Position numbers and translations under genes: made by a program
Notes under the pieces: model-generated
Told to the model about the DNA's origin: nothing
Database searches by the model: none
What the model saw: the letters and a program-made list of their open reading frames with translations, nothing else
Shown here: one piece after another, positions 1-64,000 of the stretch
Position numbering within the stretch: the stretch's first letter is position 1
Layout: each line of letters starts with the position of its first letter
Assembly (NCBI RefSeq): GCF_020171625.1
Contig: NZ_JAIUZY010000003.1
Span: 124,001-188,000, forward strand
Length of the DNA stretch: 64,000 bases
Reading direction: 5' to 3'
From: Salipiger bermudensis
GTDB taxonomy: Bacteria; Pseudomonadota; Alphaproteobacteria; Rhodobacterales; Rhodobacteraceae

Positions 1-2073
1 CTGGATCAGCTCATCGCGCAGGCCGTTGGAGTAATACGGCAATTCGCTCTCGGAGCTTTTCGGATCGAGGAACTTGTTGGGCTGGTTGGTGCCCTTGTCG
101 ACCGCCGGACAGCCCAGCTCGGTGAAGCGGATTGGCTTGGAGCCGGGCACCCAGCCGGTCGGCTCGGGCTGACGCACGCCGCCGATGCGCTCGTGGTGGG
201 CGTTGTCCCACCAGCCGCGGATGTCCTTGTAGCGGAACACCCAAGGCTCGTGATGCGCGCCATCGGTGATCGGCTCGCGGCGCTGCGCGTCGCGCGCCTG
301 CGGGGACGGGTAATACCAGTCAAAGCCCTCGCCCCCCGCCACGTTGGCCATCAGGTAACCCGGATCGTAGACCGCCCCCCACGCGGCATCGGCATGGTCC
401 GTCCCATCGCGCCAGTCCGACAGCGGCATGTAGTTGTCGATGCCGATGAAATCGATCTCATCGTCGGCCCACAGCGGATCGAGATGGAAATATACGTCGC
501 CCGTGCCGTCCTGCGGCTGGTAGCCGAAATACTCCGACCAGTCGGCGGCATAGCTGAGCTTGACCTCCGGCCCCAGCAGTGTCCGGCACTCCGCCGCTAA
601 GGCCCGCAGCGCCGCCACCGCCGGGAAGCCGCTCGCGCCCCGGATCCATGTCAGGCTGCGCATCTCCGAGCCGATGCAGAACGCCTCCACGCCCCCGGCG
701 GCGGCACAGAGCGCCGCGTGGTGCAGGATGAAGCGGCGATAGCTCCACTCCTCGGGACCGCTATAGGTCACCTCGCCATCCCCAACCGTGAAATCGGAGG
801 CCTGCGCCGCTCCGAAGAACGCCGCCACCTGCGCCTCGGCGGCCGCGCTGCCGTCGGGCGTGCCGGGCCGCCCCGGTGCCACGTCGAGCGTGATGCGCCC
901 CCGCCATGGCAGCTCCGGCTGGTCCTCGGCATCGCTCCATGGGTCCGGCAGGCCGTTGCCCGCCATCTGGTCCATCAGGATGAACGGGTAGACCAGCACG
1001 TCGAGCCCCTGAGCCACCATGCGGCGGATCGCCTGAATCACCGAAGCGTCGCAGGGCGTGCCGCCATAGACCGGGCGGCCCTCGAGCGTGGGCACCGCCT
1101 CCGCCGTGTCGCGCGTGGCGCCGCAGACCTGCCATGGCATATTCTTCGACTCGTATTTCGTCTGCTCGACCTTCGGACGGATCTCGCAGCTCCCGCACCG
1201 CAGGTCGCCGCCGAACCAGCTCACCACGAGCGAGACCGCGCCGCAGTTCGGCACCTCCTCGGTGAGCTGGTCGAGAGAGACGTTGAAATCGGGTGCTTCC
1301 GCCGGGCTGTTGACGTTATGCAGGCCCGAGCCGTTCTCGGAATAGCTCATATGGACCGGCTCGGTGGCCAGAGCGTATTCCCCGGTGCCCGGGATCATCG
1401 CCACGCCGCGGATGATGTGGGGCACGTCCTCTGGATCGTCCTGCACCGGGCGGGTGACCTCGAAGCTCAGCTGGGGCACCCGGTTGCCATAGCGCTCGAG
1501 GGCCATGTCCTCGATCACCACGTAGGCGGTGCCGCGATAGGCCGGCACCTGCCCGACCCCCTCGACCGCCTCGATCGTTGGGTCGGGAAGCTGGTCCATG
1601 CTGCCGGTATAGACCCGCATGTTGAGATCCCCCACCGGGATCTCGGCACCATCGGCCCAGACCCGGTTGACGCTGGTGATCTCGCCCTCGCAAAGCGCCA
1701 GAGCAAGGCTCAGGGAGTAGCTGTAGCGCTCCACCGTCTGGCTGGGTCCGCCACCGCCCTTGCCGCCGCCGCCGACCCTGTCCCTGTCGACCCGCTCGCG
1801 GAACTCGGTGGCCCAGATCACCTGCCCGCCAAGCCTCATCCGCCCGTAGGCCTGCGGGATCGCCGCGCCTTCGCCGGCGCCGCTGAGGAAGAAACGGTCG
1901 ATGCGCCCGGTCTCGACGGTCTCCGAGCCCTGCCCCATGAGCCGCTGGTCGAGCGCGCGACCGAGGCTGGCGCCGATGAACCGGCCTACCGCGGTCATCG
2001 AGAGCCCCAGAACCGAGCCGCCGATGGCACTGCCCACGGCGGCGCCCACGGCGGAAAAGACGAGTGTCGCCAT
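1..2073 (-). CDS. GTA g15 megatron / baseplate tail-fibre protein (3' end outside window)
   Basis: The frame is open from an ATG at 2073 to the left edge with no stop, about 691 codons. The gene is therefore cut at its C-terminal end; family members run to roughly 1,300 residues. An AAGGAG ribosome site precedes the start, and the start overlaps the g14 stop by one base (TGATG). The N-terminus is small-residue rich, like phage tail proteins. The last third in view has the look of the GTA TIM-barrel domain (FIGIDNYMPL, ITDGAHHEPW, RFTELGCPAV). In the RcGTA particle this protein closes the baseplate hub and carries the host-contacting fibre part. It is the last conserved gene of the structural operon. 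Identity is well supported by domain look and gene order. Confidence 0.9.
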   Translation of the reverse strand, partial: MATLVFSAVGAAVGSAIGGSVLGLSMTAVGRFIGASLGRALDQRLMGQGSETVETGRIDRFFLSGAGEGAAIPQAYGRMRLGGQVIWATEFRERVDRDRVGGGGKGGGGPSQTVERYSYSLSLALALCEGEITSVNRVWADGAEIPVGDLNMRVYTGSMDQLPDPTIEAVEGVGQVPAYRGTAYVVIEDMALERYGNRVPQLSFEVTRPVQDDPEDVPHIIRGVAMIPGTGEYALATEPVHMSYSENGSGLHNVNSPAEAPDFNVSLDQLTEEVPNCGAVSLVVSWFGGDLRCGSCEIRPKVEQTKYESKNMPWQVCGATRDTAEAVPTLEGRPVYGGTPCDASVIQAIRRMVAQGLDVLVYPFILMDQMAGNGLPDPWSDAEDQPELPWRGRITLDVAPGRPGTPDGSAAAEAQVAAFFGAAQASDFTVGDGEVTYSGPEEWSYRRFILHHAALCAAAGGVEAFCIGSEMRSLTWIRGASGFPAVAALRALAAECRTLLGPEVKLSYAADWSEYFGYQPQDGTGDVYFHLDPLWADDEIDFIGIDNYMPLSDWRDGTDHADAAWGAVYDPGYLMANVAGGEGFDWYYPSPQARDAQRREPITDGAHHEPWVFRYKDIRGWWDNAHHERIGGVRQPEPTGWVPGSKPIRFTELGCPAVDKGTNQPNKFLDPKSSESELPYYSNGLRDELIQ

Positions 2074-2510
2074 CAGCTTGCTCCTTCGGGAAACGCAAAG
2101 CGCGCCACCAGCCGGCGGCGCCAGGGCCGGCTCAGCCGGCTTTCGACCACGCCGTGGCCGCTATATGCATGAACAAAACTGGCCGCCGCGCCAAGCCCGG
2201 CCTGCAGCCCCAGATGCTTGGCCACCGCGCCGTCGCGCATTCGGAACAGCAGCACATCGCCCGGCGCCTCGGCCCCGAGCGGCTTGCGCGCCATGTGGCG
2301 CAATGCGGCGGCCAGAAGGGCCTCCTCGCCCTGCGGCTCGGACCAGTCGCGGGAATAGGCGGGCACCGCTTCGGGTTCCGGCCCGATCACCTCGCGCCAG
2401 ACCCCGCGCACGAGGCCGAGGCAATCGCACCCCGCCCCGCGCAGCGAGGCCTGATGACGGTAGGGCGTGCCGATCCAGCCCCGCGCCGCTTCCACGATCA
2501 ACGCGCTCAT
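2073..2510 (-). CDS. GTA g14 NlpC/P60-type cell-wall peptidase
   Basis: 145 residues. The motif GCDCLGLV places the likely catalytic cysteine at C30, and KHLGLQ gives the partner histidine at H99, as in phage-associated NlpC/P60 peptidases. It probably cuts peptidoglycan peptides so the tail can deliver DNA, and sits in the tail baseplate. The ATG at 2510 overlaps the g13 stop (ATGA), and the stop overlaps the g15 start. This tight coupling argues for translation as part of the GTA tail block. A longer upstream reading in the same frame is only a shadow of g13. Confidence 0.92.
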   Translation of the reverse strand: MSALIVEAARGWIGTPYRHQASLRGAGCDCLGLVRGVWREVIGPEPEAVPAYSRDWSEPQGEEALLAAALRHMARKPLGAEAPGDVLLFRMRDGAVAKHLGLQAGLGAAASFVHAYSGHGVVESRLSRPWRRRLVARFAFPEGAS

Positions 2511-3388
2511 CGCCGGCTCCCCCCGCTTCTGGACTTGGCGCGGGTTGGGTGCACCAGCATCCAGTCCTCTTCGGGAATGTCGGGAAAGCCCTGGTAGTTG
2601 AGCACGTTGTTGAACTTCAGCCGGCAGGTCTCGAGCCGCTTGTCGCAGCCCGCCTCGAGCCGCACCAGATCGCCCGCCGCAAGCGCCGCGCCCAGCGGGT
2701 GCCAAAGCTCGATCCGCCGCCCCTCGGCGCTGAGACGGTCACGCTTGATCGCCCCCGTCAGTCCCTGCGCCGCGCCGCTCAGCACCACCAGACGCCCGCG
2801 CTGGAACCAGCCCGCCTCGAAGCCGGTCAGCGCGCCAAAGAGCAGCGCGCGGTTGTCCTCCACCTGCACCGCAGCGCCCTCGTGAGAATAGCCCGGCGCT
2901 TCGAGATTGACGCGGCAGCGCCCGTCTCCCAGCACCGCCGTGCACGGCGCCTGATAGACGCGCCCCAGAGGTCGGTTCAGCGCCTCGGTCAGGCCGCGCA
3001 GCTCGGCGTGAAAGGCCCCGCCCGCGCGACGGATCTCGCCGATCGAGCCGCGGAACAGCACCCGGCGCTGGCTCACATCCTGCCAGTTCACCAGCCAGCA
3101 GACGACCTCGGCGCCGTCGAAGCGCCCGGCCTCGATATCGGCCTCTGAGAGTACGTCGTCGCGCAGCGCGCCCATCGCCTCGGAATTGTCGACCGAAAGC
3201 CCCGTGGCCTGCTGCAGCGTCTTGGCGCTGAGCCCGGTATCGGCGCGAAAGCTCAGCCCGGCGAACGCGAGATCCCGGTCGTGGTCGGTGAACCCGAGCG
3301 AGACGCCATCGGCCCGCGTGACGGCCCAGCACCGCGCGACGGTGCCAAGCCCGCCGGCGAGATGCGCATGTAGCTCCGCCGCCCCCAT
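2507..3388 (-). CDS. GTA g13 baseplate hub protein (DUF2163 / BR0599-like)
   Basis: 293 residues, the usual length for this GTA/phage family. The N-terminal half resembles the DUF2163 domain and the C-terminal part the BR0599-type domain, with conserved cysteines in CDKRLETCRLKFNN near the end, a typical signature. In RcGTA this is the hub between the distal tail protein and the megatron. The start ATG shares one base with the g12 stop, and the stop overlaps the g14 start by 4 nt. No signal peptide or membrane segment is present. Confidence 0.9.
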   Translation of the reverse strand: MGAAELHAHLAGGLGTVARCWAVTRADGVSLGFTDHDRDLAFAGLSFRADTGLSAKTLQQATGLSVDNSEAMGALRDDVLSEADIEAGRFDGAEVVCWLVNWQDVSQRRVLFRGSIGEIRRAGGAFHAELRGLTEALNRPLGRVYQAPCTAVLGDGRCRVNLEAPGYSHEGAAVQVEDNRALLFGALTGFEAGWFQRGRLVVLSGAAQGLTGAIKRDRLSAEGRRIELWHPLGAALAAGDLVRLEAGCDKRLETCRLKFNNVLNYQGFPDIPEEDWMLVHPTRAKSRSGGSRR

Positions 3389-4020
3389 CAGACCCGCACC
3401 TCGACCACCGGCACGTCGGGCGCCTGCCCGGCCTGAAAGCTGGCGACGCTCACGTTGATGCGCTCGGTATCGAAGCGCACCGGCACGTCGAACTCGTAGC
3501 CCGCGGTGATCTCGACACCCGAAAGCGGCGGGTCGGTGAAGGTGATGATGCCCGTGGTCAGGTCGAGCGTGAAATGCACGCCCTCGCGCATCTCGACATC
3601 CTGCACGGCGGCGATCACCGTGCCAGCAACCGGCTTGGTGATCGGGCGGGCATAGCTGGCCCCGCCGGATCGGTAGACCTTGACCAGCTGGAAGCTCCGC
3701 GTCGCTCCGTCACCCCGCGCGATCACCTGGTCGCCCGGGCTCACGCTGCCAGAAGGCCGGCAGGAGCGGTAATCGGCCCAGTCCTTCCAGCGAAACCCGT
3801 AAAGCTGGCCGTGCCGCGCCTCGAAAAACGCCAGCAGCTGCTCGATATCGTCGAGCCCGCGCAGCCCCAGCCCCGCATCATAGCGCCGACGCGAATGCGC
3901 CCAGGGGCTGTTGCGCTCCTCGAAGCCACTGCTCAGCTCGACCACGTCCGTGCGCCGCTCAGGGCCACCCAGCGCGCCGAAGCTCAGGTCGGCGGGAAAT
4001 CTCACCTCGTGGAAACTCAT
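3388..4020 (-). CDS. GTA g12 distal tail protein (DUF2460)
   Basis: 210 residues beginning MSFHEVRFP, the conserved opening of the DUF2460 phage/GTA family. A SRRRYDAG motif follows near residue 43, and the WKDWADYR stretch is characteristic. The protein forms the distal ring of the tail tube onto which the baseplate hub assembles. There is a 10-nt gap from the g11 stop and a one-base overlap with g13. Family assignment is firm; function is by homology to the RcGTA particle. Confidence 0.9.
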   Translation of the reverse strand: MSFHEVRFPADLSFGALGGPERRTDVVELSSGFEERNSPWAHSRRRYDAGLGLRGLDDIEQLLAFFEARHGQLYGFRWKDWADYRSCRPSGSVSPGDQVIARGDGATRSFQLVKVYRSGGASYARPITKPVAGTVIAAVQDVEMREGVHFTLDLTTGIITFTDPPLSGVEITAGYEFDVPVRFDTERINVSVASFQAGQAPDVPVVEVRV

Positions 4021-4030
4021 GCTCTTCTCC

Positions 4031-4693
4031 TCAGCGGTTGCGCAGGCCCTGCCCCAGTGCGCGGCTCATCTGCGCCGCGATCTGCGACTGGCTGCGGCGG
4101 AAGCCCTGCACGTCTGGCGTGGTGATGTTCATCACCACCATCGGCGGCTGCTGCGCGGCGCTGGCGCGCACCCCGAGCCGCCCGTCCGGCCCGCGGGACA
4201 GCGGCATGATCGCCTCGGGCCCGGCCTCGCCCATGAGTCCGGTGCCGCCCCGCATCGGGAAGGCCACCGGCCCGCTCACCACCCCGCCCGAGGCAAACGG
4301 CATCACCTTGCCCTGCGCGAAGGCCCCGCCGTGGGCGAAGGGCGACATCGCGCCGAACACCCCGGCCATGCTGCCGGCGATCAGACCGCCCAGATGATCC
4401 GACACCGGTCGCACCGCCGCGCGGTAGGCCGCGTCCACCATCGAGCGCGCGACGACGCCCAGCGCGTCCGACAGCTTCATCCCGTCGAGGATCACCCCGT
4501 CGATGGCCCGCCCCAGCCCGGAGCTCAGCGACCGCTCGAGCCGTGTCACGCTGCCCCCGGTCGCCGAAAACGTCTGGTGAATGCGCTTGAGCTCAGCATC
4601 GAACCCCGCCGCCATGGCGCTGGCCGAGCCGAGGCTCGCTTCCAGCGCCGCGATATCGCCGTCGAGATCGCCCATCTCGCCAAACTCGGTCAT
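4031..4693 (-). CDS. GTA g11 short tail tape-measure protein
   Basis: 220 residues. The N-terminal 60 residues are helical. The centre is glycine and alanine rich (LIAGSMAGVFGAM), and the C-terminal half has the phage tape-measure signature GEAGPEAIMPL with FAHGGAF and FASGGVV blocks. Tape-measure proteins set tail length and later help DNA pass the envelope. The short length fits the short RcGTA tail. The start overlaps the g10.1 stop by 4 nt (ATGA). Confidence 0.92.
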   Translation of the reverse strand: MTEFGEMGDLDGDIAALEASLGSASAMAAGFDAELKRIHQTFSATGGSVTRLERSLSSGLGRAIDGVILDGMKLSDALGVVARSMVDAAYRAAVRPVSDHLGGLIAGSMAGVFGAMSPFAHGGAFAQGKVMPFASGGVVSGPVAFPMRGGTGLMGEAGPEAIMPLSRGPDGRLGVRASAAQQPPMVVMNITTPDVQGFRRSQSQIAAQMSRALGQGLRNR

Positions 4694-4890
4694 TGCCGAT
4701 CCCCTTTCACCTCGTCCGGGAAGGCGGCGAGCAGTTCCTCGAGCCGCGCCCGTCCCATTGGCCTCGCGGCGCTGTCACCGCCCAGCACCAGCCGCAGCTC
4801 CGCCGGGGTCAGCGCCCAGAACTCGCCCGGCCTCAGCCCCAGCCCGCGCAGCCCGGCGCGCATCAGAGCCGGCCAGTCAAAGCGCTCCAT
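4690..4890 (-). CDS. GTA g10.1 tail assembly chaperone (small, TAC-6-like)
   Basis: 66 residues, opening MERFDWPALMRAG with the LRPGEFWALTPAEL motif typical of the small phage tail-assembly-chaperone family next to GTA g10. It probably coats the tape measure during tail assembly. The ATG shares a base with the g10 stop, and its own stop overlaps the g11 start. This is the same arrangement in which phages make paired chaperone proteins. No slippery frameshift site was recognised between g10 and g10.1. Confidence 0.85.
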   Translation of the reverse strand: MERFDWPALMRAGLRGLGLRPGEFWALTPAELRLVLGGDSAARPMGRARLEELLAAFPDEVKGDRQ

Positions 4891-5210
4891 CAGCCCTCCT
4901 CCGGCAGCATGAAGGCCCGCGCCAGGAGCTCTGCGGCCGCCCGCGCCGCGACCATCGGCCCGCCCTCGATCTCGGCGTGCAGCAGATCCGCCGCCGAGCC
5001 GTCCCAGCCGCCACCGCGAAGCCCGGCCACGATCAGCGCCAGCACGTCGCGGGTACTGCAGCGCCCCTCCTCGAAGCGCTGCGCCAGCGCCACCAGCGTG
5101 TCGTCGCCAAGGCTCGCTTCAAGCTCGGCGAGCGCCCCCAGCGTCAGCCGCATCACCCTGCGCTCACCATCGAGCGTCAACGCCACCTCACCGCGCCACG
5201 GGTTCGCCAT
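4890..5210 (-). CDS. GTA g10 tail assembly chaperone-like protein
   Basis: 106 residues beginning MANPWRGEVALTLDG, the conserved start of the GTA gp10 family. LGALAELEASLGDD follows. It is predicted to act with g10.1 as chaperone for the tape-measure protein. The start ATG overlaps the g9 stop by one base. No signal peptide or membrane helix is seen. The assignment rests on the sequence opening and on position between the tail tube and tape-measure genes. Confidence 0.88.
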   Translation of the reverse strand: MANPWRGEVALTLDGERRVMRLTLGALAELEASLGDDTLVALAQRFEEGRCSTRDVLALIVAGLRGGGWDGSAADLLHAEIEGGPMVAARAAAELLARAFMLPEEG

Positions 5211-5632
5211 CAGACCACCGGCACCGGCACGAAGCTCAGCGCCCCCGCCGAGGCCAACGAGACCTCGTAGGTGGCCTCGCCATTGTGGCTGCCGGCATAT
5301 TCGATGGCGGTGACCTGAAAGGCCCCCTCGACGGTGCCGAAATCCGGGATCACCACCTGGAAGGCCGGCGTGTCGCCATCGAAGAAGATCTGCCGCGCGC
5401 GCTCGTCGGTGGCCTGATCCTTGAACACCCCCGAGCCCGAGATATTGGCGGATTTCACCCCGGCCCCCGCCAGCAGTTCGCGCCAGCCGCCCTGGCTCTC
5501 CAACGTGGTGACATCGACGCTCTCGGCGTTGAAGCTCACCCGCGTGGCGCGCAGCCCCGCCATGGTCTCGAACTGGCCGTCGCCGGTCAGATCCACCTTG
5601 ACCAAAAGGTCCTTGCCGTTCTGGGCACCCAT
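5210..5632 (-). CDS. GTA g9 major tail tube protein (TP901-1 family)
   Basis: 140 residues, starting MGAQNGKDLLVKVD. The motifs LRATRVSFNAESVDVTT and GVFKDQATDERAR are classic for the TP901-1-type major tail protein. It polymerises into the tail tube. The start at 5632 is preferred over an in-frame codon at 5671 because AAGGAG lies just upstream and the family begins with MGAQ. A 66-nt gap separates it from the g8 stop, the only real gap in the tail block, so this gene may have its own translation boost. Confidence 0.93.
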   Translation of the reverse strand: MGAQNGKDLLVKVDLTGDGQFETMAGLRATRVSFNAESVDVTTLESQGGWRELLAGAGVKSANISGSGVFKDQATDERARQIFFDGDTPAFQVVIPDFGTVEGAFQVTAIEYAGSHNGEATYEVSLASAGALSFVPVPVV

Positions 5633-5698
5633 CTGTCTTGCTCCTTGCTGATCGGCGGAAGCCTCCGCCACGTGTCACTGGCCGGTCTGGCCGGCGCC

Positions 5699-6103
5699 TC
5701 ACGCGTCCTCGACGCGGGCGCGGAAGATCATGTCGATGCGCCTCAGCCCGCCGCTCTCGCGCCGCGCCCGGGCGCGCCGGAAGCGCAGGCTCACCAGGCG
5801 CCCCCGCGTCAACGCCAGCGGCGCATCGTCGAGCGCATCGCTCGCCGCCGCCGCCTCCTTGGCCGACTGAAATCCTGCCGCGTCGCTGACCACCGCAAGC
5901 GTCAGATCGTGCCAGGCGCCATGCCCGTCCGCATCGGAGGCATCGCGCACCGTCTCGGCCCCGAGCGTCATGTAGAGCCCCGGCAGCGGCCCGGCGGGCG
6001 GCGCATCGTAGATATGGCCCCCCACCAGCGCCTCGAGCGCCGCGTCCCCGGCCAGCCTCTGGTAGATCGCGCTCTGAAGCGCCGCCGACATCGCATAGCT
6101 CAT
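5699..6103 (-). CDS. GTA g8 tail terminator (DUF3168)
   Basis: 134 residues of the DUF3168 family: MSYAMSAALQSAIY at the start, ALVGGHIYDAPP near residue 28, and a basic C-terminus with LRFRRARARR. In the RcGTA particle this is the tail terminator ring, closing the tube at the head side. The ATG at 6103 has GAGGAGG seven bases upstream and overlaps the g7 stop by 4 nt. Confidence 0.9.
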   Translation of the reverse strand: MSYAMSAALQSAIYQRLAGDAALEALVGGHIYDAPPAGPLPGLYMTLGAETVRDASDADGHGAWHDLTLAVVSDAAGFQSAKEAAAASDALDDAPLALTRGRLVSLRFRRARARRESGGLRRIDMIFRARVEDA

Positions 6104-6438
6104 GCCGCCACCTCCTCGCGTGCTTCGCAGGTGAGATAGAGCCCGCCGGGCTCGGCCTCGGTCACCGCCACGATGCGGAAGAGCCGTGTCTGCTGGCGAA
6201 ATCTCTGCCCCGGCAGCGGCCGGTTCGAGGCCCCGAGCGGCGCGCCGCGCACGATGATGCGGAACGCGCGCACCGACAGCGCGCCCGCCTCGCCGGTCGC
6301 CTCGCGTCCGGTCTTGGGCCGGATCTCGGCCCACAGCGTGCCCATGGCGACCCAGCTCTCGATCTGGCCACCGGCCCCATCGGGCGCCACCACCGGCGCC
6401 TCGAGCACCAGCCTGCGGTTCAGAAGCGGAATGCTCAT
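6100..6438 (-). CDS. GTA g7 head-tail stopper (SPP1 gp16-like adaptor)
   Basis: 112 residues. It opens MSIPLLNRRLVLEAP and carries WVAMGTLWAEIRP, a hallmark of the phage head-tail joining family. It forms the stopper ring below the portal/adaptor and keeps DNA in the head. The start overlaps the g6 stop by 4 nt and the stop overlaps g8. Longer readings in this frame extend into g6 and g5 territory and are not real. Confidence 0.9.
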   Translation of the reverse strand: MSIPLLNRRLVLEAPVVAPDGAGGQIESWVAMGTLWAEIRPKTGREATGEAGALSVRAFRIIVRGAPLGASNRPLPGQRFRQQTRLFRIVAVTEAEPGGLYLTCEAREEVAA

Positions 6439-7028
6439 GCGCCGAACCCCACGCGAAGCGGGCGGTAGCGCGCGATCAGCGAGGTCACGCCAAACGGCAT
6501 ACAGCCCTGCCCAAGCTCCGTCGCCTCGCGATAGGCGTAGTAATGCGCCGCCAGCATCAAAACCGCCTGCGCGAGGTCTGCCGGAAGATCGTCGAACGCC
6601 GCGCCGTACCCGGCGCTGAAGCGGATCTCCGCCGCGCCGCCCTCGGGCAGCGTCGGCAGTGCGGCTCCCTGCGCGCGGAGCCGCGGCACCTGGTCGTCCT
6701 GCTCGAGCCGGTAGGCGCTCGCCGGGACAGTCTCGGCGGCGCCGAAGCGGTCGATCACCGCGACCCCGGTGACCGCCCTCACCGGTGCGATCGGAAATCG
6801 CTCGGCCTGCGCATCGCGCCAGCCGTGCAGCGTCCAGACGAAGCCGCGGGCCATCAATGCTTTGCCGGTGCGCGCCTCGATCGCCGCCAGCGCCGCGCGC
6901 AGGAACGAGCCCAGCACCGCGTCCTGCAGGTCGTCCTCGGCGAAACCGGTGCCGAGCCGCAGGTGCCGCCTCAGCGCAGCGACCGGCAGCGCCGCCTCGG
7001 GCAGCTGGGATTCTTCGATCAACATCAT
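6435..7028 (-). CDS. GTA g6 head-tail adaptor (phiE125 gp8-like)
   Basis: 197 residues. Conserved stretches include LRRHLRLGTGFAEDDLQD, IEARTGKAL and LAQAVLMLAAHYYAYRE, as in phage connector proteins. Two ATGs lie in tandem (7028 and 7025), with GGAGAAG upstream; the first is used here. About 150 nt of noncoding DNA separate it from the capsid gene. This gap holds a GC-rich hairpin at about 7057-7072, which could reduce read-through so that capsid is made in excess over connector proteins (inference). Confidence 0.9.
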   Translation of the reverse strand: MMLIEESQLPEAALPVAALRRHLRLGTGFAEDDLQDAVLGSFLRAALAAIEARTGKALMARGFVWTLHGWRDAQAERFPIAPVRAVTGVAVIDRFGAAETVPASAYRLEQDDQVPRLRAQGAALPTLPEGGAAEIRFSAGYGAAFDDLPADLAQAVLMLAAHYYAYREATELGQGCMPFGVTSLIARYRPLRVGFGA

Positions 7029-7178
7029 CGTTCTTCTCCGCAAACCTCTCCGGGCCGCCCGCCCGAGCGGGCGCGCACCGCGTGCGTTGCTCGGACGGAG
7101 GGAGCAGCTGACAACACACGCTCCCGGCACGCGCCCCACGCGGGCGACCTGCGGCCGCCCCCGCGTCTCCTGGCCGGA

Positions 7179-8360
7179 TCAGGCCGTGTCGCAGCGCAGC
7201 AGCTTGATCGCCGCGAAATCGCTCACGTCGCCGCCCACGCGCTTCGTGGCGTAGAACAGCACATGCGGCTTGGCGCTGAACGGGTCGCGCAGAACCCGCA
7301 GGTCGGGGCGCTCGGCGATGGTGTAGCCGGCCGAGAAATCCCCGAAGGCGATGGCATCGGTGCCGCTGCCGATATCCGGCATGTCCTCGGCGATCAGCAC
7401 CGGGTAGCCCAGAAGGCGCGCCGGCTCCGCCGCCGCCAGACCGTCCGACCACAGGTGCCGCCCGTCGCCATCCTTGAGCTTGCGCAGCGCGCCCGCGGTC
7501 TTCGAGTTCATCACGAAGCTCGCGCGCGCCCGGTACTCGGCCCCCAGCGCGTAAACCAGATCGATGATGGCGTCGCCATCGCCGATGCCGCCATCGACCC
7601 CGCTCGGCACATAACCGAGATTGCCCCATGTCCAGACCGCGTTGTCGATCGCATCGTGATCGAGGAACCCGCGCGGCTTGTCGACGCCGTCCCCCAACAC
7701 GAAGGCCGCCGCCTCGGCACGGGCGAACCTGTCGGCGATGCGCCCGGCGAGCCACATCTCGAGGTCGAAGGCGCTGTCGTCGAGCAGCCGCTGGCTCGCC
7801 TTCGGCATCGCCGAAAGCTCGTGCAGCTTGATCGCGATGCGGTCGATGGTGGGCGTGCCGGTCTCCGACGAGGCGGCGGTCTCGTCCGCCCAGCCCGCGC
7901 CGGTCTCGCCCTGATCGATCAGCACGTCGTAGGAGGTTGCCTCCACCGTCACCACGCTGGCGATGGCGCGGATCGAGGCGGTGCTGTCGAGCACCGATTT
8001 CACCGTCTCCGAGGTCGCCGGATCGACCAGATAGCCGCCATCGCCGGCCACCCCGGTCGACAGCGCCTTACCCTCGAGCACGAGGCCGCGCAGCCCGTCG
8101 TCGTCACCGGTGCGGAGATAAGCATCGAAGGCCTCCCGGTGCGGCGCGCCGGTGTCCGCCGTGGTGGCCAGAGCCGGGCGTCCGCGCGGCGTTGCGTGTT
8201 TCGCGTTAAGCATGGTCAGTCGCTCTTCCTGTTGTTGCATCTTCAGCTCAAGGTCGCCCCGCAGGGCCTTGATATCGCCCACAAGCCCCGCAATGGCGGC
8301 GCCGACGCGGGTGGCCGGATGGCCGTCCCCGGCCCGGGAGACGTTGCCGGTGTTGGTCAT
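7179..8360 (-). CDS. GTA g5 major capsid protein (HK97 fold)
   Basis: 393 residues, close to the roughly 400 of the RcGTA capsid. Residues 20-55 are helical and charged (DIKALRGDLELKMQQQEERL) and form the delta or scaffolding region removed by the g4 protease. The mature HK97-like part begins in the YLRTGDDD/GGYLVDPATS region. PRGFLDHDAID and SFVMNSKTAGALRKLKD are family signatures. The ATG at 8360 has AGGAACGGGA upstream. It is the most abundant particle protein, and its separation from g4 and g6 by noncoding gaps suits separate tuning. Confidence 0.95.
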   Translation of the reverse strand: MTNTGNVSRAGDGHPATRVGAAIAGLVGDIKALRGDLELKMQQQEERLTMLNAKHATPRGRPALATTADTGAPHREAFDAYLRTGDDDGLRGLVLEGKALSTGVAGDGGYLVDPATSETVKSVLDSTASIRAIASVVTVEATSYDVLIDQGETGAGWADETAASSETGTPTIDRIAIKLHELSAMPKASQRLLDDSAFDLEMWLAGRIADRFARAEAAAFVLGDGVDKPRGFLDHDAIDNAVWTWGNLGYVPSGVDGGIGDGDAIIDLVYALGAEYRARASFVMNSKTAGALRKLKDGDGRHLWSDGLAAAEPARLLGYPVLIAEDMPDIGSGTDAIAFGDFSAGYTIAERPDLRVLRDPFSAKPHVLFYATKRVGGDVSDFAAIKLLRCDTA

Positions 8361-8389
8361 GGTCTCGATCCCGTTCCTGATCGGCGCGC

Positions 8390-8932
8390 TCAGCTGCGCG
8401 CCAGGTCCCGGCGCGCGCCCTCGAGCGCCTGCGCCAGCTCGTCCATCGCGGCCTCCTCGGGGCGTGAGCCCTTGGCCGCGACCCGTGCGCTGGGAAGCAT
8501 CGGGAAGGTCACCAGCGAGACCTCCCAGAGCTCCAGCTCGGTCAGGAGCCTGCGCCCCGTGCCGTCCTTCGTGGCGCGCAGGGTGCGGTAGCCGATCGAC
8601 AGCCCGTCGATGGCACCGGCGGCGATCAGCGCCGCGGCCTCGCGGCCGCGCGCGACCGTGTCGAGCAGCCGGCCCGTCACGTGCAGGCCGCGCGTGTCTT
8701 CGTGCACCTCGTCCCAGGTGCCGATGGGCTGCGCCGGATCGTGCTGCCACAGCATCTTCACCGCGCGGCCCTCGGCCGCCAGCCGCTTCAGCGAGGCCGC
8801 ATAGGCCCCCGCCGCCACCACGTCTCCGCCCTGATCGCAGGCCCCGAACAACGAGGCATAGCCCGCGATCCGCGCGCCCTCGCTCAGGGTCACGCCGGTG
8901 TCGAAGCGACAGAACTTGTGCTCCAGATCCAT
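8390..8932 (-). CDS. GTA g4 prohead protease (HK97 family)
   Basis: 180 residues starting MDLEHKF. The family's catalytic histidine is H64 in WQHDPAQPIG and the serine is S112 in IDGLSIGYR. It processes the capsid delta domain during head maturation. The start at 8932 is chosen because it has AAAGGAA upstream and gives the canonical N-terminus. The ALEGARRDLARS tail is charged and helical. Confidence 0.92.
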   Translation of the reverse strand: MDLEHKFCRFDTGVTLSEGARIAGYASLFGACDQGGDVVAAGAYAASLKRLAAEGRAVKMLWQHDPAQPIGTWDEVHEDTRGLHVTGRLLDTVARGREAAALIAAGAIDGLSIGYRTLRATKDGTGRRLLTELELWEVSLVTFPMLPSARVAAKGSRPEEAAMDELAQALEGARRDLARS

Positions 8933-8967
8933 TCCCGTTCCTTTCCCGATTGCCCCCGACCACCCGC

Positions 8968-9201
8968 TCAGGGGGTCGCCACGATCACGCTCTCGAACGC
9001 CTGCGCGAGGATCACCCCGGCCACGCCGTAGACCGCCAGCCACAGGCGCCGCTCGAGCCTCTCGAGCAGCAGCTCCAGCCGATCGAGCCGCGCGTTCAGC
9101 GCATCGACCTGCAGCCGGCTCATCTGCTCATGCGCCTCGAGCTTCAGCGCCGGCGCGCAGGCGAAGGGTTCGTAATCCAGCCTGCGATCACTCACCGGCA
9201 T
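8968..9201 (-). CDS. GTA g3.5 small head-formation protein (rcc01685-like)
   Basis: 77 residues: an N-terminal segment, a coiled coil at about 25-52 (LDRLELLLERLERR) and one hydrophobic helix at about 53-75. This matches the small protein found between portal and protease genes in RcGTA-type clusters and described as needed for head formation. It overlaps the end of g3 by 14 nt. ATG 9201 is used; a GTG six bases further in, better spaced from GGAGGGAG, is an alternative start. Its molecular role is unknown. Confidence 0.75.
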   Translation of the reverse strand: MPVSDRRLDYEPFACAPALKLEAHEQMSRLQVDALNARLDRLELLLERLERRLWLAVYGVAGVILAQAFESVIVATP

Positions 9202-10387
9202 CTCCCTCCGGCGCATCCCGAAGCTCCGGCAGTCCCAGCATCCGGCGCTTCTCCGCGGCGGTGAGGAACTCGGCGCCAGCGACCCGCGCCCACTGCGCGT
9301 CGCGCTCGGCGGCCAGCGCCGGCACCTGGTCGAGATCGGGCATCAGCGCGACCTCCTCTCCCAGATGCGAGGCCAGCCACCGCCCCACCGCCGCCGTCAC
9401 CCGTGTCGCCAGAGGCAGCACGGTGAGCCGGTAGAAGGCGCGGTGCGCCTCCTGGTAATTTGCAAAGGTCGCCTCGCCGGGAATGCCCAGCAGCATCGGC
9501 GGCACCCCGAAGGCCACCGCGATCTCGCGCGCCGCCGCCTCCTTGGTCTTCTGGAACTCCATGTCGGACGGCGAAAACCCCATCGGCTTCCAGTCCAGCC
9601 CGCCCTCGAGCAGCATCGGCCGCCCGGCGTTGCGCGCGCCCTGGTGCAACAGTTCCATCTCGTCGCGCAGGCGCTGGAACTGATCCGCCGCCATGCCGCC
9701 CTGCCCGTCGCCCCCGGTCCAGACGATGGCGCCGGAGGGCCGCGCCGCGTTGTCCAGCAGTGATTTCGACCAGCGGCTGGCGCTGTTGTGCACGTCCACC
9801 GCCTGCGCCGCCGCCTGCACCGGCGACAGCCCGTAATGGTCATCCTGCGGGTGGAACGCCTTGATGTGACAAATGGGTGAGGCCCGCTCGCTCACCTCGA
9901 ACCGGTGCCGGCGCGCGTCGACCATGTAGTCATAGGCCACCGGCCAGCCATCCGGCCCCGGCACCAGCCGCATCCGGTCCGAGCGCAGCACGTGCAACTC
10001 CGCCGGCAGCCGTCCCGCGCCCGGCACCGCCTCGACATAGGCGTCGCCCGACAGCAGCAGGTGACCGTAAAGCGCCTCGAAAAGCTCCGCCTTGCCCTGC
10101 GCCGGGTTGGGCGCCGTCACGAGCGACAGAAGCGGGTGCTGCGCGAAGCGCTGCTCGGCGTCCTGCAGCACCAGTGGCAGCGCCGCGGCGGCCTCGGCGA
10201 TCAGCTTCACCGCCCGGAACCCCACCGGGTTGCCGCTGAAGCCCGAGCGCGTCAGCGAACCGCCCTCGCGCGGGCTCCAAGCCACGCGCCCCGCCCCCGC
10301 ATAGGCCATCAGCGGCCCCGTGGCCGAGGCCTTGGCCTCGGTCTCCACCGCCGCCTCGCGATCCCTGCGCAGAAAATCGAACACCAT
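9188..10387 (-). CDS. GTA g3 portal protein (HK97 family)
   Basis: 399 residues. Conserved portal motifs are SGNPVGFRAVKLIAEA, HLLLSGDAYVE, DDHYGLSPVQAAAQ and GVPPMLLGIPGEATFANYQEA. The protein forms the dodecameric DNA entry ring and the docking site for terminase. ATG 10387 begins the usual MVFDFLRR N-terminus; a TTG six codons upstream is possible. Unlike the usual g2-g3 contact, the region upstream is occupied by an opposite-strand gene. Portal and all later genes therefore depend on read-through from the g1 promoter or on an unidentified promoter. Confidence 0.94.
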   Translation of the reverse strand: MVFDFLRRDREAAVETEAKASATGPLMAYAGAGRVAWSPREGGSLTRSGFSGNPVGFRAVKLIAEAAAALPLVLQDAEQRFAQHPLLSLVTAPNPAQGKAELFEALYGHLLLSGDAYVEAVPGAGRLPAELHVLRSDRMRLVPGPDGWPVAYDYMVDARRHRFEVSERASPICHIKAFHPQDDHYGLSPVQAAAQAVDVHNSASRWSKSLLDNAARPSGAIVWTGGDGQGGMAADQFQRLRDEMELLHQGARNAGRPMLLEGGLDWKPMGFSPSDMEFQKTKEAAAREIAVAFGVPPMLLGIPGEATFANYQEAHRAFYRLTVLPLATRVTAAVGRWLASHLGEEVALMPDLDQVPALAAERDAQWARVAGAEFLTAAEKRRMLGLPELRDAPEGDAGE

Positions 10388-10630
10388 CGCTCGCCGCACC
10401 TTCAACCCGTTCCGGTTCGAACCGCCGGGTCCGCATCGCGTTGAGGAAGGACACTATGAACGAGAGATTAAGCACCTCTGGCGGCTCCGCACGGCCAACT
10501 CGCAACGGCCCCCGATGGGTCAAGGCTGCTATGCGTCCAGCGCACTGGCGCTCCACGCCGCGTCTCTGTAGTCTCCGCCAGCACGACAGAATGCTGCGTG
10601 AGGACCAATGAAATTGTACGGAAGTTCCGA

Positions 10631-11113
10631 ATGATCACCGAGACGACACAGACCACTCTGCGCCCGCTCCTGGCCGATGATGCCGCCACCGTGGCCGAGA
10701 TCTTCCGCGACGCCGTGCTCAACGGCACCACAGCCCACTACACCGAAGCTGAACGTGAAGCCTGGGCCGGGCCCAAGCCCGACCCCGAGCGCTGGCGCGA
10801 CCGCGTCGGCAGCTCGGTCGGACTGATGGCCGAGCGCGACGGCACGCCGGTCGGCCTGATGACGCTCGTCGCACCGAGCCATATCGACCTCGCCTTCGTG
10901 CGCCCCTCCGCCGCCGGTCAGGGCATCGGGGCCGAGCTTCTCGCGGCGCTGACGCAGATCGCCCGCGCCAGCGGCGCGCGCGAGCTGACCGCCGATGCCA
11001 GCAAGGCCGCGCGCCCTTTCTTCGAGCGCCACGGCTTCACTTGGCTGCGCCAGAAAACCGTCATCCGCCGCGGCGTGGAGCTGATCACGAACGAGATGCG
11101 AAAGCCGCTCTAA
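10631..11113 (+). CDS. GNAT-family N-acetyltransferase inserted in the GTA operon
   Basis: 160 residues with the GNAT fold. The acetyl-CoA loop is VRPSAAGQGIG (90-100), followed by a helix and the C-terminal ARPFFERHGF block. The substrate is unknown; the sequence resembles small phosphinothricin/amino-acid-type or protein acetyltransferases. It lies on the plus strand between terminase and portal genes, which both run the other way, so the GTA transcript would be antisense to it. ATG 10631 (GGAAG upstream) is preferred over GTG 10598. Composition does not look foreign. Confidence 0.85.
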   Translation: MITETTQTTLRPLLADDAATVAEIFRDAVLNGTTAHYTEAEREAWAGPKPDPERWRDRVGSSVGLMAERDGTPVGLMTLVAPSHIDLAFVRPSAAGQGIGAELLAALTQIARASGARELTADASKAARPFFERHGFTWLRQKTVIRRGVELITNEMRKPL

Positions 11114-11135
11114 GCACTGAGCGGCCCGAGGCCGC

Positions 11136-12473
11136 TCAGAGCACCCGCAGCGCTGGCCGCCGCCAGCCCTGCATCGGCGTCACGATCAGCTCGGTCAGCG
11201 CCCAGACCAGCGCATCCACCCGGTCAGGCGAGCCCTGCCCGGCAAAGCCCGAGACCGTCATCAGCCCCATCTGCTCCTCGAGCGTGTCGAGCGCGCCGCA
11301 ATGCGCCACCCGGCCCTGTTCGTAGAGCGCCGCCACAGGCTCTGCCCGCGCCGCCTTGCCGCGGGTGGCGTGCACCTTGCGCAGTGGCACTTGCGGCGCC
11401 ACCTGCCGCAGCACCGTCTCGACCATCGCGCCGCCCTGATTGACCTCGGCCACCACCCGGTCGGCCTGCCAGCGCCCATAGGCCGCGGCCACCGCCTCGG
11501 CCCAGGCGGTGGGAGAGACGCCCTGCACGCTGGCATCCTCCAGCACCCACGCCCGCCACGCCTGCGGCGGTCCCTCGCAGACCGCCCCTGCCACCACGAT
11601 CCCGCAGGCATCCGCAGCCCGTCCCTCGCCCGCCGGCGGGTCGACGGCCACCACGAACCGCTCGGGCAGCTCCGCGCCGCGCGCCCGCTCCAGCACCGCC
11701 TGCGTCCAGAGCGTGCCGTCCACGTCGGTCACGAGCACCCCGTCCAGCTCCTGCCGCGCCAGCCGCGTGTTGCCGTATCGCGCCCGTACCTCCCGCAGGA
11801 ACGACGCCGCGAGGTTGGCCCGGTTGGCCTCGGTCTTCGCGTGGGTGACCACGGTGCTCTCAAGCTCGAGAAGCTCCTTCAGCACGCCCACGTTGCGCGG
11901 CGTGGTGGTGACGCAGACCTGCGGCCGCTCCCCCAGCCGCAGCGCGAATTGCAGCATGTCCCAGGTCTCGCGCGCCTTCTTCCACTTTGCCAGCTCGTCG
12001 ACCCACGCGGCATCGAATTGCGGCCCGCGCAGCCCCTCCGGGTCGTGCGCCGAGAACACCATCGCCTCGGCGCCGTTGGGCCAGACCAGGCACCTCCGCC
12101 CGGCGTGCCAGTCGGGCCGCCGGTCGGGCGGCGAACAGGCGAGGATGCCGCTTTCGCCGAACACCATCACCTCGCGCACCTGATCGAGCGTCTCGCCCAC
12201 CAGCGCCACCCGCCGGCAGCGCCCGGGCGACAGCGGTAACGCGCCCTCGACGCAGGCGCGCACCCATTCCGCCCCGGCCCGGGTCTTGCCCGCACCGCGC
12301 CCGCCCATGATGACCCACGCGCGCCAGTCGTCCTCGGGCGGCAACTGGTGCGGAATGGCCCAGAACTCGAAAAGAAAGGGGAGTGCCAGGCACTCCCCCT
12401 CGGTCAGCTCACTCAGGAAGCTCTCCCGCACCGCAGCAGCGGCGCAGGCGAGCCATGCGGCACCCGATCTCAT
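11136..12473 (-). CDS. GTA g2 terminase large subunit (ATPase/nuclease)
   Basis: 445 residues from ATG 12473. The Walker A is GGRGAGKT (57-64) and the Walker B AAWVDE (155-160). The C-terminal nuclease half starts with VVAVDPPAGEG and includes VVAEVNQGG. It packages host DNA fragments headful-style into GTA heads. The start is uncertain: the gene overlaps the g1 3' end by 65 nt here, and an in-frame ATG at 12536 (GGAGG thirteen bases upstream) would add 21 residues not typical for the family. Only 22 nt separate its stop from the converging GNAT stop. Confidence 0.94.
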   Translation of the reverse strand: MRSGAAWLACAAAAVRESFLSELTEGECLALPFLFEFWAIPHQLPPEDDWRAWVIMGGRGAGKTRAGAEWVRACVEGALPLSPGRCRRVALVGETLDQVREVMVFGESGILACSPPDRRPDWHAGRRCLVWPNGAEAMVFSAHDPEGLRGPQFDAAWVDELAKWKKARETWDMLQFALRLGERPQVCVTTTPRNVGVLKELLELESTVVTHAKTEANRANLAASFLREVRARYGNTRLARQELDGVLVTDVDGTLWTQAVLERARGAELPERFVVAVDPPAGEGRAADACGIVVAGAVCEGPPQAWRAWVLEDASVQGVSPTAWAEAVAAAYGRWQADRVVAEVNQGGAMVETVLRQVAPQVPLRKVHATRGKAARAEPVAALYEQGRVAHCGALDTLEEQMGLMTVSGFAGQGSPDRVDALVWALTELIVTPMQGWRRPALRVL

Positions 12474-12750
12474 CGCGCGCCCGTTCGAGATCGAGAGCCC
12501 AGTCTCCCGCAAGGCCTTTCTGTTTTCGTCTGACATTGGCGATCTGCGCCTCCGTTTCGTGCGACGCCCTCATCCAGTAGCGGACATCGCTCATCAGCTT
12601 GCCCGCGTCGGTCTTCGACACCGCCTTCCCGTCTTCGATCTGCGCCTTGAGGCGTCTTATGTCCGCGCCGAGGTCCCGCAGGACGTCGGCGATGCGGTCG
12701 CGCTCGTCTTCGAGTCGCGACATCTCCTCTTCGAGGTGGACCAGGATCAT
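12409..12750 (-). CDS. GTA g1 small terminase-like protein
   Basis: 113 residues. The N-terminal half is a long charged helix or coiled coil (EEMSRLEDERDRIADVLRDL), followed by SDVRYWMRASHETEAQI and a cysteine-containing tail. This fits g1, the first GTA gene, thought to be the small terminase subunit. ATG 12750 has AAGAAAGG upstream. It is followed without a gap by g2. The leader upstream carries the operon promoter at 12869-12897. Confidence 0.82.
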   Translation of the reverse strand: MILVHLEEEMSRLEDERDRIADVLRDLGADIRRLKAQIEDGKAVSKTDAGKLMSDVRYWMRASHETEAQIANVRRKQKGLAGDWALDLERARDEIGCRMARLRRCCGAGELPE

Positions 12751-12808
12751 GCTCGATACCTTTCTTGCCTGTAGGTCTCCGCCCGAGGCAGCCAAACGCA
12801 CAACGCAA

Positions 12809-12826
12809 GAAAGCCCCGCGGGGGCC
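12809..12826 (-). promoter_or_regulatory. Terminator-like hairpin in the GTA leader
   Basis: On the minus strand a GC-rich stem (GCCCC...GGGGC, 12813-12825) is followed directly by TTTCTT (12812 downwards), 37 nt downstream of the promoter and about 60 nt before g1. It looks like a small intrinsic terminator and could act as an attenuator. A second GC stretch just upstream can pair alternatively. Confidence 0.4.
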
Positions 12827-12868
12827 TGTCCCCGGGGGCCGTGTGCGCGGCTTGTCCAGCATGTCTGA

Positions 12869-12897
12869 AAGTTACGCCCAAGCGCGCGGTGGGTCAA
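12869..12897 (-). promoter_or_regulatory. Promoter of the GTA structural operon
   Basis: A minus-strand -35 TTGACC (12897-12892) and -10 TAACTT (12874-12869) are separated by exactly 17 nt. Transcription would begin near 12862, giving a leader of about 112 nt to g1. RcGTA expression is known to depend on CtrA and the GafA activator; no CtrA half-site pair was recognised here. Confidence 0.6.
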
Positions 12898-12965
12898 GTT
12901 TCCGCACCGAACGCCGCCCCGCAAGCGCTTGTTAACGCTTGATGATAGCGCCGCGCCAAGGGCAA

Positions 12966-13000
12966 AGAAAAAGGGCGCGGCACCGTCAGGTGCCGCGCCC
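12966..13000 (-). terminator. Intrinsic terminator of pntAB
   Basis: A perfect 12-bp stem (12973-12984 with 12989-13000), four-base loop and a U-rich run (TTTTTCT on the minus strand) lie 40 nt after the pntB stop. Confidence 0.9.
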
Positions 13001-13041
13001 GCGGGACAGACCCTGCCGGGTCCGTCGATCAAGTGACGCCG

Positions 13042-14469
13042 TCAGTCGAGCCGGGTCAGAAGATCGCCCACCGATGCCTTGGCGTCGCCATAGAACATGC
13101 GGGTGTTGTCCTTGTAGAACAGCGGGTTCTCGATGCCCGAGTAGCCGGTGCCCTGACCGCGCTTCGACACGAAGACCTGCTTCGCCTTCCACACTTCCAG
13201 AACCGGCATACCGGCGATCGGCGAGTTCGGGTCTTCCTGTGCCGCCGGGTTCACGATGTCGTTCGAGCCGATTACGATGACCACGTCGGTCTCCGGGAAG
13301 TCCTCGTTGATCTCGTCCATCTCGAGCACGATGTCGTAGGGCACCTTGGCCTCGGCCAGCAGCACGTTCATGTGCCCGGGCAGACGGCCGGCGACGGGGT
13401 GGATCGCGAAGCGAACCTCCTTGCCCTTGGCGCGCAGCTTGCGGGTCAGTTCGGCCACGTTCTGCTGGGCCTGCGCCACCGCCATGCCGTAGCCCGGCAC
13501 GATGATGATGCTGTCGGCCTCGTCGAGCGCCGTCGACACGCCGTCGGCGTCGATTGCCACCTGTTCGCCCTCGATCTCCGCAGCCGGACCGGCGGTGCCG
13601 CCGAAGCCGCCAAGGATCACCGAGATGAACGAGCGGTTCATCGCCTTGCACATGATGTAGGACAGGATGGCGCCCGAAGAACCGACCAGCGCACCGACCA
13701 CGATGAGCAGGTCATTGCCCAGCGAGAAGCCGATCGCCGCCGCGGCCCAGCCCGAGTAGCTGTTGAGCATCGACACCACCACCGGCATGTCGGCGCCGCC
13801 GATGCCCATGATCAGGTGATAGCCGATGAATAGCGCGCAGAGCGTCATCAGGAACAGCGGGAAGAAGCCGCCGGTGCCCATGTACCAGAACAGGCAGAGC
13901 AGCGAGATCGCCGCCGCCGCCGCGTTCAGCAGGTGCCCGCCGGGCAGCTTCTTGGCCGCCGAGCTCACCTTGCCGGCGAGCTTGCCATAGGCGATGACCG
14001 AGCCGGTGAAGGTGATGGCGCCGATGAACACGCCAAGGAACAGCTCGACCGACAGGATGCTGAGCTCGACCGGCGCCTTGTGGGCCACCAGTTCCGCGAA
14101 GGCGCCATGCGCCTCGGCGGCATCCGGGCCGGTCACGGCCTTCATGGTGAAGTGCGCGTTGTAGCCCACGAACACCGCAGCCAGACCGACAAGGCTGTGC
14201 ATCGCCGCGACAAGCTGCGGCATCTCGGTCATCTCGACCTTCTTGGCGACGTAGATGCCGATGATGCCACCCGCCGCGATCAGGATGATCGACAGCAGCC
14301 AGAGGCCCGAGCCGGGCCCGATCAGCGTCGCGAACACCGCCAGCGCCATGCCGACGATGCCGTACCAGACGGCGCGTTTCGCGCTCTCCTGCCCCGAAAG
14401 GCCGCCGAGCGAGAGGATGAAGAGGACAGCCGCGACCACATAGGCCGCCGTGGTGAATCCGAATTCCAT
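13042..14469 (-). CDS. pntB: NAD(P) transhydrogenase subunit beta
   Basis: 475 residues: an N-terminal membrane domain of about eight or nine helices ([17 protein letters not shown] onwards), then the NADP-binding domain III from about residue 300. That domain carries [32 protein letters not shown] and [10 protein letters not shown]. With PntA it couples hydride transfer from NADH to NADP+ to proton entry, supplying NADPH in the inner membrane. It begins 15 nt after pntA and is followed by a strong terminator, so the two form a simple operon. Confidence 0.97.
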
Positions 14470-14484
14470 GTCTTTGGCCTCCCC

Positions 14485-16059
14485 TTACGACTTCTGGAAC
14501 ATGGCGAGCATACGCCGTGTGACCATGAACCCGCCGAAGATGTTGATGCCGGCCATGAAGACCGAGACGGCGGCGAGGAGGATCACCAGCCACGAACCCG
14601 AGCCGATCTGCATCAGCGCGCCGAGGATGATGATCGAGGAGATGGCGTTGGTGACGGCCATCAGCGGGGTGTGCAGCGAGTGGCTGACGTTCCAGATGAC
14701 CTGGAAGCCGACAAAGACCGACAGCACGAACACGATGAAGTGCTGCATGAAGCTCGCGGGCGCCACGAGGCCTACCGCCAGCAGCAGCACGCCGCCGATG
14801 CCCAGCAGGGTGACCTGCTGCTTGGTCTGCGCCTTAAACGCCGCGGTCTCTGCCGCGCGCTTCTCTTCCGGCGTCAGTTCCGGGGCCTTCTCCTTCGGCT
14901 TCTGCGCCGCGATTGCCTTGGTCTTCGGCGGCGGCGGCGGCCATGTCACGTCATGCTTGTGCGCGATGGTCGCGCCGCGGATGACGTCATCCTCCATGTT
15001 GTGATTGACCGTGCCGTCCTTCTCGGGCGTCAGGTCGGTCATCATGTGGCGGATGTTGGTGGCGTAGAGGCTCGAGGACTGCGTCGCCATCCGCGAGGGG
15101 AAGTCGGTGTAGCCGACGATGGTCACGCCGTTGTCGGTGACGATCTTCTCGTCCTTGACGGTGAGCTTGCAGTTGCCGCCCTTCTCCGCCGCGAGGTCGA
15201 TGATCACCGAGCCGCGCTTCATCGCCGCAACCATGTCCGGCGTCCACAGCTCGGGCGCCTCGCGGTTGGGGATCAGCGCCGTGGTGATGACGATGTCCAT
15301 CTCGGGCGCCAGCTCACGGAACTTGGCCAGCTGCGCTTCGCGGAATTCCGGCGAGGAGACAGAGGCATAGCCGCCCGAGCTCGAGCCGTCGGCCTGTTCT
15401 TCCTCGAAGTCGAGATAGACGAACTCGGCGCCCATGGACTCGACCTGTTCCGCCACTTCCGGACGCACGTCGAACGCATAGGTGATGGCGCCCAGCGAGG
15501 TGGCGGTGCCGATGGCGGCGAGACCGGCCACACCGGCACCGACGATCAGCACCTTGGCGGGCGGCACCTTGCCGGCGGCGGTCACCTGACCGGTGAAGAA
15601 GCGGCCGAAATTGTTGCCCGCTTCGATCACCGCGCGGTAGCCCGCGATGTTGGCCATCGAGCTCAGCGCGTCCATCTTCTGGGCGCGGCTGATGCGCGGC
15701 ACCATGTCCATGGCGATGACGCTGGCGCCCTTGTCGGCCGCCTCTTTCATCAGCGTTTCGTTCTGGGCCGGCCAGAAGAACGAGATCAGGGTCTTGTCGG
15801 CGCTCAGGCGTCCGACTTCCTCATCGCTGGGCGGTTGCACCTTGGCAATGATGTCGGCCTGGGACCAGAGCGCGTCCGGGCCGTCGACGACGGCGACGCC
15901 GGCCTCTTCATAGGCCGCGTCGGCAAAGCCTGCCTTCACGCCGGCGCCCGTCTCGATGACGCAGTCATAGCCCAGCTTCTGAAGCTGCAGCGCCGAGTCC
16001 GGCGTCATGGCTACCCGGTTTTCTCCTGCCGCCAACTCCTTTGGCGTTCCGATCTTCAC
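14485..16059 (-). CDS. pntA: NAD(P) transhydrogenase subunit alpha (single chain)
   Basis: 524 residues from a GTG at 16059, preceded by AAGGGGG. That start gives the canonical MKIGTPKE opening, so an upstream in-frame ATG at 16107 is rejected. The NAD-binding domain has the GAGVAG turn at 174-179. A proline- and lysine-rich linker (residues about 375-415) leads to four C-terminal membrane helices. In many alphaproteobacteria the alpha subunit is split in two; here it is one chain. It is the first gene of pntAB. Confidence 0.96.
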
Positions 16060-16187
16060 GTCTTGGATCCCCCTTGGTTCCTGAAGTCTTGTTTTACGTA
16101 GCGGCACATGCCGTATGCCCCGGGTCTATCGTGCAGACACGCGGCTCACAATGTCATCGCAATGGTTAATCACATTCAACCACGAAA

Positions 16188-16640
16188 TTAAAGCCAGCGC
16201 CTCGTTTGTTGCGAATACTTTGCGTAACGCGCAAGAAACTTTCGCTGCAGTCGCGCCTCTTCTGTCTCGATGAAGCGCTTTTCCAGCACCCAGACGAAGA
16301 TCGGAACCAGCACGAGCGACGGCACCGCGTCGAGATAGAGGATCGCCCCGAGCAGGATCATCGCATCGCCCAGATAGATCGGGTTGCGCGACAGCTTGAA
16401 GACACCGCCCGTGACCAGCTGTGCCGCCTCGTCATGCGGCAGGACACTGGTTCGGTTGCGGCGCAGCTCCGTTATCGCGAGCGCTGCAAGCAGCACCCCG
16501 CCGCCAACCAGCAGCCCTCCCAGCAGGTCCGCCCAGACCGAGCCGAAGCTCAGCCCCATCGGGTGCCAGCGCGCCTGCCAGACCGCGACGCACAGGAACC
16601 CCAGCAACCAGACCGGCGGCGTATCGATCCATTTCCGCAT
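16188..16640 (-). CDS. ICMT/PEMT-like integral membrane methyltransferase
   Basis: 150 residues with four hydrophobic helices. The C-terminal motif FKLSRNPIYLGDAMILLG and the later EEARLQRKFLARYAKY are typical of isoprenylcysteine carboxyl methyltransferase-like and phospholipid methyltransferase membrane proteins. The true substrate is not predictable. ATG 16640 has GGGAGG eight bases upstream; a GTG one codon earlier also opens the frame. It is monocistronic and 128 nt from pntA. Confidence 0.8.
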   Translation of the reverse strand: MRKWIDTPPVWLLGFLCVAVWQARWHPMGLSFGSVWADLLGGLLVGGGVLLAALAITELRRNRTSVLPHDEAAQLVTGGVFKLSRNPIYLGDAMILLGAILYLDAVPSLVLVPIFVWVLEKRFIETEEARLQRKFLARYAKYSQQTRRWL

Positions 16641-16643
16641 CAC

Positions 16644-17326
16644 CCGAGCCTCCCGCTCTTCTCAGCATACCCGCCGCAAGCTGGCGGCAAGCGCCGCGCC
16701 GGGTCAATGGCTCCGTCGCCGCTGCGACGTTGTGCCTGCGCCCCCCTGACGCGGACCTTCGGGGCCTGTCGCACCTCATACGGGTGTCATTCCCGGTCCT
16801 CGGTACCGCGAACATCCGCCCGCCCAGCCAGACGGCCAAGCGAGCGAACGCCCCGACGCGCCCGGTTCGACTGCTCGACATAGACCGCAACGACCACAGC
16901 GCCACCCCGGCCCAGAGACGCGCGCCTCCGACCAAGCGGACGCTCCCACCAAGCCGCGACTTCAATGCCCCCGCAACAAGGTCCTCGCCGACCAGCGGCC
17001 CGTGATCGCGTCGCCCCCAACGGCACCGCACCGTCCACGCGCGCGATGCGACACCCCACGGAGGTACAGAAAAGGCCGATCTCACGCACCGGTGAGACAG
17101 CACACTCTCCGCCGATACCCCTGCCCACTGCGACCCACCAGCGTCGCGTCACCGCAGATGACGCAACGTCCCCACTCCCCGTACGCCCACCTGCCTCGCC
17201 CGCATTCAAAAGTCGCCCTGTTTCCACGCCCATAAATGCCCATCGCAACGTCAAGCCGCCCTCCGGCATCTTGCCTGCGACGCGAAACCGCGTCAGGGTC
17301 GCGCGACCAAATGCAACGGGGGCAGG
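16644..17326. other. Long gene-free stretch, C-rich on the plus strand
   Basis: About 680 bases without a supportable gene. Open frames on both strands translate to arginine/proline-rich, low-quality protein without recognisable motifs. On the plus strand C greatly exceeds G (for example 26 C to 15 G in 16861-16920). It must contain the upstream control region of the SDR-kynureninase pair near its right end. No clear repeat, RNA or promoter was recognised. Confidence 0.5.
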
Positions 17327-18073
17327 ATGCTGGAGGGACGACACGCGCTGGTGACCGGCGGCGGCACCGGTATCGGGCTGTCGATCGCGCGCGCCCTCGC
17401 CGAGGCCGGCGCCAGCGTCACCATCTGCGGACGCCGGGCCGAGGTGCTCGAGGCCGCCGGCGCACCGCTGCACCCGCAGGTGATGGATGTGACCGACGAG
17501 GCCTCGGTGCGCACCGGCATCGCCGCGGTGACCGCCGCCCGCGGCCCGGTGCAGATCCTGATCGCCAATGCCGGTCTCGCCCGGCCCGCCCAGTTCCCCG
17601 ACATCTCGCTCGAGGACTGGCGCCAAAGCCTTGCCGCCAATCTCGACGGCGCCTTCCTGACCACCCGCGAGGTGCTGCCCGCGATGCTCGACGCCGGCTG
17701 GGGCCGGGTCATCGCGATCTCATCCATCGCCGGGGTCAAGGGGATGAAACGCGCAGCGCCCTACGTCGCCGCCAAGCACGGGCTTGTCGGGCTGATGCGC
17801 GCGCTCTCCGCCGATCACCTCGCCCAGCCCGTCACCTTCAACGCGCTTTGCCCGGCCTATGTCGACACCGACATCGTCGCGCAGAACGTCGCCCGCGTCA
17901 TGCAGCGCGAGGGCCTCGACCGCGATGCGGCCACTGCCCTCGTGCATTCCGCCAACCCCCATGGCCGTCTGATCCCGCCAGAGGACATCGCCAGAGCCGC
18001 GCTCTGGCTCTGCGGTCCCGGCTCCGACAGCATCAACGGCCAGGCCATCCAGATTTCCGGAGGAGAGTTTTGA
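17327..18073 (+). CDS. SDR-family NAD(P)-dependent oxidoreductase
   Basis: 248 residues with a full classical SDR layout: cofactor loop TGGGTGIG (10-17), NAG at 81-83, and catalytic N105, S133, Y146 and K150 (YVAAK). It resembles 3-hydroxybutyrate/3-oxoacyl-type dehydrogenases; the substrate is unknown. GGGGGCAGG precedes the ATG. Its stop overlaps the kynureninase start (TTTTGA), so the two are translationally coupled and probably act on related compounds. Confidence 0.9.
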   Translation: MLEGRHALVTGGGTGIGLSIARALAEAGASVTICGRRAEVLEAAGAPLHPQVMDVTDEASVRTGIAAVTAARGPVQILIANAGLARPAQFPDISLEDWRQSLAANLDGAFLTTREVLPAMLDAGWGRVIAISSIAGVKGMKRAAPYVAAKHGLVGLMRALSADHLAQPVTFNALCPAYVDTDIVAQNVARVMQREGLDRDAATALVHSANPHGRLIPPEDIARAALWLCGPGSDSINGQAIQISGGEF

Positions 18074-19263
18074 CCGATTTCACCTGGACCCGCGAGCAGT
18101 TCCACATCCCGCTTCGGCTGATCTATCTCGACGGCAACTCGCTGGGCCCGCTGCCCAAAGCCACCCCCGCCCGGCTCGAGCGCATGCTCTCCGAGGAATG
18201 GGGCGAGCACCTGATCGGCGGCTGGAACGCCTGCGGCTGGATGGACATGCCGATGCGCCTCGGCGATCGTCTCGGCCGGCTGATCGGCGCCGCGCCGGGC
18301 CAGACCGTGGTTGGCGACACGCTCTCGATCAAGGTCTTCCAGGCCCTCGCCGCGGCGCTGCAATTGCGGCCCGAGCGCCGGGTGATCCTGTCCGATCGCG
18401 GCAACTTCCCCTCCGATCTCTACATGGCCGAAGGCCTCATCCGCCTGCTCGGCGACCGCCACGAGCTGCGCCTCGTCGCCCCGCACGAGCTCGGGGACGC
18501 GATCACCGACGAGGTCGCGGCGCTGCTGGTGACCGAGGTCGACTACCGCACCGGCCGCCGCCACGACGTGGCGGCGCTCACCGCCAAGGCGCACGAGATG
18601 GGTGCGCTGGCGATCTGGGATCTCGCGCATTCCGCCGGCGCTGTGCCGGTCGACGTGACCGCCGGCAAGGCGGATTTCGCCGTCGGCTGCACCTACAAGT
18701 ACATCAATGCGGGCCCCGGGGCGCCGGCCTTCATCTACGTGGCGCCCGAGCACGCCGAGGCCGCCGATCCGGCGCTCGCCGGCTGGCTCGGCCACGCCTC
18801 GCCCTTCGCCTTCGAGCAGGGCTACCGCCCCGGCGAGGGTATCGAGCGGATGCGCGTGGGCACGCCGCCGGTGCTGCAGATGGCGGCGCTCGACGCGGCG
18901 CTCGACATCTGGGACGACGTCGACATGGCCAAGCTGCGCCGGCGCTCGCTCGATCTCACGGCGCTGATGATCGACGAGGTCGAGGCCCACTGCCCGGGCC
19001 TGCGCCTGGCCACCCCGCGCGACGGCGCCGCCCGCGGCAGCCAGGTCTCGTTCCGCTCCGAGCACGGCTACGCCATCATGCAGGCGCTGATCGACCTCGG
19101 CGTGGTTGGCGATTTCCGCGCCCCCGACATCCTGCGCTTCGGCATCACGCCGCTCTATATCGGCGAGGCCGAGATCCACGAGGCCGTCGAGGTGCTGGCC
19201 CGCATCCTGCGCGGCGCGCTCTGGGACCAGCCGAAATACCAGCAGCGCAAACGCGTCACCTGA
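18070..19263 (+). CDS. kynU: Kynureninase
   Basis: 397 residues from a TTG start at 18070, with GGAGGAGAG just upstream. This start overlaps the SDR stop, and no ATG gives a complete N-terminus. Family motifs are IYLDGNSLGPLP, VVGDTLSIKVFQ, WDLAHSAGAVP (183-193) and GCTYKYINAGPG, with the PLP lysine at about K210. It splits kynurenine to anthranilate and alanine in tryptophan catabolism. No kynA or kynB gene lies in the window. A hairpin at 19277-19299 follows the stop. Confidence 0.96.
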   Translation: MTDFTWTREQFHIPLRLIYLDGNSLGPLPKATPARLERMLSEEWGEHLIGGWNACGWMDMPMRLGDRLGRLIGAAPGQTVVGDTLSIKVFQALAAALQLRPERRVILSDRGNFPSDLYMAEGLIRLLGDRHELRLVAPHELGDAITDEVAALLVTEVDYRTGRRHDVAALTAKAHEMGALAIWDLAHSAGAVPVDVTAGKADFAVGCTYKYINAGPGAPAFIYVAPEHAEAADPALAGWLGHASPFAFEQGYRPGEGIERMRVGTPPVLQMAALDAALDIWDDVDMAKLRRRSLDLTALMIDEVEAHCPGLRLATPRDGAARGSQVSFRSEHGYAIMQALIDLGVVGDFRAPDILRFGITPLYIGEAEIHEAVEVLARILRGALWDQPKYQQRKRVT

Positions 19264-19276
19264 CCCCCGCCAAGGC

Positions 19277-19299
19277 GCGGGGCGGCTACCCCGCCCCGC
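19277..19299 (+). terminator. Hairpin after kynU (probable terminator)
   Basis: A perfect 9-bp GC stem (19277-19285 with 19291-19299) with a five-base loop lies 14 nt after the kynU stop. There is no U-run, so termination efficiency is uncertain. Confidence 0.55.
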
Positions 19300-19727
19300 C
19301 ACCCGCGCGACTTTCCGATGCACGTCAGCAGCGCCGCGACAGGCCCCCCACGCGCCCACCGGCACCGCGCAGCCTCACCCGGTCTGCTCACGCCCACATC
19401 TTCTTCACGTCGACAAATACTCACGGCCGATCCCCGACCACAGGCACCGCGCCCAGGGCAAAGGCGTCACGCCCCCAAACACGCGGAGACGGCGGCCCGC
19501 AGGGCTGCAAGGCGACACGACCTGCGCGCCGCAGGCGCTCCACCAGCTTGCGGTCACAGCGACAGACGCCTCGGCGATGGACGCCACCGCACGATGTTCC
19601 TAAACGGAGGGCCAAGCCCGCGGCAGGAGGAGGCCGCGAGGCCGGCCACGCTCACCGTCGATGGCCTCCGGCACGCAAGGCAGAGAAGCGCCGGTCTATC
19701 CCAGATGCTGCGCACCCGGGGCGTGGA
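19300..19727. other. Gene-free interval between kynU and the PuuD-like gene
   Basis: No supportable gene on either strand. The stretch is C-rich on the plus strand. A weak look-alike of the double-hairpin repeat's first module (CTTCTTCACGTCGACAAATA) lies near 19400, too degenerate to call. Confidence 0.4.
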
Positions 19728-20504
19728 TCAGGCCAGAATGCGCTGCGGTTCGCGCCGGCTGGCGGCAAAGTCGCGCACCGCGTCGCCGAAGGCCTCGAAG
19801 AGCGGCCGCGACACCGGGTCGTTGGCCGCATCCCATTCCGGGTGCCACTGCACCGACAGGGTGAAGCCCGCCGCACCCTTGACGTGGATCGCCTCGGGCG
19901 TGCCGTCGGGGGCGAAGCCCTCGATCTCGATGCGGCTGCCGGGACGCTTGATGCCCTGACCGTGCAGCGTGTTGGTCATCACCTCGGTGCTGCCGAAGAG
20001 CCTGTGAAACCGCCCGCCCTCGGCCAGCGTCACCTTATGGCGCAGCGCGAATTTCTCCTCGAGCGAGCCATCGGGCGGCATCCGGTGGTTCATGCGCCCC
20101 GGCAGGTCGCGGATCTCGGGATAGAGCGTGCCGCCCATCGCCACGTTGACCTCCTGGAAGCCCCGGCAGATGCCCAGAAACGGCAGCCCCCGCTCGACGC
20201 AGTTGCGCACCAGCGGCAGCACGATGGCATCGCGGGCGCGGTCGAACGCGCCATGCGCCTCGGTGGCTTCCTCGCCGTATTCCTCGGGATGCACGTTGGG
20301 CCGCCCGCCCGTGAGCAGGAAGCCGTCGCAGACCTGCATCAGCTCCTCGACCGAGACGAAGCGCGGGTCGGCAGCGATCAGCAGGGGCAGACAGCCCGAG
20401 ACGCAGGCCACCGCTTCGGTGTTCATCTCCCCGCCCGCATGGGCCGGGTAGTGATCGTTCAGAAGGTGCTGGTTGCCGATGATGCCGACGACGGGGCGGG
20501 CCAT
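19728..20504 (-). CDS. Gamma-glutamyl-gamma-aminobutyrate hydrolase-like class I amidotransferase (PuuD family, C26)
   Basis: 258 residues. The catalytic triad is C113 in GICRGFQEVN, H221 and E223 in VQWHPEW. DGFLLTGGRPNVHP marks the oxyanion region. Family members hydrolyse gamma-glutamyl bonds, as in putrescine breakdown. Start ATG 20504 has AAGAGG upstream; an in-frame ATG 12 codons earlier is unsupported. No other putrescine genes are adjacent, so the exact substrate is open. Downstream is the noncoding stretch after kynU, which converges on it. Confidence 0.9.
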   Translation of the reverse strand: MARPVVGIIGNQHLLNDHYPAHAGGEMNTEAVACVSGCLPLLIAADPRFVSVEELMQVCDGFLLTGGRPNVHPEEYGEEATEAHGAFDRARDAIVLPLVRNCVERGLPFLGICRGFQEVNVAMGGTLYPEIRDLPGRMNHRMPPDGSLEEKFALRHKVTLAEGGRFHRLFGSTEVMTNTLHGQGIKRPGSRIEIEGFAPDGTPEAIHVKGAAGFTLSVQWHPEWDAANDPVSRPLFEAFGDAVRDFAASRREPQRILA

Positions 20505-20570
20505 GAAAACCTCTTTTGCGCTGCTGCTGCAGGGCAACATAGTGCAGCAGCAGTGGTTGCGAAAGGTGGC

Positions 20571-20995
20571 TCAGACCTCGGTAACCCGTCCGGCGGCCTC
20601 GACGCCCGCTTTCGCGGCAGTCGCATCGTTGTCCGAGCTGTCGCCGGTCACGCCCGGCGTGCCCAGCACCCGGCCCTTGATATCCTTGACCAGGACGCCG
20701 CCCGGCACCGGGATCATCTGTCCGCCCAACGCGCCATTGGCGGCGGCGACGAAACAGGTTTGTGCCTCAGCGCGCGCCATCTGTGCGCCGCCCGGCATCC
20801 CCGGCATCACAGCCCAAAGGCCTCGCCCTGCGCGATCTGGAACCGCCCCGGACTGGCCGGTCCTGACGTTCGAGGGCGTCCACATGCCCGCCCGCGTCCA
20901 AGCACCAAGGCAGACAGCGGGTTCAGCCCCATCTCCTTGCCGCCTCCAAGCTCTTGCGGATCATCACCCGCGCCCGGCGCAGTGAAATCGCCGCC
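20571..20995 (-). pseudogene. Frameshifted glcG/HbpS-type (DUF336) gene remnant
   Basis: The minus strand spells a GlcG/heme-binding-like protein in pieces that switch frame. ISLRRARVMIRKSLEAAR comes first (about 20995-20937), then KEMGLNPLSALVL in a second frame, then LDAGGHVDALERQD in a third. RFQIAQGEAFG is again in the second frame. The intact C-terminus begins at AVMPGMPGGAQMARAEAQ and contains GGVLVKDIKGRVLGTPGVTG and ends at 20571. At least three indels and a lost start codon are needed to explain this. The remnant sits 350 nt downstream of glcB, fitting a former glycolate/malate-synthase operon. The C-terminal piece (from about 20780) might still be translated but lacks the N-terminal half. 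Confidence 0.8.
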
Positions 20996-21026
20996 CTCCC
21001 GCCCCCTCCTTGCGACCCCTACAGAT

Positions 21027-21100
21027 CTTCTCTGGTTTCCAAATACCTCGGGGTGAATGCCGCGCGCCCCGCGCGGCAGAGGGGCAGCGCCCCTCCCCCC
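21027..21100 (+). repeat. Double-hairpin intergenic repeat, copy 1
   Basis: It begins CTTCTCTGGTTTCCAAATAC and continues CTCGGGGTGAAT. A hairpin (CCGCGCG...CGCGCGG) and a second hairpin around GGGGCAGCGCCCC follow. The same two-hairpin plan recurs at 25774, 36381, 36557, 41751, 51415, 57834 and 63318. Confidence 0.8.
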
Positions 21101-21282
21101 GGCCGTCGGCCCGACAGGCCGGCGGCTCTATTCCGAGTCCGCGTCGGTCCAACCGACCAGCGGCTGCCTTCCTAAGTCCCAGCCGGCCCGATGGGCTCGC
21201 GGCCTCATTCCGCCCCACCCGTCCGGCCAGCGGACCAGCGGCCCCCGCCACCCAACGAACGAGCGACGGTCTTCATACCTCC

Positions 21283-21329
21283 CCGCCGGCCCGCAGGGCC
21301 GGCGGCCGGGCGACGCGGGCGAAGCCCGC
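21283..21329 (-). terminator. Two strong GC hairpins after glcB
   Basis: Stems at 21283-21292/21296-21305 (10 bp) and 21313-21319/21323-21329 lie 20-70 nt beyond the glcB stop. There is no U-run; they probably stabilise or end the glcB transcript. Confidence 0.4.
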
Positions 21330-21349
21330 GGCGCAATCCCTCACAAGCC

Positions 21350-23497
21350 TCAGCCCGCGGCCTTCAGCTCGAGACGGCGGCGGTGCAGCACCGGCTCGGT
21401 ATAGCCCGACGGCTGCTCCCGGCCCTCGAAGACCAGATCACAGGCGGCCTTGAATGCCGGCCCGTCATAGGCCGGCGCCATCGGCCGGTAGGCCGCGTCG
21501 CCGGCGTTCTGGCGGTCCACCACCTCGGCCATGCGCTTCATCACCGCCATGACCTCGTCTCGCGAGACCACGCCGTGATGCAGCCAGTTGGCCAGATGCT
21601 GCGACGAGATCCGGCAGGTCGCGCGATCCTCCATCAGCCCCACGTCGTGGATGTCCGGCACCTTCGAGCAGCCGACCCCCTGGTCGACCCAGCGCACCAC
21701 GTAGCCGAGGATGCCCTGCGCGTTGTTCTCGATCTCCTCGCGGATCTCCGCGTCGGACCAGTTGGCGCCCTCGGCCACCGGGATCGTCAGCAGATCCTCG
21801 AGCGTGCCGCGCGGCCCGCCCGCGGCGATCTCCGCCTGCCGTGCCAGCACGTCGACCTCGTGGTAATGCAGCGCGTGCAGCGTGGCGGCGGTGGGCGACG
21901 GCACCCAGGCGCAGTTCGCCCCGGCCTTGGGATGACCGATCTTGGCCTTGAGCATATCCGCCATCAGGTCCGGCATGGCCCACATGCCCTTGCCGATCTG
22001 CGCCTTGCCCCGCAGCCCGCAGGCCAGCCCGATATCGACGTTGCGGTCCTCGTAGGAGGCGATCCACGCGGTGCTCTTCATGTCGCCCTTGCGGATCATC
22101 GGGCCGGCTTCCATCGAGCTGTGCATCTCGTCGCCGGTGCGGTCGAGGAAGCCGGTGTTGATGAAGGCGACCCTGTGCTTGGCGGCGCGGATGCACTCCT
22201 TGAGGTTGGCGCTGTTGCGACGCTCCTCGTCCATGATTCCGAGCTTCACGGTGTATTGCGGCAGCTCCAGCGCCGCTTCCACGAAGCTGAAGATCTCGTC
22301 GGCGAAGGCGACCTCCTCGGGGCCGTGCATCTTCGGCTTGACCACGTAGACCGAGCCCTTGACCGAGTTGCGCGGGCCGGAGGTCTTGTTCAGATCGTGC
22401 CTGGCGATCAGCGTGGTCACCATCGCATCCATCAGCCCCTCGAAGATCTCCGAGCCGTCCTCGAGCAGGATCGCCGGGTTGGTCATCAGGTGGCCGACAT
22501 TGCGCACCAGCATCATCGAGCGCCCCTTGAGCACCAGCTCGGAGCCGTCCGGCGCAGTGTAGACCCGGTCGCCGTGCAGCGTGCGGGTGACCGGCTCGCC
22601 GCCCTTCTCGAAGGTGTCGGCAAGATCGCCCTTCATCAGGCCGAGCCAGTTGCCATAGGCCTGCGTCTTCTCCTCGGCATCGACGCAGGCGACCGAGTCC
22701 TCGCAATCCATGATGGCCGAGACCGCGGCCTCCATCAGCACGTCGGCGAGCCCCGCCGCATCGGTCTTGCCGATGAAATGATCGCGGTCGATGACCAGCT
22801 CGACATGCAGGCCGTTGTTGCGCAGCAGGATCGCCTCCGGCGCCTCGGGCGCGCCGCGGTAGCCCGCGAACTGCGCCGGGCTCAGCAGCGGCTTGCCCGA
22901 GACCCGCAGCGTGCCGCCCTCGACCGTGTAGGCATCGACGCCGGCGTGGCTGCCGCCATTGACCGGGAAGGTCGCGTCGAGAAAGGCCTTGGCGGCCTCG
23001 ACCACCTTGCCGGCGCGGTCCATGTCGAACCCGCCCTTGCCGGGCCGCGAGCCCAGTGCGTCGGTGCCGTAATAGGCATCATAAAGCGAGCCCCAGCGCG
23101 CGTTCGCGGCGTTCAGCGCGTAGCGCGCGTTGGTGATCGGCACCACCAGCTGCGGCCCCGGCACCGAGGCGAACTCCGGGTCGGTGTTCTGCGTCTCGAT
23201 CTCGAACTCCGGCCCCTCGGGCACGAGATAGCCGATCTCCTCGAGGAATTCGCGGTAGGCCCCGGCATCATGCGGCTGGCCCTTGCGCTCCAGATGCCAC
23301 GCGTCGAGCTGCGCCTGCAGGCGCTCGCGGGTCTCGAGCAGCGCCGCGTTGCGCGGGCCGAACCTGTGCGCCAGTTCCGACAACTTCTCCCAGAAGGTCT
23401 CCGCCGCCACGCCGCTGCCCGGCAGCGCCTTCTCTTCGATGAAGTCGAACAGAACAGGGTCGATCTGAAGACCGTTGCGGGTGATGCGGTCGCTCAT
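21350..23497 (-). CDS. glcB: Malate synthase G
   Basis: 715 residues, the usual length of the G isoform. Signatures include [57 protein letters not shown] and [15 protein letters not shown]. It condenses glyoxylate with acetyl-CoA to malate, the second glyoxylate-shunt step. The ATG at 23497 has AGGAGG close upstream. A perfect palindrome 56-71 nt upstream suggests repressor control. A broken glcG-like gene lies downstream. Confidence 0.97.
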
Positions 23498-23530
23498 GGC
23501 AAGCCTCCTGGCAGAAGTCGGATGGTGTGC

Positions 23531-23568
23531 GAGTTTCCAGACCAGTAAGAGAGTTTCCGATCGGAAAC
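23531..23568 (-). promoter_or_regulatory. Palindromic operator upstream of glcB
   Basis: A perfect 16-bp palindrome GTTTCCGATCGGAAAC occupies 23553-23568. A further half-site (GAGTTTCC on the plus strand, 23531-23538) is spaced 20 nt away. It lies between glcB and the ABC transporter gene, both on the minus strand. A -35-like TTGACA (23623-23618) is upstream, with only a weak -10. The binding protein is unknown. Confidence 0.6.
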
Positions 23569-23656
23569 AAGGGCGGTCACCTTACCTGACCAATTTTCGC
23601 CAGTGCGGCAGGAGCGCTGTCAAAAGCCCCGCCGCGATGGCGCCTCGGCCCGCCTC

Positions 23657-25465
23657 TCAGGCCGCGTCGCGATCCGCCTGCTGGCGCGCCCAGAGCTGCG
23701 CATAGCGCCCGCCGCGCGCGAGAAGCACCTCGTGGGTGCCCTCCTCGACCACCTCGCCCTTCTCCAGCACCACGATGCGGTCGCAATCGGCAATGGTCGA
23801 AAGCCGGTGGGCAATGGTGATGACCGTCCGGCCTTCTCCGGCGCGCTTCAGCGCGGTCTGGATCTCGGCCTCGGTCTCGGTGTCGAGCGCCGAGGTGGCC
23901 TCGTCGAGCAGCAGGATCGGCGGGTCCTTGAGCAGGGTGCGCGCGATGCCCACCCGCTGCTTCTCGCCGCCCGACAGCTTCAGCCCGCGCTCGCCGACCT
24001 GGGTGTCGTAGCCCTCGGGCAGGCTCTCGATGAAGCTGTGGATCTGCGCCGCCCGCGCCGCCGCGACGATCTCGTCCTCGGTTGCGCCGTCGCGGCCATA
24101 GGCGATGTTGTAGCGGATGGTGTCGTTGAACAGCACCGTGTCCTGCGGCACCACCCCGATGGCGGCGTGCAGGCTGTCCTGCGTGACGTCGCGCAGGTCC
24201 TGCCCGTCGATGCGGATCGCCCCGCTGCCCACGTCGTAGAAGCGAAACAGCAGCCGCCCGATGGTCGACTTGCCCGACCCCGAAGGCCCGACCAGCGCCA
24301 CGTTCTGCCCGGCGCCGACCTCGAGCGACACGCCCTTGAGGATCGGCCGTTCCGCGTCGTAGCCGAAGCGCACGTCGTCGAAGGCCACCACGCCGCCCGC
24401 CACCGCAATGGCCGGCGCGCCGGGCTTGTCGGTGACGTCCCGCGGGCTGTCGAGCAGATCGAACATCTCGCCCATGTCGACGAGGCTCTGGCGGATCTCG
24501 CGATAGACCGTGCCGAGGAAGTTCAGCGGCATGGTGATCTGGATCATGTAGGCGTTGACCATGACGAAATCGCCCACCGTCAGGCTGCCATCCTGCACGC
24601 CCATCGCCGCCATCACCATGACGATGACCAGACCGGTGGTGATCAGCAGCGACTGGCCGAAGTTGAGCCACGCCAGCGAGGTCGCGGTCTTCACCGCCGC
24701 CTGCTCGTAGCCCTTCATCGCGGCGTCGTAGCGCGCCGCCTCGCGGGTCTCGGCGCCGAAATACTTCACCGTCTCGAAGTTCAGCAGGCTGTCGATGGCC
24801 TTCTGGTTGGCATCGGTGTCCTGCTTGTTCATCGTCCGGCGCAGGCGCACCCGCCACTCGGTGACCTTGAAGGTGAACCAGACATAGAGCGCGATGGTCA
24901 CCACCACCACGGCGAGATACCAGACGTCGAACAGCACGAAGAGCACCGCCGCCACCAGCGCCAGCTCGATGACCAGCGGCCCGATGCTGAACAGCAGGAA
25001 GCGCAGCAGGAACTCGACGCCCTTGACGCCGCGCTCGATGATCCGCGACAGCCCGCCGGTCTTGCGGCTGATGTGATAGCGCAGCGAGAGGCGGTGGATA
25101 TGGGTAAAGGTCTCGAGGGCGAGCTGGCGCAGTGCCCGCTGGCCCACCCGCGCGAAGACGCCGTCGCGGGCCTGCTGGAAGCCCACGCTCATCAGCCGCG
25201 CCATCCCGTAGGCGACGGTCAGCCCAACCGCGCCCAGCATCAGGTCCGGCACCTCGCCCGACAGGCTGTCGACCGCGCGCTTGTAGAGGATGGGCGTGCC
25301 CACGGCGATCAGCTTGGCGAGCAGCAGGAGCCCCAGCGCGAACACCACCCGGCGCTTTACCCAAGGCGCACCGTCGGGCCAGAGATAGGGCCAGACCCGG
25401 CGAATGGTGCGTAGCCCCGAGCGGCGCTCCTCGCGGGCGATATCGGCGGAGGTCTCGGGAGGCAT
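23657..25465 (-). CDS. ABC transporter, Atm1-type (membrane-ATPase fusion)
   Basis: 602 residues. Six membrane helices lie within residues 38-320, containing the Atm1 hallmark LLNFETVKYFGAE. The ATPase domain follows with Walker A GPSGSGKST (393-401), signature LSGGEKQR (497-504) and Walker B ILLLDEATSALD (517-528). Atm1 homologues export glutathione-linked sulfur or heavy-metal conjugates and support Fe-S metabolism and metal tolerance. It is likely monocistronic; downstream lies the glcB control region. Confidence 0.92.
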   Translation of the reverse strand: MPPETSADIAREERRSGLRTIRRVWPYLWPDGAPWVKRRVVFALGLLLLAKLIAVGTPILYKRAVDSLSGEVPDLMLGAVGLTVAYGMARLMSVGFQQARDGVFARVGQRALRQLALETFTHIHRLSLRYHISRKTGGLSRIIERGVKGVEFLLRFLLFSIGPLVIELALVAAVLFVLFDVWYLAVVVVTIALYVWFTFKVTEWRVRLRRTMNKQDTDANQKAIDSLLNFETVKYFGAETREAARYDAAMKGYEQAAVKTATSLAWLNFGQSLLITTGLVIVMVMAAMGVQDGSLTVGDFVMVNAYMIQITMPLNFLGTVYREIRQSLVDMGEMFDLLDSPRDVTDKPGAPAIAVAGGVVAFDDVRFGYDAERPILKGVSLEVGAGQNVALVGPSGSGKSTIGRLLFRFYDVGSGAIRIDGQDLRDVTQDSLHAAIGVVPQDTVLFNDTIRYNIAYGRDGATEDEIVAAARAAQIHSFIESLPEGYDTQVGERGLKLSGGEKQRVGIARTLLKDPPILLLDEATSALDTETEAEIQTALKRAGEGRTVITIAHRLSTIADCDRIVVLEKGEVVEEGTHEVLLARGGRYAQLWARQQADRDAA

Positions 25466-25579
25466 GGCGGGTCCGTTCTGTCGCGTCTCTCCCCTGCCTT
25501 AACGCGATGCCCGGCGGGAAACCAGAGCCGGGCCCGTCCTGTCGCTGGGAGGGCTGACCCGGCAAGGGGGCGATGCCCC

Positions 25580-25787
25580 CCTGTCGCACCAGAGGCGCGC
25601 CTCTACTAAAAAGAAGGAGGGGGCGCTGCCGCCTGTCGCACCGAAGGTGCGCCTCTATCAAAAAGAAAGAGGGGACTCTGCCCCCTGTCGCACCGAAGGT
25701 GCGCCTCTATCAAAAAGAAAGAGGGGACTCTGCCCCCTGTCGCACCGAAGGTGCGCCTCTATCAAAAAGAAGGAGGGGGCTCTGCCC
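25580..25787 (+). repeat. Four tandem copies of a 52-bp repeat
   Basis: Units begin CCTGTCGCACC at 25580, 25632, 25684 and 25736, exactly 52 nt apart. The first is the most divergent; units 2 and 3 are nearly identical. Each holds a small hairpin (GCACC-GAA-GGTGC), an A-rich stretch (ATCAAAAAGAA) and a second hairpin (GGGGACTCTGCCCC type). This makes each unit a compact relative of the dispersed double-hairpin element. Confidence 0.95.
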
Positions 25788-25840
25788 CCTCTTGGCGCTA
25801 TGCGCCAATTCACCCCCGAGGTATTTTTGAACCAAAGAAG
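25774..25840 (-). repeat. Double-hairpin intergenic repeat, copy 2 (reverse), with a partial forward copy beside it
   Basis: Read on the minus strand it gives CTTCTTTGGTTCAAAAATAC, CTCGGGGGTGAATTGGCGC, hairpin, then GGGGGCAGAGCCCCC. The last hairpin is shared with the fourth 52-bp unit. A lone first module in forward orientation follows at about 25861-25890 (TTCTCTTCGTCAAAAATACT). Confidence 0.8.
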
Positions 25841-25940
25841 ACATAAGCGCTGCGCCCCTGCTTCTCTTCGTCAAAAATACTCCCGCCGGAGGCGTCCGGA
25901 TGTGCCGCTGGCGCGCGCCGGGCGCAAGGGCCGTCCGGTC

Positions 25941-27227
25941 TCAGTCTGGCAGGTCGAAGATCTGGCCGGGATAGATCAGGTCCGGGTTGCGGATCTGGTC
26001 GCGGTTGGCGTCGAACACCTTCACATAGGCCAGCCCCTCGCCGTAGCGGTCCCGCGCCAGCGCCCAGAGCGTGTGGCCGGGCTGCACCGTGACGGCGGTC
26101 AGCGCCGCCCGGCCCGCCTCCGCCTCGTCGGCCGCGGCGGTGAGCTTTGCCGGATCCTCGCGCAGGAACGGGCTTTCGGCACGCGCCGAGACCTCGCCGC
26201 TATCGCCAAGCTGGTCGACGCGCAGCGTGTAGGTGCCGCCCTCCACCCCCGGCAGATCGATGCGCCAGCGCCCGGTTTCGGGGACCGCGCCGGAGGCGAC
26301 GGAGCGGTTGTCGAGATAGACTCGCAGCGTCGCATCGGCGCTGCCGCGTCCCGACAGGGTGACCCCGCCGAGGTCGTCATAGGTGATGGCATCGATCGCG
26401 ACCTGCCCCTCGGGCAACGGCTCCGGCGCCTGCAACACCTCGACCCCGTCCTCGGTCGAGAGCAGAACGGCGGGCGTCGCCGGGGGCGCGGGCGGCGTCG
26501 CAGTTTCAGTGGCTTCGCCGGAGGCCAGCGCGACGGCCCCGTCGCGCGTCTCGCTCCCGGTCTCAGGCGCCTGCGCCACGTCGGCATCCGGGGCAGACGG
26601 CTCCGCAGGCAACCCGGCCACGGTGCCGATTTCGGCGGGCCTGTCCGCGCTCGGCGGTTCCGGCGCCTCGGAGGGCGACAGCGGCGCGAGGATGACCTCC
26701 TCGGTCGAGGCGACCTCCTGCTCTCCCACCGTCATGCTCAGCCGCAGCACGCGCGGGTCGGCAGAGGGCGGCAGATCGAGAAACAGCGCGAACCGCCCGG
26801 AGGCATCCGCCGAGGCCACCGGCTGCGCGGCGCCGTCGAGCAGCACCGAGACCTCGGCGCCGGGCGCGGCATGACCCGCCACCAGCGTCTGACCTCCGGG
26901 ATCGGCGCGCACCAGATCGAAACGCGGCGGGGCGGGGGCGTCCGGGGCCTCGGTCGGGGTGTCGACTGCAACCGTATCGGGCGCGGCGCCCCCGCTCTCG
27001 CCCACTTGGGCGGCGGGCATCTCGTCGGGCGCCTCTGGCGTGACCGACACAACCGCGACATCGGCCCCGGAGGCGTCCCCGTCCGGCGCCGCGTCGCTCG
27101 CAGCGGTCTCGGACGACGAGGAGAGCAGGCTGATCGGTCCCGTGTCCGGCCCGATCAGACCGGCCAGATAAAGCAGCGCCGCCAGCGCCACCGCGCCCAG
27201 AATCCCCCAGCCAAGTGCCTTTGTCAT
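25941..27227 (-). CDS. Membrane-anchored LysM-domain protein with bacterial Ig-like repeats
   Basis: 428 residues. One N-terminal helix (about 5-25) is an uncleaved anchor. A low-complexity acidic, alanine/proline-rich linker contains two Ig-like segments (about 100-180 and 275-350). A C-terminal LysM domain follows (about 377-428: VQPGHTLWALARDRYGEGL, PDLIYPGQIFDLP). It probably tethers to peptidoglycan in the periplasm. It is transcribed from the promoter at 27279-27307, back to back with the LOG gene. Confidence 0.88.
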   Translation of the reverse strand: MTKALGWGILGAVALAALLYLAGLIGPDTGPISLLSSSSETAASDAAPDGDASGADVAVVSVTPEAPDEMPAAQVGESGGAAPDTVAVDTPTEAPDAPAPPRFDLVRADPGGQTLVAGHAAPGAEVSVLLDGAAQPVASADASGRFALFLDLPPSADPRVLRLSMTVGEQEVASTEEVILAPLSPSEAPEPPSADRPAEIGTVAGLPAEPSAPDADVAQAPETGSETRDGAVALASGEATETATPPAPPATPAVLLSTEDGVEVLQAPEPLPEGQVAIDAITYDDLGGVTLSGRGSADATLRVYLDNRSVASGAVPETGRWRIDLPGVEGGTYTLRVDQLGDSGEVSARAESPFLREDPAKLTAAADEAEAGRAALTAVTVQPGHTLWALARDRYGEGLAYVKVFDANRDQIRNPDLIYPGQIFDLPD

Positions 27228-27278
27228 CGTCGTGCTATCCAGTCCCCAAGTGGCGCTGCAGCGCAGCGCTGTTGAGAT

Positions 27279-27307
27279 GGTATAACAATCCCGTTATCAC
27301 GGGTCAA
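27279..27307 (-). promoter_or_regulatory. Promoter of the LysM gene
   Basis: Minus-strand TTGACC (27307-27302), 17-nt spacer and TATACC (27284-27279). It lies in an imperfect palindrome (TATAAC...GTTATC) shared by the divergent LOG gene, whose own -10 could be the TATCAC within it. Confidence 0.6.
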
Positions 27308-27334
27308 AACAGCAATTTAACGCCGAGTCCCAGC

Positions 27335-27886
27335 ATGAACCCGAAATCCGTCTGCGTCTACTGCGGCTCGCGCCCTGGCCGTGCCGCTTCCTACACCGCT
27401 GCCGCCGAGGCGATGGGCCACGCGCTCGCCGCCGAGAAATGGCGCCTCGTCTACGGCGCGGGCGATGTCGGGCTGATGGGCGTGGTGGCCCGCGCCGCGC
27501 AGGCCAGCGGTGGCGACACCTTCGGCGTGATCCCCACCCACCTGCTGCAGCGCGAGGTCGGCAAGACCGACCTCACCCGCTTCGTCGTCACCGAGACCAT
27601 GCACGAGCGCAAGAAGGTCATGGTCATGAACGCCGATGCCATCGTGATGATGCCGGGCGGCGCCGGCAGCCTCGACGAATTCTTCGAGGTGCTGACATGG
27701 CGCCAGCTCGGGCTGCACGACAAGCCGATCGTGCTGCTTGACAGCGAGGGGTTCTGGGGGCCGCTCAAGGCGCTTTTGCATCACGTGGTCGACGAGGACT
27801 TCGCCGACCACTCGTTGCTCGATTTCGTGCAGAGCGCCGAGACCGCCGATGGCGTCATGGAGATCCTGCGCCGCGCCCTGAGCTGA
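27335..27886 (+). CDS. LOG-family protein (TIGR00730; nucleotide 5'-monophosphate phosphoribohydrolase type)
   Basis: 183 residues starting MNPKSVCVYCGSRPG. The family loops are YGAGDVGLMG (40-49) and PGGAGSLDEF (107-116), with the RKK motif at 92-94. The usual threonine of PGGxGT is a serine here. Members release the base from AMP-like cytokinin precursors or other nucleotides. The stop is 25 nt from the converging lytic transglycosylase stop, with no terminator seen between them. Confidence 0.92.
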   Translation: MNPKSVCVYCGSRPGRAASYTAAAEAMGHALAAEKWRLVYGAGDVGLMGVVARAAQASGGDTFGVIPTHLLQREVGKTDLTRFVVTETMHERKKVMVMNADAIVMMPGGAGSLDEFFEVLTWRQLGLHDKPIVLLDSEGFWGPLKALLHHVVDEDFADHSLLDFVQSAETADGVMEILRRALS

Positions 27887-27911
27887 GCTAGCGCACGCGC
27901 CCTGCCCGGCC

Positions 27912-29873
27912 TCAGTCGATCCGGCGCAGGGTGCTGCCGGTCAGCTCTTGCGAGAACGGCACCGGCAGCGGATCGCGGCCCAGTCGGGCACGGTAGACCG
28001 GCAGGCTTTCCGAGACCCGCATGACGTAGTTGCGGGTCTCGTTGAACGGGATCATCTCGATCCAGTCGACCACGTCGATCTCGCCTTTCCGGGGATCGCC
28101 GAACAGGTCCATCCAGCGGATCGGGCGGCCCGGACCGGCGTTGTAGCCCGCCGCCATCATCACCACGTTGCCGTCGAAGCGCTCCGCCAACCGGGCCAAA
28201 TAGGTCGAGCCGAGCCGCGCGTTGTAGGCCGGATCCTCGGTCAGCCCGTCATGGGAATAGGCGATGTCGAGCCAGCCCGAGACCTCCTGCGCGGTTCCGG
28301 GCATCAGCTGCATCAGGCCGCGCGCCCCGGCGTGGGAGACCACCGCCGGGTCGAACTCGGATTCGCGCCGCGCAATCGCCAGCACCATCTCCTTCGGGAC
28401 CGGAAACTCGGAGGCCACCAGATCCGGGTGCAGCGCATAGTACGGCCCCGGCAGCTCGACGCCGTAGCGCGCGGCGCGCTTGCCGACCATTACCTGCACA
28501 TGCGGGCGGCCCATCTCGGCGAGCATGTCGCCAAGCTGGCCGATCGCCTGCCGGTCGAGCCCTTCGGCGAGGTGGGTGAGGAAGCGCTCTCCCAGCGTGA
28601 GTTCGCCCGAGGCCAGCAGCAGGATCGCCGCCTTGTAGACGGTGCTCTCGGTGAAGGCGGCGCTGTTCCAGTCGGGGAAATCCTCGGTCCCGGCGAGGGC
28701 CGGGTTGGGGGCCACGCCGGCCTTCTCGGCGGCCAGCAGACCGTAGAACGAGGTCTGCCAGCGCGCGCCCTGCTCATAGGCGGTTTGCGCGGCCGCGGCA
28801 TCGCCCAGCGCCTCATACGCGCGACCGGTCCAGTAGCCCGCCCGGCCCATCGAGATCGGCGTGTCGACGGCGCCGCCATGGCTCTGGAAATGCCGCAGCG
28901 CGCGCTGCGGGTTGTCGAGGAAACGCAGCGAGAGATAGCCCGACAGCCACTCCAGCGCGGCGAAGTCCGAGCCTTCGGACAGATGGTGGGTCGAGGCGAC
29001 CTGGTAGGCGGTCTGGTATTCTCCGTCGAGCATCAGCGAATGCGCGATGTCGTCGCGACGCTCGGCCCAGGCCCAGGGCTCGCCCAGGGTCTCGGCGCTC
29101 TTGGACTGCGCCAGAAGCAGCGCCACCGCATCGGCGGTGCGGCCCTTGCGGACGCGCCAAAGGAACCGCTCGTAGGCCAGCCCGGGATCGTCGCGCAGCG
29201 CCGCGGGCACCTTCTCGATCAGTCCGTCGACGCCGGGGGCCATGTCGCGCAGGGCGATTCGCGCCTCGGCCAGCGCGCGCCAGTCGTCACCGACCAGCGG
29301 CAGGATGGCGCGGGCGTTCGTCTCCCACCCCTGCCACAGCGCCATGTCGAGCCGCGCCTCGTGATGGTCCTTCAGCAGCTCTCCCCATTGCGACAGGAAG
29401 CTCGAGCGTTCCTCCGAGGACAGCGCCAGCGTACGCCACGCCAGCACCACCTCGGCCTCGGCGGCACCGCGCTCCCCTTCGGCCATGTAGCTGCGCGCCA
29501 GCGCCAGGGCACCGGCCCCGGTCTGCGGACGGTAGCCGTCGAAGAAGGCGCGGATGATCGCCATGTCGCCGGATTCCGAGATCGCGATTTCGCTCTTCTC
29601 ACGCAGGTAGGGCATCCCCGGCCAGTCCGGGTTGCGCTCGATGAAATCCATGATTTGCGAGGGCTCGCCCCGGCTCGAGCGCAGGTAGTGCCACAGGATC
29701 ACGTCGAGCGCCGGCTGGCCGTCGCCGCGCGAATCGATCAGGGCCGCGGCCCAGTTGCCCTCACGCATGGCCTGCATGGCCTCGGCCAGCGGGCGCTGGG
29801 TCTGCGCGGCGGCGGGTGTGGCGGCCGGTACGGCCAGAGCGAGCGAGAGCAGGATGGCCCAGAGGCGCGACAT
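27912..29873 (-). CDS. Soluble lytic murein transglycosylase (Slt70-like)
   Basis: 653 residues. A signal peptide ends at AAAQ (about residue 24). A long helical superhelix (25-480) and a C-terminal SLT domain follow. The catalytic glutamate is E504 in ARRESEFDP, with GLMQLMPGT (519-527) and AAGYNAGPGR. It cleaves peptidoglycan glycan strands in the periplasm to 1,6-anhydro products. A promoter is seen at 29917-29944. It lies divergent to dapA. Confidence 0.94.
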   Translation of the reverse strand: MSRLWAILLSLALAVPAATPAAAQTQRPLAEAMQAMREGNWAAALIDSRGDGQPALDVILWHYLRSSRGEPSQIMDFIERNPDWPGMPYLREKSEIAISESGDMAIIRAFFDGYRPQTGAGALALARSYMAEGERGAAEAEVVLAWRTLALSSEERSSFLSQWGELLKDHHEARLDMALWQGWETNARAILPLVGDDWRALAEARIALRDMAPGVDGLIEKVPAALRDDPGLAYERFLWRVRKGRTADAVALLLAQSKSAETLGEPWAWAERRDDIAHSLMLDGEYQTAYQVASTHHLSEGSDFAALEWLSGYLSLRFLDNPQRALRHFQSHGGAVDTPISMGRAGYWTGRAYEALGDAAAAQTAYEQGARWQTSFYGLLAAEKAGVAPNPALAGTEDFPDWNSAAFTESTVYKAAILLLASGELTLGERFLTHLAEGLDRQAIGQLGDMLAEMGRPHVQVMVGKRAARYGVELPGPYYALHPDLVASEFPVPKEMVLAIARRESEFDPAVVSHAGARGLMQLMPGTAQEVSGWLDIAYSHDGLTEDPAYNARLGSTYLARLAERFDGNVVMMAAGYNAGPGRPIRWMDLFGDPRKGEIDVVDWIEMIPFNETRNYVMRVSESLPVYRARLGRDPLPVPFSQELTGSTLRRID

Positions 29874-29916
29874 GAGCTTGCAATTTCCGATCTGAAAAGG
29901 AATAGACGCGGACCAG

Positions 29917-29944
29917 AGGATATCGCGCGTCGTCAGGGCTGCAA
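29917..29944 (-). promoter_or_regulatory. Promoter of the lytic transglycosylase gene
   Basis: Minus-strand TTGCAG (29944-29939), 16-nt spacer, TATCCT (29922-29917); expected transcription start about 29910, leader about 37 nt. Confidence 0.5.
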
Positions 29945-30009
29945 TTCACATTCCCTTCAGGGCGACCCGGACCCGCACGGATGACGGTAACACACAAAAG
30001 GAGCGTGTC

Positions 30010-30885
30010 ATGTTGAAAGGTTCTATGCCTGCCCTGGTCACGCCGTTCAAGGACGGCGCAGTGGATTTCGACACGCTTAAACGCCTCGTGGAGTGGCACA
30101 TCGAGCAAGGCAGCCACGGCCTCGTGCCCGTGGGCACCACCGGCGAGAGCCCGACCCTCACCCACAAGGAGCACGAGGCGGTGATCGAATGCGTCGTGAC
30201 CGCGGTGGCGGGGCGCATTCCGGTGATCGCCGGGGCCGGCTCGAACAACACCGACGAGGCGATGCGCTTCGTGCAGTTCGCCGAGAAGATCGGTGCCGAT
30301 GCGGCGCTGGTGGTCACGCCCTACTACAACAAGCCGACACAGGCCGGGCTGATCGCGCATTTCACCGCGCTGCACGACTGCGCCGACATTCCGCTCGTGA
30401 TCTACAACATCCCCGGGCGGTCTGCGGTCGACATGACGCCGGCAACGATGGGCGAGCTGGCCAAGCTGCCGCGCATCATCGGCGTCAAGGATGCCACCGC
30501 CGATCTCGCGCGGGTCTGCGCCCAGCGTCTGACCTGCGGGCCGGACTTCCTGCAGATCTCGGGCGAGGACGCCACCGCGCATGGCTTCAACGCCCAGGGC
30601 GGCGTGGGCTGCATCTCGGTGACGGCGAACGCCGCGCCGGCGCTCTGCTCGCAGCTTCAGGAAGCCACGCTCGCGGGCGATTTCGGCAAGGCGCTCACCA
30701 TCCAGGACCGGCTGATGCCGCTGCATCAGGCGATCTTTGCCGAGCCCGGGCTGTGCGGTGCGAAATACGCCATGTCGCGCCTTGGCCTCTGCGACGAAGA
30801 GATGCGCCTGCCGCTGCTGCCCGTGACCGAGCCGGTGCGCGTCCGGATCGACGATGCGCTGCGCCATGCCGGCCTGCTGAACTGA
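30010..30885 (+). CDS. dapA: 4-hydroxy-tetrahydrodipicolinate synthase
   Basis: 291 residues. Catalytic landmarks are TT at 43-44 in [10 protein letters not shown]132 in IYNIPGRS and the Schiff-base lysine K160 in IGVKDATAD. It condenses pyruvate with aspartate semialdehyde, committing carbon to diaminopimelate and lysine. GGAG lies 6 nt before the ATG. It is monocistronic, with a strong terminator at 30924-30948. dapB is also in the window (41895-42710). Confidence 0.97.
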
Positions 30886-30923
30886 GCCGGCGACAGGCCG
30901 CCCACGCGGCACCGAATTGAGAC

Positions 30924-30956
30924 AACGGCCGGGCACGTCCCGGCCGTTCGTCGTTT
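30924..30956 (+). terminator. Terminator of dapA
   Basis: A perfect 10-bp stem (30924-30933 with 30939-30948), five-base loop, then CGTCGTTTC. Confidence 0.75.
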
Positions 30957-31020
30957 CAAGACCTTGCCATCCGATCGTTTCCTGCGCAGCGTCCTCCGGC
31001 ATCATTCGGGAGAAGCGTTC

Positions 31021-32187
31021 ATGCGGTTTCTGGCAGTCCTGTTTGCCTTCCTCTTCCCCGCCGCCACGGTCAGCGCCGGCGACGAGGAGGAGCGCACCCT
31101 GCGCGCGCTGCTGTCGCGCGGCGAACAGGAGGTCGCGATGGCCCCGGCGTTCTTCGACAGCGTGCCGCCGGAAACCCTGTCGCAGGTGCTCGACGGGCTG
31201 AGGGACGCCATCGGCCCGGTCGCCCGCGTCGACGGCAAGGGCCGCGACTACGTCATCCAGTCCGACACCCACCGGATGCCCGCCCGCATCGCCTTCGATG
31301 CCGAGGGCCGGGTCTCGACGCTGTGGTTCGGTGCGCCGGAGCCGCGTGTCACCGACCTCGCCAGCGCCGAGGCCGTCTTGCGCGAGCTTGGGCGGGACGT
31401 GGCCTGGCTCGCCACCCGCGACGGCGTGGTGATCTCGGAGCACCGCGCAAGCGAGCCGCTCGCCGTGGGCTCTGCCTTCAAGATCGGCGTTCTGGCGGCG
31501 CTCGTGGACGAGATCGAGGCCGGTCGCCGCGACTGGGCCGAGGTGGTGCGCCTTGAAGAGCGTCACCGCTCCCTGCCCTCGGGCCGGATGCAGGACTACC
31601 CCGAGGGCGCGCCGGTCACCCTGCACAGCGCCGGGCTGGCGATGATCGCCGAGAGCGACAACACCGCCACCGATCTGCTGATCGATCTGCTTGGGTCAGA
31701 CACGGTGGCGCAAAAGCTCGGCCTTGCTGACGGGACCTTCCTCACCACCCGCCAGTTCTTTGCCCTGAAGGCAGACGCGGCGCGCCGGGCCGAGTGGTTC
31801 GATGCCGCCCCCGCCGACAAGCCCGCCATCGCCGCGCGCGCCGCCAAGACCCTGCCCGCGCTCGAGGAGGTCAACGACCCGCACGCGCAGGGTCTCGAGT
31901 GGTATCTGCCCCTCGACCGGCTCTGCGCCCTCGGTGCCCCTCTGGCCAGCCTGCCGCTGATGCAGGTCAACCCGGGCCCGGTCGCGGATCAGCCCGGCCG
32001 ATGGCGGAACATCGCCTTCAAGGGCGGCTCCGAGACCGGCGTGCTCAACCTCACCACGTGGCTCACCGACGCCGAGGGCCGAAAGTACTGCGTCGCGCTG
32101 AGCGTCAACGATCCCGGCGCGATCCCCGACACCACGGCGGTCGGGGCCTTTGGCGCCTTCCTGCGCAGCCTGCACGGGCGGTCCTGA
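31021..32187 (+). CDS. Secreted serine hydrolase of the class A beta-lactamase fold
   Basis: 388 residues with a signal peptide (cut near SAG, residue 20). The N-terminal 100 residues resemble an extra ORF-A-type domain. The hydrolase domain then has S151-x-x-K154 (SAFK), SDN at 212-214 and KGG at 334-336 in place of KTG. It may be a periplasmic esterase or peptidoglycan-related enzyme rather than a true beta-lactamase: the extra domain and missing Glu166-type loop (not recognised) argue against resistance. It starts after the dapA terminator. Confidence 0.82.
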   Translation: MRFLAVLFAFLFPAATVSAGDEEERTLRALLSRGEQEVAMAPAFFDSVPPETLSQVLDGLRDAIGPVARVDGKGRDYVIQSDTHRMPARIAFDAEGRVSTLWFGAPEPRVTDLASAEAVLRELGRDVAWLATRDGVVISEHRASEPLAVGSAFKIGVLAALVDEIEAGRRDWAEVVRLEERHRSLPSGRMQDYPEGAPVTLHSAGLAMIAESDNTATDLLIDLLGSDTVAQKLGLADGTFLTTRQFFALKADAARRAEWFDAAPADKPAIAARAAKTLPALEEVNDPHAQGLEWYLPLDRLCALGAPLASLPLMQVNPGPVADQPGRWRNIAFKGGSETGVLNLTTWLTDAEGRKYCVALSVNDPGAIPDTTAVGAFGAFLRSLHGRS

Positions 32188-32255
32188 GCCTTGGCTTTCC
32201 ATCCGCGCCTGCACAGGCTAGATCGGTCCGGACAGACAGGACCGGGGAAGACAGC

Positions 32256-32741
32256 ATGAAGACAGTGGCCTGGGTGGCGGCGATCACCCTCGTTCTCGAC
32301 CAGCTCAGCAAGTGGCTGGTGGTGCATGTGATGTCGCTCGACAGCCGGCTCGCCATCGACGTGCTGCCGCCGGTGCTGAATTTCCGCATGGCCTGGAACT
32401 ACGGCATCAATTTCGGCCTGCTGAACGGCGGCACCGAGGCGACCAAGTGGATCCTGATCTCGGTCGCCCTCGGCATCGTGCTTTTCGTGCTGGTCTGGCT
32501 GCGCCGTGACCCGCCGGGCACGCTTGGGCTGATCGCCGGCGGGCTGCTGATCGGCGGCGCGCTCGGCAACGTGATCGACCGGCTGCTCTATGGCGCGGTG
32601 GCCGACTTTCTCAACATGTCCTGCTGCGGCCTGAACAACCCCTTTGCCTTCAACGTCGCCGATATCGCGATCTTCGCCGGCGCGCTCGGGCTGGTGTTCT
32701 TCCCCGGCAGCACGCGCAAGCGCGGGAAAAACGGCTCGTGA
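32256..32741 (+). CDS. lspA: Lipoprotein signal peptidase
   Basis: 161 residues, four membrane helices. Catalytic aspartates are D108 (GNVIDRL) and D136 (FNVADIAI). It cleaves prolipoprotein signal peptides after diacylglyceryl transfer. The next gene encodes a lipoprotein 53 nt downstream, a likely substrate. Confidence 0.97.
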   Translation: MKTVAWVAAITLVLDQLSKWLVVHVMSLDSRLAIDVLPPVLNFRMAWNYGINFGLLNGGTEATKWILISVALGIVLFVLVWLRRDPPGTLGLIAGGLLIGGALGNVIDRLLYGAVADFLNMSCCGLNNPFAFNVADIAIFAGALGLVFFPGSTRKRGKNGS

Positions 32742-32794
32742 CGCCGCCGGCCCGATACGTTAAAGCAGGCACAGGCAAGAACCGGAGAATGGCA

Positions 32795-33322
32795 ATGAAG
32801 CTGTCGCAGGTCGTGATCGTGATGGGGCTGATTGGGCTCGCCGGCTGTTCGTCGGGCGCGCGGGACATGCGCCTGCACTACCTCAAGACCAACAGCGGCA
32901 CGCCCGAGGAATTTGCCATCGTGCCCAACAAGCCGCTCGAGACACCGCCGGCGATGACAGCGCTCCCGGCGCCCACGCCCGGCAGCGCCAACCGCACCGA
33001 CCAGACCCCCAAAGCCAGCGCCGTGGCGGCGCTCGGCGGGAATCCGGCGCGCGTGAGCGAGCGCGGCACGCCCTCCGGCAACGGGGCACTGCTGCAGCGC
33101 GCGGGTCGCTACGGCACCGATCCCAACATCCGCACCGACCTCGCCGCTGCCGATTTCGAGCACCGCAAGCGCGCCTCGCGCTTCAGCTACAAGATCGTGC
33201 CGCAGGACGAGTATTACGATGCCTACCGCGAGCAGTGGCTGAACAGCCACGACGCGCTCGACGCCTATCGCCGCGCCGGCATCAAGACCCCCTCGGCCCC
33301 GCCGGCAGGCTGGGACAACTGA
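32795..33322 (+). CDS. DUF3035 lipoprotein
   Basis: 175 residues. The lipobox LAGC places the lipidated cysteine at about residue 18. The start ATG 32795 has GGAG seven bases upstream; ATG 32789 is too close to it. The body is proline/alanine rich, then has the conserved DEYYDAYREQWLNSHDALDAYRR region. The family is conserved after lspA in Rhodobacterales and has no known function. Confidence 0.88.
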   Translation: MKLSQVVIVMGLIGLAGCSSGARDMRLHYLKTNSGTPEEFAIVPNKPLETPPAMTALPAPTPGSANRTDQTPKASAVAALGGNPARVSERGTPSGNGALLQRAGRYGTDPNIRTDLAAADFEHRKRASRFSYKIVPQDEYYDAYREQWLNSHDALDAYRRAGIKTPSAPPAGWDN

Positions 33323-33581
33323 GCCGCGGCTCCAACCGCTCCTAATCCTGCATCGACGGCTTGGCAGGCGCGCAGCCGTGAGTGACGGTTAGCCCCCGAT
33401 AGGTCGGCAGGCCACATCCCGCTCCCCCTTCCCCAGCCGCATGGGCACGGATCCAGACATGGCCCGGGCGGTCCAAGACCTGCCCGGGCCCCGGGTCCTT
33501 TGCCTGTCGACGTCAGCCCCCGGAACCGACGCCGAAACGGCCACGCGCCGTCCCATGCCATCACGAAACCGCAAGGCGCGC
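33323..33581. other. Gene-free interval before the M16 pair
   Basis: No supportable gene. A GC-rich imperfect inverted repeat lies near 33464-33500 (GGCCCGGGC and GCCCGGGCC). The M16 promoter lies at the right edge. Confidence 0.4.
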
Positions 33582-33609
33582 TTGAATACCCCCCGACACC
33601 GCGTAGGTT
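33582..33609 (+). promoter_or_regulatory. Promoter of the M16 peptidase pair
   Basis: TTGAAT (33582-33587), 16-nt spacer, TAGGTT (33604-33609); expected start about 33616 and a 28-nt leader. Confidence 0.5.
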
Positions 33610-33643
33610 CCTTTCACTTCGGGTACAGACAGGGATTTTGCCG

Positions 33644-35017
33644 ATGAAGAGACTCGCCGCGGCCCTCACGATCGCCGCCGTCACGCTCTCCGCGCCGCCA
33701 GCGCTGGCCGAGGAGACCGCCACCCCGGTCACCGACTTCACCCTCGACAACGGCATGGAAGTCGTGGTCATCGAGGACCACCGCGCCCCGGTCGTGGTGC
33801 ACATGGTCTGGTACCGCGCAGGCTCCGCCGACGAGACCGCCGGCACCTCGGGCATCGCCCACTTCCTCGAACACCTGCTCTTCAAGGGCACCGAAAAGAT
33901 GGAAGCGGGCGAGTTCTCGCGCGTGGTGGCGCAGAACGGCGGCACCGACAACGCCTTCACCTCCTTCGACCAGACCGCCTATTTCCAGCGCGTCGCCGCC
34001 GACAGGCTGGGCCTGATGATGGAGATGGAGGCCGATCGCATGGTCAACCTCCAGCTCGACGAAGAGGACATCCTGACCGAGCGCGACGTGATCCTCGAAG
34101 AGCGCAACACCCGGGTCGAGAACGATCCCGCGGCGCTGATGCGCGAGCAGATGGGCGCAGCACTATACCAAAACCACCGCTACGGCGTGCCGATCATCGG
34201 CTGGCGCCACGAGATGGAAGCGCTCGACCTCGAGGCCGCCACCGGCTTCTATGAACGCCACTACGCCCCCAACAACGCCATCCTGATCGTCGCCGGCGAC
34301 GTCACTCCCGACGAGGTTCGCACGCTCGCCGAAGAGCACTACGCCCCGATCCCCGCCAACCCCGAGGTCGGCGCCCCGCGCCTGCGCCCGCAGGAGCCGC
34401 CGCAACTGGCCGCGCGCCACTTGGTCTACCGCGACCCCCGCGTCGCCCAGCCTTACCTGATGCGCCAGTACCTCGCGCCCGAGCGTGATCCCGGCGACCA
34501 GCGCACCGCCGCAGCACTGACCCTGCTCGACGAGATCCTTGGCAGCGGCCAGACCTCGGTGCTGAACCGCGACCTGCAGTTCGATGCCAAGGTGGCCCTG
34601 CACACCGGCAGCTACTACGACGGCACCTCCTACGACGATTCGAGCTTCACGCTGATGGTGGTGCCCGCCGCCGATGTTAGCCTGGAAGACGCCGAGGCGG
34701 CGCTCGACTCGGCGCTTGCGACCTTCCTCGAGGAGGGCGTCGATGGCGACCAGCTCGAGCGCATCAAGTTCCAGCTCAATGCCGATCTGGTCTACCAGCA
34801 GGACAGCACCGAGTCGCTGGCGCGGCGCTACGGAAGCGCGCTGACCTCGGGGCTGACCATCGAGGACGTGCAGGCCTGGCCCGACCTGCTGCAGTCGATC
34901 ACCGCCGAAGAGATCGTCGAGGCCGCCCGGCAGGTCTTCGACGCAAAGCAATCGGTCACCGGCTACCTGATGGCCGACGAGGCCGCCGCCGCCCCCCAGC
35001 AGGAGGTCCTGCAATGA
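33644..35017 (+). CDS. M16 zinc metallopeptidase, catalytic subunit
   Basis: 457 residues with a signal peptide (cut after ALA, residue 22). The inverted zinc motif is H73-F-L-E76-H77, with the third ligand E153 in ILEERNTR. Pitrilysin-like enzymes degrade peptides inside a clam-shell; the signal peptide puts it in the periplasm. It overlaps the next gene by 4 nt. That gene encodes the non-catalytic partner, the usual two-chain M16B arrangement. Confidence 0.94.
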   Translation: MKRLAAALTIAAVTLSAPPALAEETATPVTDFTLDNGMEVVVIEDHRAPVVVHMVWYRAGSADETAGTSGIAHFLEHLLFKGTEKMEAGEFSRVVAQNGGTDNAFTSFDQTAYFQRVAADRLGLMMEMEADRMVNLQLDEEDILTERDVILEERNTRVENDPAALMREQMGAALYQNHRYGVPIIGWRHEMEALDLEAATGFYERHYAPNNAILIVAGDVTPDEVRTLAEEHYAPIPANPEVGAPRLRPQEPPQLAARHLVYRDPRVAQPYLMRQYLAPERDPGDQRTAAALTLLDEILGSGQTSVLNRDLQFDAKVALHTGSYYDGTSYDDSSFTLMVVPAADVSLEDAEAALDSALATFLEEGVDGDQLERIKFQLNADLVYQQDSTESLARRYGSALTSGLTIEDVQAWPDLLQSITAEEIVEAARQVFDAKQSVTGYLMADEAAAAPQQEVLQ

Positions 35018-36333
35018 AGCCGCTCTTCGCCGCTGTCTTCAGCCTGTTTCTCGCCACCCCCGCGCTCGCGGCCACCGACATCCAGACCGTCGAAACCCCG
35101 ATGGGCTTCACCGCGTGGCTGGTCGAGGAGCCGTCGATCCCCTTCACCTCGCTCGAGATTCGCTTCCGCGGCGGCACCTCGCTCGACGCGCCCGGCAAGC
35201 GCGGCGCCACCAACCTGATGGTGGGCCTGCTCGAGGAGGGCGCAGGCGATCTCGACGCCCGGGGTTTCGCTGCCGAGCGCGACGCGCTGGCGGCCGGGTT
35301 CAGCTACGATTCCGGCCCCGATTCGATCTCGGTCTCGGCGCGCTTTCTCACCGAGAACCGCGACGAGGCCGTGGCGCTGCTGCGCCAGAGCCTGGTCGAT
35401 CCGCGCTTCGACGAAGAAGCGCTCGAGCGGGTCCGCGCTCAGGTGCTTTCGGGGATCCGCAGCGATGCGCGCGATCCCGACGCCATCGCCAACGCGCGCT
35501 TCGACGAGATGGTGTTCGGCGATCATCCCTACGGCTCCCAGCCCTCGGGCACCGAGGAGAGCGTCACCGCCCTCACCCGCGACGACATCGTCGCCGCGCA
35601 CGCGGCCAGCATGACCCGCGACCGGGTCTATATCGCCGCCGCCGGCGACATCTCGCCCGACGCGCTCGCCACGCTGATCGACGATCTGCTGGGCGATCTG
35701 CCCGCGACCGGCGCGCCGCTGCCCGCCGATATCGAGGCCGAGACCAGCGCCGGCGTCACCGTGGTGCCCTTCGACACGCCGCAATCGGTGGCCATGTTCG
35801 GCCATGCCGGCATCGCCCGGAACGATCCCGACTTCTTCGCGGCCTACGTTCTCAACCAGATCCTCGGCGGCGGCGGCTTCGAGGCGCGGCTGATGACCGA
35901 GGTGCGCGAGAAGCGCGGCCTGACATACGGGGTCTATTCCTACCTCGTGCCGATGGATCACGCGGCGCTCTATCTCGGCCGCGTCGCCTCCGCCAACGAT
36001 CGCATCGGCGAGGCGATCTCGGTGATCCGCGACGAGTGGCGCAAGATGGCCGAAGACGGGGTAACCGAGGCCGAACTCGAACAGGCCAAGACCTACCTCA
36101 CCGGTGCGTTCCCGCTGCGCTTCGACGGCAACGGCCCGATCGCGCGCATTCTCGTGGGGATGCAGATGGACGGGCTGTCGCCCGACTACGTCACCACCCG
36201 CAATGACGAGATCGAGGCGGTCACCCGCGACGACATCGCCCGCGTCGCCGCCCGGCTGCTGCAGCCCGACGCTCTGCGCTTCGTGGTGGTGGGCCGCCCC
36301 GAGGGCCTCGAAGACGAGACCTCCGGCCAATGA
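35014..36333 (+). CDS. M16 peptidase, non-catalytic partner subunit
   Basis: 439 residues with a signal peptide (cut near ALAA). The place of the HxxEH motif reads NLMVGLLEEGAGD, so it cannot bind zinc. The C-terminal half keeps the substrate-binding R/Y motif EKRGLTYGVYSYL. It presumably dimerises with the upstream catalytic chain. The ATG overlaps that gene's stop. Its last 51 bp, including the stop, are copied in the tandem duplication downstream. Confidence 0.93.
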   Translation: MKPLFAAVFSLFLATPALAATDIQTVETPMGFTAWLVEEPSIPFTSLEIRFRGGTSLDAPGKRGATNLMVGLLEEGAGDLDARGFAAERDALAAGFSYDSGPDSISVSARFLTENRDEAVALLRQSLVDPRFDEEALERVRAQVLSGIRSDARDPDAIANARFDEMVFGDHPYGSQPSGTEESVTALTRDDIVAAHAASMTRDRVYIAAAGDISPDALATLIDDLLGDLPATGAPLPADIEAETSAGVTVVPFDTPQSVAMFGHAGIARNDPDFFAAYVLNQILGGGGFEARLMTEVREKRGLTYGVYSYLVPMDHAALYLGRVASANDRIGEAISVIRDEWRKMAEDGVTEAELEQAKTYLTGAFPLRFDGNGPIARILVGMQMDGLSPDYVTTRNDEIEAVTRDDIARVAARLLQPDALRFVVVGRPEGLEDETSGQ

Positions 36334-36380
36334 CCCTGCCGCGCCGGGTGCCCACGCCACCGGCCCGCCGCAGCCCCCGT

Positions 36381-36447
36381 CTTCTCTTCGTCAAAATACT
36401 CCGGGGTGAATTGGCCGCAGGCCAAGAGGGGCAGCGCCCCTCCCCCC
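36381..36447 (+). repeat. Double-hairpin intergenic repeat, copy 3
   Basis: CTTCTCTTCGTCAAAATACT, CCGGGGTGAA, hairpin TTGGCC-GCA-GGCCAA, hairpin GGGGCAGCGCCCC. Confidence 0.85.
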
Positions 36448-36556
36448 GCTCAACGCAAGTGGTGGTGGGCCGCCCCGAGGGCCTCGAAGACGAGACCTCC
36501 GGTCAATGACCCTGCCGGGCCGGGTGCCCACGCCCCCGGCCCGCTGCAGCCCCCGT

Positions 36557-36620
36557 CTTCTCTTCGTCAAAAATACTCCGGGGTGAATTGGCCGAAGGCC
36601 AAGAGGGGCAGCGCCCCTCC
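36557..36620 (+). repeat. Double-hairpin intergenic repeat, copy 4
   Basis: As copy 3 but with five A in the AAAAATAC block and hairpin loop GAA. It arose with the 176-bp duplication. Confidence 0.85.
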
Positions 36621-36636
36621 CACCCCCCTTGCCACG

Positions 36637-36669
36637 CAAAACGGCCGGCCCCATTCCGGGACCGGCCGT
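36637..36669 (-). terminator. Terminator of purH
   Basis: Minus-strand stem ACGGCCGG(T)CCC/GGG(G)CCGGCCGT with a five-base loop (36641-36669), followed by TTTTGC; 37 nt after the purH stop. Confidence 0.75.
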
Positions 36670-36705
36670 GTCGCATCTCGCAAGAGCCGCCCGCAGGCGC
36701 CCGCC

Positions 36706-38295
36706 TCAGTGGCGGAAGTGGCGCATCCCGGTGAACACCATCGCCAGCCCCGCCTCGTCGGCTGCCGCGATCACCTCGGCGTCGCGCATCGAGCCGCCCG
36801 GCTGGATCACCGTGGTGGCGCCCGCCGCCGCCGCCTCGAGCAGACCATCGGCAAACGGGAAGAACGCGTCCGAGGCCACTGCCGAGCCCTTGGTCAGCGC
36901 CTCGGGCAACTCCAGCGCCTCGGCCATGCGCTCGGACTTCTTCGCCGCGATCAGCGCCGAATCGAGCCGGCTCATCTGGCCCGCGCCAACGCCCACCGTG
37001 GCGCCGTCCTTGACGTAGACGATGGCGTTCGACTTCACGTGCTTGGCCACCTTCCAGGCGAAAAGCAGATCCTCAAGCTCGGCTTCGGAGGGCTGCCGCT
37101 TGGTCACCACCTTCAGATCCTCGAGCCCGATCCGGCCGACATCCTTGTCCTGCACCAGGAAGCCGCCCGCCACCTGCCGGTAGGTCAGGCCCGGCGTGCC
37201 GGGGTTGGCCACGCCGTCGGTGGTCAGCAGACGCAGGTTCTTCTTCTTCGCGAAGATCTCCTTGGCCGCGTCATCGGCGCCCGGCGCGATCACCACTTCG
37301 GTGAAGATCTCGGCGATCGCCTCGGCGGTTTCGGCATCGAGCTTCATGTTCAGCGCCACGATGCCGCCGAAGGCCGAGGTGCGGTCACAGTTGAAGGCCT
37401 TCTGGTAGGCCTCCTTGAGGGTTGCGCCCTTTGCCACGCCGCAGGGGTTGGCGTGCTTGATGATGGCGCAGGCCGGCCCGTCGCCGGGCAGGAACTCCGA
37501 CACCAGCTCGAACGCGGCATCGGTATCGTTGATGTTGTTGTAGCTCAGTTCCTTGCCCTGGTGCTGCACCGCGTTGGCCACGCCCGGCCGGTCCGAGCCG
37601 TCACGGTAGAAGGCCGCGGACTGGTGCGGGTTCTCGCCGTAGCGCAGGGTCTGGGCCAGCTCGCCGGCAAAGGCGCGGCGGCGCGGCGCCGCCTCCTCGA
37701 GCGCGCCCGCCATCCAGCTCGAGACCGCGGCGTCATAGGCGCCGGTGCGGGCATAGGCGGTCAGCGCGAGCTTCTGGCGGAAGCCGTAGGAGGTGGCGCC
37801 GTCATTGGCGTCGAGCTCGGCCAGCAGCGGCTCGTAATCGGCGATGTCGGTGACCACGTTGACGAAGGCGTGGTTCTTGGCCGCGGCACGGATCATCGCC
37901 GGGCCGCCGATATCGATGTTCTCGATGCAGGTATCATAATCGGCGCCCTTCGCGACGGTCTCCTCGAACGGGTAGAGGTTGACCACCAGCAGGTCGATCT
38001 CGGGGATCGCGTGGCCCTGCATCGCCGCGACATGGGCCTCGTCGTCGCGCAGCGCCAGCAGGCCGCCATGGATGCGCGGGTGCAGGGTCTTGACCCGGCC
38101 GTCCATCATTTCGGGGAACTCGGTGACCTCGGCCACGTCCTTGACGGCGATGCCCTCGTCGCGCAGTGCCTTGGCGGAGCCGCCGGTGGAGAGGATCTCG
38201 ATTCCGCGCTCGGAGAGGGCACGGCCAAGATCGATGAGGCCGGTCTTGTCGGAGACGGAAATCAGCGCGCGGGCGACTTTGTGCAGGTCAGGCAT
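36706..38295 (-). CDS. purH: Bifunctional AICAR formyltransferase / IMP cyclohydrolase
   Basis: 529 residues. The N-terminal IMP cyclohydrolase (MGS-like) domain, about 1-150, has [11 protein letters not shown] and [13 protein letters not shown]. The AICAR formyltransferase domain, about 200-529, has [24 protein letters not shown] and [10 protein letters not shown]. It performs the last two steps of purine synthesis. ATG 38295 gives the standard [17 protein letters not shown] opening; earlier in-frame codons lie in the upstream gene. The spacing of 22 nt suggests co-transcription with the heparinase-like gene. Confidence 0.97.
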
Positions 38296-38317
38296 ACGGA
38301 TCGGGTTCCCAGATGGT

Positions 38318-40072
38318 TCAATGCGTCGGCTCCACCTCGTCCCGGGCCACGTCGCGCAGGGCGATCGCGGTGTCCTGCGTCTTGGCCAGAGACCAGCGGA
38401 TGCGCGTCGCATACTCCATCGCGCGCCCGGATAAAACGACCTGTTTCGCCGCGCGGGGGCGCAGCCGGCCTTTTTCGAGGTAAACCGAGGGCTCCAGCGT
38501 CAGCCGCGGGCCGGCATCGTGGCGGAACACCCAGACCTCGCCCGAGCGCAGCGCCAGCGACACCGCGCTGCCGCCCATGTCGAGCGCGGCGTCGATCTCG
38601 GGGTGCAGGTGAAAGCGCAACTGCCAGGGCAGCCCGCTCAGGCGCGCCGCGTCGAGCCGCCGGTCGAAGAGCCGCTTGTCGGCATCGTCGAGCGTGATCA
38701 GCATGTCCTCGCCCGAGACCGCGCGCCCGTCGGCGCTCAGCTCGAGGATGCGGGCATGGGTCAGCCCGTGGGTCCGGCGGAAGCCGTCATGGCCGCCCTC
38801 GAAGCGCTGCCCGCCCTCCTCGATCTGGACAATCTCCGCAGGCACCTGTTTCGGTCCGTCTTCGAGCCATTCGAGGGCCGCGTCACCGCCCGGTCGTGGG
38901 CTCGCCAGCCGGGCGCTGGAATAGCCGTCGAGGCACAGCGTCGAATGCGAGGGCGTGGCGCGTCCGGCCCGCCGCCAGTCCGAGCCGAAGCCGGCCCCCG
39001 AGCCACAGCTCACCACAAGCGGGCGGCGTCCGGAGGTCAGCTCGAAGGCCAGCGTCGAGGCATGCGCATCGAGAGAGGCAGCCCCCGAAGGCGGCGGCGC
39101 GGCATCCACGATCAGGCTGCTGCGCCCGCCCGAAAGCCGCGCGTAGCCCATCGCCAGCCCCCCGCTCGGCGGGCGCCGCCGGACGCCAGACGCCGCCAGC
39201 GCCTCGTCGAGCCGGCCCTCGAGCCCGCGCCCGCCGCCCTGAAACCGCGCCAGCCCGCCATCGGCATGGCGCAGCGCGCGCAGGGTCGGCGCGATGCGCG
39301 CGATGGCCGCGACATGCGCCTCCTCTGGGGTCAGGTCCTCGTCCTCGAGCGCCGCGCGCGCCCAGCTCAGCAGGGTAAAGACCTCGAGCAGTTCCTCGGG
39401 ATTGCGGGTCGGAATGCCGCCCTCGGCATCGATCCGCGCCGCGCATTCGGCGCCAAGCGCCTTGCGCGCCGTCTCCGCATGGGCGGCCATGCCCTCGAAG
39501 GACAGACCGGCATAGAGCAGCCCGGTCAGCGCCTCGAACCGCGCCAGTCCCGGCGGCGTGCTCTGCCAGCGCCGGGAGAGGAAGATCGTCTGCGCCGCCA
39601 GCGCCCGGTAGAACGCCGCCGCCTCGTCGGCGTTGGCGCCGCGCAGCAGGAACAGCGCATGATGGATCGCGCGGATCAGCCGCCGCCCGGCGGCCTCGGG
39701 GCGCCAGCCCTCGCCCCGGCCACTGCCGTAGCGGGCGATCCAGCCCCAGACCCATTTCCGCGCCAGCAGTCGCGCGCGCGCGTCGCCCACCGCTGCGAGA
39801 TCGTCCAGCCAGCGAAAGCCGTGGATCTCGGCCTCCCACGCCGCATCCGGCGCGGCGATGTCCCAGATCATCGCGTCGGGGGCCTCGACGAGGTGGCCCG
39901 CGAACATCAGGTTGCCGGCGCAAAGCTGGCGGCCCCGCGCGACCCGGCCGGTGCTGCGCGGTTCGGGGTGCGACACGAGGGCAGAACCCGGACGGGCGCG
40001 CGCCGCCAGACGCGCGTGCAGTCGGTTCAGGAACCGCGTCACCGCGGCAGACCAGTTGCCCCTGTTCGACAT
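38318..40072 (-). CDS. Heparinase II/III-family protein
   Basis: 584 residues without a clear signal peptide. The N-terminal alpha-helical toroid (about 60-280) has [18 protein letters not shown] and [19 protein letters not shown]. The C-terminal beta-sandwich (about 320-584) contains [14 protein letters not shown] and [11 protein letters not shown]. Family members are polysaccharide lyases or degenerate relatives; the substrate here is unknown. It lies between rsmB and purH on the same strand, a common Rhodobacterales order. GAGAGGG precedes the ATG. Confidence 0.85.
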
Positions 40073-40164
40073 GCCCTCTCGTGCCCCGTCCCGGCCTTGT
40101 CCGGCTCTTCGTTGCCAAGAGGTGTAGCGAAGGGGGGCGGTCAAGTCACCTCGGAATGAGCCGC

Positions 40165-41427
40165 TCAGGCCGGTTTGCGCAGGATCGCCATGTAGAACCC
40201 GTCCATGCCGCCACGCTCCGCCCAGAAATCGGGCCGCAGCCGCAGCCCGCCCTCTTCCGAGCGCCACCCGTCCTCGACGCCGGCGGCCTCCGGGCGCAGC
40301 ACCTCGAGGCCGGGGTGGCGCGCCAGCGCCTCCTCGACCTGGCATTCGCCCTCGTCCGGGATCAGCGAGCAGGTGCAGAACACCAGCCGCCCGCCGGGGG
40401 CGAGCAGGCTCAGCGCGTGATCGATCATCGCCGCCTGCAGGCCGATCAGCTCGGAGATGCCCTCGCCCTGCTTGGCCTGAGGCAGGTCCGGGTGGCGGCG
40501 GATGGTGCCGGTGGCCGAGCACGGCGCGTCGAGCAGGATGGCGTCGTAGCTGCCGTCGTGCTCGAGCGCATCCCCGGTGACCGTCGCCACCTCGAGCCCG
40601 GTGCGGGCGAGGTTCTCGCGCACCCGGCCCATGCGGGCCTCGGACAGGTCGAGCGCGGTGACCTTGGCGCCCGCTGCCGCAAGCTGCATGGTCTTGCCGC
40701 CCGGCGCGGCGCACATGTCGAGGACGCTCAGCCCCGTGACGTCGCCCAGAAGCCGTGCGGGCAGCGCCGCGGCGGCGTCCTGCACCCACCACTCGCCGGT
40801 GTCGTAGCCCGGCAGCGCCGAGACCTGACCGGCACTGGCCAGCCGCACCGAGCCGGTGGGCAGCAGCGTGCCGCCGACCGCCGCCGCCAGCTCCGCCGCA
40901 TCGCCTTTTGCGCTGAGATCGAGCGGCGCGCCCGCCAGGTGCGCCGCCTCCATCGCCGCGACCGCCTTGTTGCCCCAAGCGACACTCAGCGGCTCGCGCA
41001 GCCAGCGCGGCAGGCGCGGCACCCGAAGCGTCGGCCATTTCGCCGGTGCCTCCTCGGTGAGCTTGCGCAGCACCGCATTTACGAGCCCCTTCATCGAGTG
41101 GGTCTTGCGGTCGCCGGCGATGATCTGGACGCATTCGTTGACCACCCCGTGCGCCGCCCCGCCGGTGGCCAACTCCCACGCTCCGAGGCGCAGCACGTTG
41201 CGCACGAAGAGCGGCGGCGCCTTGCGCAGATGCGGCTTCAGCAGCCGGTCGCAGCGCTCGAGATTGCGCAGGACGTCCTGCGCCATGCGCTGCGCGGCGG
41301 CGCGGTCGGGGGCGGGCATCGCCTCCCATGCGGCGCCGGTCATGGCGTCGGAGAGCAGCCGGCCCTGCCCCAGGACCTGGCCGAGCAGCGCCACGCTCTG
41401 GGCGCGGGCGGTGGGAATGGGCGGCAT
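40165..41427 (-). CDS. rsmB: 16S rRNA (cytosine-967-C5)-methyltransferase
   Basis: 420 residues. An N-terminal NusB-like RNA-binding domain spans about 5-130 (LGAWELATGG). The methyltransferase domain has SAM loop CAAPGGKT (239-246), C303 in DAPCSATG and the nucleophile C353 in CTCSLIPDEGE. It modifies a base near the P site of the 30S subunit. It is probably the first gene of rsmB-heparinase-purH. Confidence 0.94.
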   Translation of the reverse strand: MPPIPTARAQSVALLGQVLGQGRLLSDAMTGAAWEAMPAPDRAAAQRMAQDVLRNLERCDRLLKPHLRKAPPLFVRNVLRLGAWELATGGAAHGVVNECVQIIAGDRKTHSMKGLVNAVLRKLTEEAPAKWPTLRVPRLPRWLREPLSVAWGNKAVAAMEAAHLAGAPLDLSAKGDAAELAAAVGGTLLPTGSVRLASAGQVSALPGYDTGEWWVQDAAAALPARLLGDVTGLSVLDMCAAPGGKTMQLAAAGAKVTALDLSEARMGRVRENLARTGLEVATVTGDALEHDGSYDAILLDAPCSATGTIRRHPDLPQAKQGEGISELIGLQAAMIDHALSLLAPGGRLVFCTCSLIPDEGECQVEEALARHPGLEVLRPEAAGVEDGWRSEEGGLRLRPDFWAERGGMDGFYMAILRKPA

Positions 41428-41500
41428 GGAGGTCTCTCCCCGGGTTGTCTCGCTGGGCTGGCGGGCCCTATATCAGGGGGGACCAGACGAGGAAAGCGCC

Positions 41501-41698
41501 ATGACCGACGAGACATCCGACCGCAAGGGCCTGCCCGCCGCCGCCCAACGCGCCCTGGCCGAGGCCGAGGCGCGCCGCGCCGCCGCCGAGGAGGAAGCCC
41601 GCAAGGCCCCCGCGCCGAAGGAATACGGCGGCCGCGACGGGCTCGACCCGGCGCGCTACGGCGACTGGGAGAAGAAGGGCCTCGCGATCGACTTCTGA
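41501..41698 (+). CDS. DUF1674 protein, SDHAF4-like succinate dehydrogenase assembly factor
   Basis: 65 residues: an acidic/alanine-rich N-terminal half and the conserved C-terminal YGGRDGLDPARYGDWEKKGLAIDF-like block (residues 42-65), which defines the family. Mitochondrial SDHAF4 helps mature the flavinated SdhA subunit; a similar role here is by homology. It is divergent to rsmB. No sdh genes are nearby. Confidence 0.87.
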   Translation: MTDETSDRKGLPAAAQRALAEAEARRAAAEEEARKAPAPKEYGGRDGLDPARYGDWEKKGLAIDF

Positions 41699-41750
41699 TC
41701 GCGCGGTGCGCATGAGGGGTTGCGCGGGCTGGGGCCCGCGCCGGGGTTCA

Positions 41751-41810
41751 GGGGCTCTGCCCCTCTTGGCCTGCGGCCAATTCACCCCGGGATATTTTTG
41801 GCCAGAAGAA
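41751..41810 (-). repeat. Double-hairpin intergenic repeat, copy 5 (reverse)
   Basis: On the minus strand: CTTCTGGCCAAAAATATCCC, GGGGTGAATTGGCC, hairpin with loop GCA, then GGGGCAGAGCCCC. It lies between the converging SDHAF4-like and dapB genes. Confidence 0.8.
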
Positions 41811-41894
41811 AGCCGGGGTGGGGCGCGGGTGTGGAGAGCGGAGTGCCCCTGCCCTTTTTTTGGGGGGAGAGGGCCGCGCGCCTGCCCCTTGGGT

Positions 41895-42710
41895 TCAGTC
41901 GTTCAGGCCCAGCACGTCGAGCATGTCGTATTCGCCGGGGGCCTTGTCCTGCCCCCAGAGCGCGGCCTTCAGCGCGCCGCGGGCGAAGAGGGCGCGGTCC
42001 GAGGCGATGTGCTTGATCGTGATGCGCTCGCCGGCGGCGGCAAAGATCACCTCGTGCTCGCCCACCACGTCGCCGCCGCGAATGGCGTGGAAGCCGATGT
42101 CGCCGCGCTTGCGCTTGCCGGTGATGCCGTCGCGGCCCCGGTCGGAGACCGCATCGAGCGCCACGCCGCGGCCCTCGGCGGCGGCCTCGCCCAGCATCAG
42201 GGCGGTGCCGGAGGGCGCATCGACCTTCTGGTTGTGATGCGCCTCGACGATCTCGATGTCCCAGTCCTCGTCCAGCGCCGCGGCGACCTGCCGGGTCACC
42301 TTGGTGAGCAGGTTGACCCCGAGCGACATGTTGCCGGCGCGCACGATCACCGCGTGGCGGGCGGCGACGTGGATCTTCTTCAGGTCTTCGGCGTCGAGCC
42401 CGGTGGTGCCGATCACGTGCACCGCGCGGGCCTGCGCCGCGAGCTCGGCAAAGGCCACGGTGGCGGCGGGCGCGGTGAAATCGATCACCGCCTGCGCCTT
42501 TGTGAAGGCCTCGAGCGCGTCATCGGTCACCAGCACGCCAAGCTCGGTGCCGCCCATGCAGGTGCCGAGGTCGCGCCCGACCCAGTCGTGGCCCGTGCGC
42601 TCGACCGCGCCCACCAGCGCCAGCCGGTCGCTCTTTTGCAGTTCGCGCACCAGCATCTGGCCCATGCGGCCCGACACCCCCGTCACAACAACGCCCGGCA
42701 TCTCGCTCAT
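41895..42710 (-). CDS. dapB: 4-hydroxy-tetrahydrodipicolinate reductase
   Basis: 271 residues. The nucleotide-binding loop is [10 protein letters not shown] (9-18). The catalytic and substrate residues H158, H159 and K162 lie in [14 protein letters not shown]. It reduces the DapA product on the diaminopimelate/lysine pathway. ATG 42710 has GGAG six bases upstream; the ATG two codons earlier is less well spaced. It is divergent to rbfA across 87 bp. Confidence 0.96.
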
Positions 42711-42797
42711 CGTCATCTCCAGTTCATCCTTTGCGCGCTTCCTTAGCCCGCAGCGTCCGGCTTGGCAAAGGGGCGGGCAAGGACTAAGTGGGGAGAC

Positions 42798-43193
42798 ATG
42801 GGCAAGAACAGATTCCAAGACGGTCCCGGACCGAGCCAGAGACAGCTTCGCGTCGGCGAACTCATTCGCCGGACGCTGTCCGAGGTGCTGACCCGCGGCG
42901 ACATCCACGACCCCGAGCTCAACCGCCTCTCGATCACCGTGGGCGAGGTGACGGTGTCTCCCGATCTCAAGGTGGCGACCGCCTACGTGGTGCCCTTGGG
43001 CGGGGGCAAACCGGACGAGATGTTCGACCTGCTCAAGCGCAACAAGGCCGAGCTGCGCCGCGCCGTCTCCAAGGGGCTGACGCTGAAATTCGCGCCCGAG
43101 CTGCGCTTCAAGCTCGACGAGACCTTCGACCGTCTCGACGAGACCCGGCGGCTGTTCTCGCAAGATGCGGTGCGCCGCGACGTGGAGGAGTAG
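42798..43193 (+). CDS. rbfA: Ribosome-binding factor A
   Basis: 131 residues of the KH-like RbfA fold: [19 protein letters not shown], then [18 protein letters not shown] and [12 protein letters not shown]. It is needed for maturation of 16S rRNA 5' end and 30S subunits. GGGGAG lies directly before the ATG. It is often followed by truB; here a phosphodiester glycosidase gene follows 4 nt later. Confidence 0.95.
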
Positions 43194-43197
43194 GCCG

Positions 43198-43944
43198 GTG
43201 CGCGGCGTTCTGGCCGCGGTCACCGCGCTGGTCCTCGCAGCGCTGCCGCTGTCCGCAAGGGCGGTGGAGTGCGAGCCTCTGGAACATGCCGGCAACCGCT
43301 ACACCGTGTGCGAGGTGCGCCCCGCTCGCGAGGCGCTGCGCACCTTCCTCTACACCGAGGACGGCGCACCGTGGGGCCAGTTCACCGCCATCGACAACGC
43401 CCTGCGCCCGGAAGGCCGCCGCCTCGCCTTCGCGATGAATGCCGGCATGTATCACGAGGATCGTGCGCCCGTAGGCTATTACGTCGAGCGCGGCGAAGAG
43501 GCGATGCGGGTGATCTCGAGCGCCGGCCCGGGCAATTTCGGGCTGCTGCCGAACGGCATCCTGTGCATCCGCCGCAACCGGGCCGACGTGATCGAGACCC
43601 GCGCCTTCCTGCGCGAGCGGCCGAGCTGTCGCTACGCCACGCAGTCGGGCCCGATGCTGGTGATCGACGGGGCGTTGCACCCGCGCTTCCTGCCCGACAG
43701 CACGTCGCGCTACATCCGCAACGGCGTCGGCACCTCCGAGAACGGCAAGCGCGCGGTCTTCGTGATCTCGGAAACCGCCGTCACCTTCCACGAATTCGCC
43801 TCGCTGTTCCGCGACCGGCTGGGCCTGCCGCAGGCGCTGTTCCTCGATGGCAACGTGTCGCGGCTTTATGCCCCCGCGGCCGGGCGGCGCGACATCGGGC
43901 GCATGATGGGGCCGATCGTCGGCGTGGTGACGCGCGAGGAGTGA
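43198..43944 (+). CDS. Secreted phosphodiester glycosidase-family protein (NAGPA domain)
   Basis: 248 residues from GTG 43198, with GGAGGAG located in the end of rbfA. A signal peptide (cut near ARA, about residue 22) is followed by the domain with [44 protein letters not shown] and [12 protein letters not shown]. Relatives hydrolyse phosphodiester-linked sugars; the bacterial substrate is unknown, perhaps cell-envelope polymers. It is translationally close to rbfA. Confidence 0.87.
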
Positions 43945-44014
43945 GGCGGCTGCCTTTCCCTTGCACCCGCCCCTCCCGCGGCCTACCTCGAGAGGGCAGC
44001 AACGCGGAGCCCCC

Positions 44015-45361
44015 ATGAACCGACCCCTCGACAGCCTGACCCACGCCCTTCTGGATGCCGCCACCAAGGCCGGCGCCGATGCCGCCGACGCGATCGCCGT
44101 CGAGGGCAGCTCGACCGAGATCGACGTGCGCAACGGCACGCTCGAGCAGGCCGACCGCTCGGAGGGCACCGACATCGGGCTGAGGGTGTTCGTCGGTCGG
44201 CGCAGCGCGGTGGTGTCGTCCTCGGACACCAAGGACAGCACCCTCGCCACCATGGCCGACCGCGCCGTGGCCATGGCCCGCGAGGCGCCCGAGGACCCGT
44301 ATGCCGGGCTTGCCGATCCCGGACAGCTCGCCCGGGACTGGGACATCGACGCACTCGAGATGTGTGATCCCACCGACGCCCCCTCCCCGGCCGAGCTGCA
44401 GGACGACGCCTGCGCGGCGGAAGCCGCGGCGCTGGCGGTGCCGGGCATCGGACAGGTGCAGTCGGCCTCGGCAGGCTATGGCCGCCGCCACGTGCATCTG
44501 GCCGCGAGCAACGGCTTCTCGGGGGGCTACGCGCGCAGCTCGCGCTCGCGCTCCTGCGTCGCCATCGCGGGCACCGGGCTTGCGATGGAGCGCGATTACG
44601 ACGGCGACAGCCGCACCTTCCAGTCGGACCTGCGCGGCGCCGCCGAGATCGGCCGCCGCGCCGCCGAGCGCGCGCTCGAGCGGCAGAACCCCCGCCGCCC
44701 CAAGACCGGCGCCTACCCGGTGCTGTTCGACGAGCGCATCGCCGCCTCGCTGATAGGTCACCTGATCTCGGCGGCCAATGGCGCGTCGGTGGCGCGCGGC
44801 GCCTCGTGGCTGCGCGGGGCGCTCGGAGAGGACGTGCTCCCCAAGGGGCTGTCGCTGGTCGAGGACCCGCACCGTCCGCGCATTCCCGGCTCGCGCCCCT
44901 TCGATGCCGAGGGCCTGCCGACGCAACGCCGTGCGCTGGTCGAGGATGGCGTGCTGACCGGCTACTCGCTCGATCTGGCCACGGCCCGCAAGCTCGGCAT
45001 GGACCCCACCGGCAACGCCGCGCGCGGCACCGGCGGCGGGCCGTCTCCGACCTCGTGGAACCTTGCGCTGACGCAGGGCGAACAGAGCCGCGAGGCACTG
45101 ATCGCGCAGCTGGGCTCGGGGCTGGTGGTGACATCGATGATCGGTGCCACGATTAACCCCAACACCGGCGACTACTCGCGCGGGGCGGCGGGGTTCTGGG
45201 TCGAGAACGGCGAGATCGCCTACCCGGTCTCGGGTGTGACCATCGCCGGCAACCTCCGCGACATGCTGCGCCGGATCACCCCGGCCAACGACGCGCGCGG
45301 CTGGCTGTCGCGCGTGGTACCGTCGCTGCTGGTCGAGGGGCTCACCCTTGCCGGAGAGTGA
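44015..45361 (+). CDS. TldE/PmbA-family metalloprotease subunit-like protein
   Basis: 448 residues with the family landmarks VEGSSTEIDVRNGTLEQ, SSSDTKDSTLATM, LFDERIAASLIGHLISAANG and GATINPNTGDYSRGAAGFWVENGEI. PmbA/TldE proteins lack the zinc HExxH and pair with TldD to process small modified peptides or CcdA-like antitoxins. No tldD gene is in the window. The end overlaps the next gene by 14 nt. Confidence 0.92.
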   Translation: MNRPLDSLTHALLDAATKAGADAADAIAVEGSSTEIDVRNGTLEQADRSEGTDIGLRVFVGRRSAVVSSSDTKDSTLATMADRAVAMAREAPEDPYAGLADPGQLARDWDIDALEMCDPTDAPSPAELQDDACAAEAAALAVPGIGQVQSASAGYGRRHVHLAASNGFSGGYARSSRSRSCVAIAGTGLAMERDYDGDSRTFQSDLRGAAEIGRRAAERALERQNPRRPKTGAYPVLFDERIAASLIGHLISAANGASVARGASWLRGALGEDVLPKGLSLVEDPHRPRIPGSRPFDAEGLPTQRRALVEDGVLTGYSLDLATARKLGMDPTGNAARGTGGGPSPTSWNLALTQGEQSREALIAQLGSGLVVTSMIGATINPNTGDYSRGAAGFWVENGEIAYPVSGVTIAGNLRDMLRRITPANDARGWLSRVVPSLLVEGLTLAGE

Positions 45362-46130
45362 CCTCGCGCTTCTGACCCGCGCCGCGTGGAGCGCCGCCGA
45401 GACCGCCACCCGCTATATCGGCGGCGCCATGAACGTGCGCCAGAAGGCGGCTGACGGCAGCCCCGTCACCGATGCCGACATGGCGGTGAACGCGGTGCTC
45501 GAGGGGCTGCTGCGCAGCGCCCGACCCGACTATGGCTGGCTCAGCGAGGAAAGCGCCGACGATCCGGCGCGGCTCGGGGCGGAGCACGTGTTCATCGTCG
45601 ACCCGATCGACGGCACCCGCAGCTTCATCGAAGGCTCGGACAGCTGGGCGCATTCGCTGGCCGTGGCCCGCGATGGCGAGATCACTGCCGCGGTGGTGTT
45701 CCTGCCGATGCGCGAGCGTTTCTACAGCGCGGCGCTTGGCGAGGGCACGCGGCTCAACGATGCGCCGGTGCGCGCCAGCGACGTGGCAACGCTCGAGACC
45801 GCGCAGGTGCTGGCCACCAAGCCCTCGATGCAGCCCGATCACTGGCGCAGCCCGGTGCCCGCGCTGCGGCGCAGCCACCGCCCGTCGATCGCCTACCGGC
45901 TGGGTCTGGTCGCCGAGGGCCGCTTCGACGCGATGCTGACGCTGCGCCCGTCCTGGGAATGGGACATCGCCGCGGGCGCCCTGCTGCTGTCCGAGGCCGG
46001 CGCGGTGCTCAGCGACCGCACCGGCGCGGCGATCCGCTTCAACGCCGCCCATCCCAAGCATGACGGCGTGGTCGCCGCCAACCCGGCGCTGCATGGCGAG
46101 ATCCTTGGCAGGCTGCGACAGGCCCGCTGA
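45348..46130 (+). CDS. Inositol-monophosphatase-family / CysQ-like 3',5'-bisphosphate phosphatase
   Basis: 260 residues from a TTG start (GAGGGG six bases upstream), inside the end of the PmbA gene. Metal-binding sites are E67/E68 in LSEES, DPIDGT at 85-90 and WEWDIAAGALLLSEAG near residue 205. CysQ-type enzymes remove the 3'-phosphate from adenosine 3',5'-bisphosphate; inositol phosphate activity is an alternative. Confidence 0.88.
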   Translation: MPESDLALLTRAAWSAAETATRYIGGAMNVRQKAADGSPVTDADMAVNAVLEGLLRSARPDYGWLSEESADDPARLGAEHVFIVDPIDGTRSFIEGSDSWAHSLAVARDGEITAAVVFLPMRERFYSAALGEGTRLNDAPVRASDVATLETAQVLATKPSMQPDHWRSPVPALRRSHRPSIAYRLGLVAEGRFDAMLTLRPSWEWDIAAGALLLSEAGAVLSDRTGAAIRFNAAHPKHDGVVAANPALHGEILGRLRQAR

Positions 46131-46217
46131 CCTGCCCGGCCTTGCGGCCCGGAGTCGTTCAAAGAAAATTGCACGCGTTTTCCGCCACGCCACCCCGCCC
46201 CTCGCACGGCTGGGCGC

Positions 46218-46245
46218 TTGACCTCGCTGGGCGAGACCGTAGGTT
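46218..46245 (+). promoter_or_regulatory. Promoter of the DUF4170-waaA-lpxK run
   Basis: TTGACC (46218-46223), 16-nt spacer, TAGGTT (46240-46245); expected start about 46252, leader about 23 nt. Confidence 0.6.
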
Positions 46246-46274
46246 GCGCGCGTCTTCACCTGAAAGGTCAGAGC

Positions 46275-46517
46275 ATGGTTCAACGACTCCACCTCGTGTT
46301 CGGCGGCGAACTCGTGACCCCGGAAAAGAACGTCTTCAAGAACGTTGACGACCTGCACATCGTCGGGATCTTCCCCGACTATGCCAGTGCCCACGACGCC
46401 TGGAAGGCCGAGGCGCAGCGCACCGTCGACAACGCCCACATGCGCTATTACATCGCCCATCTTCACCGTCTGCGCGACGAAGAGGCCGAGACCTCGACCA
46501 CCGAGGAACTCGGCTGA
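46275..46517 (+). CDS. DUF4170 small conserved protein
   Basis: 80 residues starting [13 protein letters not shown]. It contains [22 protein letters not shown] and [11 protein letters not shown], the family signature. The family is alphaproteobacterial, usually next to Kdo-transferase/lipid A genes, with no known function. GGTC/AAAGG lies 9 nt before ATG 46275. It is separated from the following TTG-started gene by 5 nt. Confidence 0.88.
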
Positions 46518-46522
46518 CGCCC

Positions 46523-47767
46523 TTGCCCCGCAAGCCCTTCGCGCTCTCGGCCTATCTCGCCTCGGCGCGCGGTCGCCCAACGGCCGCGCCCTCGGTGGTG
46601 CCGCGCCCGGACGGTCCGCTGCTGTGGATGCATGGCGCGCGGCTCGACAGCGTCCGCGCGCTGGCCGCGCTCGCGGCCCGCATCCGCGCCCAGCGGGACG
46701 AGATCTCGGTGCTGCTGACCTGGCATCCCAGCGTGCCCGCCCAGCCCTATCCGGGCTGTATCGGCGCGCCGCTGCCCGCCGACACCATCGCCGACGCACA
46801 GAGCTTCGCCGCCCACTGGCGCCCCGATATCGGTCTCTGGACCGGGCAGGCGCTGCAACCGGCGCTGCTGTCGCGGCTTTCGGATACCGGCACCAAGCTC
46901 GTGCATCTCGATGCCGGCAACGATCCGTGGCACGTGCCGGGGCCGATCTGGCTGCCCGATTGCACCACCGCGACGCTCGAGCTGTTCGACCGGATCTTCT
47001 CGATCGACGACATGGCACACCGGCGCCTGCGCCGCCTCGGCCTGCCCGACGAACGGCTGCGCCGCGCCGGCCCCCTGAGCGAGAGCGCGCCGCCGCTCGA
47101 CTGTTCGCCGGATCTGCACGAGGAGATGGCACAGCTGCTCTCGGGCCGTCCGGCGTGGCTTGCCGCGCGGGTGCGCGCCGACGAGGCGGCCGAGATCCTG
47201 CAGGCGCATCGCCGCGCCATCCGCCTGGCGCACCGGCTGATCCTGTTCATGGTCCCCGCCAGCCGCGAGGATGGTGCCGAGATCTGCCGCATCGCCCGCG
47301 AGTCCGACCTGCGCAGCGTGGTCTGGGACGACGGCGAGATGCCCGACGAGAACACCCAGGTGCTGGTCACCGAGGACGATTCGGAGCTCGGGCTGTGGTA
47401 CCGCCTCGCCCCCATCGCCTTCCTCGGTGGCTCGCTGCGCCCGGGCCATGGCGGAGAGGACCCGCTGGCCGCCGCCGCGCACGGCGCCGCGCTGCTCTAT
47501 GGGCCGAATGTCGGACGCCACCTGTCCGCCTACACCCGTCTCGTCGACGCCGGCGCCGCCCGCATCGTGCGCGATTTCGACAGCCTCGCCTCGGCGGTCT
47601 CGCAGCTGGTGGCGCCGGATCGCGCCGCGGCGATGGCCCATGCCGGCTGGGACGTGGTCAGTCAGGGCGCAGCGCTCACCGACAAGGTGATCGCGCAGGT
47701 GTTCCGCTGGCTCGACGGCGAAGACGACCCGCGCGACAACAACGACACGCCCGGGGAGGCCGCCTGA
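46523..47767 (+). CDS. waaA: Kdo transferase-like glycosyltransferase (WaaA/KdtA family, variant active site)
   Basis: 414 residues from TTG 46523. The N-terminal domain holds [19 protein letters not shown], then the C-terminal nucleotide-sugar region with [22 protein letters not shown] and [12 protein letters not shown]. WaaA adds Kdo to lipid IVA. Two oddities appear. The usual N-terminal membrane helix is missing, and the segment that normally carries the catalytic glutamate (S-x-GE) reads ARLDS. The lpxK gene overlaps by one base, which supports a lipid A role, but activity is not certain. Confidence 0.8.
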
Positions 47768-48756
47768 TGCGCCCGCCTGCCTTCTGGTACACGCCGCCCG
47801 AGCGCCCCGCCCTGCGCGCCCGCCTGTTGGCCCCGCTCGGCGCGCTGACCGCCCGCACCACCGCCCGCCGTGTCGCGGCCCCCGGCACCTCGGTGGGCGT
47901 GCCGGTGATCTGCGTCGGCAATCTCAACGCCGGCGGCACCGGCAAGACCCCGACCGTGATCGCCCTGATCGAGCGCCTGAGCGCCCGCGGCAAGGCGGTG
48001 CACGTGGTCTCGCGCGGCCATGGTGGACGGCTCGAGGGGCCGGTGCGGGTCGATCCACTTGGCCACGGCCCCGGCGATGTCGGCGACGAGCCGCTGCTGC
48101 TCGCCGCCTTCACGCCGGTCTGGGTGGCGCGCGACCGCGCTGCCGGGGCGCGCGCGGCGGCAGAGGCCGGGGCGCAGGTCATCGTGATGGATGACGGCTT
48201 CCAGAACCCGGCGCTGGCCAAGGATCTCTCGATCATCGTGGTGGATGCGGCCAAGGGCTTCGGCAACGGGCGCTGTATGCCCGCAGGCCCCCTGCGCGAG
48301 CCCGTAGAGGCCGGCCTTGCCCGCGCCGACCTCGTCCTCTCGATTGGACCCGATGCCGCCCAGAGGCGCTTCTCCGCCGCCTGGGGGCGCCATATCCCCC
48401 TGCCCCACCTGACGGGCCACCTCGCGCCCCTGCAGACCGGCATGAGCTGGGAGGGGCTGCCCGCCTTCGCCTTCGCCGGCATCGGCCACCCGGAGAAGTT
48501 CTTCGCCACGCTCAAGGGGCTCGGGGCAGAGCTGCGCGGCATCTCGGCGCTCGACGATCACCAGCCCTTCACGCCGCAATTGCTGACCCGGCTCGAGACC
48601 GACGCCGCGCGCCTCGGCGCGCAGCTCGTCACCACCGAGAAAGACGCGGTGCGCCTGCCGGCCGAGTTCCGCCCCAAGGTGCTGACCCTGCCGGTGCGGC
48701 TGCAGATCAAGGACGATACGGCACTGGCAGAGAGACTCGACACGCTGCTCGCCTGA
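47767..48756 (+). CDS. lpxK: Tetraacyldisaccharide 4'-kinase
   Basis: 329 residues. Walker A is [11 protein letters not shown] (51-61), the catalytic region [13 protein letters not shown], and GPLREP follows. It phosphorylates the lipid A disaccharide at the inner membrane to give lipid IVA, the acceptor for Kdo. The ATG shares a base with the preceding stop (TGATG). It ends 28 nt from the converging amidohydrolase gene. Confidence 0.95.
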
Positions 48757-48784
48757 AGCCCGCACCGTCAGAGCGGAGGCAGGG

Positions 48785-49651
48785 TCACTCCGCGGCCAGC
48801 GGCTTTCCCTGTTCACGATGCCCGATCGCGGCGATCTCGGCCACCACGCCGCGCAGCACGCGCCGGAAGGCGTGGAAATCGGCGTTCGGTCGGATCCGCG
48901 CCTCGTCCATGTAGACCGAGCGGTCGATCTCGATCTGGATGGCGTGTTGCTGGCGCGAGGGCCGGCCATAGGCCTGCGTCACATAGGCGCCGGCAAACGG
49001 CGCGTTGCGCACCACCGACAGCCCGGCCCGGGCGAACGCCGCCTCGACCCGCGACACGATCTCGGCCGAGGCCGAGGCGCCGAAGCGGTCGCCGATGACG
49101 ATCTCGGGCCGCCGGGCGGAATTGCGCGCCACCCCGTCCACCGCCTCGTGCGGCATGGAGTGGCAATCGATCAGAACCGCCTCGCCGAAGCGGCGGTGCG
49201 CGCTCTCGACCAGCTCGCGCAGCTGCGCGTGGTAGGGATGCCAGTAGTGCGCGATGCGACGCTCCGCCTCGGACAAAGGCATCTTGCCGCGATAGATCGC
49301 CCGCCCGTTCGAGACCACCCGCGGCACCACGCCCAGACCGCTCGCGACACGCGGATTGTGTCCGCTGCGGCGCACCCCCTCGACCAGCGCCGGGTCAAGC
49401 TCGTCCGGAGCGCGGTTGAGGTCGAGAAAGGCGCGTGGCGCCCCGGCGCGCAGCAGCGGCGCGCCGAATTGCGGCGCGCAGTCGAACAGCCGGTCGACAA
49501 AGGCATCTTCGGACGAGCGGATGGCGTGCTCGTCGAGCACGGTGTTGCGCAGGAAGCTCCACGGGTAATCGCGCCCCGAATGCGGCGAGGCAAACACGGC
49601 GCAGGAGGTGGCCGCCTCCGGCAAATCGAGATGAAAGGCGACTTTGGGCAT
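48785..49651 (-). CDS. N-formylglutamate amidohydrolase-family protein
   Basis: 288 residues. ASPHSGRDYP (21-30), FLDLNRAPDELDP, YWHPYHAQL and LIDCHSMPHEAV are characteristic. The enzyme releases formate from N-formylglutamate in histidine breakdown; related enzymes act on other formyl amino acids. ATG 49651 has AGGAGG upstream. No hut genes are nearby. Confidence 0.9.
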   Translation of the reverse strand: MPKVAFHLDLPEAATSCAVFASPHSGRDYPWSFLRNTVLDEHAIRSSEDAFVDRLFDCAPQFGAPLLRAGAPRAFLDLNRAPDELDPALVEGVRRSGHNPRVASGLGVVPRVVSNGRAIYRGKMPLSEAERRIAHYWHPYHAQLRELVESAHRRFGEAVLIDCHSMPHEAVDGVARNSARRPEIVIGDRFGASASAEIVSRVEAAFARAGLSVVRNAPFAGAYVTQAYGRPSRQQHAIQIEIDRSVYMDEARIRPNADFHAFRRVLRGVVAEIAAIGHREQGKPLAAE

Positions 49652-49750
49652 TCGTCCTCCTGAGGAGCATAGTTTAGCGCGAATTCCCCGAGGGCAAAAA
49701 GCCTGTTTTCCTCGCGGGATGGAAACCGGCATTCTTTGCCAGAAAAGCTC

Positions 49751-49779
49751 TTGCCACCATCTCCGACTCCACTTATAGA
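49751..49779 (+). promoter_or_regulatory. Promoter of tRNA-Val
   Basis: TTGCCA (49751-49756), 17-nt spacer, TATAGA (49774-49779); expected start about 49786, 72 nt before the tRNA. Confidence 0.65.
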
Positions 49780-49857
49780 GCGCTCCACCGGCGCGGTTCT
49801 CCCGCGCCCCACTTACTTCTGGGGCACGGAGACACGGGCATCGCGCAGGCCATGAGA

Positions 49858-49932
49858 GGGCGGTTAGCTCAGCGGTAGAGCACTACGTTGACATCGTAGG
49901 GGCCACTGGTTCGATCCCAGTACCGCCCACCA
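49858..49932 (+). tRNA. tRNA-Val (anticodon GAC)
   Basis: A full cloverleaf: acceptor GGGCGGT/ACCGCCC, D-arm TAGCTCAGCGGTAGAGCA, anticodon stem CTACG/CGTAG with loop TTGACAT (anticodon GAC), T-arm ACTGG TTCGATC CCAGT. The 3' ACCA is encoded. Confidence 0.97.
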
Positions 49933-50023
49933 TGGTCCTAATTCACCACCTCCGCGGGGTCGCGCCCACGGTAGGTCCCGCAACGCAAGGCGCTCGCGCG
50001 CCGCGACAAGAGGAGAGACCACA

Positions 50024-50149
50024 ATGAAGGTCGCAAACTCGCTCCGCTCGCTCAAAAAGCGCCATCGTGACTGCCGCGTTGTGCGCCGCAAGGGCCGCGT
50101 CTACGTGATCAACAAGACCCAGCGTCGTTTCAAAGCCCGCCAGGGCTGA
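50024..50149 (+). CDS. rpmJ: 50S ribosomal protein L36 (zinc-free type)
   Basis: 41 residues: [19 protein letters not shown] opening and [19 protein letters not shown] end. It has only one cysteine (C17), so it is the zinc-independent L36 type rather than the CxxC form. AGGAGAG lies 7 nt upstream. It may be co-transcribed with the tRNA 90 nt upstream. A terminator follows. Confidence 0.96.
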
Positions 50150-50176
50150 GGCGATCCACGGATCACAAGACATGCG

Positions 50177-50213
50177 AAAGGGCCGCCCACTCGGGTGGCC
50201 TTTCTGCTGTTTG
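50177..50213 (+). terminator. Terminator of rpmJ
   Basis: Stem AAAGGGCCGCCC / GGGTGGCCTTT (50177-50203, one or two bulges) followed by CTGCTGTTT. Confidence 0.65.
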
Positions 50214-50710
50214 GGGTAAGGGTCTTTCGGCTGAGGGACCACGAACAGCTTTGCGCCGGCACGGTGCCTCCTCCCCTCTCCCAATCGTTAGACGCGCAGC
50301 GCCCCGATCGTTAGTTGCGCCGCCACGGACTGGCCTGTGCCCCCATTTTGGGTTGGCGCGCGGATCCGCGACACGGCTGCGGCGCCGCAGCGGCCCGTCT
50401 TCCGCATTCCCTATCGCACCCCCCCTGGCGCCGCCACGAACGCGTCCTGCGATCCGTCCTCGCAGGCGCGAGCGCAGAACCGCACCTCGTAGGCTTAAGC
50501 GGGGCACTGCGACGCGCCGCCCCCCGTGGCTCCGCGATCACCTTCCTTATCCGAGGAGACAAATGCCCTGCCGTGTGCGGGCGGATACTCACGTGCTCGG
50601 GAACGAGCGTAGCTCAGACACGCGGTACCGGGTCAGGGCTCTCCTGCGCTGCTCCAAGCGCAAGACAGGCCGCCGGCGGGCCGTAACACCCGCCTTCAGG
50701 TACAAAAGGC
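50214..50710. other. Gene-free interval between rpmJ and trpF
   Basis: About 500 bases, plus-strand C-rich, with no recognised gene. The decamer CGATCGTTAG (with CAATCGTTAG) occurs twice near 50281-50313. A 62-codon open frame with GAGGAG upstream (50563-50751) overlaps the end of trpF on the other strand; its basic product matches nothing known and it is not called. Confidence 0.4.
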
Positions 50711-51382
50711 TCAAAGGCGCGGCACCGAGCCTGCCTCGGCCGCATCGCTGACCGCCTGCAGGAAGGCGCTGATGCGCGCGGCGTCCTTCGTGCCGGGGGC
50801 TGCTTCCACTCCGGAGGACACATCCACCTGCCGCGCCCCGGTCATCGCGATGGCCTGCCCGACATTGGCCGGGGTCAGACCGCCCGCCAGCATCCACGGA
50901 CCGGGCCAGCGCCGCCCGGCGATCAGCCGCCAATCGAAGGCCAACCCGTTCCCGCCCGGCAGCGCCGCGCCCTTCGGCGCCTTGGCATCGACGAGGATCT
51001 GGTCGGCCACCTTGCCGTAGTCGAGCAGCGCCGGCAGATCCGCCTCGCTCGCGACGCCCACCGCCTTCATCACCGGAAGCCCGTAGCGGGCCCGGATCTC
51101 CGCGACCCGCTCGACGCTCTCACGGCCGTGCAGCTGCAACATGTCGAGCGGCACCTGCGCCATGATCTCATCGAGCAGCGCGTCCTCGGCGTTCACCACC
51201 AGCCCCACCTTGGCAAGCCCGACCGGGGCCGCCAGCGCCAGCTCACGCGCCTGAGGGACGCTCACGTGCCGCGGGCTCTTGGGAAAGAACACGAAGCCGG
51301 CATAGCTCGCACCGGCCTCAGCCGTGGCCACCACGTCCTCGGGCCGCGTGAGGCCGCAGATCTTGACGCGAATCTCACTCAT
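50711..51382 (-). CDS. trpF: Phosphoribosylanthranilate isomerase
   Basis: 223 residues, TIM barrel. [12 protein letters not shown] (6-17) carries the catalytic cysteine, [11 protein letters not shown] the catalytic aspartate, and [10 protein letters not shown] and [12 protein letters not shown] the phosphate site. It is tryptophan synthesis step 3. ATG 51382 is used; a GTG one codon earlier also opens the frame. It lies downstream of lapA on the same strand. Confidence 0.96.
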
Positions 51383-51414
51383 CACACCCCGCCTCCGGAC
51401 CGCGCGCGGCCCTG

Positions 51415-51479
51415 TCTTCTCTGGTTCAAAAATACCTCGAGGGAGTCGCAGCTTCGCTGCGACGGGGGCAGCGCCCCCT
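51415..51479 (+). repeat. Double-hairpin intergenic repeat, copy 6
   Basis: TCTTCTCTGGTTCAAAAATA, CCTCGAGGGAG, hairpin TCGCAG-CTTCG-CTGCGA, hairpin GGGGGCAGCGCCCCC. Confidence 0.85.
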
Positions 51480-51537
51480 TCTTTCTCCTCCGGGCGATGC
51501 GGCCGCGCCTCGGCGCCTGCCGCAGCTCAGACCGCGC

Positions 51538-51888
51538 TCAGGCGCTCTGGTCGAGAATCGCCAGGACCTCGTCCTTGTCCTTGTCGCGCTCGGCCTGGGT
51601 CTTCCTGAGCTCGCGCTCGAGCTTGCGCACCTCTGCCTTGCGCTCGGTCGCGGCGGCGCGGTGCTTGTGCTCGCGCATCCACTCCCAGACGAAGCCGATC
51701 AACAGGCCGAACACGATGCCGCCGAAGAACACCAGGAACAGCGGCAGCGACAGGCTCTGCTGGAACTCCAGCAGGGTCGCGAGGTCCGGCGGCAGCAGCT
51801 TGAGCTCCACCATCGAGCGGTTGGCCATTGCGATGGCCACGAGGACGATCGCGAGGACGCCCAGAAAGGCATAGCGAATGTAACGCAT
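51538..51888 (-). CDS. LapA-domain (DUF1049) inner membrane protein
   Basis: 116 residues. Two membrane helices (about 5-22 and 48-68) are followed by a cytoplasmic charged coiled coil (residues 75-110). Relatives help assemble lipopolysaccharide or control its level. It begins 9 nt after ihfB, so the two are probably co-transcribed. Confidence 0.9.
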   Translation of the reverse strand: MRYIRYAFLGVLAIVLVAIAMANRSMVELKLLPPDLATLLEFQQSLSLPLFLVFFGGIVFGLLIGFVWEWMREHKHRAAATERKAEVRKLERELRKTQAERDKDKDEVLAILDQSA

Positions 51889-51897
51889 GGTCTTGTC

Positions 51898-52179
51898 TTA
51901 CTTTCCGTTCAGCCGGTCACGAAGCAGTTTGCCGGTCTTGAAGAATGGCACGTGCTTCTCCTCGACTTCAACCGCTTCTCCGGTGCGGGGGTTCCGCCCG
52001 AGCCGCGCATCGCGTTTCTTGACCGAGAAGGCACCGAAACCGCGCAGCTCGACCCGGTCGCCCCGCGCCATGGCATTGGTGATTTCCTCGAAGATCGTGT
52101 TCACGATCCGCTCCACGTCCCGTTGGTAGAGATGCGGGTTATCCTCCGCGATCTTCTGGATCAATTCAGACCTGATCAT
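51898..52179 (-). CDS. ihfB: Integration host factor subunit beta
   Basis: 93 residues starting [15 protein letters not shown]. The DNA-bending arm [12 protein letters not shown] has the intercalating proline at P64. With IhfA it bends DNA at promoters and in recombination. A promoter is seen at 52220-52249. The order rpsA-ihfB-lapA-trpF is common in the class. Confidence 0.96.
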
Positions 52180-52219
52180 CGTCGCACATCCCTCGCTGCG
52201 TCTTTTCGCGCTGCTCGCA

Positions 52220-52249
52220 GTTCTACGACACTTCCCGCGCGCGCGCCAA
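52220..52249 (-). promoter_or_regulatory. Promoter of ihfB
   Basis: Minus-strand TTGGCG (52249-52244), 18-nt spacer, TAGAAC (52225-52220); leader about 34 nt. Confidence 0.45.
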
Positions 52250-52592
52250 ATGGAAACCGGCGGATCACGCGGAAAAGCATTGGAAAGCAGCGCTTTGTCG
52301 GCCCTCACCGCAGAAAGAGGCCGGTCGCGGCCCTGCCAGCGCGATGCTGCAGCGCGGAAATATCTGCGGTTCGAAATGCGATTCGGCCCGGCGGGACGGG
52401 CCATGTTGCCCGACGCCCAGCCCGCAGAGCGTCGACAACGAGGTGCTTCGGAAGGCGACCGTGGCGCACGCTCCACGGCCTGTTCGCGTCTCGAGGCCGA
52501 TCTCCCCGCGTCGACCGGGCGAAGCAGTTGGAGACCAACCCGGTACCACTCGCACCACCAACAGCGTCCGCCGCGCGGTCCCAGATCGCACG
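52250..52592. other. Gene-free interval between ihfB and rpsA
   Basis: About 340 bases with no recognised gene, repeat or RNA. Open frames here are short and unlike known proteins. Some relatives carry sppA at this place; no remnant of it was seen. Confidence 0.4.
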
Positions 52593-52623
52593 AAAAAGCC
52601 CCGCCGGATCGCTCCGGCGGGGC
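52593..52623 (-). terminator. Terminator of rpsA
   Basis: A perfect 11-bp stem (52598-52608 with 52613-52623), loop of four, then TTTTT; 31 nt after the rpsA stop. Confidence 0.92.
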
Positions 52624-52653
52624 CAATCTTGTCAGCGCGTCAGCGCCTCAGGC

Positions 52654-54330
52654 TCAGTTGTCGCCCTTGAGCGCTGCGCCGAGGATGTCGCCGAGCGATG
52701 CGCCGGAGTCGGACGAACCGTACTGTTCCACGGCTTCCTTCTCTTCGGCGATCTCGCGGGCCTTGATCGACATGCCGAGACGACGGGTCTTGCTGTCGAT
52801 GTTGGTGACGCGGACGTCGATCTTGTCGCCCACCGAGAAGCGCTCGGGGCGCTGCTCTGCGCGGTCGCGCGACAGGTCGGAGCGGCGGATGAAGGACTTC
52901 ATGCCCTCGTATTCCACCTCGATGCCGCCATCTTCGATTGCGGTGACCTCGACGGTCACGATCGAGCCGCGCTTCACGCCGCCGACCGCGTCAGCGAACT
53001 TGTCGCCGCCGAGTGCCTTGATCGAGAGCGAGATACGCTCCTTGTCGGTGTCCACTTCGGTGACCACGGCCTGAACCACGTCACCCTTGCGGTACTCCTG
53101 GATGGCTTCCTCGCCGCGCTGATCCCAGCTGAGGTCGGAGAGGTGCACCATGCCGTCGATCTCGCCGTCGAGACCGATGAACAGGCCGAACTCGGTGATG
53201 TTCTTGACCTCGCCCTCGACCTGCGTGCCCTCGGGGTGGGTCTCGGAGAAGACTTCCCACGGGTTGCGCATGGTCTGCTTGAGGCCGAGCGACACGCGGC
53301 GCTTGGCCGGGTCGATCTCGAGCACCATGACGTCGACTTCCTGGCTGGTCGAGACGATCTTGCCGGGGTGCACGTTCTTCTTGGTCCAGGACATTTCGGA
53401 CACGTGAACGAGGCCCTCGACACCCGGCTCCAGCTCCACGAATGCACCGTAATCGGTGATGTTCGTGACGCGGCCCTTGTGGACCGAGGCCAGCGGGTAC
53501 TTGACCGCCACCAGATCCCACGGGTCTTCCTGCAGCTGCTTCATGCCGAGGGAGATACGGTGGGTTTCCTTGTTGATCTTGATGACCTGGACCTTCACGG
53601 TCTCGCCGATCGACAGGATCTCCGAGGGGTGGTTGACGCGGCGCCATGCCATGTCGGTGACGTGCAGCAGGCCGTCCACGCCGCCCAGGTCGACGAACGC
53701 ACCGTATTCGGTGATGTTCTTGACCACGCCGTCGACCGTCTGGCCTTCGGTGAGGTTGGCGATGACTTCCGCACGCTGCTCGGCACGGCTCTCTTCGAGG
53801 ATCGCACGACGCGAAACAACGATGTTGCCGCGGCGACGGTCCATCTTGAGGATCTGGAACGGCTGCTTGAGGCCCATGAGCGGGCCAGCGTCGCGCACCG
53901 GGCGCACGTCGACCTGCGAACCGGGCAGGAACGCAACCGCGCCGCCGAGGTCGACGGTGAAGCCACCCTTGACGCGGCCGAAGATCGCACCTTCGACGCG
54001 GGCGTCGTCGGCGTAGGCCTTCTCGAGACGGTCCCATGCCTCTTCGCGGCGGGCCATCTCACGGGAAATCACGGCTTCGCCGCGGGCGTTCTCGGCCGCG
54101 CGGAGGAAGACTTCCACTTCGTCACCGACGGTGATCTCGGGAGCTTCGCCGGGATTTGCGAATTCTTTCAGATCGACGCGGCCTTCCATCTTGTAGCCGA
54201 CATCGATGATGGCCTGGCCCGCTTCGATCGCGATGACCTTGCCTTTGACAACCGAACCTTCGTCCGGGGTGTCCATTTCGAGGCTTTCATTAAGGAGGGC
54301 CTCGAATTCCTCCATGGTCGAATTAGCCAT
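52654..54330 (-). CDS. rpsA: 30S ribosomal protein S1
   Basis: 558 residues with six S1 RNA-binding repeats (for example GRVTNITDYGAFVELEPG, GEVKNITEFGLFIGLDG), the full-length form of gram-negatives. It brings mRNA to the 30S subunit. ATG 54330 gives MANSTMEEFEALL. A strong promoter is seen at 54514-54542; the 177-nt leader is long enough for the autogenous control known for this gene. Confidence 0.97.
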   Translation of the reverse strand: MANSTMEEFEALLNESLEMDTPDEGSVVKGKVIAIEAGQAIIDVGYKMEGRVDLKEFANPGEAPEITVGDEVEVFLRAAENARGEAVISREMARREEAWDRLEKAYADDARVEGAIFGRVKGGFTVDLGGAVAFLPGSQVDVRPVRDAGPLMGLKQPFQILKMDRRRGNIVVSRRAILEESRAEQRAEVIANLTEGQTVDGVVKNITEYGAFVDLGGVDGLLHVTDMAWRRVNHPSEILSIGETVKVQVIKINKETHRISLGMKQLQEDPWDLVAVKYPLASVHKGRVTNITDYGAFVELEPGVEGLVHVSEMSWTKKNVHPGKIVSTSQEVDVMVLEIDPAKRRVSLGLKQTMRNPWEVFSETHPEGTQVEGEVKNITEFGLFIGLDGEIDGMVHLSDLSWDQRGEEAIQEYRKGDVVQAVVTEVDTDKERISLSIKALGGDKFADAVGGVKRGSIVTVEVTAIEDGGIEVEYEGMKSFIRRSDLSRDRAEQRPERFSVGDKIDVRVTNIDSKTRRLGMSIKAREIAEEKEAVEQYGSSDSGASLGDILGAALKGDN

Positions 54331-54513
54331 GTGGCGTTCTGTTCCTTTACAACGGTTTTCTGGCCGGGCGGTTGTCTCCGCCGGTCTTGGCTGTCCCCCG
54401 CTGAAAGCGGGCAACGTTGGTCGGTCCTGGCGCTACAAAACAAAGAGGGCCGGTGATATTCCGACCCTGCTCGCCTCCCTGTCCGCAGCTTTGCGCCTGT
54501 CTTGACGTCGCGC

Positions 54514-54542
54514 GATATACGCCGAAGCGCCCGCCGGATCAA
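54514..54542 (-). promoter_or_regulatory. Promoter of rpsA
   Basis: Minus-strand TTGATC (54542-54537), 17-nt spacer, TATATC (54519-54514); expected start about 54507. Confidence 0.65.
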
Positions 54543-54640
54543 GCCCCGAGCAGCCGCAAACCCCGCTTACGCAGGGTTTCGCGGCGTTTTCCGCCGCCGC
54601 AGGGCGGCTCCGAACCGCCCTTGAGGGGGCGTGCGGCGAC

Positions 54641-55633
54641 TCAGCAGTAGTTCTCGGGCCCGATCCACTGCGCCCGCGAATAGCGGTCGCCATGGCACCA
54701 GCCCACCGGCAGCACCGCCTCGATCCGCGCCATATCCTCGGGCGTGAGGCTGGCCTCGGCCCCCTGCACCAGCTCGCGGAAATGGCCGACCGAGCGGGTG
54801 CCCGGAATCGGCAGCACGTGATCGCCCCGGTGCAGCGTCCAGGCGATGGCGAGCCCGGCGGCGCTCAGCCCCATCTCGGCGGCCAGCGCGCGGAAGCCCG
54901 CCACGATCTCGAGGTTGCGGCTCAGGTTCGGCTCCATCATCCGCGGATTGCTTGCAAGAAACGGGTTGCCGGCGATGCGGTCGCGGTCGATCGGATCGTC
55001 GGTGAGCAGCGAGCGCCCTACCGGCGAGAACGCCACGAGCGCGACGCCAAGCTCGGCGCAGGCCTGCACCATGCCCATCTCGGGCAGCCGGGTGGCAAGC
55101 GAGTATTCCGCCTGTACCGCCGCGACCGGGTGCTCGGCATGGGCCAGCCGCAGCGTCGAGGGCGCGATCTCGGAAAAGCCGATGCTGCGGCATTTTCCCT
55201 TGTCGACCAGCCGTCCCATGGTGCCGGCCACCTCTTCGACCGGGATCTCGGCCTGATAGCGGTGCACGTAGAACAGATCGACGCAGTCGGTGCCCAGCCG
55301 CTCGAGCGAGGCGTCGAGCTCGGCTTCCATATGCTCCAGGGAGTTGTCGAAGCGGCGATTGCCCTCGGCGTCCTGGGTGATGCCCGCCTTCGTGGCGATG
55401 TGCAGCCCCTCGCGCGCGCCGGGATTGGCGCGCAGCCATGCCCCGATGGCGCGCTCCGACCGGCCCATGCCGTAGACGTTCGAGGTGTCGATATGGCGCA
55501 CGCCCAGCTCCTGCGCGAGGTCGAGGATCGCCTGCGAGTTCTCCTCGGTGGTGGCACCGTAGAAATCGGCAAACGACATCGCACCGATGCCGAGGCAGGA
55601 GGTCTCGAGCGCCCCGATCCGCCGCGTCTTCAT
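54641..55633 (-). CDS. Aldo/keto reductase
   Basis: 330 residues, TIM barrel. The catalytic tetrad is D49, Y54 (NVYGMG), K82 and H124 (FYVHRY). NADPH-site motifs are near the C-terminus ([12 protein letters not shown]). The substrate is unknown. It overlaps the cmk stop by 4 nt and separates cmk from rpsA, which are commonly adjacent; it seems to be an added gene in this block. A GC hairpin (54602-54620) follows. Confidence 0.92.
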
Positions 55634-56253
55634 GCCGTGTCTCCGTCCGGGCGTCGCGCCGCGACCGCGGCGATGGCCTGAGCCACCGCGGCGCCGATAT
55701 CCAGCTCCGAGGTGTCGAGGACCACCGCGTCCTCTGCCGGGCGCAGCGGCGCGTCGGCGCGCGTGGCGTCGCGGTGGTCGCGCTCCTTGGTATCCGCCAG
55801 CACCGTCTCGTAATCGGTCTCTGCCCCGCCGGCGCGCAGCTCGTCATAGCGCCGCCGCGCGCGCACCTCGGCGCTGGCGGTGACGAACAGCTTGGCCTCG
55901 GCCTCGGGACAGATGACCGTGCCAATGTCGCGCCCGTCAAGCACCGCACCGCCGGCGCGGCGGGCATAAGCGCGCTGGAAGTCGACCAGCGCCGAGCGCA
56001 CCTCCGGGATCGCCGCGACCTTGCTCGCCGCCTGCGCCACGTCTGCGGTGCGCAGCCCCTCGGCCTCCAGATCCTCGGCCACCAGCGCCAGCGCCGCGTC
56101 GATCGGCTCGACGCCGTCGAGCATGCGCTTGCCCACGGCGCGGTAGAGCAGCCCGGTGTCGAGATGCCCAACGCCGAAATGCGCCGCAACGGCCTTGCTG
56201 ATGGTGCCCTTGCCGGCGGCGGCCGGCCCGTCGATGGCGATGGTGAAGCTCAT
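55630..56253 (-). CDS. cmk: Cytidylate kinase
   Basis: 207 residues. The P-loop is GPAAAGKGT (9-17). [10 protein letters not shown] and [12 protein letters not shown] (substrate region) are characteristic, with ARRRYDELR and RDHRDATR further on. It phosphorylates CMP and dCMP. It lies downstream of aroA (172-nt gap) on the same strand, and its stop overlaps the aldo/keto reductase start. Confidence 0.96.
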
Positions 56254-56425
56254 GCTGCTGCCTCCTTGATGCGTCCCGCCGTTATGGCGAGCGCGGACGG
56301 CAGCTTCAACCCTGGCCCCGCTCCAACCGCCACGGTCGGGCCGCCGGGTCCACGGCGCCCGCAGCCGGCAAACCGGGATCAGCGGAACCGCACGCTCACG
56401 GCACAGCCCGTCCGCACGCGGCCCG

Positions 56426-57769
56426 TCAGAGCCGCTCGATCACCGCGCCGAGCCCGCTCATCAGCGGCTCGAAGATCGGGAAGGAGGTCGCGATGGGGCC
56501 ACCGTCATCGACCCGCACAGGCTCGGTCGTGGCCAGCCCCATGACGAGGAACGACATGGCGATGCGGTGATCGAGGTGGCTCGCCGTCTCGGCCCCGCCC
56601 GGCACGTTGCCGTGGCCGCGACCATGCACCGTCCACCAGTCCTCGCCCTCGTCGACCGCGACACCGTTGGCGCGCAGCCCCTGGGCCATCGCATCGATCC
56701 GGTCGCTCTCCTTGACCCTCAGTTCCTTGACCCCAGGCATGTGGGTCTTGCCCTCGGCAAAGCTCGCCACGACAGACAGCACCGGGTACTCGTCTATCAT
56801 GCTGGCGGCGCGCTCGGCAGGCACTTCGATCCCCTTGAGGTCCGGCGAGAACCGCGCCCGCAGATCCGCCACCGGCTCACCGCCCTCTTCGCGCGGGTTC
56901 TCGAAGGTGAGATCCGCGCCCATCTCCTGCAGGGTGAAGAACAGGCCCGCGCGGGTCGGGTTGAGGCCGATATTGGGCACCAGCACGTCCGAGCCTTCGG
57001 TGATCAGCGCGGCGCAGACCGGGAAGGCCGCCGAGCTCGGATCGCGCGGCACCACGATGACCTGCGGCCGCAGTTCCGGCTGGCCGGTGAGCGTGATCAC
57101 CCGGCCCTCCGCGGTGTCCTCGGTGACGACCTTGGCGCCAAAGCCGGTCAGCATCCGCTCGGAATGGTCGCGCGTCGCCTCGCGCTCGATCACCACGGTC
57201 TCGCCCGGCGCGTTCAGCCCCGCCAGCAGCACCGCCGATTTGACCTGCGCCGAGGGCACCGGCGTGGCGTAGCGCACCGGCAGGGGATCGCGCGCGCCGA
57301 CGATGGTCATCGGAAGCCGCCCCCCCTCGCGGCCCACCGCCTGCGCCCCGAAGAGCGCCAGCGGGTCGGTGACCCGCGCCATCGGGCGCTTGTTGAGGCT
57401 GGCGTCGCCGGTGAAGGTCGCGGTGATCGGCGTGGTCGCCATCGCCCCCATGATCAGCCGCACCCCGGTGCCCGAGTTGCCGCAATCGATGACCTGCTCC
57501 GGCTCGGCGAACCCGCCGACGCCAACGCCGTTCACGTGCCAGGTGTCGCCGCGCTTCTCGACCTCGGCCCCGAAGGCGCGCATCGCCTTGGCGGTGTCGA
57601 GCACGTCCTGCCCCTCGAGCAGCCCGGTCACCCGGGTCTCGCCCACCGCCATGGCGCCAAGAATCAGCGACCGGTGCGAGATCGACTTGTCTCCCGGCAC
57701 ATGCGCCTCGCCGCTCAGCCCGGTGGACCGGCGTGCAATCATCGGAATGGCTTCCCCGTGGCTCGACAT
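56426..57769 (-). CDS. aroA: EPSP synthase, class II type
   Basis: 447 residues. [15 protein letters not shown] (25-39), [25 protein letters not shown]-like SMIDEYPVL and [11 protein letters not shown] match the class II (CP4-like) branch. It joins shikimate-3-phosphate and phosphoenolpyruvate in aromatic amino-acid synthesis. The glyphosate-site segment reads DCGNSGTG with glycine at residue 100, where the tolerant CP4 enzyme has alanine. The first gene of aroA-cmk-AKR. Confidence 0.96.
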
Positions 57770-57833
57770 CTCGCCCCCTCGCGTCCTGCTCTGTTATCGC
57801 TCACGGCGCTGATAGCAGCCGCCCGCGCCCCTG

Positions 57834-57903
57834 TCTTCTCTTCGTTCCCAAATACTCCGGGGTGAATTGGCGCAGCGCGCCAAGAGGGGCAGCGCCCCTC
57901 CCC
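57834..57903 (+). repeat. Double-hairpin intergenic repeat, copy 7
   Basis: TCTTCTCTTCGTTCCCAAAT, ACTCCGGGGTGAA, hairpin TTGGCGC-AGC-GCGCCAA, hairpin GGGGCAGCGCCCC. It lies between aroA and trmB, on the strand opposite to both. Confidence 0.85.
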
Positions 57904-57906
57904 CGC

Positions 57907-58620
57907 TCAGCGTTTGCGGAACGTCATGTAATGCGGCACCCGGCCTTCGCGCAGCGCCTTCTGCTCGTAGCGGGTCGAGATCCAGTCGCCCCACGGCTCG
58001 CGCCAGTCCGCCGGCCCCTCGGCCAGCCACTCGAAGCCGGCCTTGGGCACCTCGACCATGGTCTGGCGCACGTAGTCGGGAATGTCGGTGGCGACGCGGA
58101 ACTCGGCCCCGGGCTTCAGCACGCGGGCCAGCGGCTCGAGATGCTCGGGCGTGACGAAGCGACGCCGGTGGTGGCGCGCCTTGGGCCACGGGTCGGGATA
58201 GAGCAGGAAGGCCTTGTCGATCGAGGCCTCGGGCAGCACGTCGAAGAGGTTGCGCACGTCGCCTGGGTAGACCTTGACGTTCTCGACCCCCGCCCGGCGG
58301 ATCTTGCCCAGCAGCATCGCCACGCCGTTGATGAAGGGCTCACACCCGATCACGCCCACGTCTGGATAGGTCGCGGCCTGATGCACCATGTGCTCGCCGC
58401 CGCCGAAACCGACCTCGAGCCAGACCCGCTTGCCGCCGAACATCGCGCCCGTGTCGAGCGCTTTGCGCTCTGGGTTCTCGTCCCAGTCCACCGCGCCGGG
58501 CGAGAGCTTTGCGAGATCCTCGTCGAGATAGGCTTCCTGCGACGCCTTCAGCGTCTTGCCCTTCACGCGGCCATAGAAGTTGCGCCACGGGGCGCCGGGA
58601 TGCTTGTTCGAACTGGTCAT
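57907..58620 (-). CDS. trmB: tRNA (guanine-46-N7)-methyltransferase
   Basis: 237 residues. The SAM-binding motif is VGFGGGEHM and the tRNA-binding segment LLYPDPWPKARHHRRRF. TRYEQKALREGR lies at the end. It modifies G46 in the variable loop of tRNAs. ATG 58620 gives the standard MTSSNKHPGAPWRNFYGR opening. Upstream lies a 16-bp tandem repeat. Confidence 0.96.
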   Translation of the reverse strand: MTSSNKHPGAPWRNFYGRVKGKTLKASQEAYLDEDLAKLSPGAVDWDENPERKALDTGAMFGGKRVWLEVGFGGGEHMVHQAATYPDVGVIGCEPFINGVAMLLGKIRRAGVENVKVYPGDVRNLFDVLPEASIDKAFLLYPDPWPKARHHRRRFVTPEHLEPLARVLKPGAEFRVATDIPDYVRQTMVEVPKAGFEWLAEGPADWREPWGDWISTRYEQKALREGRVPHYMTFRKR

Positions 58621-58780
58621 GGCCGGGGGCTTTAGCGTCAAGCCGCGCGCGGGGCAATCCCGCAACGCGCCCGCGGGTCGGGCGCACGCCATCCGCGTGC
58701 TCTGCGAAAGCCCGCCTCGTGCGCCACGTCCTTCGAGGGGCGCTCGCGTTGCACTGCCTTCGAGGCCCGCTCGCGCGGAC

Positions 58781-58860
58781 CACCCTCGCGCGGCAGGGCC
58801 CTCCTGTGGCATTACCCTCCCGCGGCACCGCCCTCGCGCTTCACTGCCCTCGCACGGCAC
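58781..58860 (-). repeat. Five tandem copies of a 16-bp repeat
   Basis: On the minus strand the units read GTGCCGTGCGAGGGCA, GTGAAGCGCGAGGGCG, GTGCCGCGGGAGGGTA, ATGCCACAGGAGGGCC and CTGCCGCGCGAGGGTG. They sit in exact 16-nt phase, with more divergent units continuing to about 58725. The array lies 160-240 nt upstream of trmB. The period is not a multiple of three. Confidence 0.9.
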
Positions 58861-58934
58861 TGCAACCGTTCGGACCCGCCCTCACGCGAGCGGTGCCGCA
58901 GTGTCCCCGCGCTCCCCGCGCGTCTCCACATACG

Positions 58935-58970
58935 AAAAAGGCCACGCGCGGCATCGCTGCCGCGCGTGGC
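58935..58970 (-). terminator. Terminator of metK
   Basis: A perfect 13-bp stem (58941-58953 with 58958-58970), loop of four, then CCTTTTTCG; 34 nt after the metK stop. Confidence 0.93.
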
Positions 58971-59003
58971 CCGTGTATCGCGAGGGGTCTCCCCCTACCC
59001 GGC

Positions 59004-60182
59004 TCAGACCTCGCGGCTGAGTGCGTCAGCGAGGTCGGTCTTTTCCCACGAGAAGCCGCCGTCGGCCTCCGCGGCGCGGCCGAAATGGCCATAGGCGGCG
59101 GTGCGCTCGTAGATCGGCTTGTTGAGGTCGAGATGGGTGCGGATGCCGCGCGGCGTCAGGTCCATGACCTTGGGGATCGCGCGCTCGATCGCCGCCGGGT
59201 CGACCTCGGCGGTGCCGAAGGTGTCGACGTAGATCGACAGCGGCTTAGCCACGCCGATGGCGTAGGACAGCTGCACCGTGGCGCGCTCGGCCATGCCGGC
59301 GGCGACGATGTTCTTGGCCAGGTAGCGCGCCGCGTAGGCCGCCGAGCGGTCGACCTTGGACGGGTCCTTGCCCGAGAACGCCCCGCCGCCATGCGGTGCC
59401 GCACCGCCATAGGTGTCGACGATGATCTTGCGGCCCGTCAGGCCCGCGTCACCATCCGGTCCGCCGATCACGAAGGTGCCCGTCGGGTTCACCCACCACT
59501 CGGTCTCGGCCGAGAGCCAGCCCTCGGGCAGCACCTCGCGGATATAAGGCTCGGCGATAGCGCGGATGTCGTCCGAGCTCAGCGACGGATCGAGGTGCTG
59601 GTGCGACAGCACCACCGAGCTCACGCCCACCGGCTTGCCGTTCTCGTAGCGCACCGAGAACTGCGACTTGGCGTCGGGGCCGAGCTGCGGTTCGGCACCG
59701 GACTTGCGCGCCTCGGCGAGGCGCTTGAGCACCGCGTGCGAGTAGAGGATCGGCGCCGGCATCATCTCGGGCGTCTCGTTGGTGGCGTAACCGAACATGA
59801 TGCCCTGATCGCCCGCCCCCTCGTCGCCGCGCTCGCCGGTCACGCCCTGCGCGATATGGGCCGACTGCTCGTGCAACAGGTTGGTGATCTCGCAGGTTTC
59901 CCAGTGGAACTTGTCCTGCTCGTAGCCGATATCCTTGATACAGGCGCGGGCGATGTCGGGGATACGCTGCATGTAGTCATGCAGCTTGTCCTGATCGGTG
60001 AGGCCGATCTCGCCGCCGATCACCACGCGGTCGGTGGTGGCAAAGGTCTCGCAGGCGACTCGCGCCAGCGGGTCCTCGGCAAGGAGCGCGTCGAGCACGG
60101 CATCGGAAATCCGGTCGCAGACCTTATCCGGGTGGCCCTCGGACACGGATTCCGAAGTGAAAGTGTAATTCTGTCGGGACAT
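59004..60182 (-). CDS. metK: S-adenosylmethionine synthetase
   Basis: 392 residues. H17 in [18 protein letters not shown] (122-133) and [19 protein letters not shown] are the defining motifs. It makes SAM from ATP and methionine. It has its own promoter, a SAM/SAH riboswitch that covers the ribosome site, and an intrinsic terminator, so it is a separately regulated single gene within the cluster. Confidence 0.98.
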
Positions 60183-60185
60183 ATT

Positions 60186-60231
60186 TGCTCCATTGGGTAC
60201 CAGCCGTCACGCCAGGAAGCCGTTGTGACGG
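60186..60231 (-). promoter_or_regulatory. SAM/SAH riboswitch of metK
   Basis: On the minus strand a stem CCGTCAC/GTGACGG encloses AACGGCTTCCTGGC, and a downstream AATGGAGCA lies 4 nt before the metK ATG. These match the core of the Rhodobacterales SAM/SAH riboswitch. The GGAG of the 3' pseudoknot strand is the ribosome site, so ligand binding should block translation. An insert of about nine bases separates the stem from the 3' strand. Confidence 0.88.
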
Positions 60232-60245
60232 GGATATGACGGTTA

Positions 60246-60274
60246 TCGCTACGTCGTTGCGGACTCGGCGTCAA
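60246..60274 (-). promoter_or_regulatory. Promoter of metK
   Basis: Minus-strand TTGACG (60274-60269), 17-nt spacer, TAGCGA (60251-60246); expected start about 60239, just before the riboswitch. The -35 lies inside the end of lnt. Confidence 0.5.
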
Positions 60275-61799
60275 CCGAAACCCGGCGTCGCGGCAAATAG
60301 AGCGTAAACGCCAGCAGCCCAAGCAGGATCGCCAGCGGCAGATCCCCGGTGCGGCTGTAGAGCGTGACGCGCAGCGGCGGCGGCAGGGGCGTGTCGAGAT
60401 AACCGGCCTCGCCGAGCGGCAGGCTGTCGAGCACCCGCCCCGCCCCGTCGATCACCGCCGAGACGCCGGTATTGGCAGCACGCAGAAGCGGCAGCCCCTG
60501 CTCCACCGCCCGCATCCGGGCCTGCGAGAGGTGCTGGTACGGACCGGATACGGTGCCGAACCACGCGTCGTTGGTGATCTGCAGCAGCAGGTCCGGGCGC
60601 TGTGGCGAGCGCAGATCCTGGGGAAACACGGCCTCGTAGCAGATCAGCGGCAGCGCCCGGCCAAGCTCGGGGCCGAGATCGATGGTGCGCGGCCCCGGCC
60701 CTGCGCCGTAGCCGCCGGCGGCGCGCTGCGCCAGCCCGCCGACCTCGATCCGCGCGAAGAGCGGCGCGAAAGGCATGTACTCGCCAAAGGGCACGAGATG
60801 GTGCTTGTCATAGGTCGCCTCGACCGCGCCGGCGGGCCCGGTGAGCGCCAGCGAGTTGAACCAGGTCTCGCCCTCGACGCGCTGGATGCCGAGCGCCACC
60901 TTGGCGGGGCCGGCGGCGTCGGAGATGCGCGCGATCGCGTCGCCTGCATTGTTGAGCAGCATCGGAACCGCGGTCTCGGGCCAGACGGTGAGCGACGGAC
61001 GATCGAGCCCTTCGCTCGCCGGGGCGGCGGTGAACTCGACCTGCCGCTCGAAGAAGATCGGCACGAAGGCCCGGTCCCATTTCTGGTGCTGCGGCGCGTT
61101 GGGCTGCACCAGCCGCACCACCGGGCGCCCGGCGAGATCCTGCAGAGGCGGGGTGAGCGCCGCCCCGCCCGCGACCAGCCCCACAAGACCGGCGAGACCT
61201 GCGGCCACGCGCGGCCAGCCGAGGCGGAGGTCGCGCAGGCCCGCGACGAGCAGCGCCGCGATGCCGAGGGTCAGGACGGTCAGCCCGTGCGTGCCGACGA
61301 CGGCCGCCCATTGCAGCGCCGGGGTCGGCGCCCAGAGCGAGCCCAGCGTGGCCCAGGCGAACCCGGTGAACAGGTAGGCGCGGGCCAGCTCGACAGCCGA
61401 CCAGATCACCACGAGGGCAAACAGCCTGCGACGCGGCGCCGCGCGCCCGCCCCCCCAGAAGGCCAGCGCCCAGAACAGCGCGAGCCCGGCGGCCAGCAGC
61501 GCCAGCGCAAAGGGTGCCATCCAGCCGGTAGTGGCGGCATCGACCTGGAACGGCTCGGTGACCCAGTTGAGCACGAGCGCGAAATAGCCCACGCCCGCGC
61601 CCCAGCCGCAGGCCAGAGCGGCGCGCGGGCCGCGGGTCTGCGAGAACAGGGCGACGATGGCAAGCAGGCCGGCAAAGCCCGCCCAGGTCAGGGCCCAGGG
61701 TGCCTGCCCCAGCCCCAGCGCCGCGCCCGCCGCCACGGCGAGCGCCAGCCGCGCCAAAGCGCCAAGACGGCTGTGCGCGCGCCGTTGGATGTCAGGCAC
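60249..61799 (-). CDS. lnt: Apolipoprotein N-acyltransferase
   Basis: 516 residues from GTG 61799, which overlaps the upstream stop. Membrane helices lie within 12-210, then the nitrilase-type domain with catalytic E275 (VWPETAVP), K332 (YDKHHLVPFGEY) and C387 (PLICYEAVFP). It adds the third acyl chain to lipoproteins. lspA, for the preceding step, is also in the window. Confidence 0.95.
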   Translation of the reverse strand: MPDIQRRAHSRLGALARLALAVAAGAALGLGQAPWALTWAGFAGLLAIVALFSQTRGPRAALACGWGAGVGYFALVLNWVTEPFQVDAATTGWMAPFALALLAAGLALFWALAFWGGGRAAPRRRLFALVVIWSAVELARAYLFTGFAWATLGSLWAPTPALQWAAVVGTHGLTVLTLGIAALLVAGLRDLRLGWPRVAAGLAGLVGLVAGGAALTPPLQDLAGRPVVRLVQPNAPQHQKWDRAFVPIFFERQVEFTAAPASEGLDRPSLTVWPETAVPMLLNNAGDAIARISDAAGPAKVALGIQRVEGETWFNSLALTGPAGAVEATYDKHHLVPFGEYMPFAPLFARIEVGGLAQRAAGGYGAGPGPRTIDLGPELGRALPLICYEAVFPQDLRSPQRPDLLLQITNDAWFGTVSGPYQHLSQARMRAVEQGLPLLRAANTGVSAVIDGAGRVLDSLPLGEAGYLDTPLPPPLRVTLYSRTGDLPLAILLGLLAFTLYLPRRRVSVDAESATT

Positions 61800-62763
61800 T
61801 CTGCGCCTCGGCGGTGGCCTCGGTGCGGGTCTCGCTCGGCAGCGGCGCCACCGGCTCGGCCGCGCGCGTGGCGCCCGGACCGGCGCTCGCGGCCTGTTCG
61901 TGCGGGCGGATGCGCAGACGCTTGATCCGGCGCGGATCGGCGTCGACCACCTCGAGATCGAAGCCGCCCGGATGCGGCACCACCTCGCCCCGCGCCGGGA
62001 CGTGGCCGGCGAGCATGAAGACCAGACCGCCAAGCGTGTCGATCTCTTCCTCGTCGATCTCCTTGTCGGCGGTGAGCGAAATGCCGGTCTGGGTCTGGAA
62101 CTCTTCGAGCGGCGTGGTGGCCAGCGCCAGCCAGCTGCCGGATTTCTCGCGGAAGAAGTTGCGGCCCTCGTCGATATCGTGCTCGTCCTCGATCTCGCCG
62201 ATGACCTGTTCGATCAGGTCCTCGATGGTCACCAGCCCGTCGACCCCGCCATATTCGTCGATCACCAGCGCCATGTGCCGCCGCTCGGTCTGCATTTTGG
62301 TGAGCAGCACGCCGATCGGCATCGAGGGCGGCACGAAGACCAGCGGGCGCAGGATCTTCTTGAGGTCGAAATCCTCGTCGCTGCCATTGAAGCCGTGACG
62401 AAGCGCGAAATCCTTCAAATGCGCCATGCCCACCGGGGTGTCGAGCGTGCCCGAAAACACCGGCAGACGGGTCATGCCGCTGTCGCGGAAGACCTGAACC
62501 AGCTCGGATTTGGTGACGGTGTCGGGCACCGCGACGATCTCGGCCTTGGGAATCGCCACGTCCTCGACGCGCATACGCCGCAGGTTCATCATGCCCGGAC
62601 GTGGCATGGCGACCGTGACGGAGGTGCTGCCAGGCTCCTGGCCCTGCCCCTCCTCCGGTTTCAACGCTTTGATGAGGCGGCGGAAAAGTCCATCGCCCGC
62701 GGTTGCATCTGTCAGCTGCTGCGCGCTTTGCGCTGCCGTAGACGAGCCGTCGTTATCGCCCAT
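61792..62763 (-). CDS. CBS-domain protein, CorC/HlyC type
   Basis: 323 residues without membrane helices. A CBS pair lies at about 75-200 (MRVEDVAIPKAEIVAVP, HMALVIDEYGGVDGLVTIEDLIEQVIGEI). A transporter-associated C-terminal domain follows at about 225-300 (DTLGGLVFMLAGHVPARGEVV). It is the standard gene between ybeY and lnt, linked to magnesium/cobalt efflux. ATG 62763 has AGGA upstream. Confidence 0.92.
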   Translation of the reverse strand: MGDNDGSSTAAQSAQQLTDATAGDGLFRRLIKALKPEEGQGQEPGSTSVTVAMPRPGMMNLRRMRVEDVAIPKAEIVAVPDTVTKSELVQVFRDSGMTRLPVFSGTLDTPVGMAHLKDFALRHGFNGSDEDFDLKKILRPLVFVPPSMPIGVLLTKMQTERRHMALVIDEYGGVDGLVTIEDLIEQVIGEIEDEHDIDEGRNFFREKSGSWLALATTPLEEFQTQTGISLTADKEIDEEEIDTLGGLVFMLAGHVPARGEVVPHPGGFDLEVVDADPRRIKRLRIRPHEQAASAGPGATRAAEPVAPLPSETRTEATAEAQSA

Positions 62764-62799
62764 TGTTCCTATCCAAAAACGGGGCCGCGGCCCCAAGCG

Positions 62800-63282
62800 T
62801 TACGAATATGGGTCCTCGATACCCATTTTGCCAAGTATTTCTGCCTCGAGAGTTTCCATCACCGTGGCTTCCGCGTCACTGATGTGATCGTAACCCAGCA
62901 GATGCAGCGTGGCGTGAACCATCAGGTGGGTGATGTGATCCTCGAGCCGCTTGTCCTGTTCCGCCGCCTCGCGGGCGCAGGTTTCCCAGGCGATGGCAAT
63001 GTCGCCCAGCTCCTCGGGCATCCCGTCGGGTCCGCCCTCCGGCAGCACCTCGGGGTCGCGTTCCTCGGAGGGCCAGGACAGCACGTTGGTGGGGGTGGGC
63101 TTGGCGCGGAAATCGCCGTTCAGCTCGGCGATGCGGGCATCGTCACAGGCAAGAACGGCAATCTCGAAAGCGTCGGGGTCGAGGGCGAGATGCGACAGCG
63201 CGGCGCGGGCGGCGCGTTCGGCCAGAGCCTCGAGCCCGGCCGCCTCCCAGCGCGGATCTTCGAGGAGTGTGTCGGTCAGCAT
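62800..63282 (-). CDS. ybeY: Endoribonuclease YbeY / rRNA maturation factor
   Basis: 160 residues. The zinc motif is HATLHLLGYDH (123-133). PTPTNVLSWPSEE and ELGDIAIAWE are family marks. It acts in 16S rRNA 3' maturation and ribosome quality control. ATG 63282 is chosen because the longer frame runs through a repeat element. Confidence 0.95.
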   Translation of the reverse strand: MLTDTLLEDPRWEAAGLEALAERAARAALSHLALDPDAFEIAVLACDDARIAELNGDFRAKPTPTNVLSWPSEERDPEVLPEGGPDGMPEELGDIAIAWETCAREAAEQDKRLEDHITHLMVHATLHLLGYDHISDAEATVMETLEAEILGKMGIEDPYS

Positions 63283-63317
63283 CAGGGCCTGGTCCTGCTT
63301 GTGTCTACGTCGCCGCC

Positions 63318-63384
63318 GGGGGCGCTGCCCCCGTCCCGGACCTGCGTCCGGGCCTCCCCCAAGGTATTTTGAACCAGAGAAGGA
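63318..63384 (-). repeat. Double-hairpin intergenic repeat, copy 8 (reverse)
   Basis: On the minus strand: CTTCTCTGGTTCAAAATACC, TTGGGGGAGG, hairpin CCCGGAC-GCAG-GTCCGGG, hairpin GGGGGCAGCGCCCCC. It lies between phoH and ybeY, reading with them. Confidence 0.85.
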
Positions 63385-63441
63385 CAAGGGGCGTATAGCG
63401 GCTGGCGTCGGGCGCGCAAGAGGCAGGCGCGCCACCGGATC

Positions 63442-64000
63442 TCAGCCGGCGACGTCCTGCTCGTAGGCCTCGATGATGGCAGCGACCAGCGGGTGGCGCA
63501 CGACGTCCTTGGCGCTGAAATAGTTGAAGCCGATTTTGTCGATCGCGGAAAGAAGGCGCTCGGCGTCCTGCAGGCCCGAGGGCACGCCGCGCGGCAGGTC
63601 GACCTGGGTGCGGTCGCCGGTGATCACCATTCGCGAGCCCTCGCCGAGGCGGGTGAGGAACATCTTCATCTGCATGGTGGTGGCGTTTTGCGCCTCGTCT
63701 AGCACCACGAAGGCGTTCGACAGCGTGCGGCCGCGCATGAAGGCCAGCGGCGCGATCTCGACGGTCTTTTCCTCGCGCATCTTGGCGAGCTGCTTGCCGG
63801 GCAGGAAATCGTTCAGCGCGTCGTAGAGCGGCTGCATGTAGGGATCGACCTTCTCCTCCTGCGTGCCGGGGAGGAAACCGAGACGCTCGCCGGCCTCGAC
63901 CGCCGGGCGGCAGAGGATGATCTTGTCGACCGCGCCGGTGATCAGCATGTTCACCCCCACCGCGACGGCGAGATAGGTCTTGCCGGTGCCGGCGGGGCCG
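63442..64000 (-). CDS. PhoH-family ATPase (5' end outside window)
   Basis: 186 codons, open to the right edge. The last residues in view are the Walker [13 protein letters not shown]. The body contains [31 protein letters not shown] (Walker B) and [12 protein letters not shown]. It is the YbeZ-type RNA-linked ATPase that works with YbeY; the gene order phoH-ybeY-corC-lnt supports this. The N-terminus, usually with a KH-like domain, lies beyond 64000. Confidence 0.95.

Follow-up and report, generated by a model that had tools for sequence, protein, structure and literature searches.

A plus-strand GNAT gene at the terminase-portal junction of a Salipiger GTA cluster: a probable passenger at a proposed transcription boundary

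Why does a Salipiger bermudensis GTA cluster, whose genes otherwise run on one strand, carry an acetyltransferase gene in the opposite orientation between its terminase and portal genes? In the window (the whole 64,000-nucleotide stretch analyzed here), the GTA cluster that an earlier note on this DNA had placed at bases 1-12750 of the minus strand is an RcGTA-type structural cluster adjoining the pntAB transhydrogenase genes, with TerL, portal, protease, capsid, tail and GTA_TIM genes ordered on a single strand. Gene order and families match those of the Rhodobacterales RcGTA (g1-g15), including terminase, portal, protease, capsid, gp10, DUF2460 and GTA_TIM, and the rest of the cluster is likewise GTA-like (prohead protease, HK97-type capsid, head completion, gp17, GTA gp10, DUF2460, NlpC/P60 and GTA_TIM). 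The difference lies at the g2/g3 junction, where a plus-strand GNAT gene splits g1-g2 from g3-g15, again as that note described, and where the gap is 748 bp, against a family median of about 125 bp. The features of the junction are:

9188..10387, minus strand: g3, portal protein, 399 aa, ATG at 10387 (PF04860)
10631..11113, plus strand: GNAT N-acetyltransferase gene, ORF of 160 aa (Pfam and conservation)
11136..12536, minus strand: g2, terminase large subunit (TerL), 466 aa (PF03237/PF17289)
12409..12750, minus strand: g1, terminase small subunit by position, 113 aa (position and conservation only)

The g1 ORF overlaps g2. From the GNAT start to the g3 ATG we measured 243 bp, in agreement with the approximately 240 bp of upstream DNA given earlier, and the convergent GNAT and g2 stops are 22 bp apart. 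A G+C-rich perfect hairpin with a 10-bp stem, and with no T-run, lies at 11117..11139, across both the stop of g2 and the 22-bp gap. We consider the GNAT gene real because 11 other Salipiger species encode, at the corresponding position, proteins 62-89% identical to the window protein.

The 160-aa product is, as judged from its domain matches, a generic GNAT acetyltransferase. It matches Pfam Acetyltransf_10 (PF13673; E 2.4e-17, 63.5 bits against a cut-off of 23.6) as well as PF00583 (54 bits against 20.7), both above the gathering score, and all 12 orthologues retain a glycine-rich G-x-G loop, which reads GQGIG in the window. The best NCBIfam model is NF007338 (PRK09831, which we take to correspond to E. 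coli YafP), with an E-value of 1.5e-23; since its 83.5 bits fall below the curated cut-off of 146, the protein was not assigned to that equivalog, unlike the YafP-like members of the family. The best solved relative is PDB 2FIW (E 7e-26), an uncharacterized GNAT, and similarity to both the YafP-like proteins and 2FIW covers the full length. A simple SOS-box scan upstream of the GNAT gene gave no match.

Our preferred reading, to which we give a probability of roughly 0.7, is that GNAT is a chromosomal passenger gained once at a natural transcription boundary, with g3-g15 keeping their own control region. The gene would have entered the DNA between g2 and the g3 control region in the ancestor of one Salipiger group, at a junction that may tolerate insertion because g1-g2 transcription would end there and g3-g15 would be under a conserved control region of their own. 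Placed between the end of g2 and the block described below, the insertion would leave the g3 control region intact directly upstream of g3, so that both halves of the cluster would have kept their signals. GNAT itself would probably be transcribed from its own promoter and acetylate a small molecule or protein unrelated to the GTA. A passenger was one of the options raised in the earlier note, and it is favored by the confinement of the gene to one Salipiger lineage, by the generic nature of the protein and by the presence of unrelated genes at the same junction in other genera.

To place this junction in the family, we used a survey of about one genome per genus, comprising 132 non-Salipiger genomes with TerL and portal on one contig and the same strand. 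Gaps were taken from match coordinates rather than curated gene ends, and only genomes with listed matches were used. The g2-g3 gap exceeds 400 bp in six of the 132 genomes, five of which contain genes in the gap: an SDR gene in one; genes for an aldehyde dehydrogenase and a GntR regulator in another; for a LuxR regulator, an ABC transporter and an SDR in a third; and, in the last two, for a membrane protein and a lipoprotein-like ORF, respectively, both named by eye and with no Pfam match.

The portal-to-capsid interval (g3-g5), which served as a control, spans 848-1263 bp in 123 genomes with no length outlier. Six long gaps against none in the control are suggestive of an insertion hotspot at the g2-g3 junction, short of proof. 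The idea that most GTA clusters might carry the same GNAT at this position fails across the family, where none of the 132 other genera has a GNAT at the junction; within Salipiger it holds for 12 of 20 species.

Upstream of g3, we found sequence that is conserved irrespective of the insertion. Three features bear on control of the two halves of the cluster:

10451..10506, minus strand: conserved g3-upstream block, candidate promoter or control region (alignment of 20 Salipiger)
10487..10496, no strand assigned: weak copy (6.1 bits) of the CG-NN-CGGT palindrome (g1-promoter matrix)
12869..12897, minus strand: g1 (main GTA) promoter, TTGACC ... ACCGCGCGCT ... TAACTT (comparison of g1 promoters)

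When the 260 bp before g3 were aligned across the 20 Salipiger species, GTTGC and TTAA proved invariant and TAG nearly so; in the window the parts are GTTGC (10506-10502), TTAAT (10471-10467) and TAGTGT (10456-10451), and the block is present in species both with and without GNAT. The g1 promoters are laid out differently: TTGAC is followed by a spacer that contains the CG-NN-CGGT palindrome, and then by a TA-rich -10, so that the palindrome-like element sits between -35 and -10. This element is common to the g1 promoter and to the DNA upstream of g3; its window copy at g3 is weak, and in most relatives it is stronger at the matching position, about -102 to -109 from the g3 ATG. The best matrix matches fall there in 15 of the 20 Salipiger species, with modest scores, and enrichment within Salipiger alone is modest among species that are not independent.

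In other genera, among 60 g2-g3 gaps of about 102-270 bp, picked by length and not at random, the strict palindrome ACCGNNCGGT occurs in 10, against 0.2 in shuffles. A matrix trained only on g1 spacer sites and then run over these gaps scored at least 8 in 27 of the 60, compared with 7.9 in shuffled (maximum 12) and 6.8 in column-permuted controls (maximum 14), the matrix being not fully independent as 20 other-genus g1 leaders were picked after the g3 regions had been viewed. In four genomes with other inserts (G130, G206, G074 and the Salipiger genome G014), the element stands downstream of the insert, at -96 to -106 from g3, and several genomes with other inserts retain a block similar to that of Salipiger beside g3; no clear element adjoining g3 was found in G093, G080 and G196. 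We infer that the g3-upstream block would act as a promoter controlled by GafA, the GTA activator, which in R. capsulatus binds the g1 promoter region (PMC6363796, PMC9638019). The earlier statement that g3 has no clear promoter is not supported, as a conserved candidate is present before g3 in all Salipiger and recurs in other genera. The TTGACC near 10520 that had been considered as a g3 -35 lacks conservation, even between the window and its two closest relatives. In the window, no consensus -35 precedes g3, and scans for a consensus sigma-70 promoter around 10300-13100 gave none. The pattern CGNNCGGTGC-N-TAGNNT, searched over the species' own genome, gave five matches, none at g1 or g3, and was set aside as uninformative because these are fewer than in the reversed control.

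The strongest competing explanation is one long transcript, in which polymerase modified by GafA at g1 would antiterminate across the g2-GNAT boundary into g3-g15; the insertion would then be tolerated because the modified polymerase ignores terminators and not because g3 has a promoter. We rate such a transcript, and the antisense RNA that would then be made over the GNAT gene, at somewhat under even odds. Its best precedent is Caulobacter crescentus, where GafZ, a homologue of the C-terminal portion of GafA, acts as an antiterminator: it binds a palindrome located between the -35 and -10 elements and allows a terminator just after terL to be bypassed (PMC11150451). The Caulobacter cluster (CcGTA, controlled by GafY/GafZ) resembles the Rhodobacterales clusters in that the palindrome of its first promoter has the same placement as in Rhodobacterales g1, and in that its terL-portal interval is a transcriptional boundary, as proposed here for g2-g3, with a terminator after gtaT, and likewise holds extra genes, gtaQS (PMC11150451). 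In the Rhodobacterales, an intrinsic-terminator-like hairpin was found in 25 of 32 g1 leaders, compared with 3.3 in shuffles (the window leader is 12750-12869, minus strand, between the GTA promoter and g1), and its combination with the palindrome in the promoter spacer resembles the layout of Q-type antitermination. A single long transcript, however, leaves unexplained both the g3-upstream block with its copy of the same palindrome and the position of most insertions upstream of that block. CcGTA also differs here, as it has one promoter with a single upstream TSS and its terL-portal IHF sites are dispensable, compared with the separate conserved element before g3 in Salipiger, which is seen as sequence only (PMC11150451). 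Control of g3 from its own region and antitermination from g1 are compatible, and both may act together.

Extended from Salipiger to the order, the passenger reading would divide Rhodobacterales GTA clusters into two transcription units, one of g1-g2 and one of g3-g15, both having a GafA-type operator and separated by a recurrent landing site for host genes, a generalization that we regard as tentative and close to an even bet. GTA production is usually described as beginning at one promoter before g1; an element before g3 that is common to the g1 promoter and kept despite upstream insertions predicts a second control point. If the cluster does consist of two units, the stoichiometry of terminase to structural proteins could be set separately, and the cluster could carry passengers with its function retained. 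The passenger gene is ordinary in itself, yet it exposes the g2/g3 boundary. We found no report of a conserved g3 element shared with the g1 promoter in the open-access literature, and no published test of GafA at g3.

TerL is present in all 20 Salipiger species, and 12 of these, including that of the window, have GNAT at the same junction and in the same orientation, with a g2-g3 gap of 732-785 bp. These carrier counts rest on the wider genome survey, a search reaching close relatives only having returned the S. bermudensis copy alone; the protein of S. bermudensis HTCC2601 is 89% identical to the window copy. The remaining eight species lack GNAT at the junction, and in six of them the gap is 252-305 bp. 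Of the other two, G014 has a 4.3-kb ABC-transporter operon in the junction, and G016 has a gap of 187 bp, a broken portal gene and, at another place in its genome, a 49% GNAT relative. The operon in G014 is complete and lies on the GTA strand (L077, 4412-8606). In G016 (L079, 4559-6695), only about 168 aa of the portal are left before the sequence continues into an ORF resembling the cluster end; the cluster of this species has apparently collapsed by deletion.

Single-gene trees with moderate supports place the 12 carriers in one group (portal; support 88/76) and the eight non-carriers in another (TerL; 83/90). Against outside relatives the junction GNATs form a single clade (99/99), and their tree repeats close groups of the GTA genes (G002 with G011, G006 with G012, and G000 with G018 and G019). 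From these trees, a single gain of GNAT in the common ancestor of one Salipiger group, followed by apparently vertical inheritance, is most likely, although a single loss in the GNAT-free group fits the trees nearly as well. Pairwise dN/dS for close pairs is 0.05-0.35 for GNAT compared with 0.03-0.20 for terL and portal, indicating purifying selection on GNAT, with looser constraint than on its GTA neighbors. No sign of a mobile origin was found among plasmid and phage records: plasmid relatives are below 60% identity (best matches 32-38%), and only two phage records matched, at 28-29%.

That the gene has not moved while 12 species diverged, and is under purifying selection, speaks for an accessory recruited to modify proteins of the GTA or the host while particles are made or cells lyse. 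We nevertheless consider such a role unlikely, given its antisense orientation, its looser constraint than that of GTA genes and its generic protein, whose outside relatives (47-49% identity, in G016, G020 and G023) occur in unrelated host contexts, with no GTA families seen among the neighbors tested. GNAT is also not a conserved member of the RcGTA cluster, as GTA clusters without it at the junction occur in eight Salipiger species and 132 other genera, which leaves the earlier suggestions of modified GTA proteins and of mutually exclusive expression without support. The latter, a small toggle driven by convergent transcription, is in our view very improbable: the genes are indeed convergent, with 3-62 bp between stops among carriers, but the g1-g3 arrangement is kept in GNAT-free relatives, a G+C-rich hairpin stands between the stops in about nine of the 12 carriers (weak or absent in G003, G007 and G019), and a search for a conserved toggle-specific regulatory site found none.

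Other differences were noted among the carriers. Eleven of the 12 carriers have pntB (13042-16107, minus strand, in the window) upstream of g1, where it was not found in carrier G007 or in any GNAT-free Salipiger, indicating that the GTA neighborhood has changed within the carrier group. In G012 (C6, 155851-157270), TerL is in two frames, split near residue 268 by a frameshift or an assembly error, and G018 (C7, 30056-31318) has a second, diverged TerL with 49% identity and one in-frame TGA.
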